Of a stretch of 64,000 nt of DNA, positions 1 to 64,000 are shown in pieces. Position 1 is the first letter of the stretch. Every line of letters starts with the position of its first letter. The DNA comes from a virus. Position numbers and translations under genes: made by a program. The notes beneath the pieces were generated by a model. The model did not search any database. It saw nothing but the letters and a program-made list of their open reading frames with translations, and had not been told where the DNA came from. The stretch lies in IMG/VR virus record IMGVR_UViG_3300025087_000038, positions 62,001 to 126,000 of that record. The stretch is one strand, 5' to 3'.

Positions 1-884
1 TAGGTTTAAGATGGGCATTAAGTATTGGATTACTTGAGAAATACTTTCCAGAACTGTCAATGTTGGTTAAAGTGGAACAAGACCCGCAATGGCACAAAGA
101 GGGAGACGTGTTTAATCATACTATGATGGCTCTTGACGCAGGCGCTAAGTTGCGCGATACAATAACGGGAGAAGACGAAGAAGAGTTACGGAAACGCAAA
201 GCAATATTTATGTTTGGAGTGTTATGCCATGATTTAGGAAAAGGAGTAGCCGGAATAACAGAAATAGATGGGGATGGCACTGTCCATTCCAGACGGCATG
301 AGTCTGCCGGAGAGGAACCGACATTATCATTTTTAGATAGGATAACAAACGATATAGAACTAAGAAAGAAAGTAGTGTTTTTGGTTACTAATCACATGAC
401 ACCGTTGAACCTTTACAATTCTTATTTGTTAGGCAATAATCCAAGGGATTCAGCATTTAGAAGATTAGGAATAAAAGCTTTAGATGCTATGGTAGCATTA
501 GACGATTTGCTTTTATTAACACAAGCCGATAATAATGGTAGAATTTCAACTGTGGGTTCTTTGAACGATGGAATAGTGCCATGGTTTAACAAGAGAATAG
601 AAGACATGATTTTTAAAGGTCCAGTAGTGCCAAAACCGTTAATAACAGGCGATGATTTAATACACGATTTTAGTATGAAACAAGGTATAGAATTAGGAAA
701 ACTTCGTAAGGAAGCATATGATTATCAAATAGAAAATGATATACAAGATAAAGAGGTAATGGTAGAATACGTTAAGGGGTTGTTAAAAGAAAAGGGGGAT
801 GCTTATGTTATGGTTAATAATACCAATAGTTTTGTTTGTTGTTTTTGTGAATTATTTGGGTTGGAAAAAATCACCCTATTGTAA
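1..884 (+). CDS. tRNA nucleotidyltransferase-like HD domain protein (5' truncated)
   Basis: The frame is open from base 3, so the gene begins left of the window and the ATG at base 60 is probably internal. The visible part matches the C-terminal HD domain of multidomain CCA-adding enzymes: a QDPQWHKEGDVFNHTMM segment, then FGVLCHDLGKG with the HD pair, then RRHESAGE and a TNHMTPLNLY helix. In that family the HD domain has phosphohydrolase activity and the N-terminal part adds or repairs tRNA CCA ends. The nucleotidyltransferase part is not visible, so a stand-alone HD hydrolase cannot be excluded. It lies just upstream of an RNA ligase, which suggests an RNA repair role. Confidence 0.75.
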   Translation, partial: GLRWALSIGLLEKYFPELSMLVKVEQDPQWHKEGDVFNHTMMALDAGAKLRDTITGEDEEELRKRKAIFMFGVLCHDLGKGVAGITEIDGDGTVHSRRHESAGEEPTLSFLDRITNDIELRKKVVFLVTNHMTPLNLYNSYLLGNNPRDSAFRRLGIKALDAMVALDDLLLLTQADNNGRISTVGSLNDGIVPWFNKRIEDMIFKGPVVPKPLITGDDLIHDFSMKQGIELGKLRKEAYDYQIENDIQDKEVMVEYVKGLLKEKGDAYVMVNNTNSFVCCFCELFGLEKITLL

Positions 885-993
885 ATGGTGCAAAGGCAGA
901 CATTATGGGAGATGTATTTTTAATCCTCGTTCTGGGAAAATTTTTGCTAATACTAATGATGGATATTTTGACTATACCCACCCAAATAAATAA
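805..993 (+). CDS. small membrane-anchored Cys-containing protein
   Basis: Starts inside the end of the HD gene; the ATG at 805 is preferred over 799 because the AAGGGGG site (791-798) then has normal spacing. A hydrophobic N-terminal helix (LWLIIPIVLFVVFV) is followed by a CKWCKGRHYGRC cluster that could bind a metal. I do not recognise the family. Confidence 0.6.
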   Translation: MLWLIIPIVLFVVFVNYLGWKKSPYCKWCKGRHYGRCIFNPRSGKIFANTNDGYFDYTHPNK

Positions 994-1011
994 TGAAGAA
1001 GGGAGCCGAAA

Positions 1012-1986
1012 ATGCCAACTAATTTAAAAGTAGAAGTAGTAGAAATAGGAGAATTAGAAAAACATCCCAATGCCGATACACTATCAATAGTAAAAGTAAA
1101 AGGATGGCAATGTATAGTAAAAACAGACGAGTTTAAAGATGTAAAACTGGCGGCGTATATTCCTATTGATTCCTTGATACCGGAAAGTCTTCAGACCGTT
1201 ATACCAGTAAAACGAATAAAAACTATAAGACTGAGAGGAATAATCTCGCAAGGAGTTTTGTTACCAGTAAGAGAGAATTGGAAAGCGGGGGATGATGTAA
1301 GCGAAGAATTGAGGATAACTAAATATGAACCGCCAGAGCCAACAATACTGGGTGGCGAAGATACCTATACCCCTGAAGGGTTTATAAAATATACCGACAT
1401 AGAAAGAATTCAAAACTACCCAAACATAATTACTCCTGATATGGAAGTAGTAATAAGTGAAAAGTTGCACGGAACCAACTTTAGGGTTGCTATGCTGGAT
1501 GGGAAGTTTTACGTGGGTAGCCATAGAAATACAAAGAAAAGGGCAGAAGGAGATAAAAAAGAAACCGTTTATTGGCAAATGGCGTTACAAGAGGATATAG
1601 AGAATAAACTAAGACGTCAGGGGTATAACAACTTAGTTTTGTTTGGGGAGATATTCGGGTCAGGAATACAGAAATTGCATTACGACTGTGTCCAGAATGA
1701 AAGGAAGGTTGCATTCTACGATATTTGGCAAAATGGCGGATACTTAGATTTTAATAAGTCTTGGAATTGTATATTAAAATTAGAACTACCCTGCGCACCA
1801 ATTTTTTACCAAGGCAAATTTGATATACCGTTAAGTTTGTATGACGAAAGAAAAACATATTATGGCGGGGCGCACAATATAGAAGGAGTAGTAATAAAAC
1901 CAGTAAAAGAAATGTTTAATGAAGAAATTGGAAGGGTGGTATTGAAATACATTTCGCCAGTGTATTTGTTGAGAGGGGGTGAATAG
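1012..1986 (+). CDS. RNA ligase, Rnl5/DRB0094-like
   Basis: A 324-residue ATP-dependent ligase of the covalent nucleotidyltransferase superfamily. The lysine nucleophile motif KLHGTN is near residue 152, followed by LFGEIFGSG (motif III type), EGVVIKP (motif IV) and VVLKYIS (motif V). The N-terminal ~110 residues resemble an OB-type module (HPNADTLSIVKVKGW), as in the Deinococcus DRB0094/Rnl5 group, which seals 3'-OH/5'-phosphate breaks. Length fits that family (about 340). It probably repairs RNA, perhaps host or phage tRNA cut during infection, alongside the upstream tRNA-nucleotidyltransferase-like gene and RtcB further on. Confidence 0.88.
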   Translation: MPTNLKVEVVEIGELEKHPNADTLSIVKVKGWQCIVKTDEFKDVKLAAYIPIDSLIPESLQTVIPVKRIKTIRLRGIISQGVLLPVRENWKAGDDVSEELRITKYEPPEPTILGGEDTYTPEGFIKYTDIERIQNYPNIITPDMEVVISEKLHGTNFRVAMLDGKFYVGSHRNTKKRAEGDKKETVYWQMALQEDIENKLRRQGYNNLVLFGEIFGSGIQKLHYDCVQNERKVAFYDIWQNGGYLDFNKSWNCILKLELPCAPIFYQGKFDIPLSLYDERKTYYGGAHNIEGVVIKPVKEMFNEEIGRVVLKYISPVYLLRGGE

Positions 1987-1987
1987 A

Positions 1988-2290
1988 ATGGGTAAAAATA
2001 ATATTAATGCAGGTTTTGGTAATATAGTGAAAGAAAAAATAGATTTAGAGCAGTGTGGGATTTACCAGATGGGTTTGACAACAAGTGAGATAAAAGAATA
2101 CCTAAAAAAGAGGGCTGGGATAACAAAGTTAGGGCGCCTTTACGAAAAGTTTAACAGGATTGCTGGAGTAAACACTGTGGGCGCAGGGAGGTGTGAATTC
2201 TGCGGTAAGCAGTTTTCGCTGATGTATAGGCATGATGTAGAGCGGTTTACTAATTTGTTACTTAAAGGAATCCCCACCTATTTTGATTAG
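1988..2290 (+). CDS. hypothetical protein with one CxxC knuckle
   Basis: About 100 residues. The ATG at 1988 is preferred over an upstream GTG at 1979 because the GAGGGGG site (1973-1979) is then correctly spaced. A basic helical middle (EIKEYLKKRAGI) precedes CEFCGKQF and a C-terminal RHDVERF. A single CxxC pair could complete a zinc site with downstream His residues. Function unknown. Confidence 0.6.
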   Translation: MGKNNINAGFGNIVKEKIDLEQCGIYQMGLTTSEIKEYLKKRAGITKLGRLYEKFNRIAGVNTVGAGRCEFCGKQFSLMYRHDVERFTNLLLKGIPTYFD

Positions 2291-2304
2291 CTTTTTAGAA
2301 TTCC

Positions 2305-2315
2305 GTAGTATAATA
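2305..2315 (+). promoter_or_regulatory. phage promoter core (GTAGTATAATA)
   Basis: TATAAT at 2309-2314 inside the recurrent core, followed by AAAGGAGGT and the ATG at 2336. No good -35 hexamer at 16-18 nt. Confidence 0.75.
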
Positions 2316-2335
2316 GATATGAAAGGAGGTAGTAG

Positions 2336-2473
2336 ATGAAAATTAAGGTAGAGTTTATAGTTGAATCAGCTGATTATGGTGAAGAGGAATTTAGAAAGGA
2401 AATTGAAACCCTTATTAAAGATATTGACCCCGAGACAAAACTTTTAAGTTTTGAGATGCGCGAGATATCATGA
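2336..2473 (+). CDS. small acidic protein, 45 aa
   Basis: A short ORF with a strong AAAGGAGGT site directly after a promoter core. It ends by overlapping the queE start (ATGA). It looks like a small ferredoxin-like alpha/beta fold (MKIKVEFIVES, then EIETLIKDIDPE), but I do not recognise it. As first gene after the promoter it is probably co-expressed with queE. Confidence 0.65.
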   Translation: MKIKVEFIVESADYGEEEFRKEIETLIKDIDPETKLLSFEMREIS

Positions 2474-3183
2474 TAAAACTAAATGCTGAAGAGAAAACAT
2501 TCTTTAGTATTCAAGGAGAAGGACTTCAGATAGGTAAACCTGTAGTATTTGTTAGGATGGCCGGTTGTAATTTCCGTTGTCGGTGGTGTGATACGGTCTA
2601 TGCTCTAACAACAGCTGGGGCATTAGAGCTAACAACAGCCCAGTTGATGCGAGAAATAAGTCAGTATGGCTGTAAAGATGTAATTCTTTCAGGTGGCGAA
2701 CCTTTGATTTATCTGAAGAATGGGTTAGAGGAATTGGTAGATAGTTTATTAGGAAATTGCTACGATATTCAGTTTGAAACTAATGGTATTGTTTTTCCAG
2801 AATCTTTATCTCACCTTAGAATTTTTTGGAGTGTAAGTCCAAAGTTAGGGTCTGCTGGGGATGGTAGTGAAAGAACCTGGAATAATATTCAAAGTTACAT
2901 TGACAAATGTCCTGGTAGACTTCAAATTAAAATAGTAATTGCTAGTAAGGGGGATTTTAAAGAACTATTTGAAGAAAAATTATTAAGGTTTGAAGATATA
3001 AAAAGGAAAAGAATTCCTTTAATTCTTCAACCAGAGGGGCAATACGAATTGGTGGAGTATCGGCAAAAGTGTGAAGACTTAGTTAAACTGGTAAAGGAAA
3101 ACTGGCAATTAGTTAAGGATTACAACTTAAGGGTTCTGTTTCAGTTTCATAGATTTATCTGGGGTGTAAGGAGAGGCGTTTAG
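2470..3183 (+). CDS. queE: 7-carboxy-7-deazaguanine synthase, radical SAM
   Basis: QueE converts 6-carboxytetrahydropterin to 7-carboxy-7-deazaguanine with SAM and a 4Fe-4S cluster. The N-terminus FFSIQGEGLQIGKPVVFVR and the cluster motif CNFRCRWCD (CxxxCxxC, about residues 35-42) are diagnostic, followed by SGGEPL and an ETNG strand. Its 237 residues are normal for the family. It starts on the ATGA overlap with the preceding small gene and is followed by queC, then the DpdA-like and folE genes. It is the second visible step of preQ0 synthesis here; QueD, which supplies its substrate, is not in the window. Confidence 0.93.
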   Translation: MIKLNAEEKTFFSIQGEGLQIGKPVVFVRMAGCNFRCRWCDTVYALTTAGALELTTAQLMREISQYGCKDVILSGGEPLIYLKNGLEELVDSLLGNCYDIQFETNGIVFPESLSHLRIFWSVSPKLGSAGDGSERTWNNIQSYIDKCPGRLQIKIVIASKGDFKELFEEKLLRFEDIKRKRIPLILQPEGQYELVEYRQKCEDLVKLVKENWQLVKDYNLRVLFQFHRFIWGVRRGV

Positions 3184-3190
3184 AAATTTT

Positions 3191-3201
3191 GTAGTATAAT
3201 A
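3191..3201 (+). promoter_or_regulatory. phage promoter core upstream of queC
   Basis: GTAGTATAATA with TATAAT at 3195-3200, just after the queE stop. Preceded by TTTAGAAATTTT, as at the core near 2305. Confidence 0.75.
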
Positions 3202-3220
3202 TAGATGAAGGGCAAAAGAA

Positions 3221-3454
3221 ATGGAATTGTGGAATGGTGTTTCTGTCAGAAAAAGAGTTGCTGAAGTAAACATGAGACGCAAAATAATAGAAGGAGAGCA
3301 CCCTTTTTCTGAGTGTATAACCACAATGTTGAAAACCCCAAAACAATGTTTGAGCAAAAAGTGTATTATTGGGTTATTGATAGATGTAATAGAAAAACAA
3401 AAAAGAAGGAGAAAGTATGAAAGCGGTTTGTTTGTTAAGTGGCGGATTAGATAG
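3221..3454 (+). CDS. possible small basic protein overlapping queC
   Basis: A 77-residue ORF between a promoter core and queC, overlapping the queC start by 38 bases in another frame. The ribosome binding site is weak (GAAGGGC). The basic C-terminus is largely forced by the queC leader. It may be real, or simply the untranslated leader of queC. Confidence 0.35.
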   Translation: MELWNGVSVRKRVAEVNMRRKIIEGEHPFSECITTMLKTPKQCLSKKCIIGLLIDVIEKQKRRRKYESGLFVKWRIR

Positions 3455-4115
3455 TGGCACGACAGCAGCAATAGCAAAAAGTCAAGGTTATGATTTGTAC
3501 TGCATTAGTGTAAACTACGGTCAAAGACTAAGTAAAGAGTTAGAAAGAGCAAAGCGGGTTGTAAAGGCTTTAGAGGTAAAAGAACACAAAGTTTTAGACC
3601 TTTCTTTTCTAAAAGAACTAACAAAAGGGGCAACAGCCTTAACTGATGAAACAATAGAAGTACCGAAAGACAGAAATTTAAGTGAAATGTCAGCTAAGAT
3701 TCCAATAACTTATGTTCCAGGTAGAAATACAATTTTACTTAGCATTGCAATGAGTTACGCAGAGAGCATAGACGCTGAAGCGATTTTTATTGGAGCGCAT
3801 TATTTGGACTATTCTGGATACCCAGATTGTCGTCCAGAGTATTTTCAAGCTTTACAAAAGGTTATAGAATTAGGTACTAGAGTAGGAACAGAATTAGGAA
3901 AACCAATTAAACTTGAAACCCCGATTTTGATGTATAGTAAAAAAGAAGTCATTAAGAAAGGTTTAGACTTAGAGAAGCAGCTGTGTGTTGAATTTCTCAA
4001 ATACACTTGGAGCTGCTATGAAGGGTTGGATAAGCCTTGTGGTACTTGTGATAGCTGTAAGATACGGCAAGCAGGCTTTGACGCTTTAGGAATAATTGAC
4101 CCTGCTTTTTTATAA
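3417..4115 (+). CDS. queC: 7-cyano-7-deazaguanine (preQ0) synthase
   Basis: QueC uses ATP and ammonia to turn 7-carboxy-7-deazaguanine into preQ0. The PP-loop SGGLDSGTT is at the N-terminus, VPGRNTILL in the middle, and the C-terminal zinc ligands fall in a C-x8-CGTCDSC arrangement. The 232 residues are full length. A good GAAGGAG site precedes the ATG. With QueE, FolE and the DpdA-like enzyme this points to a deazaguanine base destined for phage DNA rather than tRNA. Confidence 0.93.
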   Translation: MKAVCLLSGGLDSGTTAAIAKSQGYDLYCISVNYGQRLSKELERAKRVVKALEVKEHKVLDLSFLKELTKGATALTDETIEVPKDRNLSEMSAKIPITYVPGRNTILLSIAMSYAESIDAEAIFIGAHYLDYSGYPDCRPEYFQALQKVIELGTRVGTELGKPIKLETPILMYSKKEVIKKGLDLEKQLCVEFLKYTWSCYEGLDKPCGTCDSCKIRQAGFDALGIIDPAFL

Positions 4116-4176
4116 AATTTTTGAAGGATTTTTGTAACTGTATGGAATAAAAGGAGTTATATAAGCATTTTTTGAA

Positions 4177-4196
4177 TAAAAAGCGTGGCCTTTTTT
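4177..4196 (+). terminator. weak terminator-like stem
   Basis: AAAAAG (4178-4183) can pair with CTTTTT (4190-4195) across a short GC-containing loop, ending in a T run, between queC and the next promoter core. The stem is mostly A-T, so support is thin. Confidence 0.22.
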
Positions 4197-4203
4197 GTAT
4201 TTC

Positions 4204-4214
4204 GTAGTATAATA
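4204..4214 (+). promoter_or_regulatory. phage promoter core
   Basis: GTAGTATAATA with TATAAT at 4208-4213, followed by AGAAAGGGGG and the ATG at 4234. Confidence 0.75.
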
Positions 4215-4233
4215 TATACAGAAAGGGGGAGAT

Positions 4234-4623
4234 ATGGAGACTGATTGTCAGCATGAAAAGTATTGTACTAAAGAGGGGAAAGGTTGGGTTTTTACTTGTT
4301 TTAACCCAACGAAGATGTTAGATAAAGGTTGTTCTATATATGAAGGAAGGAGGGGAAAAGTAGCCAGAAAAGATAAAGGAGTGTTAGTAGTAAGACCGTT
4401 GAGTGAAGAGGTTTTACAGGAAAATATAAAAAAAGGAGGTAGAGAAATGGCAGAAGAAGCAACCGCAGTAAAGGCAAAGACAGTGAAGGACGGAACACCA
4501 AATAGGGTGAAGTGCACCGTTTGTAGTAAAGAGAAGTTTACACGTCCTGATAGGTATTTGCAGTTGCAAAAGGACGGAAGAATAGACACCTACGTATGTA
4601 GAGCGTGCCGACCTGAGAAGTAG
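4234..4623 (+). CDS. zinc-ribbon protein with an internal in-frame start
   Basis: A 129-residue frame with two Cys clusters: an N-terminal set (CQHEKYC, CFNP, CSIYEG) and a C-terminal CTVCSKEKFTRP ... CRAC four-Cys ribbon. An internal ATG at 4447 has a much better ribosome site (AAAAAAGGAGGTAGAGAA) than the first ATG, so a separate 58-residue product covering only the C-terminal ribbon is likely. The two parts may have been separate genes, or the second start may make a short isoform. Function unknown. Confidence 0.7.
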   Translation: METDCQHEKYCTKEGKGWVFTCFNPTKMLDKGCSIYEGRRGKVARKDKGVLVVRPLSEEVLQENIKKGGREMAEEATAVKAKTVKDGTPNRVKCTVCSKEKFTRPDRYLQLQKDGRIDTYVCRACRPEK

Positions 4624-4650
4624 TAAGGTTATTGAGGTAGATAGTAGTAA

Positions 4651-4965
4651 GTGAGAGTACCTTACAAAGATACTCTCACTTATAATTATTACGGAGACAT
4701 TGTGGGACAATCTAAAAAATTTAAACAATTTATGACTGAATGCAAAAATTTTGAGAAGTTTGAAGAGTTAGTAAAATTAGGTTTAAAAGGAATAACTCTC
4801 GGCGAAAAAAAATATCCAAAAGATAAATTTCTTAAAACAGATATGATTAATTCCGTTAAAGAAGAAATACGAGACATAGTGGTTTACCTGTTTTTTCTTT
4901 ACCTTAAAATAGATAAATTAGAAAAAGGTGTTACTCAAGACCTTTATGAATGGAAAAATAAATGA
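4651..4965 (+). CDS. hypothetical protein, MazG-like helix pair possible
   Basis: A 104-residue ORF with a GTG start and only a distant GAGG, so the start is uncertain. The C-terminal part (VKEEIRDIVVYLFFLYLKID) loosely resembles the E..D..Y helix of MazG-type nucleotide pyrophosphohydrolases, but the full EExxE motif is not evident. It overlaps the next gene by ATGA. Confidence 0.5.
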   Translation: MRVPYKDTLTYNYYGDIVGQSKKFKQFMTECKNFEKFEELVKLGLKGITLGEKKYPKDKFLKTDMINSVKEEIRDIVVYLFFLYLKIDKLEKGVTQDLYEWKNK

Positions 4966-5714
4966 TTGCATTATCTCATACTGTTCCTACCAAATACTTA
5001 GATACTTTTAGTTCTTATTCTACTTATTGTTTAGTATTGGCGCATTTAGTAGGCGATGATAAGGACTACACTAAATTTTTTCAAGAAGAAAAAAGAAAAG
5101 GAAAATATATTGTCTTAGACAATGGTGCTTACGAAAAAGGTATAAGTATTCCTGATAAAGACCTTTTACAGAAAGCTATTTTACTAGGGGCAGACGAAAT
5201 AATTTGTCCTGATGTATGGAAGGATTCTGAAAACACCATCAAACGAACTAGAGAGTTTTTACATTACGTTAACGGAGAAAGTAAGTTAAAAAATTTTCAG
5301 TTTATGTTTGTACCGCAAGGCGAAACGCTTGAAAAATGGATTTTTTGTTTTAATAATTTAAGCGTCATTCCTTTGTTCAATACTTTAGGGTTAAGTTTTA
5401 TAGCCGTTCCAATAAAACGAATATGGATATATGAATACATTTGGGAAACCAATACTAGGTGCGTTCACCTTTTGGGATTAGAGAATTGTGGAAATTTAGA
5501 ATTAAAATATTTTAGTAATTTTAAAGAAGTTATTAGATGCGATACAAGTTCAGCTTTTCAATTCGCTTTCGAAGGAATTGAATTAAAGGAAAAACTTCCT
5601 TATAAGAGAATTGTACGAAAATTAGATTTTAATACTGAATTTGATGAGAAACTTTTGCCTTTGTTCAATCGTAATATGCAAGTGTTAAATAATTGTGGAA
5701 AAGGGAGTAAATGA
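4962..5714 (+). CDS. dpdA: DpdA-like 7-deazaguanine transglycosylase
   Basis: Resembles phage members of the tRNA-guanine transglycosylase superfamily used for DNA deazaguanine insertion (DpdA). Recognisable parts are IVLDNGAYEKG (about residue 50), ADEIICPDVWKDSENTIKR (about 80), the FMFVPQGETLEKW strand, CVHLLGLENCG and RCDTSSAFQFA near residue 190. Asp residues in the first two would be candidates for catalysis. DpdA exchanges guanine in DNA for preQ0 or a derivative. Its place between queE-queC and folE strongly supports that role; a tRNA-directed enzyme is less likely. The exact DpdA subtype cannot be set by eye. Confidence 0.72.
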   Translation: MIALSHTVPTKYLDTFSSYSTYCLVLAHLVGDDKDYTKFFQEEKRKGKYIVLDNGAYEKGISIPDKDLLQKAILLGADEIICPDVWKDSENTIKRTREFLHYVNGESKLKNFQFMFVPQGETLEKWIFCFNNLSVIPLFNTLGLSFIAVPIKRIWIYEYIWETNTRCVHLLGLENCGNLELKYFSNFKEVIRCDTSSAFQFAFEGIELKEKLPYKRIVRKLDFNTEFDEKLLPLFNRNMQVLNNCGKGSK

Positions 5715-5923
5715 TAAAATTACCAAAAGGATATAAGGCAGTTAAGGATAGCACTGTAGGAATAAGTTACGTTAATAAAAATGGAAATATTGTATTTCAG
5801 CACCCCAAAGACTCGGATGTTACAAGGCGGTGCTTAAAAGAATTTATTAGAGTACGTAGAATAAGAGAAAAGGAAGCGCAAAAATTACAAGCAAAAATAG
5901 GCAAAGGAGGAGTAAATGGATAA
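5711..5923 (+). CDS. small basic hypothetical protein, 70 aa
   Basis: Overlaps the stop of the DpdA-like gene (ATGA) and the start of folE. Basic C-terminal helix ([17 protein letters not shown]). Not recognised; co-translation with the deazaguanine genes is likely. Confidence 0.6.
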
Positions 5924-6476
5924 AGAAAAAATAATTAAGGGGGTAACACAAATATTAGAAGGACTAGATGCAGATTTAAGTTTACCTGGATTAAAGGATA
6001 CCCCAAAAAGAGTAGCTGAAACATATTTAAAATTGTGCGGTGGCGATGAAGAAACCGTTGAAGAGATACTTGGTAGGACATTTGTTGATGAAGCAACGGA
6101 TGAACTAATTTTAGTAAAAAATATAGATTTCTTTTCATTATGCGAACATCATCTTTTACCTTTCTATGGAAGAGCGCATATAGGTTATATTCCTCGAGAT
6201 AGAAAAGTTTTGGGGTTAAGTAAAGTGGCCAGATTAGTAGAAGTTTATTCAAGAAAATTACAACTACAAGAAAGAATGACTTCACAAATTGCTCACGCAA
6301 TAGATAAACACCTCTCCCCTTGGGGAGTAGGTGTAATAATAGAAGCAAAACATCTTTGTATGGCAGCGAGGGGCGTAGAAAAAGTAAATCATGAAACTAC
6401 TACGAGTTGTATGTTAGGAGCAATGCGAAATAACTATGCTGCAAGAGAGGAGTTTATTTCCCTTATAAAAAGATGA
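5916..6476 (+). CDS. folE: GTP cyclohydrolase I
   Basis: Opens the guanine ring of GTP to give dihydroneopterin triphosphate, the first step toward deazaguanines and folate. [15 protein letters not shown], the zinc-site motif LCEHHLLPF and the C-terminal [11 protein letters not shown] block are all present. The 186 residues match type IA enzymes. It has a strong AAAGGAGG site inside the preceding gene and overlaps the methyltransferase start. The neighbours indicate the preQ0 route rather than folate supply. Confidence 0.95.
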
Positions 6477-7276
6477 ACATTATTTGCCGGGATTCTATTG
6501 AATGGTTAAAGGAGCAACCCGATGCTTCAATCGATTTGGTAGTTACAGACCCTCCATATAATTCTACTATAGTTTCTTGGGATAATAAGACGGACGAATG
6601 GCAATTTCAGTGGTTACAAGAAGCAAAAAGAGTGTTGAAAGACGGAGCAAGCTTTTACATGTTTTTTGCACCAATGAATATGTATGGGGTAGAAGGTTGG
6701 GTTAGACAAAACCTAACACTACGAAATATTATAGTTTGGCATCACGCTAATTTGTATGGTGCTGGGATGGGCTATGGAACGGATAGATATAAGAGTACTT
6801 GGGATGTAGTTTTATATGCCGTAAAGGGGAAGAAAGCAAAACATGGTAAACATGTCGCTAGTGTTGCGTATTTAGAAACAGGTAGAGGATTTGATGTAAT
6901 GATTTATCCTCAGCCAAGACCTCTTTTACACAAAGCACAGAAGCCGTTAGATTTAATAAAGAAGTTTGTTATTTGTAGTTCAAATGAAGGTGATGTAGTA
7001 TTAGATCCATTTTGCGGGGCTGGAACTACAGGGATAGCTTGCAAGACGTTAAATAGAGATTTTATTTTAGTAGACAATGATCCAAAGTGTATAGAAATTA
7101 TAAATAAAAGACTTGAAAATATAGAAAGGTTAAAAGAGTTTGATAAAGAGTTATGGTTAGAGATGCGAGAGAGTAGACTGGAAGAAGAAAAGAATAAGTC
7201 TAAAAACCTTTCAAGTCGATTAAATAAATGGAAAAAGGGAGATGGAAGTAGTAAAATTCAAGAAAACGCATCCTGA
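6473..7276 (+). CDS. DNA adenine/cytosine-N4 methyltransferase, beta class
   Basis: A 267-residue amino-methyltransferase with the catalytic DPPYNS motif near residue 27 and the SAM-binding [12 protein letters not shown] near residue 183. This is the order of beta-class N6-adenine/N4-cytosine enzymes. The DPPY form favours N6-adenine but does not prove it. No nuclease partner is adjacent, so it is probably an orphan that masks phage DNA from host restriction, complementing the deazaguanine set. The C-terminal ~40 residues are charged, and its 3' end overlaps the dUTPase fragment. Confidence 0.9.
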
Positions 7277-7340
7277 TGCAAAAACGCCAACTAAACATTT
7301 AGAAGCCGCTTGTTGGGATTTGTATTCAGTAAAGGAATAA
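7242..7340 (+). pseudogene. dUTPase N-terminal fragment (32 codons)
   Basis: An ORF with an AAAAAGGGAG site that ends in TAA. Its product ([20 protein letters not shown] then CWDLYSVKE) matches the usual first 30 residues of a trimeric dUTPase, up to motif I. The rest is missing, and the next ORF carries another dUTPase with its own motif I. It is best read as the 5' stump of a dut gene interrupted by the homing-nuclease ORF; an intron 5' exon is the alternative. Confidence 0.65.
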
Positions 7341-7344
7341 TTTT

Positions 7345-15256: not shown

Positions 15257-15748
15257 ATGATACCAGAAATACAATTAGATGAAGAAACAAAAGAACTAGC
15301 AAAAGTAAAAAGTTGGCAAATAGACTGGATACAAGAATTAGAGGGAGAGATACCAATTGATGTAAATGTTACTATAGACCAGGCGCGGAATTTAATGGTC
15401 AAGTTCTGGGCAGCTTGTGGTAACATAATCAATATGAAAGCTGGAATACGAAACTACAAAAATAGTGTTGACCATAGTAAAGATGTAATGTTTATCCAGT
15501 TGAAGATGGTTGCAAAACAAGAAGGAACCAAAGAACTATCGGATGCGGCAAGGATAAGGATAGCAGAATCAGACCCGGTTTATTTGAGCAGATGTCAGGA
15601 GCGAGATAGGGCAGTAGCGTTGTATGAATGGATAGAAGAAAAACTAAAACATATCGAACGTGGGCACTATATGTGTAAGTTTTTAGCTGGTGATATGCAA
15701 GGCGATATGAATAGGACACCTGGTATAGAAGTAGGAAAGAATGGATAA
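15257..15748 (+). CDS. UvsY-like recombination mediator candidate
   Basis: A 163-residue, mostly helical protein. The C-terminal half (ALYEWIEEKLKHIERGHYMC) resembles the end of T4-type UvsY (helix, then IKSRGFAIK), the mediator that loads the UvsX recombinase on SSB-coated DNA. The window carries RecA, an OB-like candidate SSB, RuvC-like and SbcCD genes nearby, which fits. The N-terminal half is not diagnostic. The call rests on a short similarity plus context. Confidence 0.5.
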   Translation: MIPEIQLDEETKELAKVKSWQIDWIQELEGEIPIDVNVTIDQARNLMVKFWAACGNIINMKAGIRNYKNSVDHSKDVMFIQLKMVAKQEGTKELSDAARIRIAESDPVYLSRCQERDRAVALYEWIEEKLKHIERGHYMCKFLAGDMQGDMNRTPGIEVGKNG

Positions 15749-15839
15749 AGGGATGAAAGATTGGTTTGATACTTGGGGAACACAATTGATTATTGTAATT
15801 TTGCCCCCCCTTTGTTTTAGCGTTTATACAAATGAATAA
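15741..15839 (+). CDS. possible 32-aa hydrophobic peptide
   Basis: Starts inside the UvsY-like gene with an AGGAAAG site. One hydrophobic stretch (LIIVILPPLCFSVY) spans a run of seven C residues in the DNA. It could be a single-pass peptide, or non-coding. Confidence 0.35.
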   Translation: MDKGMKDWFDTWGTQLIIVILPPLCFSVYTNE

Positions 15840-15880
15840 TGATGCGCATAGAACGGGTAGAAAGGAGGCGATAATAAGAG

Positions 15881-16117
15881 ATGATTAAAATGAATAAGGG
15901 TGTGGTGTTAGGTTTTACTCCGGTAGAGATTATGATAGTCGTTGCAATTATAGGATTGTTCATCGTCACTGATATACTCGGTAGAAGGGAGATAAAAGAA
16001 AAAAGTAGGAACAAACAAGAAAGCGGGGTAACTTACTATGGTAATAGTATAGAAATACGGGTAGACGGAAATAGGTTAGACGGAAAAAGAGTAAAGTTAG
16101 AAATATCTACCAAATAA
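15881..16117 (+). CDS. prepilin-like small protein
   Basis: 78 residues. The N-terminus KGVVLGFTPVEIMIVVAIIG closely follows the type IV prepilin class III signal (G-F-T-L-x-E-x-M-I-V-V-A-I-I-G). It has the +5 Glu after the Gly, but Pro replaces Leu/Ile at +3. A 25-residue charged stretch and a small beta segment follow, too short for a normal pilin. AAAGGAGG precedes the start at some distance; the ATG at 15890 is an alternative. A broken paralog follows. Confidence 0.62.
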   Translation: MIKMNKGVVLGFTPVEIMIVVAIIGLFIVTDILGRREIKEKSRNKQESGVTYYGNSIEIRVDGNRLDGKRVKLEISTK

Positions 16118-16127
16118 AGGAGGAGTA

Positions 16128-16357
16128 ATGAACAAATGATGTACTTTAGTAGAGACTATGGTAGTCGTTGCAATTATAGGATGTCTGGCATTGATATTAG
16201 CACCAGTTGTGCAGAAGGTAGCAACGGGGGGCAAACGGGGTGAATCGCACGGAGTAATAGTTTACCAACGGTAGTAACCGGGTCGGGGCCTGTGCCTATA
16301 ATAGATATTTTTAAAGGGTACACTACAACAAGTGAACAAGAAAGGACACATAAATAA
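16128..16357 (+). pseudogene. disrupted prepilin-like gene
   Basis: After an AAAGGAGGAGTA site the frame reads M-N-K-stop(TGA)-C, then TLVETMVVVAIIGCLALILA, a prepilin-type helix. It ends at a TAG near 16275, and another frame continues PTVVTGSGPVPIIDIF to 16357. The helix-coding DNA has a 21-base identity with the gene before it (15936-15956 and 16162-16182). It is probably a duplicated and decayed copy. Confidence 0.5.
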
Positions 16358-16379
16358 AAAATGGTAAGGGAGGTGAAAA

Positions 16380-16745
16380 ATGGCTAATTTAGATGATTTG
16401 AATATGTTTCTTAAAAAGGACGACTTGAAGGAAGGCGATGAGATAATTTTCTGTAACGCTGGTGAAATAAAAGATATAGATTTCTCTAAAGGGCAAGATG
16501 GTTCTGAAGTAAGGAGAGCTTTTCAAGTATCTGTAGAAGTAGAAGGAAGACCCGGAGAAAAACTTTATACACCCAATTCTACAACAATCCACGCTCTTTC
16601 TGCATCTTGGGGTAAGGATACCGATAGTTGGGTAGGAAAGAAAGGAAGAGTTTCTTTTGTTAAGCAATTAGCTTTTGGAAAATTAACTGACGTGTTAATT
16701 TTACAGCCAGTAGTAATAGTACCTTCAACAGCTCCTACAACATAA
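16380..16745 (+). CDS. small OB-like protein, possible ssDNA-binding
   Basis: 121 residues with a GGGAGGTG site. It is strand-rich (DEIIFCNAGEIKDIDFSK, RRAFQVSVEVEGR, GRVSFVKQLAFGKLTDVLIL) and contains a WVGK turn, like small phage OB-fold proteins. Its place just before RuvC-like and RecA genes suggests a ssDNA-binding role, which is inference. There is no acidic C-terminal tail as in typical SSB. Confidence 0.45.
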   Translation: MANLDDLNMFLKKDDLKEGDEIIFCNAGEIKDIDFSKGQDGSEVRRAFQVSVEVEGRPGEKLYTPNSTTIHALSASWGKDTDSWVGKKGRVSFVKQLAFGKLTDVLILQPVVIVPSTAPTT

Positions 16746-16751
16746 GGAAAA

Positions 16752-17219
16752 ATGGTTACTTTAGGACTTGATGTTTCAACAGTGGCGGTTGGTTGGGCTT
16801 TATGGAAAGATGAAGTAGGAATAGAAGGGACAGGGATGATTGAGTTTGATAAAAAGTCATCCCTACCTTCTAAACTTAGATATGCTAATAGCTATTTTCA
16901 GCATTTGTATGAAACCTTGAAACCGGATAAGGTAGTAATGGAAGATTCTTATTTTTCTTTCAACATTAAAACATTAAAGGTTTTGTGCATGGTTCAAGGG
17001 GCAGTTTTAAGTAGCTGGAACGGTGAGAATGTAATACTTGTAAATGCTTCAAGAGCAAGAAAACAATTTGGAATTGAAGGGAAGGGTAAGGGACAAGGAA
17101 GAATGAAAAGGGAAGAAGTAAAAAAAGTAGTAAAAGAAAAAATAAAAGAAAAATTTGGAATTGAAATACAAAACGATGACATAGCAGACGCCATCGTTTT
17201 AGCTTGTTATAAGGAGTAG
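16752..17219 (+). CDS. RuvC-like Holliday junction resolvase
   Basis: 155 residues with the RNase H-like RuvC plan: LGLDVSTVAVGWA with the first catalytic Asp (~residue 6), VVMEDSYFS with the Glu (~62), and the C-terminal NDDIADAIVLA Asp pair (~145). Enzymes of this family cut four-way junctions and branched DNA. It lies 2 bases before recA and is probably translated with it. Similar phage resolvases process replication intermediates before packaging. Confidence 0.8.
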   Translation: MVTLGLDVSTVAVGWALWKDEVGIEGTGMIEFDKKSSLPSKLRYANSYFQHLYETLKPDKVVMEDSYFSFNIKTLKVLCMVQGAVLSSWNGENVILVNASRARKQFGIEGKGKGQGRMKREEVKKVVKEKIKEKFGIEIQNDDIADAIVLACYKE

Positions 17220-17221
17220 AA

Positions 17222-18247
17222 ATGTTAGAAGATACTCTAAAAGCTTTGGAAAAGAAATTCGGAAAAGGAACTATTTGTATAGCTAGTCAAATGCTAGGAA
17301 CAACTTTAGAAAGAGAGAGTACGGGTTCTTTAGCTTTGGATATTGAAACTGGAGGGGGATTTCCTAAGGGGCGAGTAGTTGAAATCTACGGCGACGAAGC
17401 AAGTGGGAAGACATCTTTAGCATTATTAACGGTAGCAGAGATGCAAAGGAAAAGTGGTAAGGTAGTTTGGGTAGACGCTGAAGGAACCCTTGATAGACCT
17501 TGGGCAAAAACTTTAGGGGTGGATTTGGATAAGTTATATCTTTCTGTTCCGGAAACTGGTGAAATAGCTTGCGATGTTTTGGATTCAGTAGTAAGGTCTG
17601 GAGATTGTAGTTTAGCTGTTTTAGATAGTGTAGCAGCGCTTATTCCTGTAAGTGATGTAGAAAAGTCTATGGTAGATGATCCTGAAAGATTAGGCGAACG
17701 TGCAATGATGGTAAATAGGTTAGTAAGAAAACTTCAAAGCGCTTTAAACATAAGAACTGGCGAAGATAGATTACCCAACAACTGTATAGTAATTTTTATA
17801 AACCAAATAAGAGAAGCAATTGGCATTTATGGGAACCCCGAATTTACTCCTGGTGGAAGAGGTAAAGATTTTTCATACAGTATAAGACTTCACATAAGAA
17901 GAGGTGATTGGATAGAATTAGGCAAAGGAAATGAAAAAGAAAGAATAGGTTATACCGTTAAATTTAGAACTACTAAAAACAAAACATACCCCCCACATAG
18001 AGTGGGGGAGTTTGATTTTTACTTTAAAGGTGATAAGGCTGGAAAAATAGATAAAACGAAAGAGGTAATGATTTACTCAATTTTATATGGACTAATTGAA
18101 CAAGCCGGCGCATTTTATACAATTGGAGAAGAAAAAATTCAAGGAAAAGAAACTGTAAAAACTTATCTAGATAGTAAACCAGAACTAGTAGAAAAGTTGA
18201 AAAAAGATTTATGTAGTATAATCTTTAAAGAAAGCGGAGTAAAATGA
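17222..18247 (+). CDS. recA: RecA recombinase
   Basis: 341 residues. Walker A GDEASGKTS is near residue 57, Walker B LAVLDSVAALIP near 134, and FINQIREAIGIYGNPEFTPG with the L2 region near 195. An N-terminal ALEKKFGKGTI segment matches bacterial RecA. It makes nucleoprotein filaments for strand exchange and recombination-dependent replication. It has an AAGGAG site, directly after the RuvC-like gene, and an UvsY-like gene upstream. It is clearly closer to bacterial RecA than to T4 UvsX. Confidence 0.95.
   Translation: MLEDTLKALEKKFGKGTICIASQMLGTTLERESTGSLALDIETGGGFPKGRVVEIYGDEASGKTSLALLTVAEMQRKSGKVVWVDAEGTLDRPWAKTLGVDLDKLYLSVPETGEIACDVLDSVVRSGDCSLAVLDSVAALIPVSDVEKSMVDDPERLGERAMMVNRLVRKLQSALNIRTGEDRLPNNCIVIFINQIREAIGIYGNPEFTPGGRGKDFSYSIRLHIRRGDWIELGKGNEKERIGYTVKFRTTKNKTYPPHRVGEFDFYFKGDKAGKIDKTKEVMIYSILYGLIEQAGAFYTIGEEKIQGKETVKTYLDSKPELVEKLKKDLCSIIFKESGVK
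18213..18223 (+). promoter_or_regulatory. promoter core inside the end of recA
   Basis: GTAGTATAATC with TATAAT at 18217-18222, 21 bases before the next ATG (18244). Identical to the intergenic cores except for the last base. Confidence 0.5.
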
Positions 18248-18504
18248 ACAATCTTCCTAAAGATACTACAATGAACATTTATGCTGAACATGGGGATAAA
18301 GTACAGTTTAAGTACCCAAAAGGTGGGTATGATTCCGATATTACTATTGCGGAAAAATATTTAAAACCAAACGCTGTTTATACGGTAGATTTTACAACTG
18401 TTGGCGGATTTCATACAAGTGTTTATTTACAGGAGTTTTCTAGGGTGCCGTTTAATAGTTGTTTATTTTGTGACGTTAAAAAGAAAGGCAAAATAAGTTG
18501 TTAA
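18244..18504 (+). CDS. small phage protein, 86 aa
   Basis: Overlaps the recA stop (ATGA). GDKVQFKYPKGGYDSD, then KYLKPNAVYTVDFTTVGGFHTSVYL and RVPFNS, resembles a common small SH3-like phage protein of unknown function. The C-terminal tail adds CLFC and a final SC. Confidence 0.6.
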   Translation: MNNLPKDTTMNIYAEHGDKVQFKYPKGGYDSDITIAEKYLKPNAVYTVDFTTVGGFHTSVYLQEFSRVPFNSCLFCDVKKKGKISC

Positions 18505-18809
18505 AAGAATCATATTTAGCTAACATTAAAAAGCTACCTATTGAGGCAGTTAAAATTGTAGTTATAGGGGGACGATCTGTATTAGGGCCTTCTTGGGGAT
18601 TAGTATCAGATTATAAATCTGGAAAAATAGATTGGAATGGGTATACAGAAAGATTTAATAAAGAAATGGATAATGAGAAGTGTCGGGTAGAAATGAAAAG
18701 GATAAGAGAGTTGTCCAAGGACAGAGATGTATTTTTAATTTGTTACGAAGGGGAATATCCTTGTCATAGGTTTTTACTTTTAGATAAGATAAATAACTTA
18801 GGAGATTAA
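18498..18809 (+). CDS. DUF488-like protein
   Basis: 103 residues from a TTG start. The C-terminal part DVFLICYEGEYPCHRFLL matches the DUF488 family, whose Cys-His-Arg core is diagnostic; the enzymatic role of that family is not settled. It overlaps the preceding gene by 7 bases. Confidence 0.65.
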   Translation: MLKESYLANIKKLPIEAVKIVVIGGRSVLGPSWGLVSDYKSGKIDWNGYTERFNKEMDNEKCRVEMKRIRELSKDRDVFLICYEGEYPCHRFLLLDKINNLGD

Positions 18810-18810
18810 A

Positions 18811-19260
18811 ATGAACAATCCTATAACTGTTGTAGCAACTTCAGGGTACTTTGATCCTATACATTCAGGGCACATAGAATTATTTAAAAAAGCAAAAGAA
18901 CTAGGTGATAGGTTGATAGTTATTCTTAATACTGATAAACAATCAAAACTGAAAAAGGGTTTTGTGTTTATGCCACAAGCAGAAAGGAAAAAAATTATAG
19001 AATCAATTCGCTGGGTAGATGAGGTAGTATACTCAATAGACAAAGATACTACGCAATGTAAAACATTGGCGAAACTTAAACCAAATATCTTTGCAAAAGG
19101 TGGTGACCGCTTTGCTGGTGAAATTCCAGAAACACTGGTGTGTAAAAAATTGGGTATAAAAATAGTAGATGGTTTGGGTGGGAAGGTTCAATCGTCCTCA
19201 GATTTATTGTGGGACTTTTATAAGAACTACCATTTCAAGTTACCAGGAGTTATAATATGA
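18811..19260 (+). CDS. cytidylyltransferase-like nucleotidyltransferase
   Basis: 149 residues with the nucleotidyltransferase signature SGYFDPIHSGHIELFKKAKE (HxGH near residue 18) and ESIRWVDEVVYS. This is the pattern of glycerol-3-phosphate cytidylyltransferase and of the adenylyltransferase half of RfaE/HldE. It activates a sugar or alcohol phosphate with CTP or ATP. The final SSDLL is shared with the RfaE group. It may feed the sugar region downstream or help NAD synthesis, but the substrate cannot be read from sequence. Confidence 0.75.
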   Translation: MNNPITVVATSGYFDPIHSGHIELFKKAKELGDRLIVILNTDKQSKLKKGFVFMPQAERKKIIESIRWVDEVVYSIDKDTTQCKTLAKLKPNIFAKGGDRFAGEIPETLVCKKLGIKIVDGLGGKVQSSSDLLWDFYKNYHFKLPGVII

Positions 19261-19508
19261 AACCGGATAAAGAACTAAGTTACAGTAGAACCTTACACTT
19301 ATGTAGTAATGGCCATGACGAGGTTTGTTTTCACGGTGGTGATTGCCCTGTGTGTCACGAGAAAGATCGTAGCAAGGACGAATTACGCGGAATAGGATTC
19401 TTAGAAAGTAGAGTCAGTACGTTAGAATTGGAAATAAAAGAGATTAGGAGTGGCAAAAAAGAGATGCCAAAATGGAAAATAGTGGAATCCCAAAATACCT
19501 TGAAATAA
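19257..19508 (+). CDS. zinc-ribbon plus coiled-coil protein, 83 aa
   Basis: Overlaps the previous gene by ATGA. An N-terminal C-x8-C ... CPVCH cluster could bind zinc, followed by a short coiled coil (LESRVSTLELEIKEIRS). Not recognised. Confidence 0.6.
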   Translation: MKPDKELSYSRTLHLCSNGHDEVCFHGGDCPVCHEKDRSKDELRGIGFLESRVSTLELEIKEIRSGKKEMPKWKIVESQNTLK

Positions 19509-19834
19509 AGATAAAGAAACTGTCTAGGAGTCAAGAACGAAGACTAAAAGTTCAGTTAGACAAAGCAGGAATGCACGCAAGAGTTCAAGCCGGAAGTGGT
19601 AATTTATGGGGCGCAAAAGGGGATGTAAGAACAAAAGATGAATTATGGGAATGTAAAGTAACACGGGGGAAACAAATGGTAGTAAAAGAAGAATGGTTGA
19701 AGAAGATATTTGAAGAAGCAGTAAAAGAAGGTAGAACGCCAAAGATTTGTTTAGAGTTTAAGGGATTTAAACTAATAGGAAATGTAGAAAAGCAATTGAG
19801 GGGACGACTTTCACAGATGGCGATGGTAGAATGA
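19472..19834 (+). CDS. PD-(D/E)XK nuclease, Hjc-like
   Basis: 120 residues. The core reads GAKGDVRTKDELWECKVTRG, giving the Asp and E-x-K of the PD-(D/E)XK fold, preceded by KKLSRSQERR and an Arg/Gly loop as in small archaeal-type Holliday junction or RecB-like nucleases. It lies in the recombination block between recA and sbcD, so it probably trims or resolves branched DNA. It overlaps the gene before it by 37 bases, so the start could be slightly later. Confidence 0.68.
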   Translation: MENSGIPKYLEIKIKKLSRSQERRLKVQLDKAGMHARVQAGSGNLWGAKGDVRTKDELWECKVTRGKQMVVKEEWLKKIFEEAVKEGRTPKICLEFKGFKLIGNVEKQLRGRLSQMAMVE

Positions 19835-19956
19835 AATTTAAGAACTATTTTTTAATAATTTGGAGTTACCTAAATGCCTATATACTAGTTACAAGATGGA
19901 TGTATTGGTGTTTATGGATATCAGCGTGCACAGTTATTTGGAGAGGGCTAAAATGA
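19831..19956 (+). CDS. small Trp-rich membrane peptide, 41 aa
   Basis: Overlaps the nuclease stop (ATGA) and the next start (ATGA). The peptide is hydrophobic with six Trp and many aromatics (FLIIWSYLNAYILVTRWMYW), so one or two membrane passes are likely. The clean ATGA on both sides is the main evidence that it is translated. Confidence 0.55.
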   Translation: MKFKNYFLIIWSYLNAYILVTRWMYWCLWISACTVIWRGLK

Positions 19957-20141
19957 AAATAACCGGTTCTAAATGGGGCCCTACTGCAAATATATTATTT
20001 ATAAAGTGTAACTGTGGCAATACTATTACCCATCCTGTCAACAAATGGGTAGTAAAATGCCCAAAATGTACTAGGATTGGTAATTTACAAGATTTGAGAG
20101 AGGAATATGCGAAAGGAGCAGAAGATGAAAACGGTATTTGA
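19953..20141 (+). CDS. zinc-ribbon protein, 62 aa
   Basis: The start at 19953 uses GGAGAGGG and overlaps the previous stop. CNCG...CPKCTRIG is a compact C-x-C/C-x2-C ribbon. Small phage ribbons like this often contact RNA or transcription proteins, but nothing here identifies a target. Confidence 0.65.
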   Translation: MKITGSKWGPTANILFIKCNCGNTITHPVNKWVVKCPKCTRIGNLQDLREEYAKGAEDENGI

Positions 20142-20475
20142 TAGTAGTGATTTAGGTGAAATGCAAGAAATGGTTAAGGAGTTTATACCGTTTAAAGAGA
20201 GTGAAGTAAGGTATATGCATTTTCCACGACCAGAGAAAGAGGTAAACTTTTTCTCTAAGAAGAGTTGGCTTGCTGAAAAGTTAGGGTGGGATGATAAGCG
20301 ATATAGAATGTTAACTATAGCTCTTGACCACAGTGGCAGGATAGGCATCTCTTTGTGTAGTAAAAAGGACAGGTATAATCGTAGGTTGGGGAATACAATA
20401 GCTGGGAATAGGTTAAGGGATTTTGATAAGATATTGGAAAGGGAAAAGGGTAGAAATGAAAGTAATAAAGTATAA
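20125..20475 (+). CDS. hypothetical protein, 116 aa
   Basis: The ATG at 20125 follows AAAGGAGC; an in-frame ATG at 20107 lacks a site. It is a mixed charged protein (KEVNFFSKKSWLAEKLGWDD, then ALDHSGRIGISL), not recognised. It overlaps both neighbours. Confidence 0.6.
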   Translation: MKTVFDSSDLGEMQEMVKEFIPFKESEVRYMHFPRPEKEVNFFSKKSWLAEKLGWDDKRYRMLTIALDHSGRIGISLCSKKDRYNRRLGNTIAGNRLRDFDKILEREKGRNESNKV

Positions 20476-20761
20476 AGTAGAGGTGTTTGAAGGTACTATG
20501 GATTGGGTTCATGGTATGGGGCAATGGATAGACGAAATATTTATACCAGAAAAGAAGTTGTGTTTTAATGCTATAAAAGGGCTGAATATATTTGGGGCCG
20601 AAATATCAAGAGCTACAAGGGACAAACAAGAAATAGAAATACCTGATGAGATAGCGAGAAGCTTAGGTATGCTTTTAAAGGTTACGGAAGAAATAAACAA
20701 AGAAAAAGAAACTCTGTTACAGGAAATAAAGAAAAAGAAAATATTGGAGGATAACAAATGA
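20456..20761 (+). CDS. hypothetical protein with C-terminal coiled coil
   Basis: 101 residues from the ATG at 20456, preceded by AAAGGG. An N-terminal strand region (VIKYKVEVFEGT) is followed by a long Lys/Glu helix (VTEEINKEKETLLQEIKKKK). It ends on ATGA with the next gene. Confidence 0.6.
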   Translation: MKVIKYKVEVFEGTMDWVHGMGQWIDEIFIPEKKLCFNAIKGLNIFGAEISRATRDKQEIEIPDEIARSLGMLLKVTEEINKEKETLLQEIKKKKILEDNK

Positions 20762-21030
20762 CTAGAATTATTCCTTTTAACAAAGAATGTAGAGAAAGGT
20801 TTGCTTGTGATATAAACAGTTGGGCAAGATTTAATTCCCGACATCCAGAATCATATGGTAGCATAAGACAAGATGAGATGAGGTTGATACTTTCCTTGTT
20901 GGGGGTTGCGTTTAATCGGGAACTTTATGGTAGTAGGGAAGGATTCCGCAAGTTTTGTAATTTAATGGGATTTGACTATAAGGTTTTAACTTCTTACCAG
21001 AAGAGTTACAAAAAGGGGGGGAAAGCGTGA
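20758..21030 (+). CDS. hypothetical protein, 90 aa
   Basis: Sits directly before sbcD and overlaps it. It is helical and basic (RQDEMRLILSLLGVAFNREL). Not recognised. A GGAGG site lies in the preceding gene end. Confidence 0.6.
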   Translation: MTRIIPFNKECRERFACDINSWARFNSRHPESYGSIRQDEMRLILSLLGVAFNRELYGSREGFRKFCNLMGFDYKVLTSYQKSYKKGGKA

Positions 21031-22115
21031 AATTTATACACACAAGCGATTTTCATTTAAGTAAGAACCTACGGTTACAGGATTACGTAAAATCGTTAAC
21101 CCAAATTCGGGATTTTGCTATAACAAATAAAGTAGAATTTGTCATTGTATCAGGGGACATTTATGATAAACACACTCCTGATAACGAAGCACGAGTAGTA
21201 TTTAAACAATGGTTGTATGATTTAATGAAGGCAAACATTTTCATTTTTATTTTACTTGGCACACATGATGAGGCAAACGTAGCCCATGCTTTACAGGACA
21301 TAAACATTTACGGGTTTAAAAACATAGTGCTGATGGACAAAGTAGACATCTATAACGTTGATTGGAATGGGTGTAAGTTATCATTTTTAGCAGTTCCACA
21401 TGTATCAAAAGGTAAAGTAAGTAATCCACAACAATACATTATAGAAAAAATACAAGAACTAAAAGGAAAACTGACTGAAGATAGGTTTAATATTTTTACA
21501 GGACATTTTACTACTACCGGTGCTTTAAACTCTTCTGGGTATAGTTTAGATAAGTTTGATGAGGTAGTGGTACCCAAAGAGTTGTTGATTGACACTATTT
21601 TTAACTATGTAGCTTTGGGACATATCCATAAAGAACAAACATTATGTATGGAACCCCCGGTGATTTACGCTGGTGGGATAGAGAGAAAAGACTTTGGGGA
21701 ACGGGATAACCATCCGCAGTTTGTTTACTATTTTCAGAATTTCGATGGTAGTTATGACATACAATATCATCCCTTACAGGTTAGACCCATGCGGCAATGG
21801 AATATCAATGAAGGGGATAGTTTACCAATTTGTGAACCAGGAGAAATAGTAAAACTGATAATAAAGGTAAAAAAGGAACGGGTGAAGAATATTTGTATAC
21901 CGGAAATAGTTTCACAAATGAAGATGAGGGGTGCTTATAGTGCAGATGTAGAATTAGATATAGAAAAAACATTAGAAACTGAATCAGAAATAAAACTAAA
22001 AGACAACTGGTCTTGGGGCGACTTGTTACGGCAATGGTTAGAAAAAGAGTATAAAGGAAATATAAGCGTGGAAGAAATAACCAAAGAATTGGTAACAATA
22101 ACTGAGGAGAAATGA
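21027..22115 (+). CDS. sbcD: SbcD/Mre11-like nuclease (gp47-like)
   Basis: 362 residues, GTG start after AAAGGGGGGG. Metallophosphoesterase motifs in order: HTSDFHL (D-x-H), VSGDIYDKHTPD (GD), LGTHDE (an atypical form of GNH[DE]: Asn is replaced by Thr), GHFTT and ALGHIHKEQ (GHxH). This is the nuclease subunit of the SbcCD/Mre11-Rad50 complex, equal to T4 gp47. It pairs with the SbcC gene two small genes downstream and processes DNA ends for recombination-dependent replication. Confidence 0.9.
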   Translation: MKFIHTSDFHLSKNLRLQDYVKSLTQIRDFAITNKVEFVIVSGDIYDKHTPDNEARVVFKQWLYDLMKANIFIFILLGTHDEANVAHALQDINIYGFKNIVLMDKVDIYNVDWNGCKLSFLAVPHVSKGKVSNPQQYIIEKIQELKGKLTEDRFNIFTGHFTTTGALNSSGYSLDKFDEVVVPKELLIDTIFNYVALGHIHKEQTLCMEPPVIYAGGIERKDFGERDNHPQFVYYFQNFDGSYDIQYHPLQVRPMRQWNINEGDSLPICEPGEIVKLIIKVKKERVKNICIPEIVSQMKMRGAYSADVELDIEKTLETESEIKLKDNWSWGDLLRQWLEKEYKGNISVEEITKELVTITEEK

Positions 22116-22336
22116 AAATAATCTTATATAATGGACTAAAGTATTCTATAGGTTTGCCAATATTGGTAGGTGTTACTTTAGCGGGCCTTTTAGGTCTATT
22201 TATTATTATAGTGGGAACATATCTCGGAATGCTTATAGGTATAGTTGCCCGCGAAGATTATATATGCTGTGAGGATTTGAAGGACTTTTTGGAACCTTTC
22301 TTGGAAATTTGGGCGCCAATAACGGAGGAGGTATAA
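22112..22336 (+). CDS. membrane protein, 74 aa
   Basis: Overlaps sbcD by ATGA. One long or two short hydrophobic helices (LPILVGVTLAGLLGLF, IIIVGTYLGMLIGIV) precede an acidic cytosolic-looking tail with a CC pair. It is inserted between the two SbcCD subunits. Confidence 0.6.
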   Translation: MKIILYNGLKYSIGLPILVGVTLAGLLGLFIIIVGTYLGMLIGIVAREDYICCEDLKDFLEPFLEIWAPITEEV

Positions 22337-22337
22337 T

Positions 22338-22595
22338 ATGTTCTGGAAAAAGAAAAAAGTTGTTGATCCAATAGAAAAATTAGAGGTAATTAGTAAGATT
22401 GGTCCTTTAAAAATATATGGAATGACATTTAAGTACGACGATCTATCCTGGTGTGAACTTATGGGAAAATCCGAAGATGGACAGTGGTGGGAACTTGCTA
22501 CTATAGGATATATAGGGAAGAACAAAGTAGAATTTCATAGAATGAATATAAAAATAGAAAAGTTATTAGAGGAAAAGTTAAATGGATCTACATAA
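22338..22595 (+). CDS. hypothetical protein, 85 aa
   Basis: Has a GGAGGTATAAT site in the preceding gene end and overlaps sbcC by 14 bases. Basic start (MFWKKKKVV), then a strand-rich middle with WCELMGKSEDGQWWELA. Not recognised. Confidence 0.58.
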   Translation: MFWKKKKVVDPIEKLEVISKIGPLKIYGMTFKYDDLSWCELMGKSEDGQWWELATIGYIGKNKVEFHRMNIKIEKLLEEKLNGST

Positions 22596-24636
22596 ACTAG
22601 AATTAGAAGGGATAGGAAGCTACATAGAGAAGACAGAACTAGACTTTAACAAGCTAAAACTCGCCCTTATAAAGGGCGGCAATGGTAGCGGTAAGTCTTG
22701 GTTATTGGATGCTATTGCTTGGGCATTATACGATGAAACAATAAGAGGGTATAAGAAGGATGAGGCAATAAATAACATAGTAAAAGAAGGTAGAGTAAAT
22801 CTGTTTTTATCGGATGAGAAGAACAGAACGATTCTAATAGACAGGAGAAGAAAAACAGATAAAGGCGATGCAACAGTTTCAATAGATGGAATAACCAAAT
22901 ACGGAACCCTCCCAGAAATGCAAAAAATAATAATTGATTTAATTGGCATGAATTTTACTTTATTTCGGAACAGTTGTATGTTTGGCCAGAACGATTTGAT
23001 AGAATTCGCTTCTACAACTGATAAAGGGAGAAAAGATATTATAGGGTATTTAGTTGGATTTGATGAATTGGATATATGGTTAGAGAAAGTAAGAAAAGTA
23101 AAAGGGATAACCGAGAAAACTTTGGAAGCACTAACAACAGCAATTTCAATAAACATGCAACAAATTTCAAAGGTAGTAGTAGAAGATATAGAACAATTAG
23201 AAAGAGACATAACTGAATTAAAGATAAGATTGGGTATTTTAGAAGAAAGAAAGAATAAGATACAGGCAAACACAATTTTATTGGATAAAAAGTTAGGGCT
23301 GGAGTCTAAACGGGAAGGCATTATAAAACAAATAGATGTTTTAAAAGAAGAAATAAAAAACAACGAACAAGCGCTAACGCAAAAGGAAGCGACTTTTACT
23401 TTATTGGCAAGTATAAATGGGGAGTTAGGTAAGTGCGAAGAGGAACTATCTAAACAACCCGGTCTGAAAACAGAAGAGGAAAATTGCCGTAAGATACTAT
23501 CTGAGATTTCTAATAGAAAATCAGTAGCAGAATCATTATTGCGGCAGTATAGAGATGAATTAGATGAAATCACAAATTTAAATTCTGGGGTTTGTTCTAA
23601 GTGCAGACAGTCTGTTACCACTGATTGGCTAGAATCCCAGAAGTCGATTGTAGCCAAAAATGCAATCGGGCAAGATAAAGAAGTAAAGATATTTTTAGAT
23701 GGATATAAAGAAGAAGGCATAAAGTTGCAAGAAATATTAGCAAAAGAAAAGGCGCTTGATAAAATTAGAGAGAATAAAGAAGAACTATTAAGGAAACAAG
23801 GTCAACTATTAGCCAAAGTAACTTTAATTGAGAAAATAGAAAAGGATTTAGAAATACAAGGAACTAAACTATCTTTGTTGAATGAGGGTTCTGTTGCTGT
23901 AGATAAAGAATTAAAAGAGATAGTGGTAGAAGATATAGACAGAAACGAAATATTTACTGTTTCAAAAGAACTAATAGAGAAGCAGTCAGCAAAAGATTCT
24001 TTGCAGGAAAGAAAAACGATAGCGCAGCAACAGATAAATTTGAAAAAACAATTAGAAGATTCGCTATCTAAAAATGAAGGGGAACGAAAAGTAACTCTCT
24101 GGAAACTGGAAATAAATAAGGTGCTGGAAGAGGCATTAGGTCAAAGTGGGATACGAAATATTCTGATTGAAAGTTTGATACCGATAATGGAGCAGAAGGC
24201 AAACGAATATTTAACCCTACTTTTAGATGGCGTAACGGTAAGTTTTGATACGAAAGTAGAAGGCAAAACTGTTATCAAAGATGAGTTTGCAATTTTAATA
24301 ACTGATAGCCGGGGTAGAGAACCAGTAACAAGATCGTTTAAAGGGTGGTCAGGGGGCGAGAAATTGTTGATAGCCCTTGTTCTTAGGTTGGTGCTTTGGA
24401 ATATAGGTTACATGAAAAGTAAGACCAGAATGAACTTTATTTTAATGGACGAGATTTTGGGTTGTCTGGAACAAAAGAATAGAGAAAAAGTAATAGAATT
24501 ACTGGTAAAACTGAACAGCGAATTAAATGTTAAAATTTTGCTGATTGAGCATTTAGAAGAATTAGAAGAACGGTTTCCGCAAGTTATATCAGTAACCAAT
24601 AACGGAGGTAGTAAGATAGAATGGATAAAAGAGTAG
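22582..24636 (+). CDS. sbcC: SbcC/Rad50-like ATPase (gp46-like)
   Basis: 684 residues. Walker A GGNGSGKSWLLD is near residue 33, followed by FRNSCMFGQND (Q-loop type), two long coiled-coil arms, and a zinc hook CSKCRQS near residue 337. The ABC signature WSGGEK is near 591 and Walker B ILMDEIL near 626. It is the ATPase partner of SbcD, as T4 gp46. The hook at the midpoint shows full length. It ends in EWIKE, where its DNA also encodes the next start. Confidence 0.92.
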   Translation: MDLHKLELEGIGSYIEKTELDFNKLKLALIKGGNGSGKSWLLDAIAWALYDETIRGYKKDEAINNIVKEGRVNLFLSDEKNRTILIDRRRKTDKGDATVSIDGITKYGTLPEMQKIIIDLIGMNFTLFRNSCMFGQNDLIEFASTTDKGRKDIIGYLVGFDELDIWLEKVRKVKGITEKTLEALTTAISINMQQISKVVVEDIEQLERDITELKIRLGILEERKNKIQANTILLDKKLGLESKREGIIKQIDVLKEEIKNNEQALTQKEATFTLLASINGELGKCEEELSKQPGLKTEEENCRKILSEISNRKSVAESLLRQYRDELDEITNLNSGVCSKCRQSVTTDWLESQKSIVAKNAIGQDKEVKIFLDGYKEEGIKLQEILAKEKALDKIRENKEELLRKQGQLLAKVTLIEKIEKDLEIQGTKLSLLNEGSVAVDKELKEIVVEDIDRNEIFTVSKELIEKQSAKDSLQERKTIAQQQINLKKQLEDSLSKNEGERKVTLWKLEINKVLEEALGQSGIRNILIESLIPIMEQKANEYLTLLLDGVTVSFDTKVEGKTVIKDEFAILITDSRGREPVTRSFKGWSGGEKLLIALVLRLVLWNIGYMKSKTRMNFILMDEILGCLEQKNREKVIELLVKLNSELNVKILLIEHLEELEERFPQVISVTNNGGSKIEWIKE

Positions 24637-25151
24637 ATAACTATTCTTTCATTATGGATCAAATGATACATAATGTTAAAGTATATTTTAAAGACCTGGA
24701 AGTATTTGTTTCAAAAGGACGTTTGAAATCAGATAGAATACCAGATTTTGTTGTACGTATACCTATTCGATTTAAGGCAAATATAGAAGAGAGATGGGAC
24801 CCTAAATCTTGGAATATCAAGGCTGCTTTAGGATATAAATGTCAGTTATGCACTGAATTTTTTAAGATGTCCTTTACTTGTTCTCCATGTCCTTTTTCTA
24901 AATTTGAACATACTGGCGTTGGAGGTTATGGATGCCAAATGTGGATAAAATGTATGGTGAGTCCTTATAGAAAAGATAGCAGACACGCTTTTACAACATG
25001 GTTTAAATGTCACCTTACAGAACCAACGTTGTGGTTTGATAAACAGTGGGCTAAGATAGTATGGGCAAATAGAAATAAGCAACGAGCGCAGGAGCAACTT
25101 CATAAGCTATTAAGGGCAGGAAGGAGGTATATAGAATGGATAAAAGAATAG
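24621..25151 (+). CDS. Cys-rich hypothetical protein, 176 aa
   Basis: Starts inside the sbcC end. It contains CQLC, SCSPCPF-like and CHL Cys/His groups in the middle third and a basic C-terminal helix. A metal site is likely; function unknown. Its last codons (EWIKE) and the DNA over the next start repeat the sbcC/24621 junction. Confidence 0.62.
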   Translation: MDKRVDNYSFIMDQMIHNVKVYFKDLEVFVSKGRLKSDRIPDFVVRIPIRFKANIEERWDPKSWNIKAALGYKCQLCTEFFKMSFTCSPCPFSKFEHTGVGGYGCQMWIKCMVSPYRKDSRHAFTTWFKCHLTEPTLWFDKQWAKIVWANRNKQRAQEQLHKLLRAGRRYIEWIKE

Positions 25152-25354
25152 AGAATAAGATAAAAAAGTATTTGGATGGCGTAAAAGGGTATCCCAATGT
25201 TGAGAAGGTTATGACGGGATGGTTTAAAGTTATGTTTGCTAGTAAAACAAAACACGCTCAACGTTCTAGACAAGAGATAATTGATAGACTAAATGAACTA
25301 TATAGTGCGAATATCGCATTAGCAGATTGGGATAAACAGAGAAAGAAAATATGA
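25136..25354 (+). CDS. small basic helical protein, 72 aa
   Basis: Overlaps the gene before it by 16 bases and the next by 4. It is helical (RIENKIKKYLDGVKG, RQEIIDRLNELYSAN) and not recognised. GGAAGGAGG in the preceding gene gives a good start. Confidence 0.6.
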   Translation: MDKRIENKIKKYLDGVKGYPNVEKVMTGWFKVMFASKTKHAQRSRQEIIDRLNELYSANIALADWDKQRKKI

Positions 25355-25608
25355 AATCAATAATTCATGTTGAAAGAGATATAAATACCCTTGATGACTT
25401 CCAAGAATTAACCACTGATTTACTTAAGTGTCTTACGAATGCCGGGAAAGAAATAAAGATAGATCCCAAAGTCTATGTATCCGCTATTCTTACGCATAGT
25501 CTTGCTGCTTTATATTGGTATGTAGATGGTGATGTTTTAAAATTTAGAGAGTATTTGAATATAGTAGAAGCTAGTTATTTAGAGGTATTCAAAAAAGTAG
25601 AAGAATGA
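25351..25608 (+). CDS. hypothetical helical protein, 85 aa
   Basis: Overlaps on ATGA at both ends. It is all-helical (ELTTDLLKCLTNAGKEIK, then AILTHSLAALYWYVDGD). It is the last gene before the glycosyltransferase region. Confidence 0.58.
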   Translation: MKSIIHVERDINTLDDFQELTTDLLKCLTNAGKEIKIDPKVYVSAILTHSLAALYWYVDGDVLKFREYLNIVEASYLEVFKKVEE

Positions 25609-26864
25609 GTAAACCAAAAATAGCTTGGGTAAGTCACAGTCCTGCATTACTGCCAGTAGGGCAAAGTAAAGTAACTAGAGAGTTCTGTAAACGGTTATAC
25701 AATGACTATGATTTGACAGTAGTAGGATTAGACCACTGTGAGGTAGAAGGTATGACGTTCCCATATCCTATTATAGGGGTACCATCAGGTAGGGATGATT
25801 TGTTAGTTCAAGTATTGCAAAAACTCAATCCAGTAGCAATAGTTTTTTCGCATGATATTTGGCGATTTTTTTGTATTGCGTACCCAGAAGGGAACCAACA
25901 AGGATTAAAACAATTGTTACCTAATACTAAGTTTATAGGATACTTTACGATTGATGGGGATCCATTCCATGAGGCGTGGTTTCCAATTTTAAGGTGTTGC
26001 GAAGTACTTGTAACGCCTAGTGATTACGGGAAAAAAGTAATCCAAGAAAACTACGCACAGGCACCAGTAGCTGTAGTACCCTTTGGTGTAGATATTACAC
26101 TATTTAAACCTGAAGACGACAAAGAACAATACAAAAAATCAATCGATGTTGATACAGAAAAACTTTATAAGGAAACAGGGGTATTCCCGATACTTTTAGG
26201 AGGCAAGTTTGTATGTTGTTTTATAGGAATGAACCAAAACAAAAAGAACATTGGTGCAATAGTAGACAACTTTGCGGAGTTCAGTAAAGATAAACCAGAC
26301 GTGTTTTTGGTTATGGTGTTGCATTCGTCATCAAGACCGCAACGGTCATACGTGCAAAAACTGGACACCGATGTACAAAGAATAGTAAAACAAACAGGGC
26401 TACACGATAAATGTTACATAATGGAGAAAAGTCTACCGGAAGAAAGTTTAGTGCGAATATACAAATTCTCGGATTGCTTACTTTATCCGTCGGTAGGTGA
26501 AGGATTTGGGCTACAACTTTTAGAATCGATGGCCTGTAAATGCATACCAATTGTTACAGATTATACATCATTACCAGAACTAGTGGGGGAAGGGCGGGGA
26601 CTAAAAATAAAAGTAGGTGCTTTTGTTAGGGGACCCTGGGATGTACGGAGAGCTGTAGTAGATGAAGAAGACATGATCTCTAAAATGGAATATTTGTACG
26701 CATTGTGGAAGTTTAACAAAGATTTATTAAAAGGATACCAAGAAAGAGGATATGAATGGGCAAAGACGATGACTTGGGATACCTCTTATGCTAAAATGAA
26801 ACAGGTGATAGATGCAAGTTTATTGAACATGGACTTTGTGGATACAGAATTGGAGGCGGTATGA
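25605..26864 (+). CDS. GT-B glycosyltransferase, GT4-like
   Basis: 419 residues with two Rossmann halves. The C-terminal donor site reads YPSVGEGFGLQLLESMACK, the E-x7-E block of GT4 retaining enzymes, with IVTDYTSLPELVG after it. The N-terminal half holds WVSHSPALLPVGQSK as acceptor loop. It transfers a sugar from a nucleotide donor to an unknown acceptor. It overlaps the next gene by ATGA, and its final ELEAV codons carry that gene's GGAGG site. Confidence 0.85.
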   Translation: MSKPKIAWVSHSPALLPVGQSKVTREFCKRLYNDYDLTVVGLDHCEVEGMTFPYPIIGVPSGRDDLLVQVLQKLNPVAIVFSHDIWRFFCIAYPEGNQQGLKQLLPNTKFIGYFTIDGDPFHEAWFPILRCCEVLVTPSDYGKKVIQENYAQAPVAVVPFGVDITLFKPEDDKEQYKKSIDVDTEKLYKETGVFPILLGGKFVCCFIGMNQNKKNIGAIVDNFAEFSKDKPDVFLVMVLHSSSRPQRSYVQKLDTDVQRIVKQTGLHDKCYIMEKSLPEESLVRIYKFSDCLLYPSVGEGFGLQLLESMACKCIPIVTDYTSLPELVGEGRGLKIKVGAFVRGPWDVRRAVVDEEDMISKMEYLYALWKFNKDLLKGYQERGYEWAKTMTWDTSYAKMKQVIDASLLNMDFVDTELEAV

Positions 26865-27841
26865 AAATACTTAACAATATAAAAGTACCCACTGGTAATA
26901 TTTTAATTGTAGAGGGAGATAGGGGCAAACTTGAAATGTTGTCATTAGGAGATTATGGTAAAGACATTAACTTAAAAGCAGATTGTTTGGGATTGACTAG
27001 AGATTTAGTGCAGGTAAGGCATACAAGGATGTTGCCTCTAGAGGAAAAATGGGTTATAACTATTTCTACTCAATATGGGTGCTCTATGCAATGTACTTAT
27101 TGTGATGTTCCTAAAGTTGGACCGGGAGTAAATGCTACGTTTAATGACCTAATAAAACAAGTGCTAACAGGAATTAAGTTACATCCGGAGGTTGACTTTA
27201 CAAAAAGACTGAACATACATTTTGCAAGAATGGGGGAACCCACCATTAATCCAAATGTGCTAGACGCTGTTAAATGGTTAAAGACTCATATAGATCCGGA
27301 GTTTCATATACACCCTGTGGTGTCAACTATGATGCCAAAAAGAAACATATGGTTGAAAACTTTTATTCATACTTGGATGAGAATAAAGAATAGACTGCTA
27401 AAAGGAGAAGCCGGTTTACAAATTAGTATAAACTCCACAGATGAGATAGAACGAGAACATATGTTCTCTGGTAATGCTTGTTCTTTAGAGGAAATAAAAA
27501 ATATCATGGACGGAGTTATCCCAAATGGCAGGAAGATTACATTGAATTTTGCTCTTGCCGATTATCAGATAGACCCAAGAGTGCTGAAAAAGTATTTTGA
27601 TCCTGATGACTATGTTGTTAAATTGACGCCGATGCACAAAACTATAACGGCTGAGGCGAACGGAATACGGACTGAAGGAGATTATACGGCCTACTACCCC
27701 TATAAAAAGCACGAGGAAAACTTAAAGAATGAGGGATACGATGTTTTGGTGTTTATAGCTTCGCATGAAGAAGATATGGGTAGAATTACCTGCGGTAATG
27801 CAATTTTGTCTGGATCTAAACCAGAATTGGAGGCTGTATGA
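26861..27841 (+). CDS. radical SAM protein, RlmN-like
   Basis: 326 residues. The cluster motif GCSMQCTYCDVP is near residue 74. The barrel carries RMGEPTINPNVLDAV and LQISINSTD, then VKLTPMHKT and a C-terminal EEDMGRITCGNAIL. In RlmN/Cfr enzymes the matching late Cys takes part in methyl transfer to adenine C2/C8, and this Cys is present. RlmN itself methylates 23S rRNA and tRNA. Being flanked by glycosyltransferases, the target here may differ. Confidence 0.75.
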   Translation: MKILNNIKVPTGNILIVEGDRGKLEMLSLGDYGKDINLKADCLGLTRDLVQVRHTRMLPLEEKWVITISTQYGCSMQCTYCDVPKVGPGVNATFNDLIKQVLTGIKLHPEVDFTKRLNIHFARMGEPTINPNVLDAVKWLKTHIDPEFHIHPVVSTMMPKRNIWLKTFIHTWMRIKNRLLKGEAGLQISINSTDEIEREHMFSGNACSLEEIKNIMDGVIPNGRKITLNFALADYQIDPRVLKKYFDPDDYVVKLTPMHKTITAEANGIRTEGDYTAYYPYKKHEENLKNEGYDVLVFIASHEEDMGRITCGNAILSGSKPELEAV

Positions 27842-28023
27842 ACGAGAATACTGCTTGGGTTCTTATAATAGCAATATTGGTTTGCGGGATTGGTTCTTGT
27901 ATGTGTACAGATACTTACTTTAGGGAGAAAACTAAGCAAGAATATATTAAACAGGGATATGTGGAACGGCAAGTAGGAACGCTATGGACTGAACGTATGG
28001 AGTGGGTAAAGGCGGAAAAATGA
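27838..28023 (+). CDS. single-pass membrane protein, 61 aa
   Basis: Overlaps the previous stop (ATGA). N-terminal helix AWVLIIAILVCGIGSCMC, then a charged tail. The GSC could resemble a lipobox, but the residue pattern is poor. It ends on ATGA with a broken gene. Confidence 0.6.
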   Translation: MNENTAWVLIIAILVCGIGSCMCTDTYFREKTKQEYIKQGYVERQVGTLWTERMEWVKAEK

Positions 28024-28204
28024 AAACTATAGTGTTTACTGTGGAGTCTAAAGTGTCGGAAGATATAGTTAAGAAATTAAAATGACAAGGTGTTTTTACT
28101 AATCCATTAAGATTTGATCCACCTTTGAAATAGAGTTTTCGGTTTTAAAAGATTCTTATAAGACATTTGTATTTAAACCGGTAAAAGTTCAGATAAAAGG
28201 ATAA
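28020..28204 (+). pseudogene. broken small gene, about 60 codons
   Basis: Reads MKTIVFTVESKVSEDIVKKL-K, a TGA at 28083, then QGVFTNPLRFDPP in the same frame. A shift of frame gives EIEFSVLKDSYKTFVFKPVK and VQIKG to the stop at 28202. The pieces join as one compact strand-helix-strand protein, so this looks like one gene with a nonsense change and a frameshift. Confidence 0.5.
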
Positions 28205-28206
28205 GA

Positions 28207-29340
28207 ATGAACGAACTATTTGTATATGGCCCGGTTTCAGGACCAACAGGATACGATAGTTGTGTACGAGGATTAACAAAAGCGTTATACAACTTAGGGG
28301 TGTCAATAAAACTATTCCCGTTTGCAAACTGGAGTTTTTATTTGGTTAAACTTGATACCCAAACACATAATTTGTTACAGAATATGATAAACGGTAATCC
28401 GGTAAGGGGCGATGCCCCGTATTTGCATTTTTGTTTGCCAGAACAAGTAAAACATCAAGAAGGAAACTTGAACGTAAACTTTACGATGTTCGAAATAGAC
28501 AGGATACCTACCAATTGGGTAGAAGCTGGTAACAAAACGGATTTGGTAATAGTGCCCACACAGTTTTCGTATCAGGCCTGGGTAGAGAGCGGTGTAGACG
28601 AATGGCGAGTAAAAGTCGTTCCGTTAGGGGTAGATGGAAGTTTGTTTACCCAAGAAGTTGTGCCATTAGACTTAATTGACAAAACGGGGAAAAAATTGTT
28701 GAGAGAAAAGTATAAGAACATTATTATTTCGGTATTAGAAGTAACAAACAGGAAAAATTTAGAGGGACTACTTCGACTTTATTATTCAACAGTTAAACCC
28801 GGGGATACCTGTTTGATTTTGAAGTGTTCTAGTTATTCACATCATAACAAAGTAGAAGACGTAATAGAAAGAGTAAAAATAGAAGTAGGATTACGAGAAG
28901 GGATAGCAGAGTTTCCGCCAGTATATGTCTACAAACAGATACTCCCGGTATACGTTATGGATAGACTGCTAGCGGTAGGGACACACTATTTGTCGATGAG
29001 TTATGCCGAGGGATGGGATTTACCTGCCCATGAAATGGCAGCATTAGGAAAAGTCATTATTGTGCCTAACCATTCTGGATATACGGAATGGACTACAGAT
29101 TCAGAAGACTGTTTTTTAATAGAGGCAGACCGAAAAGAACCGGCTACACAAGGCGGAGGATTGCAAAGATTATATGAGAAAGGTAATTGGTGTATACCTA
29201 ACTTTGAAGATGGAAAAGAAAAGCTAAAACTGGCTTTAGAGAAAGGAAAAGGAAAACAAGGACTACACGAAAAGGTAAAAGGGTATACTTGGGAAAATAG
29301 TGCAAAAAAAGTAAGCAAAATCATAGAAAACGTAGTATAA
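28207..29340 (+). CDS. GT-B glycosyltransferase, GT4-like
   Basis: 377 residues. It opens with VYGPVSGPTGYDSCVRGLTK (acceptor-side Gly loop) and has VPTQFSYQAWVESGV and VKVVPLGVD in the linker. The donor site MSYAEGWDLPAHEMAALGK is followed by VPNHSGYTEW. The E-x7-E spacing is kept. Its last codons overlap a promoter core. Probably part of the same glycan pathway as its neighbours. Confidence 0.82.
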   Translation: MNELFVYGPVSGPTGYDSCVRGLTKALYNLGVSIKLFPFANWSFYLVKLDTQTHNLLQNMINGNPVRGDAPYLHFCLPEQVKHQEGNLNVNFTMFEIDRIPTNWVEAGNKTDLVIVPTQFSYQAWVESGVDEWRVKVVPLGVDGSLFTQEVVPLDLIDKTGKKLLREKYKNIIISVLEVTNRKNLEGLLRLYYSTVKPGDTCLILKCSSYSHHNKVEDVIERVKIEVGLREGIAEFPPVYVYKQILPVYVMDRLLAVGTHYLSMSYAEGWDLPAHEMAALGKVIIVPNHSGYTEWTTDSEDCFLIEADRKEPATQGGGLQRLYEKGNWCIPNFEDGKEKLKLALEKGKGKQGLHEKVKGYTWENSAKKVSKIIENVV

Positions 29341-29342
29341 TA
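29332..29342 (+). promoter_or_regulatory. phage promoter core overlapping a stop codon
   Basis: GTAGTATAATA with TATAAT at 29336-29341. The glycosyltransferase stop TAA is part of the hexamer. Followed by TAGTAGAAAGG. Confidence 0.72.
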
Positions 29343-29363
29343 GTAGTAGAAAGGATAAAGGTT

Positions 29364-29534
29364 ATGTTTGGATTAGATATATTAGGTAAGCATATGCAAG
29401 AAGAACATAAGGATTCCAAATGGTTTGGGGATAGCTATACAACAGATTCGTCTGGTAGTATTTATTTACCAAAAATGTCAGATTTGTGGAAAGGTTTTGG
29501 TTGGGGGAGAAGATTTCTTAAAAGTAGAAGATAA
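29364..29534 (+). CDS. small hypothetical protein, 56 aa
   Basis: First gene after a promoter core, with GAAAGGATAAAGG upstream. It has a polar middle and an aromatic, basic C-terminus (LWKGFGWGRRFLKSRR). Not recognised. Confidence 0.55.
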   Translation: MFGLDILGKHMQEEHKDSKWFGDSYTTDSSGSIYLPKMSDLWKGFGWGRRFLKSRR

Positions 29535-29540
29535 AAATAG

Positions 29541-29547
29541 TATAATA
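29541..29547 (+). promoter_or_regulatory. phage promoter -10 (ATAGTATAATA)
   Basis: TATAAT at 29541-29546, followed by ATAGAAAGGAG. The upstream base is A rather than G of the usual core. Confidence 0.62.
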
Positions 29548-29564
29548 TAGAAAGGAGTAAGGAA

Positions 29565-30392
29565 ATGGAAAAGAAATATATTTCTACACAGAAAGAGTTA
29601 GATGCTGTAATAGGCTCTAACTGGGAAGGATTGGTTATTATTAAGGATACCAAAGAAGAAATAAATATTAGAGATAATGGTAAGTGTTTGATACATGTTT
29701 CTGGGAACGCTCAAATAGGGACTGTTTCTGGGAACGCTCAAATAGGGACTGTTTATGAGAACGCTCAAATAAGGACTGTTTATGAGAACGCTCAAATAGG
29801 GACTGTTTATGAGAACGCTCAAATAAGGACTGTTTCTGGGAACGCTCAAATAAGGACTGTTTCTGGGAACGCTCAAATAGGGACTGTTTATGAGAACGGG
29901 TTGCTTAACGTATATTCTTCTTCGGTAACTTTGAAGAATCTTTTGGGTAATGCTATTGTAATTTGCTATGAAAAACCCAAGATTTTGAAAAAGTCTAAAT
30001 CAGTAAGGATAGTAACTACTAAGAAATGTGTAGAATCTGCTTTCTCTTTACAGAAGTTTATTGATAGATACGAAATACAAGAAGAAGGAGATTTTCTTAT
30101 ACTGTATAAGTCTGTTAAGAATGATTATACAGACTTTTATTCTGGGAAGATCAAATATGAAGTGGGTAAAGTAGTTGGTTGCCCTGATTGGGATCCTGAT
30201 TACGAAGAAGAATGTGGCAAGGGGTTGCATTTAGCTGATTCTCCTTTATCTGCTTTGGCATTTAATGAAGGTAAAGTTTTAAAATGTAGGGTAAAGAGAA
30301 AAGATTGCAAGACTGTAAATAATCCTGAATATCCTACTAAAGTTAGATGTAAAGAGGTAGAAGTAATAGAAGAGGTAGAGTCTTTCTTTTAA
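29565..30392 (+). CDS. nonapeptide-repeat protein with DUF7666-like C-terminus
   Basis: 275 residues. Residues 46-108 are seven exact-length copies of a nine-residue unit, [SY][GE]NAQI[GR]TV, plus a worn eighth. This periodicity suits a small beta-solenoid with stacked Asn/Ile/Val. The C-terminal part contains GKVVGCPDWDPD and CGKGLHLADSPLSALAFN, then KVLKCRVKRKD, like a phage domain (DUF7666) of unknown function. It is expressed from its own promoter. The repeat may be an adhesive, DNA-mimic or scaffold surface; nothing decides. Confidence 0.7.
   Translation: MEKKYISTQKELDAVIGSNWEGLVIIKDTKEEINIRDNGKCLIHVSGNAQIGTVSGNAQIGTVYENAQIRTVYENAQIGTVYENAQIRTVSGNAQIRTVSGNAQIGTVYENGLLNVYSSSVTLKNLLGNAIVICYEKPKILKKSKSVRIVTTKKCVESAFSLQKFIDRYEIQEEGDFLILYKSVKNDYTDFYSGKIKYEVGKVVGCPDWDPDYEEECGKGLHLADSPLSALAFNEGKVLKCRVKRKDCKTVNNPEYPTKVRCKEVEVIEEVESFF
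29700..29888 (+). repeat. seven tandem 27-bp in-frame repeats
   Basis: Units start with TCTGGG or TATGAG and share AACGCTCAAATA, then GGGACTGTT or AGGACTGTT. Only these two sites vary, in a mosaic order. Exact 27-base period keeps frame if copies are gained or lost. A degenerate unit follows to 29915. Confidence 0.95.
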
Positions 30393-30403
30393 GGAGTAAG
30401 AAT

Positions 30404-30574
30404 ATGTTTTGGATTGATTCTTTGTGTTGGCTGTAGTATTTTTTATGTATGCAAAGTATCTAGAGAATAGAGAAAAGACAATTTGACAATTATTATGAAT
30501 CACGAAACCTTAGCAATGATTTATACATAGCACAGTTAAATGCGTTGACTAAGGTGTTGGATGATGAAAAATGA
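30404..30574 (+). pseudogene. decayed small membrane protein gene
   Basis: After an AAGGAG site the ATG frame stops after ten codons. Other frames give a hydrophobic helix FFVLAVVFFMYAKYLENREK and then RQFDNYYESRNLSNDLYIAQ and LNALTKVLDDEK up to the next start. Joined, they resemble one anchored helical protein, but two frameshifts are needed. Confidence 0.38.
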
Positions 30575-31581
30575 CTAAACTAGGAATGGTAATACCAACA
30601 TACGGTAAACAGTGTGGTATAGCGGCCTACACGAATAACCTACTTTCGGAACTCCAGAAATTGGAAGAATTGGAAATAACTATTTTAGGTGAAGGTGTGT
30701 TTGACTATATGCACTGCATTTACAAAGAAGGGTTAGATGTAGTACATTTTCAATTAGAGTACCAGTTTTATTCTCCTAAACGGTTAGAGATACTTTTAAA
30801 AGGAGTAAATCGGCTGGGTAAGAAAAGTGTTGTAACAATGCACACAGTTCATCTAAACGCTAAAGACCATAACTGGGTTATAAACGAGTTATCAGATTTA
30901 GTGTTGGTGCACAGTAACCGGCAAAAAGAAGAAGTAACAAAACTAATGAATAAAGTAAAGGTAGAAATAGTTACTATGGGATGCCCAAATATACAGCCAA
31001 GAGAAGGCGTAAACAGAAAGATGTTGGGATTACCAGAAGTGCCTATCATTGCAACGTTTGGCATGGGATATTTCCATAAAGGGATAAAAGAATTAGTTTT
31101 GTTGTCAAAAGAGTTTCCCGGATACCAGTTCTTGATAGTGTCTAGTAAACCGAGTCAGGATACTGGATACTTTATTCAATGTAAGGCATTGACGGAACAG
31201 TTGAAAAACATTTTATGGGTAGAGAAATTTATACCCGAACAACAGGTAGTAGAACTGTTGTCTATGTCAGATTTGATAGTGTTACCATATCAAGAATATG
31301 GGGGTATTGCAACCTCAGCGAGTCTTAAAACTGTTATGTGCGCTAACGCGCCAATACTTGTGTCGGATACTTGTTTTTTTGATGATGTTGACGCCGTAAT
31401 GAAATTTAAAGGAAAATTAGATAAAGAGGTTATAGAAAATGTACTAGGAATAATTAAGATCCATAAAGAAATGATGGTAGGCGGAATAACCAAATGGCGA
31501 ACAGAGAATAGTTGGAGCAAGTCTGCTATGCAACATAAGAGGTATTATGAGGGGTTGGTAAATAAGGGGGTAGAAAAATGA
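30571..31581 (+). CDS. GT-B glycosyltransferase
   Basis: 336 residues. The start GMVIPTYGKQCGIAAYTNNL is shared in pattern with two other glycosyltransferases in the window (42283 and 53953), so these are paralogs. The middle has FGMGYFHKGIKELVLLSKEF and the donor side LPYQEYGGIATSASLKTVM, a reduced form of the GT4 Glu block. It overlaps the next gene (ATGA). Confidence 0.8.
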   Translation: MTKLGMVIPTYGKQCGIAAYTNNLLSELQKLEELEITILGEGVFDYMHCIYKEGLDVVHFQLEYQFYSPKRLEILLKGVNRLGKKSVVTMHTVHLNAKDHNWVINELSDLVLVHSNRQKEEVTKLMNKVKVEIVTMGCPNIQPREGVNRKMLGLPEVPIIATFGMGYFHKGIKELVLLSKEFPGYQFLIVSSKPSQDTGYFIQCKALTEQLKNILWVEKFIPEQQVVELLSMSDLIVLPYQEYGGIATSASLKTVMCANAPILVSDTCFFDDVDAVMKFKGKLDKEVIENVLGIIKIHKEMMVGGITKWRTENSWSKSAMQHKRYYEGLVNKGVEK

Positions 31582-32078
31582 AGAAGAAAAAAGCAATAGC
31601 AACATTGAGACCATTTGAACGAACAGTTAAGGATGCGGATATTGATCCAAAACTTTCTGATATTACTAAAGATTTTGGTGATTACTATGATAAGGAAGTT
31701 GACATTATCATGGCAGAACTCGTTAGACAGAAATGTGTTCCTAATGGAGATTGTCTTAATGATCCAATTCGTGCTGTGTTGAAAAAGAGACTTAAATCAT
31801 TTTATGGGGGTGAGAAGAAGACTACAACGTTTTTGGATGTTATCAGAAAGATGCTAAGGATTAAGACAAAAGAAGAGCAACTTCACCAGGATGTCTTAGA
31901 TGTTTTGAGGAGTACGCGTGAGAATAACGATGGCATAGATTATAAAGTTCCTTTGACAAAATGGCAGGAGATTAATGGTTTCGAAACGCGCGTTTTGGGG
32001 CAGGTAAGTTATCTGGAGCACTTGTTACAAGATTATTTTAAGTTGGTTGAGAACACTTTTAGAAGGCGGGGGAGGTAG
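31578..32078 (+). CDS. hypothetical protein, 166 aa
   Basis: Basic N-terminus (MKKKKAIATLRPFER), then helical segments (EVDIIMAELVRQKC, FLDVIRKMLRIKTKEE) and a C-terminal basic tail (FRRRGR). Not recognised. Overlaps the glycosyltransferase before it. Confidence 0.6.
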   Translation: MKKKKAIATLRPFERTVKDADIDPKLSDITKDFGDYYDKEVDIIMAELVRQKCVPNGDCLNDPIRAVLKKRLKSFYGGEKKTTTFLDVIRKMLRIKTKEEQLHQDVLDVLRSTRENNDGIDYKVPLTKWQEINGFETRVLGQVSYLEHLLQDYFKLVENTFRRRGR

Positions 32079-32082
32079 AGAA

Positions 32083-32305
32083 ATGAAGATTTACCTAAAG
32101 ATAAACGATGGACAATGGTAGGGAAATAAGTATTATGGATATTCCAGCGACTAAAAGGGAATTGTGCGAAGCACTAAAGAAACACCATATTGAAGGGCAT
32201 CCAGAACTACTAAAACTATCAATGTTTTTAGAATACCCAGGACTCTCGGAAGATTATAAGTCAAGTCTGAAGAAGGTAATAGAAAGGGGAATAGATGAAA
32301 ATTAA
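32083..32305 (+). CDS. small protein, probably frameshifted (or +1 recoded)
   Basis: A strong GGGGGAGGTAGAGAA site drives MKIYLKINDGQW, which meets TAG at 32119. The +1 frame continues without a break as REISIMDIPATKREL to 32305 (a frame that could also start at ATG 32108 or 32135). The pieces read as one protein, so either one base was lost or the ribosome shifts at TGG-TAG-G. The tail (EALKKHHIEGHPELLKLSMF) is helical and not recognised. Confidence 0.5.
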
Positions 32306-32510
32306 AAATTTAATTAAGATACTATCAACCTATGATCAGGAACTGGATGTTTGCGTTAATGGGTTTGAAGGCGGACTTTGCGATGTTAAGAAGGATCAGA
32401 TTGGGATAGTTGGAATTAATAGGAATGTTAATCCCAAGAACAACTGGTGGGATGGCCCACATGGTGTAGACATGGAAAGTGCAGATAAGGTTTTATTAAT
32501 AAGTAGGTAG
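32295..32510 (+). CDS. small phage protein, 71 aa
   Basis: Overlaps the previous gene with GAAAGGGG upstream. KIKNLIKILSTYDQELDVCV and then MESADKVLLISR match a common small phage protein with a strand-turn-strand plan and unknown role. Confidence 0.62.
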   Translation: MKIKNLIKILSTYDQELDVCVNGFEGGLCDVKKDQIGIVGINRNVNPKNNWWDGPHGVDMESADKVLLISR

Positions 32511-32521
32511 AAGGAGACTAC

Positions 32522-33391
32522 ATGAAAATAACAGCTAATGTAATAGTAGGAGAGAAGAACCCAGAACCATACATTTACTATGCTCTAATTAGTCTTGCAA
32601 ATGTGGTGGATGGTTATGTAATAGTAAATACCGGGTCTGAGAACAATCCAAATATGGAATTAGTGTATAAGTTTGCAAAAGTATGTCCGGTACCAGTAAA
32701 GATATGCCATTTTCCGTTTACCAATTTTTCAGAAGTAAGAAATGCGGCGTTGATGGCGTCAAATACAGAATGGATTTGGCGGTTAGATTGCGATGAAGTC
32801 CATTACAAAAATGCTTTGGTAGTAAAAAGATTTATAGGTCAGGAAAATGTAGTAGGAATACGCGTATATTTTTATCATTTTATGTTAGATTACGATAATC
32901 TTGAATCCATATTTCCAAAAGTAGATTTGCTACAGGTAGATAAAAGTAGCCGGTATATGGGAGCTGTTCACGAGCAGTTTTATTCGGACTACTGGTTTAG
33001 ATGTCCTAAATGTGGCGGAGAAGAAGTAAAAGGGTATAGTATAACAACTTCACCTTATGAAATCAAATGTCAGTGTGGGGGAGTTATGGAACAGGGAGTT
33101 TTATCGTCAACATCAAATAAATGGCAGAAAGGAATAATACTTGATTCTGGGTATAAGTTTGCGCATTACTCGTATGTAAGACCGCAAAACGAAACTTATG
33201 TAAAATGGGAACACTATGCCCAACTGGAAGGAAAACCTGATGCAAACAAGCAGTTAATGATAGAATGTGGTAGCGAAGACAAAATACTTGAACATAGACG
33301 ATCTGCCCGGGTAAAGTTTGACGGGGCACATCCAGAAGTAATACGAGAGCATATTTACCAGTTGAAGAAAGAAGGGAAGGATAAATTTTAA
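32522..33391 (+). CDS. GT2-like glycosyltransferase with inserted zinc ribbon
   Basis: 289 residues. The GT-A part includes GYVIVNTGSENNP, FSEVRNAALMASNTEWIWR and the metal-binding LDCDEVH (D-x-D). Around residue 160 a four-Cys ribbon (FRCPKCGGEE ... KCQCGGVME) interrupts the fold before KFAHYSYVRP. The ribbon is unusual for this family and may read the acceptor. The gene overlaps the next start by one base. Confidence 0.78.
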   Translation: MKITANVIVGEKNPEPYIYYALISLANVVDGYVIVNTGSENNPNMELVYKFAKVCPVPVKICHFPFTNFSEVRNAALMASNTEWIWRLDCDEVHYKNALVVKRFIGQENVVGIRVYFYHFMLDYDNLESIFPKVDLLQVDKSSRYMGAVHEQFYSDYWFRCPKCGGEEVKGYSITTSPYEIKCQCGGVMEQGVLSSTSNKWQKGIILDSGYKFAHYSYVRPQNETYVKWEHYAQLEGKPDANKQLMIECGSEDKILEHRRSARVKFDGAHPEVIREHIYQLKKEGKDKF

Positions 33392-33690
33392 TGGAACCAA
33401 AATTTAAAGTAAATGATGCGGTAATTGTACCAAAGGTGTATACATTTGATGAGGCGTTGCGGTCTAGACCAAACTGGACCCATTTGTGCCCTGGAAATAA
33501 TAAATTAATGGTTAGTGATACTGGAACGGTTATAAAAATTGATTCCTTTATTGATTTAGATAAATCTGAACATAATATATACCGCGTAAAGTGGAAAAGA
33601 AAAATAAAGGGCTACGTTGCGATAGATAATGTAGAAAATGCAACGTGGGTCCAAGAAGAATTTTTGGAGTTAGAAAAGGATAAGTTTTAA
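33391..33690 (+). CDS. hypothetical SH3-like protein, 99 aa
   Basis: Strand-rich (FKVNDAVIVPKVYTFDEALR, DTGTVIKIDSFIDLDKSE, NIYRVKWKRK). The pattern of a variable-length SH3-like barrel fits. Its end and the next start repeat the DNA of the previous junction. Confidence 0.58.
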   Translation: MEPKFKVNDAVIVPKVYTFDEALRSRPNWTHLCPGNNKLMVSDTGTVIKIDSFIDLDKSEHNIYRVKWKRKIKGYVAIDNVENATWVQEEFLELEKDKF

Positions 33691-34190
33691 TGGATACAAG
33701 TAAAGAATATATAGAGATGTGTGAGAAGGCGGGAGAGATCCAGACACCCTTCTTTGATAAGAAAGTTCTCCCAAAAGAGTATGTTTTCTTTATTAAGGAA
33801 AAAGGGAAAACCATTGTTTTTTATGATGAAGACAGAGTTATGTATCAGGACGAGGGTATTAAAGGTCCTTGGTTTATAGAAGATACTGGGGTTAACAATT
33901 TACCTATTCCTTTTACTAAGTTTGCTGATAATGATTTTTTCTATTCATATTTAGATAAAGAATCTGGACTAAACTTTATATGGCTGCCTCGTCAAGACCA
34001 GTTGCAGGAAATGGTAAAGGATAATTATGATTGCGTTTACGATATGAATCTTGATTTTACTATGTGGTGGCAACAGATAAGCATAGCACATAAAAAAGAA
34101 ATGTCCCTGGAACAACTCTGGTTAGGATTTATGATGCAAGAAAAATATAAAAAAATATGGGATGGTAAAAACTGGATAGGGGCGGTTTAA
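33690..34190 (+). CDS. hypothetical protein, 166 aa
   Basis: Has KPLP-type loops, FIWLPRQDQLQEMVKD and an aromatic DFTMWWQQISIAH segment, then LWLGFMMQEKYKKIWDG. This resembles small phage proteins of unknown function. One-base overlaps on both sides suggest coupled translation. Confidence 0.6.
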   Translation: MDTSKEYIEMCEKAGEIQTPFFDKKVLPKEYVFFIKEKGKTIVFYDEDRVMYQDEGIKGPWFIEDTGVNNLPIPFTKFADNDFFYSYLDKESGLNFIWLPRQDQLQEMVKDNYDCVYDMNLDFTMWWQQISIAHKKEMSLEQLWLGFMMQEKYKKIWDGKNWIGAV

Positions 34191-34450
34191 TGGAAACAGA
34201 GAAACATTTTTTATGTGATTGTGGAACAGAACTTTTACAAATTTCTTATGATGATGAAACCAACGATGTTTATTTTGCCCTGTTTTGTTATGGGCACCAA
34301 GATAATAGGTTATCCTGGCCTGAAATTTTTAGATGGTGCTGGCATATGGTAACAAAACGGAAATTGTTTAATGATGAAATAGTATTTAGGAAAGAAAAGG
34401 CGCGGGAGATAGGGAAATATTTATTAGAAATAACAAAGGAGGAAGCATGA
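34190..34450 (+). CDS. hypothetical protein with CxC, 86 aa
   Basis: FLCDCGTELLQISYDDETND opens the protein, a pattern seen in small phage proteins with half a zinc ribbon. It overlaps the next gene by ATGA with GGAGG present. Confidence 0.58.
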   Translation: METEKHFLCDCGTELLQISYDDETNDVYFALFCYGHQDNRLSWPEIFRWCWHMVTKRKLFNDEIVFRKEKAREIGKYLLEITKEEA

Positions 34451-34935
34451 AGGAAATAAAAATGAAAAGAAGACAACCAACAGTTAAAGAATTAGAGAAT
34501 ATATTAGAAAGTAAAGAAGAAAAAGAAATTATTACTTTGCCCAACGGTGAAATCAGAACTCGAAGAAAATGGAGTCCATTACAAGAAAAAATAGAAGAAT
34601 ATTTGACTCCAGAAATAGGGGTGGCAATAAGAGACGCTTGCGACTTGATTATAAGACTAAGGTTAGGGCAACTAAATATAGTTGCAGAAACACTAAAAAA
34701 GTATTGTAGTCTTCATCAAGAAGGAAAAGGAGTAGATATAGATGAGCCTTTGTATAAAGGAGTAGAGTTAGGGGAATACTTAATGTGTTTGGAAGAACAT
34801 CCAAATTGCCTTGATGCAAAGGAGTGTTGGATTACCCGTAAAGGATTTGCAAAATGTAGGGAGGAAGAAAAAGGTTGTTGTGGCCCAATAGGACAGTTAC
34901 TGGAAGGTAGGGGAAAAAGGAGAAAAACTATATGA
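34447..34935 (+). CDS. hypothetical protein, Cys-rich C-terminus, 162 aa
   Basis: Helical N-terminal part (TVKELENILESKEEK), then a C-terminal region with eight Cys (YLMCLEEHPNCLDAKECW, KCREEEKGCCG) suggesting a metal site. Ends on ATGA with gmd. Not recognised. Confidence 0.6.
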   Translation: MKEIKMKRRQPTVKELENILESKEEKEIITLPNGEIRTRRKWSPLQEKIEEYLTPEIGVAIRDACDLIIRLRLGQLNIVAETLKKYCSLHQEGKGVDIDEPLYKGVELGEYLMCLEEHPNCLDAKECWITRKGFAKCREEEKGCCGPIGQLLEGRGKRRKTI

Positions 34936-35951
34936 AACGAGCTTTAATAACTGGTATAACAGGTCAGGATGGGTCTTACTTAGCAGAGTTGCTCTTAGAA
35001 AAAGGTTACAAGGTTTATGGATTAGTAAGACGAAACAGTACAACGCCCAGTAATTTTAAACGAATTCATTCAATACTGGATAAAATAGATTTGATAGAAG
35101 GCGATTTAACAGATCAGGGATCTTTAATAGTTGCAATAAGAACTTCTAAACCGGATGAGGTGTATCATCTGGGAAGTCAAAGTTTTGTCCAGGATTCTTG
35201 GAAGGAACCAGAGCATACAAGTAACGTAACAGGTTTAGGAACACTTAGAATGCTAGTAGCTTTACATAAAGAGAAGATGGATGCAAAATTTTATAACGCT
35301 GCGTCAAGTGAAATGTTTGGTTTGGTTCAAGCAATACCACAGAATGAGAGGACGCCATTTTATCCTAAAAGCCCTTATGGAATAGCAAAACTTTACGCAT
35401 ATTGGATGACAGTAAACTATAGAGAAAGCTATAATATGTTTGCTTGTTCGGGAATACTTTTTAACCATGAATCCCCTCGAAGGGGATTCGAGTTTGTAAC
35501 AAGAAAAATAACAAGAACTGTAGCAGAAATTCATTATGGTAAACGGGACGTTTTAGTATTAGGTAACTTAGATGCTAAAAGGGACTGGGGTAGCGCAAAA
35601 GATTATGTTGAAGCAATGTATTTGATGTTGCAACAAGACAAACCCGAAGACTTCGTAATAGCAACGGGTGAAACGCATACAGTAAGAGAGTTTGTAGAAA
35701 AAGCGTTTGCAGTAGACGAAAAGAAAATAGATTGGGAAGGGTGGGGGGCCGATGAATTGGGAAGAGACTCCGCAACAGGATGGGTATTAGTAAGGGTATC
35801 GCCAGATTTTTACAGGCCGGCAGACGTAAATCTGCTGTTGGGTGATGCAACAAAAGCAAAAAAAGAATTAGGTTGGATTCCTAAAATTTCATTTGATGAT
35901 TTGGTAAAAGAAATGGTAGAGAATGATATAAGAGAAGTAGGGAATGGGTAA
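34932..35951 (+). CDS. gmd: GDP-mannose 4,6-dehydratase
   Basis: 339 residues of the short-chain dehydrogenase fold. NADP loop GITGQDGSYLAE, catalytic AASSEMFG, then YPKSPYGIAKLYAYW with the Tyr-x3-Lys pair, and NHESPRRGFEFVTRKI and LDAKRDWG, all Gmd hallmarks. It makes GDP-4-keto-6-deoxy-mannose, precursor of GDP-fucose, rhamnose or perosamine. No GDP-fucose synthase or perosamine synthase is next to it, so the next step must be another SDR here or a host enzyme. Confidence 0.93.
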   Translation: MKRALITGITGQDGSYLAELLLEKGYKVYGLVRRNSTTPSNFKRIHSILDKIDLIEGDLTDQGSLIVAIRTSKPDEVYHLGSQSFVQDSWKEPEHTSNVTGLGTLRMLVALHKEKMDAKFYNAASSEMFGLVQAIPQNERTPFYPKSPYGIAKLYAYWMTVNYRESYNMFACSGILFNHESPRRGFEFVTRKITRTVAEIHYGKRDVLVLGNLDAKRDWGSAKDYVEAMYLMLQQDKPEDFVIATGETHTVREFVEKAFAVDEKKIDWEGWGADELGRDSATGWVLVRVSPDFYRPADVNLLLGDATKAKKELGWIPKISFDDLVKEMVENDIREVGNG

Positions 35952-35964
35952 AGGAGGTAACGAA

Positions 35965-36327
35965 ATGGAAAAGAAAATAGAAGTAAAAATGGATGAACTG
36001 GAGAAGAAGATAGAAAATGTAACATTGGACGAGTTGTTGAACTACGTAAAAGAAATAGTAACAGATAAGTTTGGTGCAATAAGGGTAAGGGAAGTTTTAG
36101 CAGATGCTTTTACAAAATTAGAAGACGAAAGTATACCGGTAGATAAGATAATTCTAAGTCCACAACTTTACAAATATATTAGGAAATACTTTAAGGACGA
36201 GTTTGATCCAAATACAGCAAGGGAACAAATAGTAAAAGGGTTTGTGGGGGTATTATGGAACGCAGAAGTTTGGGTTGAGAAGAAAGAAAATATTGGAGAA
36301 ATAGTAGTAATTGGGGAAGGGAAGTAA
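35965..36327 (+). CDS. small protein resembling a capsid-fold C-terminal domain
   Basis: The start at 35965 follows AAAGGAGGTAACGAA; an in-frame ATG at 35944 lies in the gmd end. The N-terminal helix is a coiled coil. The segment KIILSPQLYKYIRKYFKDEF and then GVLWNAEVWVEK resembles the end of HK97-type capsid or encapsulin proteins (SPxxYxxI ... LWGAxVyV). At 120 residues it is far too short for a capsid protein. It could be an accessory or regulatory derivative. Confidence 0.45.
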   Translation: MEKKIEVKMDELEKKIENVTLDELLNYVKEIVTDKFGAIRVREVLADAFTKLEDESIPVDKIILSPQLYKYIRKYFKDEFDPNTAREQIVKGFVGVLWNAEVWVEKKENIGEIVVIGEGK

Positions 36328-36330
36328 CTA

Positions 36331-36786
36331 TTGGATAAAGAAATGGCGGATAAGAACGAAGTTAGAATTTACAAAAGCGTAGAAGAAATGCTGGAAGAAT
36401 TAGAAAAGGATAGGTGCTGGTATAAAGAGATACATTACTGGGTGTATAGACTATTTCAAAGTATAGGAATGGTTCCTAGTGAGATATTGTGGTTTATACA
36501 GCGGGGGAGACGGGGGTATAGCGATAGAGATATTTGGAATTTCCAATGGTACTTAGCTTGGATAATAAGTAATGGTGTAAACCAGTTAAAGGAAGAAAAA
36601 AATAGTTGCCCGGAAGATTTAACAGTAGAAGAATGGGATAATATTCTGGGTAAAATAAGTACCGGATTTAAAAATATGATAGATAGCGAAGAAAATCTTG
36701 ATTTATGGGACGATAAAAAAATAATGGTAGAAATAGAAGAAGGTAAACAGTTACTGGTAAACCATTTTGAGAGTTTATGGGATTAG
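36331..36786 (+). CDS. phage protein with FIQRGRRGYSDRD motif, 151 aa
   Basis: TTG start after AAGGGAAG (ATG at 36343 also possible). FIQRGRRGYSDRDIWNFQWY followed by a helical tail is a pattern seen in many large-phage hypothetical proteins near metabolic genes. Function unknown. Confidence 0.6.
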   Translation: MDKEMADKNEVRIYKSVEEMLEELEKDRCWYKEIHYWVYRLFQSIGMVPSEILWFIQRGRRGYSDRDIWNFQWYLAWIISNGVNQLKEEKNSCPEDLTVEEWDNILGKISTGFKNMIDSEENLDLWDDKKIMVEIEEGKQLLVNHFESLWD

Positions 36787-36795
36787 GGGGCAAAA

Positions 36796-37050
36796 ATGAT
36801 AATCAAAGGTAGATATTTAGAAGGTGGAATTTTAGACCCAATAGAAATAGATGATTCAAATATTGAATATGTTGGTGTAACCAGTTATACTGGGGGTGAT
36901 AGGTATATTAATTTTTTAATGAAGGATAGGGGTCATTACTACTCATTTTTTACTTTTCATATTTCCGGTATACCTACAGCTGTTGTAGATACAGATACTA
37001 TGGATTACATAGAGGAAGAAATAAAACAGTGGAGAAAGGGGGAAAGATGA
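36796..37050 (+). CDS. hypothetical protein, 84 aa
   Basis: Strand-rich (IEYVGVTSYTGGDRYINFLM, YYSFFTFHISG) with an acidic C-terminal helix. Overlaps the RtcB start by 4 bases. Not recognised. Confidence 0.58.
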   Translation: MIIKGRYLEGGILDPIEIDDSNIEYVGVTSYTGGDRYINFLMKDRGHYYSFFTFHISGIPTAVVDTDTMDYIEEEIKQWRKGER

Positions 37051-38279
37051 AATTTCTAAACGAAGGTAGAGTACATGTTAAGATGTGGTTAGACGATGTA
37101 GAAGATTCGGCACTAAAGCAGATAAATAATTTGGCTGATCTTCCATTTGCGTTTCATCATGTAGCAATTATGCCGGATTGCCATTCTGGGTATGGTATGC
37201 CTATCGGTGGAGTTCTTGCAACGAAAGGCGTAGTATTGCCGAATGCTGTTGGAGTTGATATTGGGTGTGGTATGTGTGCAGTAAAGACATCTTTAAGAGC
37301 AGAGCAACTCGATAAAGAAACGCTGAAGAAAATAATGGGCAAGATACGAGAAGTTATTCCAGTAGGTAAAGATCACCAAAAAGAAAAACAAGATGACAGC
37401 TTAATGCCAAAAGGGGAATGTGATTGGGTATGGGATTATCCTGGGATATATCCAGTAGTTAGTAGGGAGTATCAATCAGTACTTCACCAGTTGGGAACTT
37501 TAGGCGGGGGCAACCACTTTATTGAAGTACAGAAAGATCAAGAAGGTTTTGTTTGGATTATGATTCATTCCGGCAGTAGAAATCTTGGTAAAAAGGTGGC
37601 GGACCACTATAACAAAATAGCAAAAGACTTGAACGAACGGTGGTATAGCCAAATACCCCAAGAATGGGATTTGGCATTTCTTCCTATTGAAACTACAGAA
37701 GCAAAAGGCTATATGCGAGAGATGCGATATTGTGTAGATTTTGCATTAGCTAATAGGAAGTTGATGCTGCAAAAAATTATACATTGTTTTGAAACAGGTA
37801 TTACCGATAAAGCAATATTTGAAGACAAAAGTGACTATTGTTATGGAGGAGCCGAAGATCTTGAGTTAATGATAAACATAGCCCACAACTACGCTGCGTG
37901 GGAACATCATTTTAAAGAAGATGTGATTGTTCACCGGAAAGGTGCAACGTTAGCAAGGGAAGGAACAGTAGGAATCATTCCTGGCTCACAAGGTAGTAAA
38001 AGTTACATTGTTTGGGGGAAAGGAAATCCTGATAGTTTTATGAGTTGCTCTCATGGGGCTGGAAGAAAGATGAGCAGAAGTAAGGCGTGTGCAACATTAG
38101 TTTTACAGGAAGAAATAGAAAAACTTGATAGCCAAGGTATAGTTCATGGAATACGGCATCAGCAAGACTTGGATGAGGCTTCTGGGGCATACAAAAACAT
38201 AGATGACGTAATGGAAAACCAGAAGGACTTGGTGGAAATAGTAACCGAACTCCAGCCTTTAGCAGTAATAAAAGGGTAA
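37047..38279 (+). CDS. rtcB: RNA-splicing ligase RtcB
   Basis: 410 residues from the ATG at 37047 (site AAAGGGGGAAAG). RtcB hallmarks in order: PDCHSGYGMPIGGVLAT, VGVDIGCGM with the metal-binding Asp/Cys, GGGNHFIEV, MIHSGSRNLG and the guanylated-His motif SHGAGRKMSR near residue 345. RtcB joins 2',3'-cyclic phosphate or 3'-phosphate ends to 5'-OH ends, the breaks left by many tRNA-cutting toxins. With Rnl5 and the tRNA-nucleotidyltransferase-like protein it forms an RNA repair set. Confidence 0.95.
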   Translation: MKFLNEGRVHVKMWLDDVEDSALKQINNLADLPFAFHHVAIMPDCHSGYGMPIGGVLATKGVVLPNAVGVDIGCGMCAVKTSLRAEQLDKETLKKIMGKIREVIPVGKDHQKEKQDDSLMPKGECDWVWDYPGIYPVVSREYQSVLHQLGTLGGGNHFIEVQKDQEGFVWIMIHSGSRNLGKKVADHYNKIAKDLNERWYSQIPQEWDLAFLPIETTEAKGYMREMRYCVDFALANRKLMLQKIIHCFETGITDKAIFEDKSDYCYGGAEDLELMINIAHNYAAWEHHFKEDVIVHRKGATLAREGTVGIIPGSQGSKSYIVWGKGNPDSFMSCSHGAGRKMSRSKACATLVLQEEIEKLDSQGIVHGIRHQQDLDEASGAYKNIDDVMENQKDLVEIVTELQPLAVIKG

Positions 38280-38283
38280 GAAA

Positions 38284-38490
38284 ATGAAACCAGTGCGATA
38301 TCCTGATGACTGCAAGACAATTTGTAAACGGGCTGTAGATTTAGGGTATGACTGCACTTTAAAACAGGCGGAGGAACTATGGGAAGCTTATTCTGACCAT
38401 GTTTGTGCTAGTTGGCTGGGAATTCACGAGGATACTACTTTAGATGTACTAGATTGCGCTATTAGGGAGTATTTTGGCAGTGAAACCTAA
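38284..38490 (+). CDS. small hypothetical protein, 68 aa
   Basis: Four bases after rtcB. Helical (CKTICKRAVDLGYDCTLKQA, EELWEAYSDHVCASWLG), with a shape common among small phage proteins. Not recognised. Confidence 0.58.
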   Translation: MKPVRYPDDCKTICKRAVDLGYDCTLKQAEELWEAYSDHVCASWLGIHEDTTLDVLDCAIREYFGSET

Positions 38491-38680
38491 ACAAAAAGAA
38501 ATATCAATAGAAGACTACAACAAGAAAATGGATAAATTAGCAAAAAGCAAACTATCAGTTTACAAAATACTTATAAAAATGTTAGAATATGCCGGAACAG
38601 TAAAGCTAAAGGAGATAGTAACTAAGGAGGATAACAATGGAAGAAAACGTATGGAAACTAGAAATAGAAAGAGTAAGTAA
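38474..38680 (+). CDS. small Lys-rich protein, 68 aa
   Basis: TTG or GTG (38480) start inside the previous gene, site AGGGAG. It has a Lys/Glu-rich helix and a basic tail that overlaps the next gene by 44 bases, so the true end or start could differ. Confidence 0.48.
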   Translation: MAVKPKQKEISIEDYNKKMDKLAKSKLSVYKILIKMLEYAGTVKLKEIVTKEDNNGRKRMETRNRKSK

Positions 38681-38957
38681 CGGATACAACTTAAGAGGTA
38701 AGTTTGGGGATTCGGATATTGTTTTAACTATGGTTATAGAAGATGGTGATACAGATGAACTATATGCCTCAGAACGTCTTTTATGTGAGGTAATGGACTA
38801 TTTTAATTTATGCGGTAGTAAACACGATAAAGAGAGAATAAGAATAGTACGGGAAAAGTATGAAGGAACCGGGGTAGAAGAGGACTATGAAAAGCATCAA
38901 GAAAGTTTGTTAATGACTGGTATAGACAATCATTTAGAGGGAGAAGGTGGAAGATGA
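38637..38957 (+). CDS. hypothetical protein, 106 aa
   Basis: ATG with an AAGGAGG site. A beta-rich first half (WKLEIERVSNGYNLRGKFGD, IVLTMVIED) and an acidic helical second half, a layout seen in small phage proteins beside nucleotide genes. Not recognised. Confidence 0.6.
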   Translation: MEENVWKLEIERVSNGYNLRGKFGDSDIVLTMVIEDGDTDELYASERLLCEVMDYFNLCGSKHDKERIRIVREKYEGTGVEEDYEKHQESLLMTGIDNHLEGEGGR

Positions 38958-39217
38958 ATAAGATATGGAAATTTTGTGAAGATTGCCATGTAAAATTGAC
39001 TGATGAGAATAGATGGGGCGGAGACAAGTACGCTGGGTTTTGTCAAACGTGTTGGGATAAACGTATGGAAGATGATAGTGAAATAGAATGTGAAAATTGC
39101 GGTTGGCCTATGGAACAAGACCAGTCTAATCTTTGGCGGTTATATTGTCCTATTTGTAAGCAGGAAGCATGGCTTAGGTATGAAGGGATAGGAACAATAA
39201 ATGAAAAAATGTGCTGA
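38954..39217 (+). CDS. double zinc-ribbon protein, 87 aa
   Basis: Two CxxC pairs (FCEDC, FCQTC) followed by CENCGWP and YCPICKQ, enough for two zinc ribbons. Overlaps neighbours on ATGA and 17 bases. Role unknown. Confidence 0.62.
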   Translation: MNKIWKFCEDCHVKLTDENRWGGDKYAGFCQTCWDKRMEDDSEIECENCGWPMEQDQSNLWRLYCPICKQEAWLRYEGIGTINEKMC

Positions 39218-39428
39218 GTGTATTTCTTTTGTAAAAGAAAAAGATAGACTAGTTTGTATAGAAGATCCCATAAACATGGAAACAGAATGTTTATTACGGC
39301 ACCTTCTATGGAGGCATACCCCCAGAGAAAGGGATTTAAAATTTAAAGAAAAAACAGAAAAGTTTATGGATGAAACAATAAAGCAGATAGACGATTACAA
39401 TAAGGGGGAAGACTGGAAAAATGGATAA
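39201..39428 (+). CDS. Cys-containing small protein, 75 aa
   Basis: KKCAECISFV ... CIEDP ... CLLRH gives a possible zinc site, then an acidic helical tail. Overlaps the downstream glycosyltransferase by 8 bases. Confidence 0.58.
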   Translation: MKKCAECISFVKEKDRLVCIEDPINMETECLLRHLLWRHTPRERDLKFKEKTEKFMDETIKQIDDYNKGEDWKNG

Positions 39429-40158
39429 AGTAGGACTAATCTTTACAACGTTTAATGATAAAGAATTACTAGAAAAGTATCTTGATAGTCTATGGACTAC
39501 AGAATACCCTTTTGATTTAGTGGTAGTAGATTGCAATTCTACGGATGGAAGCAAAAACTTTTTTCGAAGTTGGAATTTGGATACTGTTTTAAAGATGGGA
39601 CCAATGCAAAGTTGTACTGTATTGGAGCACGATGAGTACATTTCTTTACCGCAAGCTTTGAATCAAGGTATATCTGAGTGTTTGTTACCGCCTCCTGCTC
39701 CTGTTTTTAAGTTGAATAGTGGGCGTAAACCTATTGACTATATAGGTTGGTGGCATTCAGATATGAAAGTAACAGATCCAAAATGGCTGGGCAATTTAGT
39801 GGAGTATTTGAAAACCCACCCAGATGTAGGTAGAGTAGCATCGTCAAATTTAAGAGATGGTGTAAAAGAAGAAAGGGCAGGGAATGAACTACCGTGTTTA
39901 TGGACTCGGAAGTTACTAGAAGATTTAAAGGCAACAGACGGTTACTATTTTGACGAGTGTTATTTTGAATTAACCTATGAGGATTGGGATTTTCTAAGGC
40001 GGTCAATCAATCTTGGTTACAAGTGTATGATAACGCCAACGTCAGTTGTTTGGCATGATGGGATGGGGACAAGAAGTAAACGAGACCACGGTGATGCCCA
40101 TAGACGTAACGCTGCATACTACTTTAAGAAATGGGGGACGTATGATCCCCCAGTATAG
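39421..40158 (+). CDS. GT-A glycosyltransferase, GT2-like
   Basis: 245 residues. GLIFTTFNDKELLEKYLDSL opens the nucleotide-binding half, VVVDCNSTDGSKNFF follows, and IGWWHSDMKV near residue 110 stands in for the D-x-D metal motif. YFDECYFELTYEDWDFLRRS (ED acid motif) and WHDGMG complete the GT2 plan. It probably adds one sugar of the same glycan as its neighbours. A GGGGGAAGACTGG site lies in the previous gene. Confidence 0.8.
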   Translation: MDKVGLIFTTFNDKELLEKYLDSLWTTEYPFDLVVVDCNSTDGSKNFFRSWNLDTVLKMGPMQSCTVLEHDEYISLPQALNQGISECLLPPPAPVFKLNSGRKPIDYIGWWHSDMKVTDPKWLGNLVEYLKTHPDVGRVASSNLRDGVKEERAGNELPCLWTRKLLEDLKATDGYYFDECYFELTYEDWDFLRRSINLGYKCMITPTSVVWHDGMGTRSKRDHGDAHRRNAAYYFKKWGTYDPPV

Positions 40159-40164
40159 GAGGAG

Positions 40165-40255
40165 ATGATGAACGGAACAAAAATCCGACTCGCCATACCC
40201 ACCCCTAACTCCAGAAACAGTGGGAGATCTAATTCATAGGCGAACAGGATTATAA
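40165..40255 (+). pseudogene. small gene with a frameshift at an A run
   Basis: An AGGAGG site precedes ATGATG. The frame reads MMNGTKIRLAIPTPNSRNSG and stops at 40237. Dropping one A of the AAAAA run restores NGTKSDSPYPPLTPETVGD and LIHRRTGL to a TAA at 40253, a more natural sequence. It may be a decayed gene or a sequencing slip. Confidence 0.4.
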
Positions 40256-40284
40256 AAAATAATTTGTGTAGAAAAGGTAAAATT

Positions 40285-40295
40285 GTAGTATAATA
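40285..40295 (+). promoter_or_regulatory. phage promoter core
   Basis: GTAGTATAATA with TATAAT at 40289-40294. Upstream AATAATTTGTGTA is shared with the core near 53549. Confidence 0.76.
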
Positions 40296-40316
40296 ATAGT
40301 GGAAAGGCGTAAGGGT

Positions 40317-40481
40317 ATGACGCAAGAAGAATATTACAGGAAACAGGTATGTGAGTCATACGGAAAGAATTGGAAAAAAGCTGGAAAGACTCCTCCTAAA
40401 GGTGATGGTTGTGAAGAATGTATGATAAAATGGAAATGTAAAAAAGCGTGGAAGGAACTGAACAATGACCAAGCTAACTGA
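40317..40481 (+). CDS. small Cys/Lys-rich protein, 54 aa
   Basis: The ATG at 40317 follows AAAGGCGTAAGGG; the GTG at 40299 is too close to the promoter. CEECMIKWKCKKAW gives three Cys. Not recognised. Confidence 0.58.
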   Translation: MTQEEYYRKQVCESYGKNWKKAGKTPPKGDGCEECMIKWKCKKAWKELNNDQAN

Positions 40482-40842
40482 ACAGGCGTTAAAGGGTAGT
40501 ATCAAGAAATGGACACATATTGTAGGAAGAACAGGGTTGGATTTTGGTATTAAAAATTGTCCCTTATGCAGGATGTTTTATAATACCGGTATAGGAAATA
40601 AGCTATGTAATGGATGTCCGGTTTCTAAAAAAAGTACTAAGGCTTCATGCCGGGGTACTCCTTATGAGGATTGGGAGTTTCATTATTGTACAATTCATTT
40701 AAATAGATTTCCTTATAGTGTAGTTAAGGGTTGTAAAACTTGTTTATTACTAGCTAAAAAAGAATTAGAATTTTTAAAAAGTTTGTTACCAAGGAAGAAA
40801 GGAGTGCTAAAATGCAGTTTGAAGAAGCGAGAAAGAAGCTAA
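40465..40842 (+). CDS. Cys-rich phage protein, 125 aa
   Basis: Ten Cys in pairs (NCPLCRMF, LCNGCPVS, HYCTIH, GCKTCLLL). The order CPLC ... C..CP resembles a phage zinc protein found near nucleotide enzymes. Function unknown. It overlaps both neighbours. Confidence 0.62.
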   Translation: MTKLTEQALKGSIKKWTHIVGRTGLDFGIKNCPLCRMFYNTGIGNKLCNGCPVSKKSTKASCRGTPYEDWEFHYCTIHLNRFPYSVVKGCKTCLLLAKKELEFLKSLLPRKKGVLKCSLKKRERS

Positions 40843-41069
40843 AGCGGTTAGCAAAAGGTAAGTATTATCATCTTACATTTGGGTTTAAAAGTTTTCAGAA
40901 TACAGATAAGACTACTGGGACAGATTGCGATATTTATATAGACGGAGAGAAATGGTTTTCGGCTCCTACATTTAAAGAAGTTTTCCAAAAAAGGCACGAC
41001 TTTCTGACAGAACCCAAAACTGAAGAATTACCACAAAACATTCCTGATGGGGTCGGCGGGAAGATATGA
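40812..41069 (+). CDS. hypothetical protein, 85 aa
   Basis: AAGAAAGGAG site in the previous gene. KLKRLAKGKYYHLTFGFKSF and TGTDCDIYIDGEKWFSAPTF form a small alpha/beta fold common in phages. Not assigned a role. Confidence 0.6.
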   Translation: MQFEEARKKLKRLAKGKYYHLTFGFKSFQNTDKTTGTDCDIYIDGEKWFSAPTFKEVFQKRHDFLTEPKTEELPQNIPDGVGGKI

Positions 41070-41725
41070 CTAAACAAGAATTAGCCCAAAAGATAGACTT
41101 AACTCTATTAAGACCCGATCATACAAAAGAAGACATAAAGAAATTGTGTGAAGACGCTAAAGAATATGGTTTTTATGCTGTTTGCATTCCTCCGTATAGG
41201 GTATTGGATGTAGTAGAATATAAAGAGAAGGCGAAAGGGAATTTTAGGATTTGCACAGTTTTAGATTTCCCATTTAGCGGGGGTATAGCATTCTATCCAA
41301 ATTTTCTTGTAGATATACCATTAAACGTAGATGAAGTGGATATACCCTTGAATATTTCCTTATTTAAGGATAAAAAATATGATGCTTGTGTAGAGGTAAT
41401 GAAGGAAATAAAGAAATGGAATGCCCGAGTATTTGTGAAAGGGATAATAGAAACATCATATTTAACAGATACAGAAATAGGAATTGCTGCTAAGTTAGTT
41501 GAACAAGCAGGTGTTAATATGGTAAAAGCCAATACTGGTTTTGGATTACGTGGCGTAGCCCCAAATGATGTAGAGGTAATAAAAAAGAACTGTACCATAC
41601 CAATAAAAGTAGCTGGCGGAATAAAGACAGTGGAACAAGTAAATACCTTTTTAGATCTAGGGGTAAGTAGGATAGGAAGCAGTAATGGGGTAGAAATAGT
41701 AAAAGATTGGAATGGAGGGAACTAA
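41066..41725 (+). CDS. deoC: deoxyribose-phosphate aldolase
   Basis: 219 residues. DLTLLRPDHTKEDIKKLCED at the start, VCIPPYRV, VKANTGFG with the Schiff-base Lys (near residue 153; the usual form is VKTSTGF) and IKVAGGIKT with the second Lys (~176). It splits 2-deoxyribose-5-phosphate to glyceraldehyde-3-phosphate and acetaldehyde, linking nucleoside salvage to central metabolism. In a phage it may recycle host deoxynucleosides or run in reverse. Overlaps the previous gene by ATGA. Confidence 0.88.
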   Translation: MTKQELAQKIDLTLLRPDHTKEDIKKLCEDAKEYGFYAVCIPPYRVLDVVEYKEKAKGNFRICTVLDFPFSGGIAFYPNFLVDIPLNVDEVDIPLNISLFKDKKYDACVEVMKEIKKWNARVFVKGIIETSYLTDTEIGIAAKLVEQAGVNMVKANTGFGLRGVAPNDVEVIKKNCTIPIKVAGGIKTVEQVNTFLDLGVSRIGSSNGVEIVKDWNGGN

Positions 41726-41728
41726 CAA

Positions 41729-41890
41729 ATGTTTTGTGATGATTGTGGAAGAGAAATGTTAAGGAAAGGGGATTATAGCCCACCGGTATGGAAATGTTAC
41801 CAGTGCAATATAGAAATAGAAGAAGATACAGAAGATGAGTTTATAGACAAACAAACCACTTTTGATAACGATAATGGGGAGCAGATATGA
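41729..41890 (+). CDS. zinc-ribbon microprotein, 53 aa
   Basis: GGAGGG site three bases after deoC. MFCDDCGREML ... KCYQCNIEIEED is a clean four-Cys ribbon with an acidic tail. Ends by ATGA with the next gene. Confidence 0.62.
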   Translation: MFCDDCGREMLRKGDYSPPVWKCYQCNIEIEEDTEDEFIDKQTTFDNDNGEQI

Positions 41891-42261
41891 AACGAGTATA
41901 TGTTGCGGGATTATATAGTAGAAACAAAGATGGGGAAATGGCCAATGTTATAGAAGTTTTAGACAACATGCGAATAGGAATGAGGGTTGCAACAGAAGTA
42001 TTTCTTGTCGGATATGCTCCTTTTTGTCCTTGGTTGGATTACCATTTTACTTTAATGCTACGAGAAGGAGAGAAATTAGAAATTGAAGACTATTATAAGT
42101 ATAGTCTTGCTTGGGTAGAAGTATCAGATGCCTTATTACTTTTGTCTGGGTGGGAAAACTCTCCCGGTACCAAGAATGAAGTAAGAAGAGCCAAGAAACT
42201 TAGAATACCAATTTGCAAAAATTTAGAAGAATTGCAGAAAAAAGTGCCTTGGATGGATTGA
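41887..42261 (+). CDS. nucleoside 2-deoxyribosyltransferase-like (DUF4406/DUF1937-like)
   Basis: 124 residues of Rossmann-like type. KRVYVAGLYSRNKDGEMANV at the start, FCPWLDYHF in the middle, then AWVEVSDALLLLSGWENSPG with the S-x-G-x4-S end typical of phage proteins of this fold. Relatives move deoxyribose between bases or hydrolyse nucleotides. The nearby DeoC supports a deoxyribose role. The catalytic Glu cannot be assigned surely. Confidence 0.7.
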   Translation: MKRVYVAGLYSRNKDGEMANVIEVLDNMRIGMRVATEVFLVGYAPFCPWLDYHFTLMLREGEKLEIEDYYKYSLAWVEVSDALLLLSGWENSPGTKNEVRRAKKLRIPICKNLEELQKKVPWMD

Positions 42262-42282
42262 AATGATAGGAGTAGGTATAAA

Positions 42283-43311
42283 ATGAACATAGGAATGATG
42301 TCAACTTGGGGACAACATTGTGGTGTGTTTGGTTACACCGAACAATTGGTAGATGTTTTAAATGCTAATGGGCATCAGGTTATTGTGTTTGGGAACAGGC
42401 CTTATGGAAAAAGGGATCTTGAAAAGCCCGGATGGTCTACGGGGTACCAACCTAATACTGGTACCTATTTTGATTGTTTTGGAACAGGCTTTCATCCAAA
42501 AGAAGAACAATCAATAGATGTTGAGAAAATAAAGTATCTTATATCTGACGATTTCCTTTTAGGTAAACCAGATGTTTTTCATATTCAATATCAAGATTAT
42601 TTGTATCCAGATAAGCAGGGATTTGATAAACTCCTTTCCCTCTTAAAAGGAAAGGGAGTAAGGTTAGTTGTTACGCAACATGATTCCTGTATTAGCCCAA
42701 ATATAGATTGGGGTAAATTTGATGTAATAATTAAACATGGTTGTGAATTTAAAAAGAATGAGAAAAATGCAACAATGCCAATAGGAATACCAGAGATTGA
42801 TTACAAACCTTTATCGAGGAATAAAGTATTGAGCAGTTTTGGTATGGGTAGAAATGATAATGAAACATGTAAGAAGGTATGTGATAGATTGGGTTGGACA
42901 TTTAGGTTTCATAACTCTCAGGATAAATGGGTACCAATAAAAGAGTTGATGAACTGGTTACAAGAAGGAGATGTAATAGCGTTGATTTATCCACCTACTA
43001 ATGCAGAGGTTAGTAGTAGCGCACTAAGAGTTGCTTTAGGAACCGGAAGACCAATTATAGTAAGTGCTACAAATTGGTTTAACGATACTTTGTTAGGTAT
43101 TAATTGCGAGCATCGAATGTTTGGAGTAAACTGGACTAATAGAGAACAAGAATTAGAGGCTTGGTTAAGACTTATAGATGATAATACAATTGACAATATG
43201 GATATAGATGATGAAAGCTTACAGTATGGTTTAGAAAGAACACAAGAAAAATATAGTTGGAAAAACATAGTAAAACACTACGAGGATGTATATGAAAATA
43301 CTAAAAGTTGA
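42283..43311 (+). CDS. GT-B glycosyltransferase
   Basis: 342 residues. The start GMMSTWGQHCGVFGYTEQL is paralogous in plan to the genes at 30571 and 53953. The donor half has SSFGMGRNDNETCKKV, VIALIYPPTNAEVSSSALRV and GRPIIVSATNWFND, a weak GT4 layout lacking the standard E-x7-E. It is therefore a divergent transferase. The site GATAGGAG is good. Confidence 0.76.
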   Translation: MNIGMMSTWGQHCGVFGYTEQLVDVLNANGHQVIVFGNRPYGKRDLEKPGWSTGYQPNTGTYFDCFGTGFHPKEEQSIDVEKIKYLISDDFLLGKPDVFHIQYQDYLYPDKQGFDKLLSLLKGKGVRLVVTQHDSCISPNIDWGKFDVIIKHGCEFKKNEKNATMPIGIPEIDYKPLSRNKVLSSFGMGRNDNETCKKVCDRLGWTFRFHNSQDKWVPIKELMNWLQEGDVIALIYPPTNAEVSSSALRVALGTGRPIIVSATNWFNDTLLGINCEHRMFGVNWTNREQELEAWLRLIDDNTIDNMDIDDESLQYGLERTQEKYSWKNIVKHYEDVYENTKS

Positions 43312-43876
43312 AGACACATTAAAAAGTATCTTTGAAACTTTACAGGTAGTAGTAGAAGAACTAAAGAAGGGAGAGAAGTTTATTTTGGTTGACTTTTCTA
43401 ATCTTCGTTCTAAAGGATGCAAAACAGATACAGTAGGAGTAACAAGTGGGGTAGTTAGTTTTATTAGTGTTTATGATACTGGGATAGCGCCTGTTATGGG
43501 GGAAGGTAAGGTTTATTGTATTTTATCTGTTAACCACCCGGAGATTGAAAACTTTTTAACTACGAAGTTTCAAAACCTTTTATTAGGAGTAATTCTAGAG
43601 GACACCTTTGTGGATGCTGTTAGAAGAGGCGACATTGTAAACTATATGTTAGTTGATCCATTTTCAAAGAATAAAACTTGGATTACAATGGAACGGTTGA
43701 CTTCTTTGTTAGTAATTGGTAACCTAATTCCATTTAGACGAGAAAAAGAAGAGTTAAAAGAAATGGGAAAGATAGAATTACTAAATTTAAAAAATAGATG
43801 CCCTGAATGTAATGGGCAAATATCCCTGGATAACTCTACTTGTTTAGACTGCGGATACAGCTCCTGTAGAGGTTAG
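43286..43876 (+). CDS. class II ribonucleotide reductase-derived mini-protein
   Basis: 196 residues. VDFSNLRSKGCKTDTVGVTS, GVVSFISVYDTG, ILSVNHPEIENFLTTKF and then VDAVRRGDIVNYMLVDP align by eye with consecutive blocks of B12-dependent NrdJ (FSrLRPkG, SGPVSFM.vFD, vnHPDI.eFI, LinPr). The C-terminal CPECNGQISLDNSTCLDCGY with a final SSC copies the NrdJ zinc-binding tail. The catalytic barrel with the active-site Cys and finger loop is missing, so it cannot reduce nucleotides by itself. It could regulate, scaffold or compete with host NrdJ. Overlaps the glycosyltransferase by 26 bases. Confidence 0.68.
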   Translation: MYMKILKVEDTLKSIFETLQVVVEELKKGEKFILVDFSNLRSKGCKTDTVGVTSGVVSFISVYDTGIAPVMGEGKVYCILSVNHPEIENFLTTKFQNLLLGVILEDTFVDAVRRGDIVNYMLVDPFSKNKTWITMERLTSLLVIGNLIPFRREKEELKEMGKIELLNLKNRCPECNGQISLDNSTCLDCGYSSCRG

Positions 43877-43888
43877 GGTAGTAGAGTA

Positions 43889-43934
43889 AGCAGGGTCTTG
43901 TGGTTCCTACAGGGGTTCTTCATAGGGTCCTGCT
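43889..43934 (+). repeat. inverted repeat with internal direct repeats
   Basis: AGCAGG (43889-43894) pairs with CCTGCT (43929-43934). The loop has two similar 13-14-base stretches (GGTTCCTACAGGG and GGTTCTTCATAGGG) and a smaller TGTGG/CTACA hairpin. It sits in the only gap of this stretch, before a ribosome site. Confidence 0.45.
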
Positions 43935-43955
43935 ATGTTAAATGGAGGAGGAAAG

Positions 43956-44747
43956 ATGTTAAGTGTTATTGTTCCAGTTTTCAATCAAGTTGAGTACACA
44001 AAAGGGTTTGTAAAAAGTTTAGAGGAAACAATAACCGTTCCTTTTGAATTGATTTTCATAGACAATGGCAGTATAGATGAGACGCCAAATTTTTTAGAAA
44101 ATTTGGCTTACAGATACCAAGAAGACAAAGAAACTAAAATGAAGGATGTAGTGGTATTAAAAAATAGAAAAAATGAAGGGATATTTGTAGCATTTAATCA
44201 AGGCTTACAAACAGCAAAGTACAATAGGATTTTAATTTGCAATAACGATATTCAATTTAGGCCTAATTGGGACAAAGAGCTGTTAGGGGTTATTGAATTT
44301 GATAGGGAACTAGGATTGGTAGGACCCCAGGCATTTTATCCACATGATACTGGAGACTGGTTGACAAAAAGTGAAGATAAAACAGCCGTTGGAATACACG
44401 GTTGCTGTTTTATGCTGAAAAAAGAAATGCTAAACGATTTAAAGGAAAAGGAAAAAGGAACGGAAAAATACCCTGGAGTATTTGATAGGGATTATTTTGC
44501 ATACTGGGGGGATTGTGACTTTGTAAAAAGGGTAAGGCAGAATGGTTGGAAAGTTTTGACAACTAGTAAAGTTTGGGTATACCATTTTGGAGCAAGGACA
44601 ATAGATGGCTGGAAAGGTAGTGGCGAAGATTACCGGAAAGGGATGGACAGGTTTTTTGGAAAGTTTAATCCTCCAACTAATTGTGATTGGACTGTAAGTG
44701 GAAGTTGCTATTACTACAAGAAAGACGGCGTAATGCTCCCTTTTTAG
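43956..44747 (+). CDS. GT-A glycosyltransferase, GT2-like
   Basis: 263 residues from the ATG at 43956 (GGAGGAGGAAAG site; ATG at 43935 is upstream of the site). SVIVPVFNQVEYTKGFVKSL, FIDNGSIDETPNFL, RILICNNDIQFRPNWDKELL (D-x-D analog NND) and FAYWGDCDFVKRVRQNGW (acid motif) give a clear GT2 rhamnosyltransferase-like plan. An insertion GIHGCCFMLKKEML precedes the acid. The acceptor is unknown. Confidence 0.84.
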   Translation: MLSVIVPVFNQVEYTKGFVKSLEETITVPFELIFIDNGSIDETPNFLENLAYRYQEDKETKMKDVVVLKNRKNEGIFVAFNQGLQTAKYNRILICNNDIQFRPNWDKELLGVIEFDRELGLVGPQAFYPHDTGDWLTKSEDKTAVGIHGCCFMLKKEMLNDLKEKEKGTEKYPGVFDRDYFAYWGDCDFVKRVRQNGWKVLTTSKVWVYHFGARTIDGWKGSGEDYRKGMDRFFGKFNPPTNCDWTVSGSCYYYKKDGVMLPF

Positions 44748-44755
44748 TTAAAAAC

Positions 44756-44766
44756 GTAGTATAATT
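44756..44766 (+). promoter_or_regulatory. phage promoter core
   Basis: GTAGTATAATT with TATAAT at 44760-44765, followed by AAAGTAGAAAGG. Directly upstream of the NAD salvage gene. Confidence 0.75.
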
Positions 44767-44786
44767 AAAGTAGAAAGGACAAAAAC

Positions 44787-45920
44787 ATGAATTACAAAGA
44801 CTATACTGATAAATACTTTCTGAGAAGCAAAGAAATACTGGAGAAATGTAATATAAATCCTTTAGTTAGATACCAGGTATTTGTAAGAGAGGGCGGCCCC
44901 ATGGATTATGGTTGTATAGAGGAGGCGGTAGATTTTATAAAGGGCGTAGTTGGAAACAAAGTTAAAATATTTGCATTGTTAGATGGTAGTTGGTGTACAT
45001 CCCCGTGCGAATCCGTAATGACCCTAGAGGGAAGAGTCCAAGATAAAATAGATTTAGAAACAATATATCTTGGTATAATCTCAAATGGATTTACGGGTAA
45101 TGTGGATTTAAGAGCTGTAAGAAAAGACGCTATAGAAATGGTAAAAGCTGCCGAAGGCAAACCAGTATTGTATATGGGGGCACGACATTTTCATTATAAT
45201 TTAGATGTATCGATATCACAGATTTGCAAGGACGCGGGATTTGCTGGGTGTTCAACTGATGTAGGCGCTAAGGTTTGGGGCAATGAAGGAATGGGGACAA
45301 TGCCACATGCACTGATACTGGCTGTTGCAATACATTTAAAGGAGAAAGAAGGCGCGTTTGGAAATAAACTAGAATCTAATCCTACTGTAGTAGCTGGAAA
45401 AATATTTGATGGCTTTGTAGATAGAAAGGTAGAACGAATAGTTTTAATAGATACATTTAATAAGGAGATAAGTGATAGTATAGAAGTAGCAAGAGAAGTG
45501 AAAAATTTGTATGGGGTAAGAATAGATACTTGCGGTGAGAACTATGTAGAAGGCTATGGTAGTGATATAGATATGGAATTACTAGGTCCTGAATATAGAG
45601 GTATAAAAGGGGTGTCAATAGATGGGGTATGGAGACTAAAGAAAGCGTTGATAGATAACGGATTTGGTAAAGTAAAAGTGGTAGTATCATCGGGATTCAA
45701 TGCGAAGAAAATCAAAGTATTTATAGAGGCTGATAAACTATTCCGGGATAAATATGGTATACCAATGTTTGATATTATAGGAACGGGTAGTGTAGGTTCA
45801 CCAGTAATGGCAACGTCAGATATAGTTGCATATTTTAGTGAAAAAGAAAATAGGTGGGTACCTTTTTCAAAAGTAGGTAGAGGAGAAACAGCATCAGAAG
45901 GGTTGGTAGAGGTAAAATGA
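44787..45920 (+). CDS. pncB: nicotinate phosphoribosyltransferase, archaeal-type
   Basis: 377 residues. WGNEGMGTMPHALILAVAIH, IVLIDTFNKEISDSIEVARE, VRIDTCGENYVEG and VVSSGFNAKKIKVF with FDIIGTGS match the type II phosphoribosyltransferase barrel of the short archaeal-type enzymes. The reaction joins nicotinate and PRPP to nicotinate mononucleotide. Nicotinamidase is three genes downstream, so the two together turn nicotinamide into NaMN. The substrate could instead be a related pyridine. It is the first gene of its promoter unit. Confidence 0.85.
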   Translation: MNYKDYTDKYFLRSKEILEKCNINPLVRYQVFVREGGPMDYGCIEEAVDFIKGVVGNKVKIFALLDGSWCTSPCESVMTLEGRVQDKIDLETIYLGIISNGFTGNVDLRAVRKDAIEMVKAAEGKPVLYMGARHFHYNLDVSISQICKDAGFAGCSTDVGAKVWGNEGMGTMPHALILAVAIHLKEKEGAFGNKLESNPTVVAGKIFDGFVDRKVERIVLIDTFNKEISDSIEVAREVKNLYGVRIDTCGENYVEGYGSDIDMELLGPEYRGIKGVSIDGVWRLKKALIDNGFGKVKVVVSSGFNAKKIKVFIEADKLFRDKYGIPMFDIIGTGSVGSPVMATSDIVAYFSEKENRWVPFSKVGRGETASEGLVEVK

Positions 45921-46333
45921 GAATAATTAAGTTTAGGGCTTGGGATATGGAAGATAGAAAAATGTATAGTTGGAAACATGATAAAGACTTAATTTGCGAT
46001 GCTATGCCCTTAGACTGTGGTGATGAATGGACAGAACGATGCGAAGTTATGCAATTTACCGGATTGTATGATAAAAATGGCAAAGAAATATATGAAGGCG
46101 ATATTGTGGACCATCGATATGGTTGTAGTATTGTTCGCTGGGATGATATAAGGAGTGGATTTTTGCCTTTTAATGGGGATATAAATTGCCCGAATAGTAG
46201 GACAGAAAGTAAGGTATTAGGGCACATTTATGAGACTCCCAACCTTCCCATACAGGAAAAGGTTGATAATGCTAGTATGGATAACTTAGATGGTTCTACC
46301 TTGTTTATGGGCGAAGATGTTAAAGAAAAATGA
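45917..46333 (+). CDS. YopX-family protein
   Basis: 138 residues with the YopX plan: IKFRAWDMEDRKMYSW at the start, MQFTGLYDKNGKEIYEGDIV in the middle, and VLGHIYETP near the end. YopX proteins are common in phages of Gram-positive bacteria and their function is unknown. An extra 30-residue acidic tail is added here. Confidence 0.8.
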   Translation: MRIIKFRAWDMEDRKMYSWKHDKDLICDAMPLDCGDEWTERCEVMQFTGLYDKNGKEIYEGDIVDHRYGCSIVRWDDIRSGFLPFNGDINCPNSRTESKVLGHIYETPNLPIQEKVDNASMDNLDGSTLFMGEDVKEK

Positions 46334-47193
46334 AAATACAAACTTTTAGTATAGTAACAGGAACAACCACTTGTAACGCAATGTGTCCATACTGTGTGTC
46401 TAAGATGACACCAACAAATGGCATTGATTATACCCCTGGTATGAATTGGCGTAATTTGAGGAAAGCGTGCCAATTGGCAAAAATTAGGGGTGTAACAACA
46501 GTATTGATAACTGGTAAAGGGGAACCTACTTTATATCCCGAACAGTTAACAGATGTTTTGCGTCATTTATCTAAATTTGAGTTTCCGTTAATAGAATTAC
46601 AGACAAACGGGATAGTGTTAGGCGATGAACCCGAAAAATACAATGCTTATCTGAGAGAATGGTATGATTTAGGAGTAACATTAATTTCAGTATCAGTTGT
46701 TCATTATAAAGAAAATAGGAATGAAGAGATATTTCAATCCTATAGATATCCTAAGTTAGATGAACTAGTAAAAAATTTGCACGAGCATAAACTTTCTGTA
46801 AGGTTAAGTTGTACTATGATAAAAGACTACGTTGATACCGCAGACGAGGTTGGGAATCTGATAACCTATGCACGACAGAACAAAGTAGAGCAACTAAGCA
46901 TACGAAAGTTATGTTGTCCGTTGAGTTCTGACAACAGAGAAGTTTTTAAATGGGTAAAAGAACACCAATTGACACCTTGGGAAATGGGAAATATAAAAGA
47001 ATTTTTAGATACAACTGGAACTAAACTTATGACTCTTGAAAGTGGTATAGTTTATGATGTCTGGGGACAGAATGTCTGCTTAACGGATGCTTTGACATTG
47101 AACCCGGAATCAGATAACTTGAGGCAGATGATATTCTTTCCTGATGGACATATTCGGTATGATTGGCAGTATCCAGGAGCAATACTTTTATAG
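46330..47193 (+). CDS. radical SAM protein
   Basis: 287 residues. CNAMCPYCVSK holds the CxxxCxxC cluster (~residues 14-21), VLITGKGEPTLYPEQLTDVL the GGE-type SAM motif, and ELQTNGIVL the next strand. There is no SPASM cluster of the usual form; CPLSSDNREVFKW later contains single Cys. The layout is like small phage 4Fe-4S enzymes. Placed between NAD salvage genes; the substrate is unknown. Confidence 0.78.
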   Translation: MKIQTFSIVTGTTTCNAMCPYCVSKMTPTNGIDYTPGMNWRNLRKACQLAKIRGVTTVLITGKGEPTLYPEQLTDVLRHLSKFEFPLIELQTNGIVLGDEPEKYNAYLREWYDLGVTLISVSVVHYKENRNEEIFQSYRYPKLDELVKNLHEHKLSVRLSCTMIKDYVDTADEVGNLITYARQNKVEQLSIRKLCCPLSSDNREVFKWVKEHQLTPWEMGNIKEFLDTTGTKLMTLESGIVYDVWGQNVCLTDALTLNPESDNLRQMIFFPDGHIRYDWQYPGAILL

Positions 47194-47202
47194 GAGTATA
47201 AA

Positions 47203-47886
47203 ATGAAAAAAGAAAAACTGATATTCTGGAATGTAGATACCCAATACGACTTTATGAGGAACGACAAAAGTTTTAAAGGGGCATTACCAATAAAAGGAGC
47301 AAGAAAGATAGAACCAAACTTGCGGAGACTTACTAACTTTACAATTAAAAATGACATAACAATAGTTAACACCGCTGATTGGCATACGCCAGAGTCAACA
47401 GAGTTTTCATTAACACCAGATTACTTTGAGACTTTTCCACCACATTGTTTACAGCATACACATGGCGCAATGTTTGTTCCGTCTACCCGTGATTTTATTG
47501 ACTGTAGTTTTTACTGGAAAGATGATTGGTACGGTAAAAAGCAAGCATTTGAAATGTTACCAGACGCTAAGAATATAGTTATCTACAAGGATGATTTTGA
47601 CGTGTTTAAAGGTAATCCATATACAGATAGAATTTTAAAGATACTGAAACCTGCAACAGTTGTGGTATATGGGGTGGCTACGAATGTATGTGTAAATTTT
47701 GCCATTAAAGGATTGCTAAAAAGGAGGATAGAAGTCGTAGCTGTAGTAGACGCTATGAAAGAACTACCTGGATGTGATAATACTGATATCTACAAAGTTT
47801 GGGCCAAACAAGGAGTACAGTTGAATTTTACAAAAACTGTAATTGCCGGGATTGAGGAATATAAGAAAGAAGGGAGGATAAAATGA
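47203..47886 (+). CDS. pncA: nicotinamidase
   Basis: 227 residues of the isochorismatase-like fold. FWNVDTQYDFM (catalytic Asp), NTADWHTPEST with the D-x-H metal pair, FPPHCLQHTHGAMF, the IVIYKDDFDVF Lys and GVATNVCVNFAIKGL with the catalytic Cys are in the expected order. One usual metal His is replaced (EST instead of NH in the loop), so metal binding may be altered. It hydrolyses nicotinamide to nicotinate, the substrate of the upstream phosphoribosyltransferase. Confidence 0.86.
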   Translation: MKKEKLIFWNVDTQYDFMRNDKSFKGALPIKGARKIEPNLRRLTNFTIKNDITIVNTADWHTPESTEFSLTPDYFETFPPHCLQHTHGAMFVPSTRDFIDCSFYWKDDWYGKKQAFEMLPDAKNIVIYKDDFDVFKGNPYTDRILKILKPATVVVYGVATNVCVNFAIKGLLKRRIEVVAVVDAMKELPGCDNTDIYKVWAKQGVQLNFTKTVIAGIEEYKKEGRIK

Positions 47887-48086
47887 ACTGGTTTTTGTAT
47901 GTAGGCGGAGCAATTTGGTTTTGGGCAATTGGGTTAAGAATTTGCGGTATAAAATTTGCTCTAAAAGAGGAAGCTTTAAGCAATACGTGGTTTATCCTAT
48001 TTTCTATTGTCTCTTATCCACTAGCGGGATTATCGGGGGTACTGGTTTGGGTTTGGGTATGCTGGAAGTTTGTTGCAATCCAGTAG
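47883..48086 (+). CDS. membrane protein, 67 aa
   Basis: Overlaps pncA by ATGA. Two hydrophobic helices (LYVGGAIWFWAIGLRIC, WFILFSIVSYPLAGLSGVLV) with short polar ends. A second frame (47915) is also open but lacks a site, so the first is preferred. The small two-helix form could be holin-like; no other support. Confidence 0.6.
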   Translation: MNWFLYVGGAIWFWAIGLRICGIKFALKEEALSNTWFILFSIVSYPLAGLSGVLVWVWVCWKFVAIQ

Positions 48087-48101
48087 TAGGGGGAGAATAA
48101 G

Positions 48102-48881
48102 ATGAAAGGAATAGTTCTTGCGGGCGGTAGGGGAACACGATTAGGGCAATTGACTAAACTACATAACAAGCATTTGCTTCCAATTTACGATAAGTTGATG
48201 ATAGACTATCCAATAGACACCTTAGTAGGAGCAGGGATTAAAGATATCCTGATAGTAACTGGTGATGAACATGCTGGAGATTTTATCCGGTATTTAGGAG
48301 ATGGAAGTGAAAGGGGAGTAAAATTTACTTATAAGGTACAAGTAGGAGAAGCAAAAGGGATAGCCCATGCTTTGAGTTTAGCGGAAGAATTTGTAGGCAA
48401 TGATATTATGGTAGTAATTTTAGGGGATAACATTATTCAAGATAGTATAAAAAGTGCTATAATAAACTTTGAGGTTGTGGAAACCACTTTTGGAAAATTG
48501 ACTGATAGAGCACAGGTAATGTTGTCTAAAGTTAAAGATCCACAACGATATGGGGTTCCTGTATTCATTACTGAATACAGTGAAATGATACCAACTACAG
48601 TTAAACAAAGGATATCTTATATTGAGGAAAAACCAAAAGAGCCAAAATCGGAATTTGCAGTAATAGGAATTTATATGTATGGTAACGATGTTTTTAAGAA
48701 GATACGAGAACTAAAACCTTCGGCAAGAGGGGAGTTAGAAATAACAGATGTAAACAACATGTATGCAACAGACGGGAAGCTATGGCATGAAATACTCGCA
48801 GGAGAATGGATAGATGCTGGAACAGTAGATTCATTAGCGGAAGCCGGATTAAAGGTGCAGGTGAGAGAATGGCGAAACTAA
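48102..48881 (+). CDS. rfbA: RmlA-like sugar-1-phosphate nucleotidyltransferase
   Basis: 259 residues. KGIVLAGGRGTRLGQLTKLH is the nucleotide-binding start, KHLLPIYDKLMIDYPIDTL follows, then VGEAKGIAHALSLAEEF, VVILGDNIIQD and YIEEKPKEPKSEFAVIGIY. All are RmlA/RfbA motifs, giving dTDP-glucose from dTTP and glucose-1-phosphate. The family also includes other NTP or sugar specificities. No RmlB-type dTDP-glucose dehydratase is seen in the window, so the pathway would need a host enzyme. Confidence 0.88.
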   Translation: MKGIVLAGGRGTRLGQLTKLHNKHLLPIYDKLMIDYPIDTLVGAGIKDILIVTGDEHAGDFIRYLGDGSERGVKFTYKVQVGEAKGIAHALSLAEEFVGNDIMVVILGDNIIQDSIKSAIINFEVVETTFGKLTDRAQVMLSKVKDPQRYGVPVFITEYSEMIPTTVKQRISYIEEKPKEPKSEFAVIGIYMYGNDVFKKIRELKPSARGELEITDVNNMYATDGKLWHEILAGEWIDAGTVDSLAEAGLKVQVREWRN

Positions 48882-49591
48882 TGCCAACATACTCAGAAAA
48901 TCCACAATACTGGTGGGAAACAAAAGGTGGTAGATATTTAGAAGAAAGAAAAACTGAAGAGGCATTAGATACAGAAACTTTGCCTCTTTACAATCTTGCG
49001 AGATACCCCGAAATAAAAAGTGTTTTAGAGGTAGGTTGTGGATTTGGGAGACTATTGAGACCTCTGGCAAGTTTTAGCAATTTGGAACGGGTTGGGGGAT
49101 TGGATTTTAGTAGCAGTCAATTTGAAAATGCTCAAAAATATTTAGATGGATTTGAGGTAACTCTTGGTTTGTTTGATTTGGTAGCTGATATGCCCATTGT
49201 TCCGCTTAACCCCTATGACTTAGTTTTTACTCACGGGGTATTTACACATATACCGCCTTTTCAAATAAAAAAGGCTGTAGCAAATTTAAAACAATTTGCT
49301 AGCAAATGCATAGTCTTAATAGAATTTGAACTAAGAGAAGGAAGCACCGTGAAGGAGTTTGACGGACTAAAGTATAATGAAATAGGTTCATATATGGCAG
49401 CAGGGGATACTGATACCTGGGCATACGATTTTGAACCACTTTTGGATAATGACATTGAGTTAGAAAAAGTTGCAATATCAAGGAACTTTAAGAATCCCCC
49501 GTTTGGGCATACAACTTTTATTTGCAAAAAGAAATCCTTTTACGAAGTAGCAAGAGAAATAGATGAAATTTTGAAAGAAGATATCATATGA
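48869..49591 (+). CDS. SAM-dependent class I methyltransferase
   Basis: 240 residues from the ATG at 48869 (site GCAGGTGAGAG; a longer frame to 48806 lies in the rfbA end). VLEVGCGFGRLLRPLASF is the SAM loop, GGLDFSSSQFENAQKYL motif II, and YDLVFTHGVFTHIPP motif IV. The FTHGVFTHIP form is common in sugar and lipid methyltransferases. Wedged between rfbA and a B12-binding radical SAM gene, it may methylate the sugar or glycan made here. Confidence 0.8.
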   Translation: MAKLMPTYSENPQYWWETKGGRYLEERKTEEALDTETLPLYNLARYPEIKSVLEVGCGFGRLLRPLASFSNLERVGGLDFSSSQFENAQKYLDGFEVTLGLFDLVADMPIVPLNPYDLVFTHGVFTHIPPFQIKKAVANLKQFASKCIVLIEFELREGSTVKEFDGLKYNEIGSYMAAGDTDTWAYDFEPLLDNDIELEKVAISRNFKNPPFGHTTFICKKKSFYEVAREIDEILKEDII

Positions 49592-50850
49592 AGTTAACTT
49601 TAATTCATCCACCACAACCTAAAAGTCTGGACGATAGACTAGATATTCCTTTACAGTTAGCATATCTTGCCAACTTTGCAAGAAAAAACATAAAAGATTT
49701 AAAGGTCAAAATAGTAGACCTATCTTCAGTAGAAGAAAGTGCATGGAAAGAAAAAATTGGCTATGCAGACCTCTACGGCGTAACAGTCTATACCGCTAGT
49801 TACAACAAAGCATTAAAGATACGTGATATCTGTAATCAGCACAATAGTAGAGGTTGTGTTATAGCCGGTGGGCATCACGTAACAGCTTTACCAGAGCAAT
49901 CGTTAAAAGACTTTCCGGTCGTTGTAGGGGGGGAGGGAGAGCAAGCATTAGTAAATGTGATTAAGGCAAACTTTCCAGGGTATTATTCTTGTGGTAGAGG
50001 TGATATAGATGACTATGATTATCCAGCTTGGGATTTATTGGACTTTGCGAGTTATCATAGAAAAATAGGTGGGAAGAGATGTATAAGTGTGATAACCAGC
50101 AGAGGCTGCCCATACTCTTGCAATTTTTGTTCAAGGGACGTTATGGGTTCAAGAGTAAGGTTTAGGAGTAAAGAAAAAGTTTTAGAGGAAATAAGGTATT
50201 TGGTTGATAATTATACGAACTCATTCATTTTTTATGATGATGTGTTTGTAATGAACAGAAGCAGGTTGTATTGGTTATGCGATAGATTTAAAGAACTAGG
50301 AATAAAATTCAGGTGTAACGGAAGGGTAGGAATAAATACCTACGAAGACTTTAAAAAACTAAAGGAAGGAGGCTGTGATGAAATAGATTTTGGAATAGAA
50401 AGCGGAAGTCAAAAAATGTTAGATTTAATGGGTAAAAAAGTAACCACAGAACAAAATAAAACTGCTATTAGAGAAGCCCAACAAGCCGGATTAATAGTGA
50501 AAGCTTTTTTGGTATTAGGATTCCCCGGAGAAACAAAAGAGACCGTAGAAGAAACAAAAAGATTCATAATGGATTCTGCTCCCGATGTTTACAGTTTATT
50601 TGGGTTTATTCCGTTTCCTGGTAGCGACACTTTTAGAAATCCAAGTAGGTATGGTATACAGTGGCTATCCTCAAATTGGGATGAATACTACTGTATGGCA
50701 GGTCAGAACGAAAGCGGTTTGAGCTTTTATTGTGAGTCGTATACAATACAAGATTTTTTAGATTGGAAAAGGGGAATGACAGATTTATTAGTAAGAGTGG
50801 GCTACCAGGGAGAAACACAAGATTATGAAAGGAAAGTAAAATGGCGATAA
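49588..50850 (+). CDS. B12-binding domain radical SAM protein
   Basis: 420 residues. Residues 1-130 look like a cobalamin-binding Rossmann domain (LIHPPQPKSLDDRLDIPLQL, YGVTVYTASYNKAL, VIAGGHHVTALPE, VGGEGEQAL). The radical SAM part has SRGCPYSCNFCSRDVMG (CxxxCxxC), IFYDDVFVMNR and IDFGIESGSQKMLDLMGKK. This class methylates unreactive carbons or phosphinates, or rearranges carbon skeletons. It overlaps the methyltransferase by ATGA. A role in building an unusual methylated sugar is inference. Confidence 0.85.
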   Translation: MKLTLIHPPQPKSLDDRLDIPLQLAYLANFARKNIKDLKVKIVDLSSVEESAWKEKIGYADLYGVTVYTASYNKALKIRDICNQHNSRGCVIAGGHHVTALPEQSLKDFPVVVGGEGEQALVNVIKANFPGYYSCGRGDIDDYDYPAWDLLDFASYHRKIGGKRCISVITSRGCPYSCNFCSRDVMGSRVRFRSKEKVLEEIRYLVDNYTNSFIFYDDVFVMNRSRLYWLCDRFKELGIKFRCNGRVGINTYEDFKKLKEGGCDEIDFGIESGSQKMLDLMGKKVTTEQNKTAIREAQQAGLIVKAFLVLGFPGETKETVEETKRFIMDSAPDVYSLFGFIPFPGSDTFRNPSRYGIQWLSSNWDEYYCMAGQNESGLSFYCESYTIQDFLDWKRGMTDLLVRVGYQGETQDYERKVKWR

Positions 50851-51029
50851 TTCTGTATGGCATATTGTTTCCAATATTAGTAGTTTATAATACTTTAGCA
50901 GCAATCGGAGTATTTTGTTGGGCAGTGGTATGTCAGATTATAGACTGGACTTATGGTCCTACTATAGTAAGGAAAAAGCAGATAGGTTGTATAAAGAGAT
51001 TTGGTCGTTTAGGAGAATACCGAGGGTAA
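50841..51029 (+). CDS. small membrane protein, 62 aa
   Basis: Overlaps the radical SAM end, site GAAAGGAAAG. One long hydrophobic segment (ILYGILFPILVVYNTLAAIG) is followed by CWAVVCQII and a basic tail. Not recognised. Confidence 0.58.
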   Translation: MAIILYGILFPILVVYNTLAAIGVFCWAVVCQIIDWTYGPTIVRKKQIGCIKRFGRLGEYRG

Positions 51030-51052
51030 TTTTGGGTTAGAGAGGATAGAAT

Positions 51053-51847
51053 ATGTTCAGTATAGGATTGTTTATAAATGAGGTAAATGATTTAGAACGA
51101 TTAAAACTCTTACATGATTGCCAAGTTCAGTTAGGATTTTATCGGATATATATGTACAGGGATTTTGGGGTAAGTGCAAAAGAAATATGCAAAGACAACA
51201 ATATAACAATGGAATCAGTTCACTTGCCAACTAAAGATATGAATACAGATTTAGTACATGAAATAATGTGTTTATTTAATGTAGAAAAGGCTACGATACA
51301 CGCACATGATAATGTGTTAGAGATGTTAATGGGTGAACTGTCTTGGAAAGTATGTTTGGAGAACTTTCCCTATAAAAGTAACAGAAAATATAGGACTCCT
51401 ATAGATATAATTTACGAAGTTGGAAAGAATAAAAAATTAGGTATGACATTAGATATATGTCATGCAGAATCGTTTTGGATGGAACCAATTATACTTTCAT
51501 CACTTCTTAAGTATACGGATATCCTTCATCTAAGCAATAAGTTATGGGATAAGAGACCAAAAGATGTTGAGCAACAATTATATCAACATAATCGTACTGG
51601 AGATACAGTAGGGATGCACCCTTTACAAATAATAAAAATAGCGGAAGAAGAAGCTAAAGATAAAGATGCCGGATTTCATACACCAATACATGGATATAAA
51701 GGAATATTGAATATAGATAAAATTTTAAGCATAATTCTAAAACAGTTTAACTGGAAAGGAGAAACCGTGATAGAATATATGCCCAAATATTTTAACAAGG
51801 CAGTAAGTGATTACTATAAATTAAAGAAAACTTGGGAGAAAATTTAG
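51053..51847 (+). CDS. sugar isomerase/epimerase-like TIM barrel
   Basis: 264 residues with a xylose-isomerase-like pattern: SIGLFINEVNDLERLKLLHD, ITMESVHLPTKDMNTDLVHE, VCLENFPYKSN, GMTLDICHAESFW (metal Asp/His), DILHLSNK, HTPIHGYKGILN and VIEYMPKYF (last Glu). The order of Glu/Asp/His ligands fits a divalent-metal sugar epimerase or AP endonuclease IV-like protein. The sugar context favours the first. Substrate unknown. Confidence 0.68.
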   Translation: MFSIGLFINEVNDLERLKLLHDCQVQLGFYRIYMYRDFGVSAKEICKDNNITMESVHLPTKDMNTDLVHEIMCLFNVEKATIHAHDNVLEMLMGELSWKVCLENFPYKSNRKYRTPIDIIYEVGKNKKLGMTLDICHAESFWMEPIILSSLLKYTDILHLSNKLWDKRPKDVEQQLYQHNRTGDTVGMHPLQIIKIAEEEAKDKDAGFHTPIHGYKGILNIDKILSIILKQFNWKGETVIEYMPKYFNKAVSDYYKLKKTWEKI

Positions 51848-51851
51848 TTTT

Positions 51852-51862
51852 GTAGTATAATA
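51852..51862 (+). promoter_or_regulatory. phage promoter core
   Basis: GTAGTATAATA with TATAAT at 51856-51861, just after the TIM-barrel stop, followed by TAGGTAGAAAGG. Confidence 0.76.
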
Positions 51863-51904
51863 TAGGTAGAAAGGTAGTAGAGAGAAAAGAAAGGGGGTAG
51901 TAAT

Positions 51905-52138
51905 ATGAAAACGTTTTACCTTTGCAATGATAGAAAAGGGGTGCATTGTTTTTGTAAGAAACCAACGTATAATTCTTCCCATGATTTCTTTCAGGGCGAG
52001 AAAATTTATCCTGGCGATTTGCCGAGAGACAGAAAAAAATATAGGGTGATTAGAAAATTTGTAGCTAATGTTACAGGCAATTTAAGTGAACAGGGAGTAT
52101 ATCCTGAAAAAATTAGGGTAGGAGGCAAAGATGGCTGA
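51905..52138 (+). CDS. hypothetical protein, 77 aa
   Basis: First gene of a promoter unit, about 43 bases downstream of the core, with AAAGGGGGTAG just ahead of the start. Three Cys near the N-terminus (LCNDRKGVHCFCKKP), then a basic strand-rich tail. Not recognised. Confidence 0.56.
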   Translation: MKTFYLCNDRKGVHCFCKKPTYNSSHDFFQGEKIYPGDLPRDRKKYRVIRKFVANVTGNLSEQGVYPEKIRVGGKDG

Positions 52139-52194
52139 TACGGTGAGGAAAACATGACCAAAAAAGATTTTGACAAACAGGTTAGGGGTAGGAA

Positions 52195-53088
52195 ATGAAC
52201 ATACTAATATTTTCAGGAATAGGAGGGACTTACTTAAAGGAAGACTTACCAGAACGTTGGCCTTGCATAGTAAGAATACTGCGAGAACAAGGCCATATTG
52301 TGCACAATGTAGGCCCGAATGGGGAATGTAACAGCTGTTTTAAAGACATTTTTAAAGTTGTTGAAGACCTTAAATTTGAACCAAATTTGATTCTTTCTAT
52401 TGAGGATATATTTGCTGACAACATAAAAGACTGGACAAAATGTCCAACTGTATTCTGGGGTATGGAAACAATGCATCACCATGAGGGACATTTTATCAGA
52501 GGAAAATTGCACAACTATTGTTTTATAAACGATTTAGTAAGGTGGAACGACTTTAAAAGCAGGGGGTTGAAATGTGAGTTTATGTCATTTGCAGTATCCG
52601 ATACAATTTGGGATTATACTTCACCAAAAGAATATGATATTGCTTATGTAGGCAGACTAGGGAAACAGGATATCGATTACTACAAAGAGCGTTGGGACTA
52701 CTTTAAACTCTTGCAGGAAGACAAGTATTGGGAAGGCAAAATTTTGTATAAGGACCAGCAAAGTAAATTTGAAGACTACGTAAGAGAGACAAGTAGAGGA
52801 AGAATCCAATGGAACTTCGATAGCAAAGACCACTTAAGTGAAAGACACTGGGAAGGTATGGCTTTAGGTTGTGCCCTATTTAACTCTGTAACAGGAGTTG
52901 AACAATTATTCTGTGATGAACTACACGTAAGTTTGTATAGGGGTAAAGAAGATATGCTACAGAGAGCCAAAAAGTTAATTGAGAGTGGAACGTGGGAACA
53001 GATTTGGGATTTTAGTAGAAAAGATATGTTAGAAAATCATACCTACAAAAACCGAATACAACGGATTTTAGAGGTAGCTTGTGGATGA
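52195..53088 (+). CDS. CgeB-like glycosyltransferase (GT-B)
   Basis: 297 residues. ILIFSGIGGTYLKEDLPERW opens the first Rossmann unit, LILSIEDIFADN and CPTVFWGMETMHHHEGH follow, and the second half has YDIAYVGRLGKQDIDYYKER and SERHWEGMALGCALFNSV with LHVSLYRGKEDM. This is the layout of CgeB and glycosyl transferase group 1_2 proteins, some of which modify spore or flagellar surfaces. Start with GGGGTAGGAA. Confidence 0.76.
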   Translation: MNILIFSGIGGTYLKEDLPERWPCIVRILREQGHIVHNVGPNGECNSCFKDIFKVVEDLKFEPNLILSIEDIFADNIKDWTKCPTVFWGMETMHHHEGHFIRGKLHNYCFINDLVRWNDFKSRGLKCEFMSFAVSDTIWDYTSPKEYDIAYVGRLGKQDIDYYKERWDYFKLLQEDKYWEGKILYKDQQSKFEDYVRETSRGRIQWNFDSKDHLSERHWEGMALGCALFNSVTGVEQLFCDELHVSLYRGKEDMLQRAKKLIESGTWEQIWDFSRKDMLENHTYKNRIQRILEVACG

Positions 53089-53557
53089 ACCAACTTACTG
53101 GCTTGATGAACATGAGTACCGATATGTTTTTAGTAGAGTACCAAGGTTATGTGTAGACCTAATTTTGATAACTGATGAAGGTATAGTTTTGGTAAAACGT
53201 AACCAGACAACATGGAATAAGTATTGGCATATACCAGGTGGTTCAGTTATGTATGATGAAAGTATTAAGGAAGCTTTAAAGCGAATCTGTGATACAGAAT
53301 TAGGAATAACCGCAATACTAAATGAGGAACCAAAAGTTGCGGGATACGCTGAATATGATGAAACAAAACAGAGGGGATATGGTAAATCTAAAAGTTTAGT
53401 GTTTTATGCAAGAAGTTGCAAACCTTTTACTGTTAAGATTAATGATAATGGAGAACAAATAAAAGTTTTTAAAAAGTTACCTAAAAGGATATTAGAAGAA
53501 CAAAAAGAATGGTTAGAAAAAAATAATTTGTGTAAAAATGAAAAAATTGTAATATAA
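53081..53557 (+). CDS. Nudix hydrolase, GDP-mannose hydrolase-like
   Basis: 158 residues, GTG start. LCVDLILITDEGIVLVKRNQ, YWHIPGGSVMYDESIKEALK and RICDTELGI form a divergent Nudix box in which two of the usual Glu positions are replaced. GDP-mannose mannosyl hydrolases (NudD/WcaH) have the same departure (R-L-T-M-A-E-L-G), so that activity is the best guess. It could adjust GDP-mannose for the Gmd branch. Classical ADP-ribose cleavage is less likely. Confidence 0.75.
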   Translation: MDEPTYWLDEHEYRYVFSRVPRLCVDLILITDEGIVLVKRNQTTWNKYWHIPGGSVMYDESIKEALKRICDTELGITAILNEEPKVAGYAEYDETKQRGYGKSKSLVFYARSCKPFTVKINDNGEQIKVFKKLPKRILEEQKEWLEKNNLCKNEKIVI

Positions 53558-53559
53558 TA
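53549..53559 (+). promoter_or_regulatory. variant phage promoter core (GTAATATAATA)
   Basis: TATAAT at 53553-53558 overlapping the Nudix stop region. Upstream AATAATTTGTGTA matches the core at 40285. Confidence 0.62.
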
Positions 53560-53573
53560 TAAGTGGGAGCAAT

Positions 53574-53732
53574 ATGAACTATCTTAAATGCTATAGCTGT
53601 TATGACATATTGGATGATAAGCAAGAAATATTTACGCATTATGGTGAAATATTACGGTTTTGTAGTAAATGCGCTACAATGGTTAGAGAAGACATAGAGA
53701 AAATGATAAAAGAAAAGGATGGAGCAGAATAA
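53574..53732 (+). CDS. zinc-ribbon microprotein, 52 aa
   Basis: First gene after the variant promoter, GTGGGAG site. LKCYSCYDIL ... FCSKCATMV makes a four-Cys ribbon with a helical tail, common among small phage proteins. One-base stop/start overlap with the next gene. Confidence 0.6.
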   Translation: MNYLKCYSCYDILDDKQEIFTHYGEILRFCSKCATMVREDIEKMIKEKDGAE

Positions 53733-53956
53733 TGGGAAAAGGAACAGACAAATCAATAGATGAAATGATGAGCGAGTTATTTACGGCGTGGGATTACATT
53801 GAAGTTGGAAGATTTAATAAAGATTGTCCCTGGTTTTGCAGGAATGGGACAGATGAAGGGTTAAGTAGTTCGGAGAAAGAGGTTGGTGCGACGGGTAAAA
53901 CCCCGACTGAAGCAGTAGAAAAAGCATACAAAAAAGTGTTTAAAGGGGTAAAATGA
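53732..53956 (+). CDS. hypothetical protein, 74 aa
   Basis: MGKGTDKSIDEMMSELFTAW then a GATGKTPTEAVEKAYKKVFK tail that looks like a small phage protein (helical, TPTEAV turn). Ends on ATGA with a glycosyltransferase gene. Confidence 0.56.
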   Translation: MGKGTDKSIDEMMSELFTAWDYIEVGRFNKDCPWFCRNGTDEGLSSSEKEVGATGKTPTEAVEKAYKKVFKGVK

Positions 53957-55077
53957 ATATAGGATTTCTAAGTAACTGGTCAAGACGATGCGGTATAGCA
54001 GTACATCAAAGGTATTTAGCAGATGTTTTAAAAAAAGCAGGCAATGAAATACGAATTTATCGGCAGTATAGTGCTGTAGACGATTTACTTGATACTTGGG
54101 GGCATAAGGTATTTGAATGTTATCATAGAGGACAAGATCCAAGTGATAGACAAGGAATCTCAGTAGCTGGAATATTGGAAGATGTAGTAGAACATAAAAT
54201 TGATGTGTTTCATATTCAAGGATTTGACATGAGAGCTTGTGATGTAAACAAAAAGTTAATTGAACTATTGAAAGAATTAAAAAGACTACATGTAAAAGTA
54301 TTTGAAACATTCCATGCGAGTTGTCCTAGTCATGACTTTGAAGACGGAATACTAGATGGTGGTATAGTTCATGATGAAAGAACGTTAAACTTTTTTAAAG
54401 GCTATTTGCCAAAAGTTCCAATATACTGGATACGAATGGGAGTTCCAGAACTGGTAAAGTTAAGCAAAGAAGAAAAAGAGGTTGGTAAAAAAGAAATTTT
54501 GAGAACAGAATCAAAGCATGTAGTAGGTTCATTTGGAATGATGAGAAATGAATATGGAACAACCTTACCAGCGATAGCGGAACTAAGAAAAACGTATCCA
54601 GATATCCTTTATGTGATTCATGTCTCACGAGAAGAATATTTAGGTGGAGTAGTAGCTTTAATACAAAAGTTGGGGCTAGAAAAAAATGTACGTCTAACTT
54701 CAAAATGGATGGAACCAGATGAACTGCATGTACGGTTTAGTTGTTGTGATATCCTACTTTTTCATTATTCATGTCCGAATATGGGGGCAACATCATCAGC
54801 AGCACATGTAGGAATAGGTATGCACATTCCGGTGATTACCACTAATGCAACATTTTTTGATAGCGTAAGAGGATATGTGTTTGAGATACCTTGTAGTAGT
54901 AATCCAACGAATGCGGTCCAAGCTACTAATACTTTATTTCTTGAAAAAAATCATCCTATGCAAGGCGATTTTTATTCTAGATTTTCTGATAAAGCAGATG
55001 AATATGCAAAAGAGAACAGTTGGGAAAAGGTAGCAAAGAGACATATAGAAATATATGAGAAAGGAGTAGAGAAATGA
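53953..55077 (+). CDS. GT-B glycosyltransferase
   Basis: 374 residues. GFLSNWSRRCGIAVHQRYLA at the start is paralogous to the genes at 30571 and 42283. Later parts include VFETFHASCPSHD, VVGSFGMMRNEYGTTLPAIA and a donor side LLFHYSCPNMGATSSAAHVG with a weak acidic block, then THNATFFD-like loops. A retaining GT4-like enzyme is likely. It overlaps on ATGA at both ends. Confidence 0.78.
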   Translation: MNIGFLSNWSRRCGIAVHQRYLADVLKKAGNEIRIYRQYSAVDDLLDTWGHKVFECYHRGQDPSDRQGISVAGILEDVVEHKIDVFHIQGFDMRACDVNKKLIELLKELKRLHVKVFETFHASCPSHDFEDGILDGGIVHDERTLNFFKGYLPKVPIYWIRMGVPELVKLSKEEKEVGKKEILRTESKHVVGSFGMMRNEYGTTLPAIAELRKTYPDILYVIHVSREEYLGGVVALIQKLGLEKNVRLTSKWMEPDELHVRFSCCDILLFHYSCPNMGATSSAAHVGIGMHIPVITTNATFFDSVRGYVFEIPCSSNPTNAVQATNTLFLEKNHPMQGDFYSRFSDKADEYAKENSWEKVAKRHIEIYEKGVEK

Positions 55078-55277
55078 TTATCTTTGCAGGAATAGAGGCG
55101 TCAATAGTACTATTGTTAGAATCTATGTGTGAGATGTCTACAAATTATGTTTGTATTTTGATATTTGGGGTTTGCACTCTTCTGGTTATTGTTTTTAGCA
55201 TAATTAATTGTCTGGATATAGGGGAAGGTATCCCCGCTGGATTTTTGAAAAGGTGGGGTAGGGAATGGTTACAGTAG
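55074..55277 (+). CDS. membrane protein, 67 aa
   Basis: Overlaps the previous gene by ATGA. Two hydrophobic segments (IIFAGIEASIVLLLESM, YVCILIFGVCTLLVIVFSII) and a short basic tail. Between two glycosyltransferases it might anchor them, but that is a guess. Confidence 0.57.
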   Translation: MIIFAGIEASIVLLLESMCEMSTNYVCILIFGVCTLLVIVFSIINCLDIGEGIPAGFLKRWGREWLQ

Positions 55278-56014
55278 TACTGTGCGCACATAATCAGTTA
55301 CCGTATACAAAACTTGCAATAAAAAGTTTAATAGAGCGAACTAATCAAGACTTTAAAATGATTTTAGTAGATAGTGGAAGTACAGATGGGACTACTGAGT
55401 ATTTCAAGGAAGTACAAAAAGAAAGAAAGGATAGAGATACAGTTTTAACTTTTTCAGAAAACATAAATACCGTAGCATCCTACAACGAAGGAATAGAGTT
55501 ACTGGATACTGAGTACGTTGCTTTTTTAAGCAACGATCAAATAGTTTCACATAACTGGTGGAAACCAATAGAAGAATTGTTGAAAGACAAAAGCATTGGA
55601 TTAGCATCTTGCAAAATGTTGTCGGGGGAATTAACTCTAGAAAATGCTTATGGGAAAACAGAAGAATTAAGTAAAGGCTGGACTGGAGTTGGAGATGTAG
55701 AATACGAAGCGAACCAGCCTTGGAGTTTTAGAACAGAATTAGTAAGAGAGATAGGTGATTTTGACCCAATGTACGTTTATGGCTGGTATATGGACTTTGA
55801 CTACTTCAATCGAGTTATTGTAAAAGGATTGAGAGTAGTACAAACGTTAGAAAGTTTTACTTATCACTTTGGCTCAGTTACACTTAAAACGTTTATGGAC
55901 AAGAGACATGAATGGGATGAACCAAACAGAAACTACTTTATAAAAAAATGGAAAGACGTACCTGGAGATTTATGGGGTAGGCGGTATGGGAATGGAGTTT
56001 TAAAGGAGGGTTAG
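55265..56014 (+). CDS. GT-A glycosyltransferase, GT2-like
   Basis: 249 residues. VTVVLCAHNQLPYTKLAIKS, ILVDSGSTDGTTEYF, VAFLSNDQIVSHNWWKPI (D-x-D analog) and the acid motif GWYMDFDYFNRV give a normal GT2 plan, with HFGSVTLKTF near the end as in O-antigen rhamnosyl-type transferases. A TAGGGA site lies in the preceding gene. Confidence 0.84.
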   Translation: MVTVVLCAHNQLPYTKLAIKSLIERTNQDFKMILVDSGSTDGTTEYFKEVQKERKDRDTVLTFSENINTVASYNEGIELLDTEYVAFLSNDQIVSHNWWKPIEELLKDKSIGLASCKMLSGELTLENAYGKTEELSKGWTGVGDVEYEANQPWSFRTELVREIGDFDPMYVYGWYMDFDYFNRVIVKGLRVVQTLESFTYHFGSVTLKTFMDKRHEWDEPNRNYFIKKWKDVPGDLWGRRYGNGVLKEG

Positions 56015-56587
56015 ATGGGCTTTAAAATAGAATCAGAACATCTAAACGGAGTAAAGGTTATAGTTCCAGATGTCTATGCAGATAACCGTGGATATTTCAT
56101 GGAAACATATCGAGAAGATGTTTTTAGGGAAATAGGAATACCGGATAAGTTTGTTCAGGATAACCAATCAAAGTCAATGGAAGGGGTAGTTCGAGGCCTT
56201 CATTTTCAATGGGGCCCTCCTATGGGAAAACTTATGCGAGTTGCATGTGGTAGCGCTTTTTTAGTTGCAGTGGATGTAAGAAAAGGCTCTCCAACATTAG
56301 GTAAATGGTTTGGAATATGGGCAGATAATATAGATAAAAAGCAGGTATGGGCACCGGCGGGATTTGCTAGAGGATTTTATGCTGATTGGGATAGTACTAT
56401 AGTTCAATATAAATGTACAGCAATGCATAACAAGGAATGTGAAAGTGGTATACTTTGGAATGATCCGGAAATTGGAATTGATTGGCCTGGGGGAGAGTAC
56501 ATCTTATCAGAAAAGGATAAAAATGCTCAAACATTAAAAGAATGGTTTTCCAAACCGGCGTCAAATAGCTTTAGGTATGAGGAATAG
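56015..56587 (+). CDS. rfbC: dTDP-4-dehydrorhamnose 3,5-epimerase-like (RmlC)
   Basis: 190 residues, cupin fold. VIVPDVYADNRGYFMETYRE, KFVQDNQSKSMEGVVRGLHF (catalytic His) and WAPAGFARGFYADWDSTIVQ, then YKCTAMHNKECESGI and LWNDPEIGIDWP are textbook RmlC motifs. The reaction epimerises C3 and C5 of a 4-keto-6-deoxy sugar nucleotide. It has an AAGGAGG site right after a glycosyltransferase and next to an SDR gene. RmlA upstream fits; RmlB and RmlD are not evident. Confidence 0.9.
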   Translation: MGFKIESEHLNGVKVIVPDVYADNRGYFMETYREDVFREIGIPDKFVQDNQSKSMEGVVRGLHFQWGPPMGKLMRVACGSAFLVAVDVRKGSPTLGKWFGIWADNIDKKQVWAPAGFARGFYADWDSTIVQYKCTAMHNKECESGILWNDPEIGIDWPGGEYILSEKDKNAQTLKEWFSKPASNSFRYEE

Positions 56588-57556
56588 ATGAAAATCTTAG
56601 TAGTAGGTGGAGCAGGATACGTAGGTTCGGTTTTAATTCCAAAGTTATTGGATAGAGGTTATGGAGTAGGTGTAGTAGACTTATTTTGGTTTGGAAACTA
56701 TTTACCAAAAGAAGCAAAAGTAATCGAGAAGGATGTCTTCCATTTAAAAGAATCGGATTTAAAAGATTACGACCAAGTAATTTTTCTAGCTGGACTCTCC
56801 AATGACCCTATGGCTGAATGTGCTCCGGCAATGAACTTTATTTTCAATAATGCAGCACCTACTTATTTAGCGTATATTGCAAAGAAGGCCGGAGTAAAGA
56901 GGTTTATCTATGCAAGCTCATGTAGTATTTATGGTTATAGGGTAAACGAGTTATGCGATGAAGATTCTGGAACAATGAAGACGTGTAGTTTTCCTTATGG
57001 AATATCAAAGTTTCAAGGTGAGCAAGGTTGTCTTCAGATGGTTGGTGATACGTTTTCAGTTATCTGCTTACGCAAGGGTACGATTTCGGGTTACAGTCCA
57101 AGGATGCGGTTAGACTTAATCGTTAACATGATGTTTAAATGTGCCATCAAAGATGCAAAGATTGCTGTGACTAACCCTTCACTATGGAGACCGATTCTTG
57201 CAATACAGGATGCCGCTACGGCTTATGTCAGAGCAATTGAATCTGAAAGCAGTGTTTCTGGTGTGTTTAATATTTCTTCCGGGAACTATACGGTGGGAGA
57301 AGTAGCAGATGTGGTAGCTCAAAGAGTCGGCAAAAACGTGAAAGTAGATATTCAACATATACCAGATTTAAGGAGCTACAAAGTAAAAACAGAAAAAGCA
57401 AGAGATGTACTAGGATTTAAGGCTACGTTCGATGTAAAAGATATTGTAGAAGAGTTAGCAGACAACTTGCATAGATTTGGAGACTTTGGTAATCCAAAAT
57501 ACTCCAACATAGAAGTTTTTAAAGGTATAAAAAAATGGGAACTGGAAAATATATGA
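56588..57556 (+). CDS. NAD-dependent sugar epimerase/dehydratase (SDR) 1
   Basis: 322 residues. ILVVGGAGYVGSVLIPKLLD is the NAD loop, FLAGLSNDPMAECAPAMN a strand-helix typical of nucleotide-sugar SDRs, ASSCSIYGY the Ser/Tyr region, and FPYGISKFQGEQ the Tyr-x3-Lys pair. LRKGTISGYSPRMRLD and WRPILAIQDAATAYV follow. It is paralogous to the SDR at 59305. It could be a 4-epimerase, 4-reductase or dehydratase of a CDP-, GDP- or dTDP-sugar. Confidence 0.85.
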   Translation: MKILVVGGAGYVGSVLIPKLLDRGYGVGVVDLFWFGNYLPKEAKVIEKDVFHLKESDLKDYDQVIFLAGLSNDPMAECAPAMNFIFNNAAPTYLAYIAKKAGVKRFIYASSCSIYGYRVNELCDEDSGTMKTCSFPYGISKFQGEQGCLQMVGDTFSVICLRKGTISGYSPRMRLDLIVNMMFKCAIKDAKIAVTNPSLWRPILAIQDAATAYVRAIESESSVSGVFNISSGNYTVGEVADVVAQRVGKNVKVDIQHIPDLRSYKVKTEKARDVLGFKATFDVKDIVEELADNLHRFGDFGNPKYSNIEVFKGIKKWELENI

Positions 57557-57852
57557 AAAAAGATTTTTTGTTTAATGAAACTGAGAATTTGTATTTGAGC
57601 TACCAGAAATTAAGCGGCAAGAAGATCAAAGATATTGTTGGGTATGTTTCAACTGAACTGGGTGACGTAGCTTTTAAGTTAAGTAAGGTTATCTTTGAAG
57701 ACGGAACAGAGCAGTATGTTGAAGGAGAACATGATTTTCCGTATATGACGGATGACAGTGATGAAACTACAAAAAGAATGGAAGAAATAGATGCTGAGAA
57801 GTCGCGGGAATTGGAAGAAGAGAATCGGCGTTTATCTGGACTAGGAGGGTAG
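57535..57852 (+). CDS. hypothetical protein, about 100 aa
   Basis: ATG at 57535 (AAAGG upstream) or 57553. Strand-rich start (NLYLSYQKLSGKKIKDIVGY, VIFEDGTEQYVEGEHDFPYM) and a C-terminal acidic coiled coil (RMEEIDAEKSRELEEENRRL). Not recognised. Confidence 0.58.
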   Translation: MGTGKYMKKDFLFNETENLYLSYQKLSGKKIKDIVGYVSTELGDVAFKLSKVIFEDGTEQYVEGEHDFPYMTDDSDETTKRMEEIDAEKSRELEEENRRLSGLGG

Positions 57853-57882
57853 GTTTGTATTGTAGATGACAAGGAGGTAGAA

Positions 57883-58059
57883 ATGGAAATAGTTACAAGA
57901 GAAGAATTAGAAGATTTAAGAAAAGCGGTAAAAAGGGAGCGAAATGTAGCTAAGAAACTTGACTTAATGGGTAAGTTGTTTTATGCTGAACGTGAAGTTG
58001 AACAATTGGATAACTACTGGGAAACCTCTGATGATAGTGATGATTTTCAAGTAGTTTAG
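57883..58059 (+). CDS. small charged helical protein, 58 aa
   Basis: AAGGAGG site with ideal spacing. All-helical and acidic (REELEDLRKAVKRERNVAKK, YAEREVEQLDNYW). Likely a coiled coil; unknown role. Confidence 0.6.
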   Translation: MEIVTREELEDLRKAVKRERNVAKKLDLMGKLFYAEREVEQLDNYWETSDDSDDFQVV

Positions 58060-58068
58060 GAGAAAGGG

Positions 58069-58326
58069 ATGAAAAAGAAAAAAGAAAAGCGTTACTGGTT
58101 TAGTGTAGTAGAGGAAGGAATACAGAACCCTAAGTTTGCGCATTTTAGAGGCGGTAGGATAGAGGTATATAATAGAAAGGATAAGACTAGTGGCAATTAT
58201 GCTATTTACGAGGCGCGATTTATGATTCCAGAAGAGTTCATGCAGGGGTTTAGAGAATTGTTTGACTTTAAAGAGTCTAGTCGTATGCCTTACATAAGAT
58301 GGGATGTAAAAGGAGATACAAAATGA
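58069..58326 (+). CDS. hypothetical protein, 85 aa
   Basis: GGAGAAAGGG site. Basic start, then strands (YWFSVVEEGIQNPKFAHFRG, NYAIYEARFMIPEEFMQGF). Ends on ATGA with a zinc-ribbon gene. Not recognised. Confidence 0.57.
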   Translation: MKKKKEKRYWFSVVEEGIQNPKFAHFRGGRIEVYNRKDKTSGNYAIYEARFMIPEEFMQGFRELFDFKESSRMPYIRWDVKGDTK

Positions 58327-58508
58327 CTTGTCCGAGATGCGGTAAAAATATGGTAAGACAAAAAGGGGTTGAAATTTATCTGTCTAATCCACCACAATGG
58401 GATGAACAATGGTGGTGTGGTTGCGGGTATGCAAGCGGTTGGACACGTGTAAGAGGGCTAACGAAACAAGAAATGTTAAGAGAAGAATGGGGGAACATAA
58501 ATAAATGA
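58323..58508 (+). CDS. zinc-ribbon protein, 61 aa
   Basis: The ATG at 58323 follows AAAGGAGATACAA (a longer frame starts at 58299 but has no site). MTCPRCGKNMVRQKG ... WWCGCGYASGW is a classic zinc ribbon. Overlaps rfbF by ATGA. Confidence 0.62.
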   Translation: MTCPRCGKNMVRQKGVEIYLSNPPQWDEQWWCGCGYASGWTRVRGLTKQEMLREEWGNINK

Positions 58509-59308
58509 AAGTAGTAATTCTGTGCGGTGGCCAGGGTAGTAGGTTACAAGAGGAAACCGAAAGAATACCTAAACCAATGGTAGCGATTGGTGGAAAGCCA
58601 ATCTTATGGCACATAATGAAAATTTACAGTCATTATGGCATTAATGAATTTGTGTTATGTCTAGGGTATAAGCATGAAGTGATAAAAAAATATTTTTCAG
58701 ATTACAGAGTAACAAATTTTGATTTTACATGGGATGCATTCCATGATACTTGTTGGTTTGATATTGGTACGCATGAAAGTAGGATGAGAGAAGAGCTCCA
58801 GTGGAAAGTTACGTTAGTTGACACAGGAGAAAACACTGCAACTGGTGGAAGGCTAAAAAGAGTACAAGAGTTTACTGGTAATGATGAATTTATGCTAACT
58901 TACGGAGATGGCTTATCAGATGTTAACATTTGTAACCTTCTGGTATTTCATCGTAAGCACAATTGGGAAGGGGAGGTAGTAACATTGACAGCAGTACCAA
59001 GTGCTGGAAGATTTGGGGCTATAGAATTAGGAGAATTTGATCACGTAGATAAATTTGTTGAGAAACCGGATAAGGACCATTTGATAAACGGTGGGTTCTT
59101 TGTAATGGAACCAAAAATTTTTAACTACATAAAAGGAGACGACACAGATTTAGTAGCTGTTTTAAAAAAGGTATCAAAAGAAGGTAGATTAGTAGCATAC
59201 AAGCATACAGGATACTGGAAATGTATGGATACACTAAAGGATAAGAAAGAGTTGGAAGAAGAATGGAAAACTGGTAAAGCTAGATGGAAGGTGTGGGAGG
59301 ACAAATGA
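58505..59308 (+). CDS. rfbF: glucose-1-phosphate cytidylyltransferase
   Basis: 267 residues. KVVILCGGQGSRLQEETERI, PKPMVAIGGKPILWHIMKIY, SHYGINEFVLCLGYK, TGENTATGGRLKRVQ and FMLTYGDGLSDVNI are near-complete RfbF signatures. It makes CDP-glucose from CTP and glucose-1-phosphate, the entry to CDP-linked dideoxysugars (paratose, abequose, tyvelose, ascarylose). An SDR and RfbH follow directly, forming a three-gene core. The next enzyme, CDP-glucose 4,6-dehydratase (RfbG), has no clear candidate. Confidence 0.94.
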   Translation: MKVVILCGGQGSRLQEETERIPKPMVAIGGKPILWHIMKIYSHYGINEFVLCLGYKHEVIKKYFSDYRVTNFDFTWDAFHDTCWFDIGTHESRMREELQWKVTLVDTGENTATGGRLKRVQEFTGNDEFMLTYGDGLSDVNICNLLVFHRKHNWEGEVVTLTAVPSAGRFGAIELGEFDHVDKFVEKPDKDHLINGGFFVMEPKIFNYIKGDDTDLVAVLKKVSKEGRLVAYKHTGYWKCMDTLKDKKELEEEWKTGKARWKVWEDK

Positions 59309-60339
59309 GGGTATTGCTAACTGGAAATCTAGGTTACATTGGTAGAGTCTTAAGCAACTACTTATCGAGTTTTGGCTATGAAATTGTAGGTTTGGATAAC
59401 CATTACTATAACTATGAATTTTACGGTCAGGAGTCTGGGGTAACCTCTCAGCATATGCGGGATATTCGTGATGTAGAAAAAGAAGACTTAAAAGGAGTAG
59501 AGGCAATAATTCATTTAGCGGCATTATCAAATGACCCATTAGGGGAAATCGATAAGAAAGTAACCGAAGAAATAAACTGGAAAGCAACAGTAAGACTGGC
59601 AACAATGGCTAAAGAGGTAGGGATACGAAGGTTTATTTTTTCATCATCATGTAGTGTTTACGGAAGAAAAAAGGGTGACAAAGCTTTAACTGAACGGGAT
59701 GATACAAATGCTTTAACAGCGTATGCACTTAGTAAGGTTTTGGCCGAAAAAGACTTGCTAAGGTTAAAGGACGAGAACTTTTGTCCTACACTAATGAGAA
59801 ATGCAACTGTCTATGGTCTTTCTCCTTCCTTAAGACTTGATTTAGTAGTAAACAATCTTGTAGCTTTAGGGATGTTAACGGGTAAAGTTTCAATAATGAG
59901 TGACGGCCTTCCCTGGAGGCCGATAATCCACGTGAAGGACTTATGCCAGGCATTTCAAGTGATACTAAATGCGTCAGAAGAAAAAGTAACAGAACAAATC
60001 TACAACATTGGCAGAAGCAAGGAAAACTGGAGAATAAAAGAAATCGGAGAACAGGTAGGTGAAGAACTGGGTTGCAAAGTAGAAATCCTGAATAAGACAG
60101 GCGGAGACGACAGGAGTTACTGTGTATCTTTTTACAAATTTCTTAACTCGTTTGTAGAGTTTAAACCAAAATGGACTTTGAGGTTAGGAATAAAAGAACT
60201 AATTGTTGGTTATACTGAACACGGACTTGAAAAATGCTGTTTGAAAAGCTCAGAATTCTTTAGATTACAGAAGATATCTGAACTACAAAAAATTGGTGCG
60301 TTGGATAAGGAGTTGAGATGGACAAAAGAGAAGAAATAA
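59305..60339 (+). CDS. NAD-dependent sugar epimerase/dehydratase (SDR) 2
   Basis: 344 residues from the ATG at 59305 (GGGAGGACAA site). VLLTGNLGYIGRVLSNYLSS, HLAALSNDPLGEIDKKVTEE, SSSCSVYGRKKGDKAL, AYALSKVLAEKDLLRLK (Tyr-x3-Lys), RNATVYGLSPSLRLDLVVNN and WRPIIHVKDLCQAF define the fold. It sits between RfbF and RfbH where RfbG is usual, but lacks the usual RfbG start (GHTGFKG). It may be a 4-reductase or epimerase such as an RfbJ/RfbS-type enzyme that finishes the CDP-sugar. Confidence 0.85.
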   Translation: MRVLLTGNLGYIGRVLSNYLSSFGYEIVGLDNHYYNYEFYGQESGVTSQHMRDIRDVEKEDLKGVEAIIHLAALSNDPLGEIDKKVTEEINWKATVRLATMAKEVGIRRFIFSSSCSVYGRKKGDKALTERDDTNALTAYALSKVLAEKDLLRLKDENFCPTLMRNATVYGLSPSLRLDLVVNNLVALGMLTGKVSIMSDGLPWRPIIHVKDLCQAFQVILNASEEKVTEQIYNIGRSKENWRIKEIGEQVGEELGCKVEILNKTGGDDRSYCVSFYKFLNSFVEFKPKWTLRLGIKELIVGYTEHGLEKCCLKSSEFFRLQKISELQKIGALDKELRWTKEKK

Positions 60340-61658
60340 GAAAACTAGTTATAGACTTTTATCATACAACGCATGGGCAAAAGGCTGAGTTTGTTCCAGG
60401 ACAAACTCCTATCAGATACGCTGGAAGAGTCTTTGACGAAGAAGAACTAACAAACTTGGTTGATGCTTCGTTAGACTTTTGGTTAACAGAAGGAGAGTAT
60501 TGTAAGGAGTTTGAAAAAAAGATTAACGAATTCTTAGGCACAGACTATTGTGCTTTATGTAACTCTGGGTCATCTGCAAACTTACTTGCTATTTCAGCGC
60601 TGACTTCACCAAAGCTAAAGGCTAGAAGGCTGCAACCAGGCGATGAAGTAATAACTACAGCTTGTGCATTTCCTACTACTGTGTATCCAATATTGCAGAA
60701 TAGGTTAGTTCCAGTTTTTGTAGATGTAAGATTAGGAACTTACAGTATTCAAGTAGAAAATATAGAACGAGCAATAACACTAAGAACTAAAGCAATATTT
60801 TTAGCCCATACGTTAGGGAATCCATTTGATGTAAGTGAAGTAATGCGGGTAGCAAAAAAGTATCATTTGTGGGTTGTAGAAGATAATTGTGATGCTCTAG
60901 GTTCAAAGTATAAGGGACAGATGACTGGAACGTTTGGGGATATGGCAACACTAAGTTTTTATCCAGCACACCACATCACGACAGGGGAAGGCGGTGCGGT
61001 AGTAACAAACAGTAGAGAGTTAGATGAACTAGTTAGGTCATTCCGGGATTGGGGAAGAGATTGCAGTTGTAATACTGGACAAGATAACAAATGTGGAAAA
61101 AGGTTTCAAGGTCAACATGGTGGCCTACCTCTTGGGTATGATCACAAGTTTGTTTATTCACACATTGGTTACAATCTTAAGATGACTGACCTTCAAGCGG
61201 CAATTGGCGTAGCACAAATGAAAAAGTTGCCGGCTTTTGTAGAAAAGAGAAAAGAAAATTGGAGGGCACTGCGGAAGGTATTGGAAATCTATGAAGAATA
61301 CTTTTATTTCCCTTGTCCAACCGAAGATTCTGACCCAAGCTGGTTTGGATTTGTTTTAACGGTAAGGAATTCAAAAGGGGTATTAAAAAGTGATAGAACA
61401 CCCGTAAGAGTTAGTTTTGAACGAACGGAGTTGGTAAGCTTCCTAGAAAAAAATAGGGTGGCAACAAGAATGCTTTTTGCTGGGAATATTACAAAACAAC
61501 CTTGTTTTAAAGATTATCAGTTTGATGTAGATTTACCTATAACGGATTTGATAATGAACAATACTTTCTGGATAGGTGTTTATCCCGGTATAACAAAAGA
61601 AATGATTGACTACATTGGTGAAGTATTTGAACGGTTTATAGAGAAAGGAGAAAGATGA
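60318..61658 (+). CDS. rfbH: CDP-4-keto-6-deoxyglucose 3-dehydrase (E1)
   Basis: 446 residues of the DegT aminotransferase fold. SFYPAHHITTGEGGAVVTNS has His where aminotransferases have the PLP Lys, the mark of RfbH/E1. CSCNTGQDNKCGKRFQ supplies Cys for the [2Fe-2S] cluster. NSGSSANLLAISALTSPKLK and VEDNCDALGSKYKGQM (PLP Asp) also match. With an iron-sulfur reductase (E3) it removes the C3 hydroxyl of CDP-4-keto-6-deoxyglucose. It overlaps the SDR by 22 bases. The reductase is not in the window. Confidence 0.95.
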   Translation: MDKREEIRKLVIDFYHTTHGQKAEFVPGQTPIRYAGRVFDEEELTNLVDASLDFWLTEGEYCKEFEKKINEFLGTDYCALCNSGSSANLLAISALTSPKLKARRLQPGDEVITTACAFPTTVYPILQNRLVPVFVDVRLGTYSIQVENIERAITLRTKAIFLAHTLGNPFDVSEVMRVAKKYHLWVVEDNCDALGSKYKGQMTGTFGDMATLSFYPAHHITTGEGGAVVTNSRELDELVRSFRDWGRDCSCNTGQDNKCGKRFQGQHGGLPLGYDHKFVYSHIGYNLKMTDLQAAIGVAQMKKLPAFVEKRKENWRALRKVLEIYEEYFYFPCPTEDSDPSWFGFVLTVRNSKGVLKSDRTPVRVSFERTELVSFLEKNRVATRMLFAGNITKQPCFKDYQFDVDLPITDLIMNNTFWIGVYPGITKEMIDYIGEVFERFIEKGER

Positions 61659-61789
61659 AAAAGGGGTGTAAGAAATGTGGGTTTGACCTCAATAGACCTT
61701 TAGGTATTGCTTTAGAAGATAGTAAGGAAGGACAAACAATTAAAATGGAAGTAGATGAAAACGGATTAAGATTTATATTTGGCCATTAG
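61655..61789 (+). CDS. small hypothetical protein, 44 aa
   Basis: Overlaps rfbH by ATGA with GAAAGGAGAAAG. KKGCKKCGFDLNRP has one CxxC; the tail (TIKMEVDENGLRFIFGH) looks like a beta hairpin. Not recognised. Confidence 0.6.
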   Translation: MKKGCKKCGFDLNRPLGIALEDSKEGQTIKMEVDENGLRFIFGH

Positions 61790-61825
61790 TTAATTTGTCA
61801 AGATAAGTTACGAAAATCTAAAACT

Positions 61826-61836
61826 GTAGTATAATA
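61826..61836 (+). promoter_or_regulatory. phage promoter core
   Basis: GTAGTATAATA with TATAAT at 61830-61835, followed by AAGGTAGAGAGG and the ATG at 61854. Confidence 0.76.
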
Positions 61837-61853
61837 AAGGTAGAGAGGATAAA

Positions 61854-62300
61854 ATGATAGAAGGAGTAAGGGTTACCCCATTAAAACAAATCCTAGATGA
61901 ACGTGGGAAGATAATGCATATGTTAAAATGCACTGATCCAGTTTTTAAGAAGTTTGGTGAGGTATATTTTTCCGTAGCAGAACAAGGCGTAGTAAAAGGT
62001 TGGCATAGGCATAAAGAGATGACTTTAAACTATGCTGTACCAGTAGGAAAGATAAAGTTAGTGGTATTTGACGATAGAGAAAATTCACTAACTAGAAATG
62101 ATGTAAACGAATTCTTTATTGGACCGGATAACTATTGTTTGGTAACTATTCCACCTTTAGTATGGAATGGTTGGAAAGGACTGTTTGACTTTAATCTTGT
62201 AGTAAATTGTGCTACGTTACCCTATGACCCAAATGAAATTGAGTATTGTCATCCATATTTGAATGATTTTCCTTATGATTGGGATAGGGTTTATAGGTAG
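61854..62300 (+). CDS. RmlC-like sugar epimerase/isomerase cupin
   Basis: 148 residues. GVRVTPLKQILDERGKIMHM, FGEVYFSVAEQGVVKGWHRH (His pair), NYAVPVGKIKLVVFDDRE and YCLVTIPPLVWNGWKGL form a short dTDP-4-dehydrorhamnose 3,5-epimerase-like protein. Short relatives epimerise or isomerise CDP- and dTDP-4-keto sugars. It is expressed from its own promoter next to the RfbF-RfbH core and could act as the C5 epimerase, as in ascarylose synthesis. Specificity is inference. Confidence 0.82.
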   Translation: MIEGVRVTPLKQILDERGKIMHMLKCTDPVFKKFGEVYFSVAEQGVVKGWHRHKEMTLNYAVPVGKIKLVVFDDRENSLTRNDVNEFFIGPDNYCLVTIPPLVWNGWKGLFDFNLVVNCATLPYDPNEIEYCHPYLNDFPYDWDRVYR

Positions 62301-62313
62301 GAGAGGAAATAAA

Positions 62314-62469
62314 ATGAGTGGATTATATGCAGGAGTCAGAGTTGAAAACACTGTTGCTCGTTGTCCGAGATGTCGTCAGGCAGTATGTAATTGTTATGCG
62401 TTTCCGCATGAGGGCGCAGATGACGTGATAGATGAGGAGAGAGGGGAGGACTGTAAAGATGGACAGTGA
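62314..62469 (+). CDS. zinc-binding small protein, 51 aa
   Basis: The ATG at 62314 follows GGAGAGGAAATAAA; a longer frame from 62263 lies in the cupin end. RCPRCRQAVCNCYAFPH offers four Cys and a His. Acidic tail. Not recognised. Confidence 0.6.
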   Translation: MSGLYAGVRVENTVARCPRCRQAVCNCYAFPHEGADDVIDEERGEDCKDGQ

Positions 62470-62518
62470 TGAGTTGATTGAGTTAGTGGGAATGATAAAA
62501 GACCCTGTCGGTCCATAA
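62459..62518 (+). CDS. possible 19-aa peptide
   Basis: GGGGAGG lies 10 bases upstream and the frame reads MDSDELIELVGMIKDPVGP. Too short to be sure. The rest of the gap to 62553 shows only short palindromic pieces (GACC/GGTC). Confidence 0.25.
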   Translation: MDSDELIELVGMIKDPVGP

Positions 62519-62552
62519 CTTCCACGGTGGTCAGTAAAGAAGGAGAAATGAA

Positions 62553-63047
62553 ATGGCTATTATTTTTATGATTATAGGTATTTTGTTTGTAGTAACTGTT
62601 TTATTAGTAATTTCTGCTTTTGCTATTTCAACTATAACGGAATCTATCAAGAGAAGAAAAGACTCAAATTTAAGAAGTAGATGGATTAGTTATATGGGAC
62701 AAGTAAATAGATATTGTGATTATGAATTTAGACAAATAGGTTTAATGGCAAGAGAGATAATAAAAGCACTGCACGATGATACGGAATTTGATGCTGATAT
62801 ATTCAGGGAATTTTTAAGGACAAAAGAAAAGGAAATCAGAAATGAGATAATTGAACCGCTTACATTGGATAAATTCAAAAAGGATGTTTCTAAAATAAGG
62901 GTAACCATAGACCAATCATGGAAGGAATTTGGTAATCTTTATGGGGTAAGAATTTTTGAAGATACGACCCTATTTCCTGATACATGGTATATTGCAGTTA
63001 GTTCTAACATTTATAAAAAAATCAAGGAGTCCCCTAATGCCACTTAA
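62553..63047 (+). CDS. membrane-anchored hypothetical protein, 164 aa
   Basis: An N-terminal helix (IIFMIIGILFVVTVLLVISA) anchors a helical, charged domain (YCDYEFRQIGLMAREIIKAL, REFLRTKEKEIRNEIIEPLT). Not recognised. Its last codons N-A-T-stop overlap the next start. Confidence 0.6.
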   Translation: MAIIFMIIGILFVVTVLLVISAFAISTITESIKRRKDSNLRSRWISYMGQVNRYCDYEFRQIGLMAREIIKALHDDTEFDADIFREFLRTKEKEIRNEIIEPLTLDKFKKDVSKIRVTIDQSWKEFGNLYGVRIFEDTTLFPDTWYIAVSSNIYKKIKESPNAT

Positions 63048-63339
63048 CAATGATTTGGAAAATAAGTTTTGCGAAACGAGCGTGTGGGGTGATTGGCACT
63101 CTACAAAATGTGGTAAGCCTGCAAAGATTGAAGTTAAAGGTAAGTATTATTGCGGCAGACATGACCCCATTAAGGGAGAAGAAAAACGAACGGCACAGCA
63201 GGTAAAATGGAATAAGGAATATGCAGAGGATAGGGAGCGATTTCATAGGCAATTTTTAATGAGCCAGATTTTAGGCTCTAAAACTACCGCCGAATTAGAA
63301 CAGATGGCTAAAGAAAAAGAGGATAAAAATGCCACTTAA
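63037..63339 (+). CDS. Cys/His hypothetical protein, 100 aa
   Basis: The ATG at 63037 follows CAAGGAG. CETSVWGDWHSTKCGKPAKI and YYCGRHDP give C-x-C-x-C-x-H ligands of a small zinc fold like those on homing nucleases or phage ribbons. Helical tail. The junction at its end copies its own start. Confidence 0.6.
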   Translation: MPLNNDLENKFCETSVWGDWHSTKCGKPAKIEVKGKYYCGRHDPIKGEEKRTAQQVKWNKEYAEDRERFHRQFLMSQILGSKTTAELEQMAKEKEDKNAT

Positions 63340-64000
63340 CGAAGCGACAGGGAATATGTATCCAAGGGAACTGGTCAGCCACACTTTCAATGCTATACGT
63401 GGAGAATGTTATTATCGTAAGGAGTGCGGATATTGTTATGTGCCACACACCAGAGCGGCACGGTTTTACGAGGGGGCGCCGAGACTAATTGACAAAGAAT
63501 TAAAAACTAACTTATATAAATTCGGCAAAGGGATAAAAATATTCGTGGAAAGTATGGGTGACATGTGGCATGATAAAATCCCCGCAGGCTGGATTTATGG
63601 TGTCCTCTGTCATTGCAACGAATACCCTGATAATGAGTATCTGTTTCAGAGCAAAAATCCTAAACGGTTTTTAGAGTTTGCAAAAGAGTTTCCGCCTCAT
63701 ACCATGCTGGCGACTACGATTGAGGGGACTACTGATTTAGATACAGACCATATTCATTTTTACAGAGCATTTCATTTAGCGCGGATTAAGAAAAAAATAG
63801 GATGTAAAACTCTTGTTAGCGTTGAGCCAATCAAAAAATTTAATTTGATTTGCTTAGCAAGTAAAATTATTTATGTAGCCAAGCCTGACATCGTAACCAT
63901 AGGCGCCGACTCCAAGAACCATGGACTTCCTGAACCGACTGTAAATGAAATTCAGGAATTGATTGACTGGCTGAAAAAGGAAGGATACAGGGTGATATTG
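63329..64000 (+). CDS. DUF5131 (phage Gp37/Gp68-like) protein, 3' truncated
   Basis: 224 codons to the window edge with no stop. SHTFNAIRGECYYRKECGYC and YVPHTRAARF, then IFVESMGDMWHDKIPAGWIY, YLFQSKNPKRFLEF, MLATTIEGTTD and VSVEPIKKF with VTIGADSKNHG follow the DUF5131 plan, a radical-SAM-like Cys cluster protein found on many phages. Function is unknown, though Fe-S chemistry is expected. The start overlaps the previous stop. Confidence 0.78.
   Translation, partial: MPLNEATGNMYPRELVSHTFNAIRGECYYRKECGYCYVPHTRAARFYEGAPRLIDKELKTNLYKFGKGIKIFVESMGDMWHDKIPAGWIYGVLCHCNEYPDNEYLFQSKNPKRFLEFAKEFPPHTMLATTIEGTTDLDTDHIHFYRAFHLARIKKKIGCKTLVSVEPIKKFNLICLASKIIYVAKPDIVTIGADSKNHGLPEPTVNEIQELIDWLKKEGYRVIL

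Follow-up and report, generated by a model that had tools for sequence, protein, structure and literature searches.

A mini-protein made from pieces of a class II ribonucleotide reductase in a metagenomic virus

The window analysed here is a stretch of 64,000 nucleotides from a virus record of 127,007 bases (IMGVR_UViG_3300025087_000038). Within it lies a short open reading frame (ORF), here called mini-NrdJ, whose product matches parts of the class II ribonucleotide reductase (RNR) NrdJ (Table 1). The ORF sits in a run of genes that encode, in order, DeoC, a deoxyribosyltransferase-like protein, a protein that resembles a glycosyltransferase by eye, mini-NrdJ, a glycosyltransferase and a nicotinate phosphoribosyltransferase-like protein. 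The last of these (44787-45920), with a nicotinamidase/isochorismatase-like protein encoded nearby at 47203-47886, could possibly serve in NAD salvage. Elsewhere in the window, genes for QueE, QueC and FolE (2470-3183, 3417-4115 and 5916-6476) make up most of the 7-deazaguanine (preQ0) pathway, which recalls phages that modify DNA guanines. An RtcB-family RNA ligase is encoded at 37029-38279, its nearest families containing inteins, and a tRNA-Phe called at 12502-12573 carries the anticodon AAA, the usual one being GAA. A 275-aa protein, encoded at 29565-30392, has many NAQIGTV/YENAQI repeats in the translated ORF start.

Table 1. Features at and around the mini-NrdJ locus, in window coordinates.
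Feature	Position	Strand	Details
DeoC, deoxyribose-phosphate aldolase	41066..41725	+	TIGR00126, 1.1e-45
Nucleoside 2-deoxyribosyltransferase-like (DUF4406)	41887..42261	+	phrog_355, 1.5e-15
Shine-Dalgarno-like GAGG	43282..43285	+	6 nt before ATG 43292; read from sequence
Mini-NrdJ ORF	43286..43876	+	196 aa, ATG to TAG
Likelier mini-NrdJ start	ATG 43292		product 194 aa, begins MKILKVED
First half of RNR barrel, aa 5-140	43298..43705	+	profile and structure matches
Asp10, effector-ribose anchor (Asp141 of T. maritima NrdJ)	43313..43315	+	kept; D in 31/32 sequences compared
Arg41, effector-phosphate anchor (Arg171 of T. maritima NrdJ)	43406..43408	+	kept; R in 31/32 sequences compared
Loop 2 position (NrdJ KQGxRRRG)	43487..43516	+	APVMGEGKVY: eroded, 4 residues shorter
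Linker, aa 141-170	43706..43795	+	predicted β-hairpin
NrdJ-type zinc ribbon	43799..43867	+	C172, C175, C186, C189 (proposed zinc ligands) and C194; N183

The portal protein of the wider record finds its nearest match among phage records in Bacillus phage G, and Bacillus phages, some of them SPO1-like, are among the matches of its DNA polymerase; all of these are distant. A search for related phages through the neighbouring genes or through a helicase/terminase-like gene gave no close kin. The portal protein (903 aa; L005:6396-9107) contains an internal stretch, at about residues 260-710, that matches other profiles and is probably an intein; its matches include PHROGs of thymidylate synthase and of PhoH, together with phage genes that carry a nucleotidyltransferase or HNH endonuclease annotation. 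By PF00303, no thymidylate synthase was detected in the 127-kb record. A further protein of 990 aa (L007:9060-12032) shows an unusual pairing, with residues 108-468 resembling terminase large subunits and residues 462-888 resembling DNA helicases.

The mini-NrdJ ORF has the character of a coding sequence. There is no stop over its 196 codons, the frame is unbroken, and its start overlaps the upstream gene by 26 nt, the stop of that gene lying at 43309-43311. Because the GAGG motif is well spaced only for the ATG at 43292, and not for the one at 43286, the product is probably the 194-aa form. In the correct frame, the GC content at the three codon positions is 0.417/0.337/0.278, compared with 0.457/0.337/0.283 for the phage genes. 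The codon log-odds score is 0.214. Among 48 phage genes this value marks the lower quartile, and it is higher than for 97% of genes after simulated decay by 170 substitutions. Just 3' of the gene, a 15-bp RNA stem without a clear U-run can be drawn at 43889-43934; the stability of this stretch was not above that of its own shuffles.

Residues 5-131 of mini-NrdJ match the NrdJ barrel over its first half. The match to PF02867, the RNR barrel domain, is above the cut-off (E 2.2e-10) and spans profile positions 5-132 of 523, while PRK08665, the NCBIfam model of B12-dependent RNR, matches in two stretches (4e-17) and phrog_84, a PHROG RNR family, matches at 1.7e-14. The best solved relative is the Thermotoga maritima NrdJ (1xje, 1.5e-6). 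An earlier reading of this DNA from its sequence only had pointed to three consecutive NrdJ-like blocks, which are all present (FSNLRSKG, residues 37-44; SGVVSFISVYD, 54-64; VNHPEIENF, 82-90), and to a NrdJ-type zinc tail, which is present as well (CPEC...CLDCGYSSC, residues 172-194). The tail does not follow the blocks directly, as had been supposed, residues ~141-170 intervening between them. Scored against a profile that describes the NrdJ zinc tail and was built from related phage proteins, the last 25 residues reached 21.5 bits, a value attained by 0 of 4000 shuffles. Mini-NrdJ is a mini-protein built from class II RNR pieces, and its ancestor is NrdJ.

Structure prediction agrees with this assignment. 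With an alignment of relatives, AlphaFold2 gave a model with a mean pLDDT of 87 and a pTM of 0.73, in which the half-barrel is mostly above 90 and residues 161-167 are weak. The barrel rows of that alignment were cut before the junction, because a mixture of barrel and tail fragments led MAFFT to put the junction in the wrong place. The best PDB match of the model by Foldseek is the T. maritima NrdJ (1.3e-9), on which it superposes with a Z score of 17.9 and 2.1 Å over 153 residues, a strong predicted similarity to the NrdJ fold. From the single sequence, with no alignment, AlphaFold2 reached a pLDDT of only 33, and the fold is therefore one that we infer through homology. The retained part comprises strand A, helix A, strand B, loop 1 with helix B, strand C and strand D, followed by a hairpin and a helix. 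Within the linker, a hairpin at residues 148-159 superposes on the barrel at what we take to be either strand E or strand J (the target ranges end at 317 or 626); sequence profiles for residues 141-170 backed neither placement. The sequence-only reading had the catalytic barrel core deleted, which holds for the second half with its catalytic loop and fails for the first half-barrel, which is still there.

To compare individual residues, we aligned mini-NrdJ with 31 longer RNR relatives. The N-terminal domain is wholly absent, the protein beginning at the site of the first active-site cysteine. In the T. maritima NrdJ, Cys134 and Cys333 are the active-site redox pair and Cys322 is the radical cysteine. 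The first redox cysteine is replaced at the ORF start and the second falls in the missing half. Past residue ~140 and up to the tail, linker excepted, the second half-barrel and the NPCGE active-site loop are missing, leaving Asn320, Cys322, Glu324 and Cys333 without counterpart. Asn320 and Glu324 are substrate residues in the T. maritima enzyme, for which a role of Arg207 has likewise been described (PMC4728125). The NrdJ loop 2 KQGxRRRGAN, which includes Arg207, is not retained, and the GGGTG motif of the half-barrel is altered. Mini-NrdJ is catalytically dead and would be unable to reduce nucleotides.

The elements that remain are of another kind. The retained part includes helices A and B, the elements through which RNR dimerizes and holds its effector (PMC4390871), and the counterparts of Asp10 and Arg41 are effector anchors in the dimer interface of the T. 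maritima NrdJ (PMC4728125). Residue K27 stands opposite a further effector anchor, Lys158, in an ungapped alignment of helix A with the T. maritima protein; in most other alignments it faces a glycine. Six cysteines are present in the tail of the S. nassauensis NrdJ, where four are proposed as zinc ligands and two as a redox pair (PMC5704485). All four ligand cysteines are retained in mini-NrdJ. Within the pair, Cys-945 corresponds to C194 and Cys-933 to N183, and with an asparagine at this position the electron shuttle of the tail is therefore broken. The loss of catalytic elements and the retention of dimer, effector and zinc elements appear non-random with respect to function, a pattern that is suggestive rather than a statistical proof because the diagnostic residues are so few. 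B12 and thioredoxin had been put forward as possible binding partners. Neither idea has support here. We identified no B12-binding element, one member of the proposed redox pair is lost, and for the six-cysteine tail of the S. nassauensis NrdJ no interaction was seen with either thioredoxin or glutaredoxin (PMC5704485).

Homologs of similar length, a search for which the sequence-only reading had proposed, were not found in the collections searched. The mini-NrdJ protein gave no relatives in viral_contigs; a tblastn search of phage and plasmid records gave RNR genes, and no miniature, as the annotated matches listed; and genome_contigs gave two full-length archaeal NrdJ proteins and no miniature. 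With the alignment as query, at least 80 viral loci were found, some with ORFs that end at contig ends. The complete ORFs among the matches listed were full-length RNRs of 501-1156 aa, with one exception, a 390-aa NrdE-type ORF of phage SPbetaL1. Two gapped DNA patterns, with the barrel motif 228-258 bases before the NrdJ zinc tail, had no match in viral_contigs; such patterns test near-identical spacing only, and the second does match the window. In the NrdJ of Moorella phage MTATph1 (L010:2782-5310), an apparent intein splits the active-site motif into NPC and GE, and the annotated start (2959) drops ~59 residues of open frame.

These searches leave mini-NrdJ as one copy in one metagenomic virus record, and the explanation that best rivals a working protein is decay, in which a phage nrdJ was lost by deletion and a functionless leftover stayed open by chance. 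The single copy and the lack of similar-length relatives are in line with decay, as are the change of ~47% of the near-invariant positions, the loss of one tail redox cysteine and the frequent splitting of phage RNR genes (PMC3653736). Mini-NrdJ still has the conserved residue in 26 of 49 near-invariant columns, and a hydrophobic residue in 38 of 42 hydrophobic ones. We simulated neutral change by mutating the DNA of the relatives without selection until 26 of the 49 near-invariant residues remained. At that point, 6% of the runs were stop-free, 6% were as hydrophobic as mini-NrdJ (38/42), and 0.5% were both; when the mini-NrdJ gene itself was decayed to 45% amino-acid change, 0.3% of the runs were stop-free. 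These figures are generous to decay because frameshifts were left out of the model, and the argument for selection presumes that the positions now eroded were still intact when the catalytic half was lost. Also at odds with decay are the retained zinc cysteines, the lack of frameshifts, the gene-like composition and codon score, the usable ribosome site and the overlap with the upstream gene. Since the ORF is stop-free, its codon usage is phage-like and neutral runs reach its state in at most 0.5% of cases, we consider it likely, though not proven, that mini-NrdJ is under selection. The idea of a folded remnant under selection is supported as to a predicted fold and probable selection, and no decay can be seen in the one copy. 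We regard slow decay as somewhat unlikely, though it stays a serious rival.

Our best reading, to which we assign a probability of about 0.4, is that mini-NrdJ derives from NrdJ, has no catalytic role and binds, by way of the dNTP-site interface, to RNR dimers or to itself. Provided that it works at all, it probably acts as a regulator or decoy and not as an enzyme. We infer that it is functional with an RNR as its partner, and action as a partner or decoy through the dimer interface is the best open idea. We propose RNR dimers as the target since it is the dimer surface of RNR that has been retained, and since herpesviruses set a precedent with inactive RNR homologs that serve as interaction proteins (PMC5469499); the neighbouring genes for DeoC and the deoxyribosyltransferase-like protein also count in favour of a regulator. 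On this proposal, a class II nrdJ gene would have been reduced by loss of the N-terminal domain and by an internal in-frame deletion that removed the second half-barrel; what is left would be a half-barrel that folds and continues into the zinc tail. Helices A and B, which serve in dimer formation and cradle the effector dNTP, would pair with the host NrdJ or with a second mini-NrdJ at the specificity site. Such pairing could alter dNTP synthesis in the infected cell by shifting its oligomeric or allosteric state, with the zinc ribbon retained as a structural or docking element. A bolder form of the proposal, in which an RNR has been cut to a free-standing specificity-site module, a half-barrel able to dimerize and to sense dNTPs, that hijacks or inhibits the host class II RNR from within the dimer interface, is one that we doubt.

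Other uses for the same parts can be conceived. The protein could be a free-standing dNTP sensor, homodimerizing through helices A and B, binding a dNTP where the specificity site used to be, and signalling through the ribbon to other phage proteins without any RNR partner. Preservation of Asp10, Arg41, both helices and the zinc ligands would fit such a sensor, as would the lack of another RNR in the record, but loop 2, which helps to read effector identity in class II enzymes, is eroded, and we find a sensor quite unlikely. It is very unlikely, in our view, that the ribbon is the working part, binding nucleic acid or protein as a generic zinc ribbon with the half-barrel as scaffold. All four zinc ligands are kept and the tail bears a weak likeness to the generic ribbon UPF0547 (2e-4, below the cut-off), yet the half-barrel core is kept as well as the tail and no other nucleic-acid-binding features were seen. 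Split RNRs are common among phages (PMC3653736), but that mini-NrdJ is part of one, with other pieces elsewhere in the phage, is highly improbable: the 127-kb record, which may be incomplete, has no second match to PF02867 and none to PF13597 (class III RNR), and a simple split could not yield a product in which the front of the barrel is fused to the extreme C-terminal end. We give scarcely any credence to an assembly error that took out the middle of a normal nrdJ gene; the sequence is a metagenomic virus record, yet no tool result indicates an error, the half that is retained itself shows erosion of active-site positions (a shorter loop 2, an altered GGGTG motif and the missing tail cysteine), and neither the absent N-terminal domain nor the tight upstream overlap is expected from a simple artefact.

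If functional, the non-catalytic NrdJ derivative that we favour would be a phage counterpart of the inactive R1 homologs of herpesviruses, derived from the B12-dependent class. It would mean that the dimer and effector half of an RNR can persist alone, as a small natural module for allosteric dNTP binding separate from catalysis, and it would hint at phage control over the host dNTP supply.

Among known systems, mini-NrdJ is closest to NrdJ itself, both the dimeric T. maritima type and the types with a C-terminal zinc finger, sharing the first half-barrel, helices A and B, the Asp141/Arg171 anchors and the four zinc cysteines. Unlike NrdJ, it is without the N-terminal domain, the NPCGE loop and the active-site cysteines, its loop 2 is eroded and its tail redox pair broken, and it has 196 aa against 501-1156 aa in the complete relatives among the matches listed. 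The separate NrdJb protein, an IscU-like domain with a zinc finger that works with NrdJa (PMC9669993), likewise carries the NrdJ zinc finger on a small polypeptide, whereas in mini-NrdJ the finger is fused to the front half-barrel through a linker of ~30 residues and the record holds no NrdJa. Short RNR-derived ORFs also arise in phages from introns, inteins and homing endonucleases (PMC3653736), but those are contiguous gene pieces with the rest nearby, while mini-NrdJ is without its middle and the rest is absent. The betaherpesvirus R1 homologs HCMV UL45 and MCMV M45, which have lost most catalytic residues and are kept for other tasks (PMC5469499), resemble mini-NrdJ as viral homologs of an RNR large subunit without most of the catalytic residues; their homology is to the large subunit of cellular class I enzymes, whereas mini-NrdJ is a phage derivative of class II, cut down to a half-barrel.
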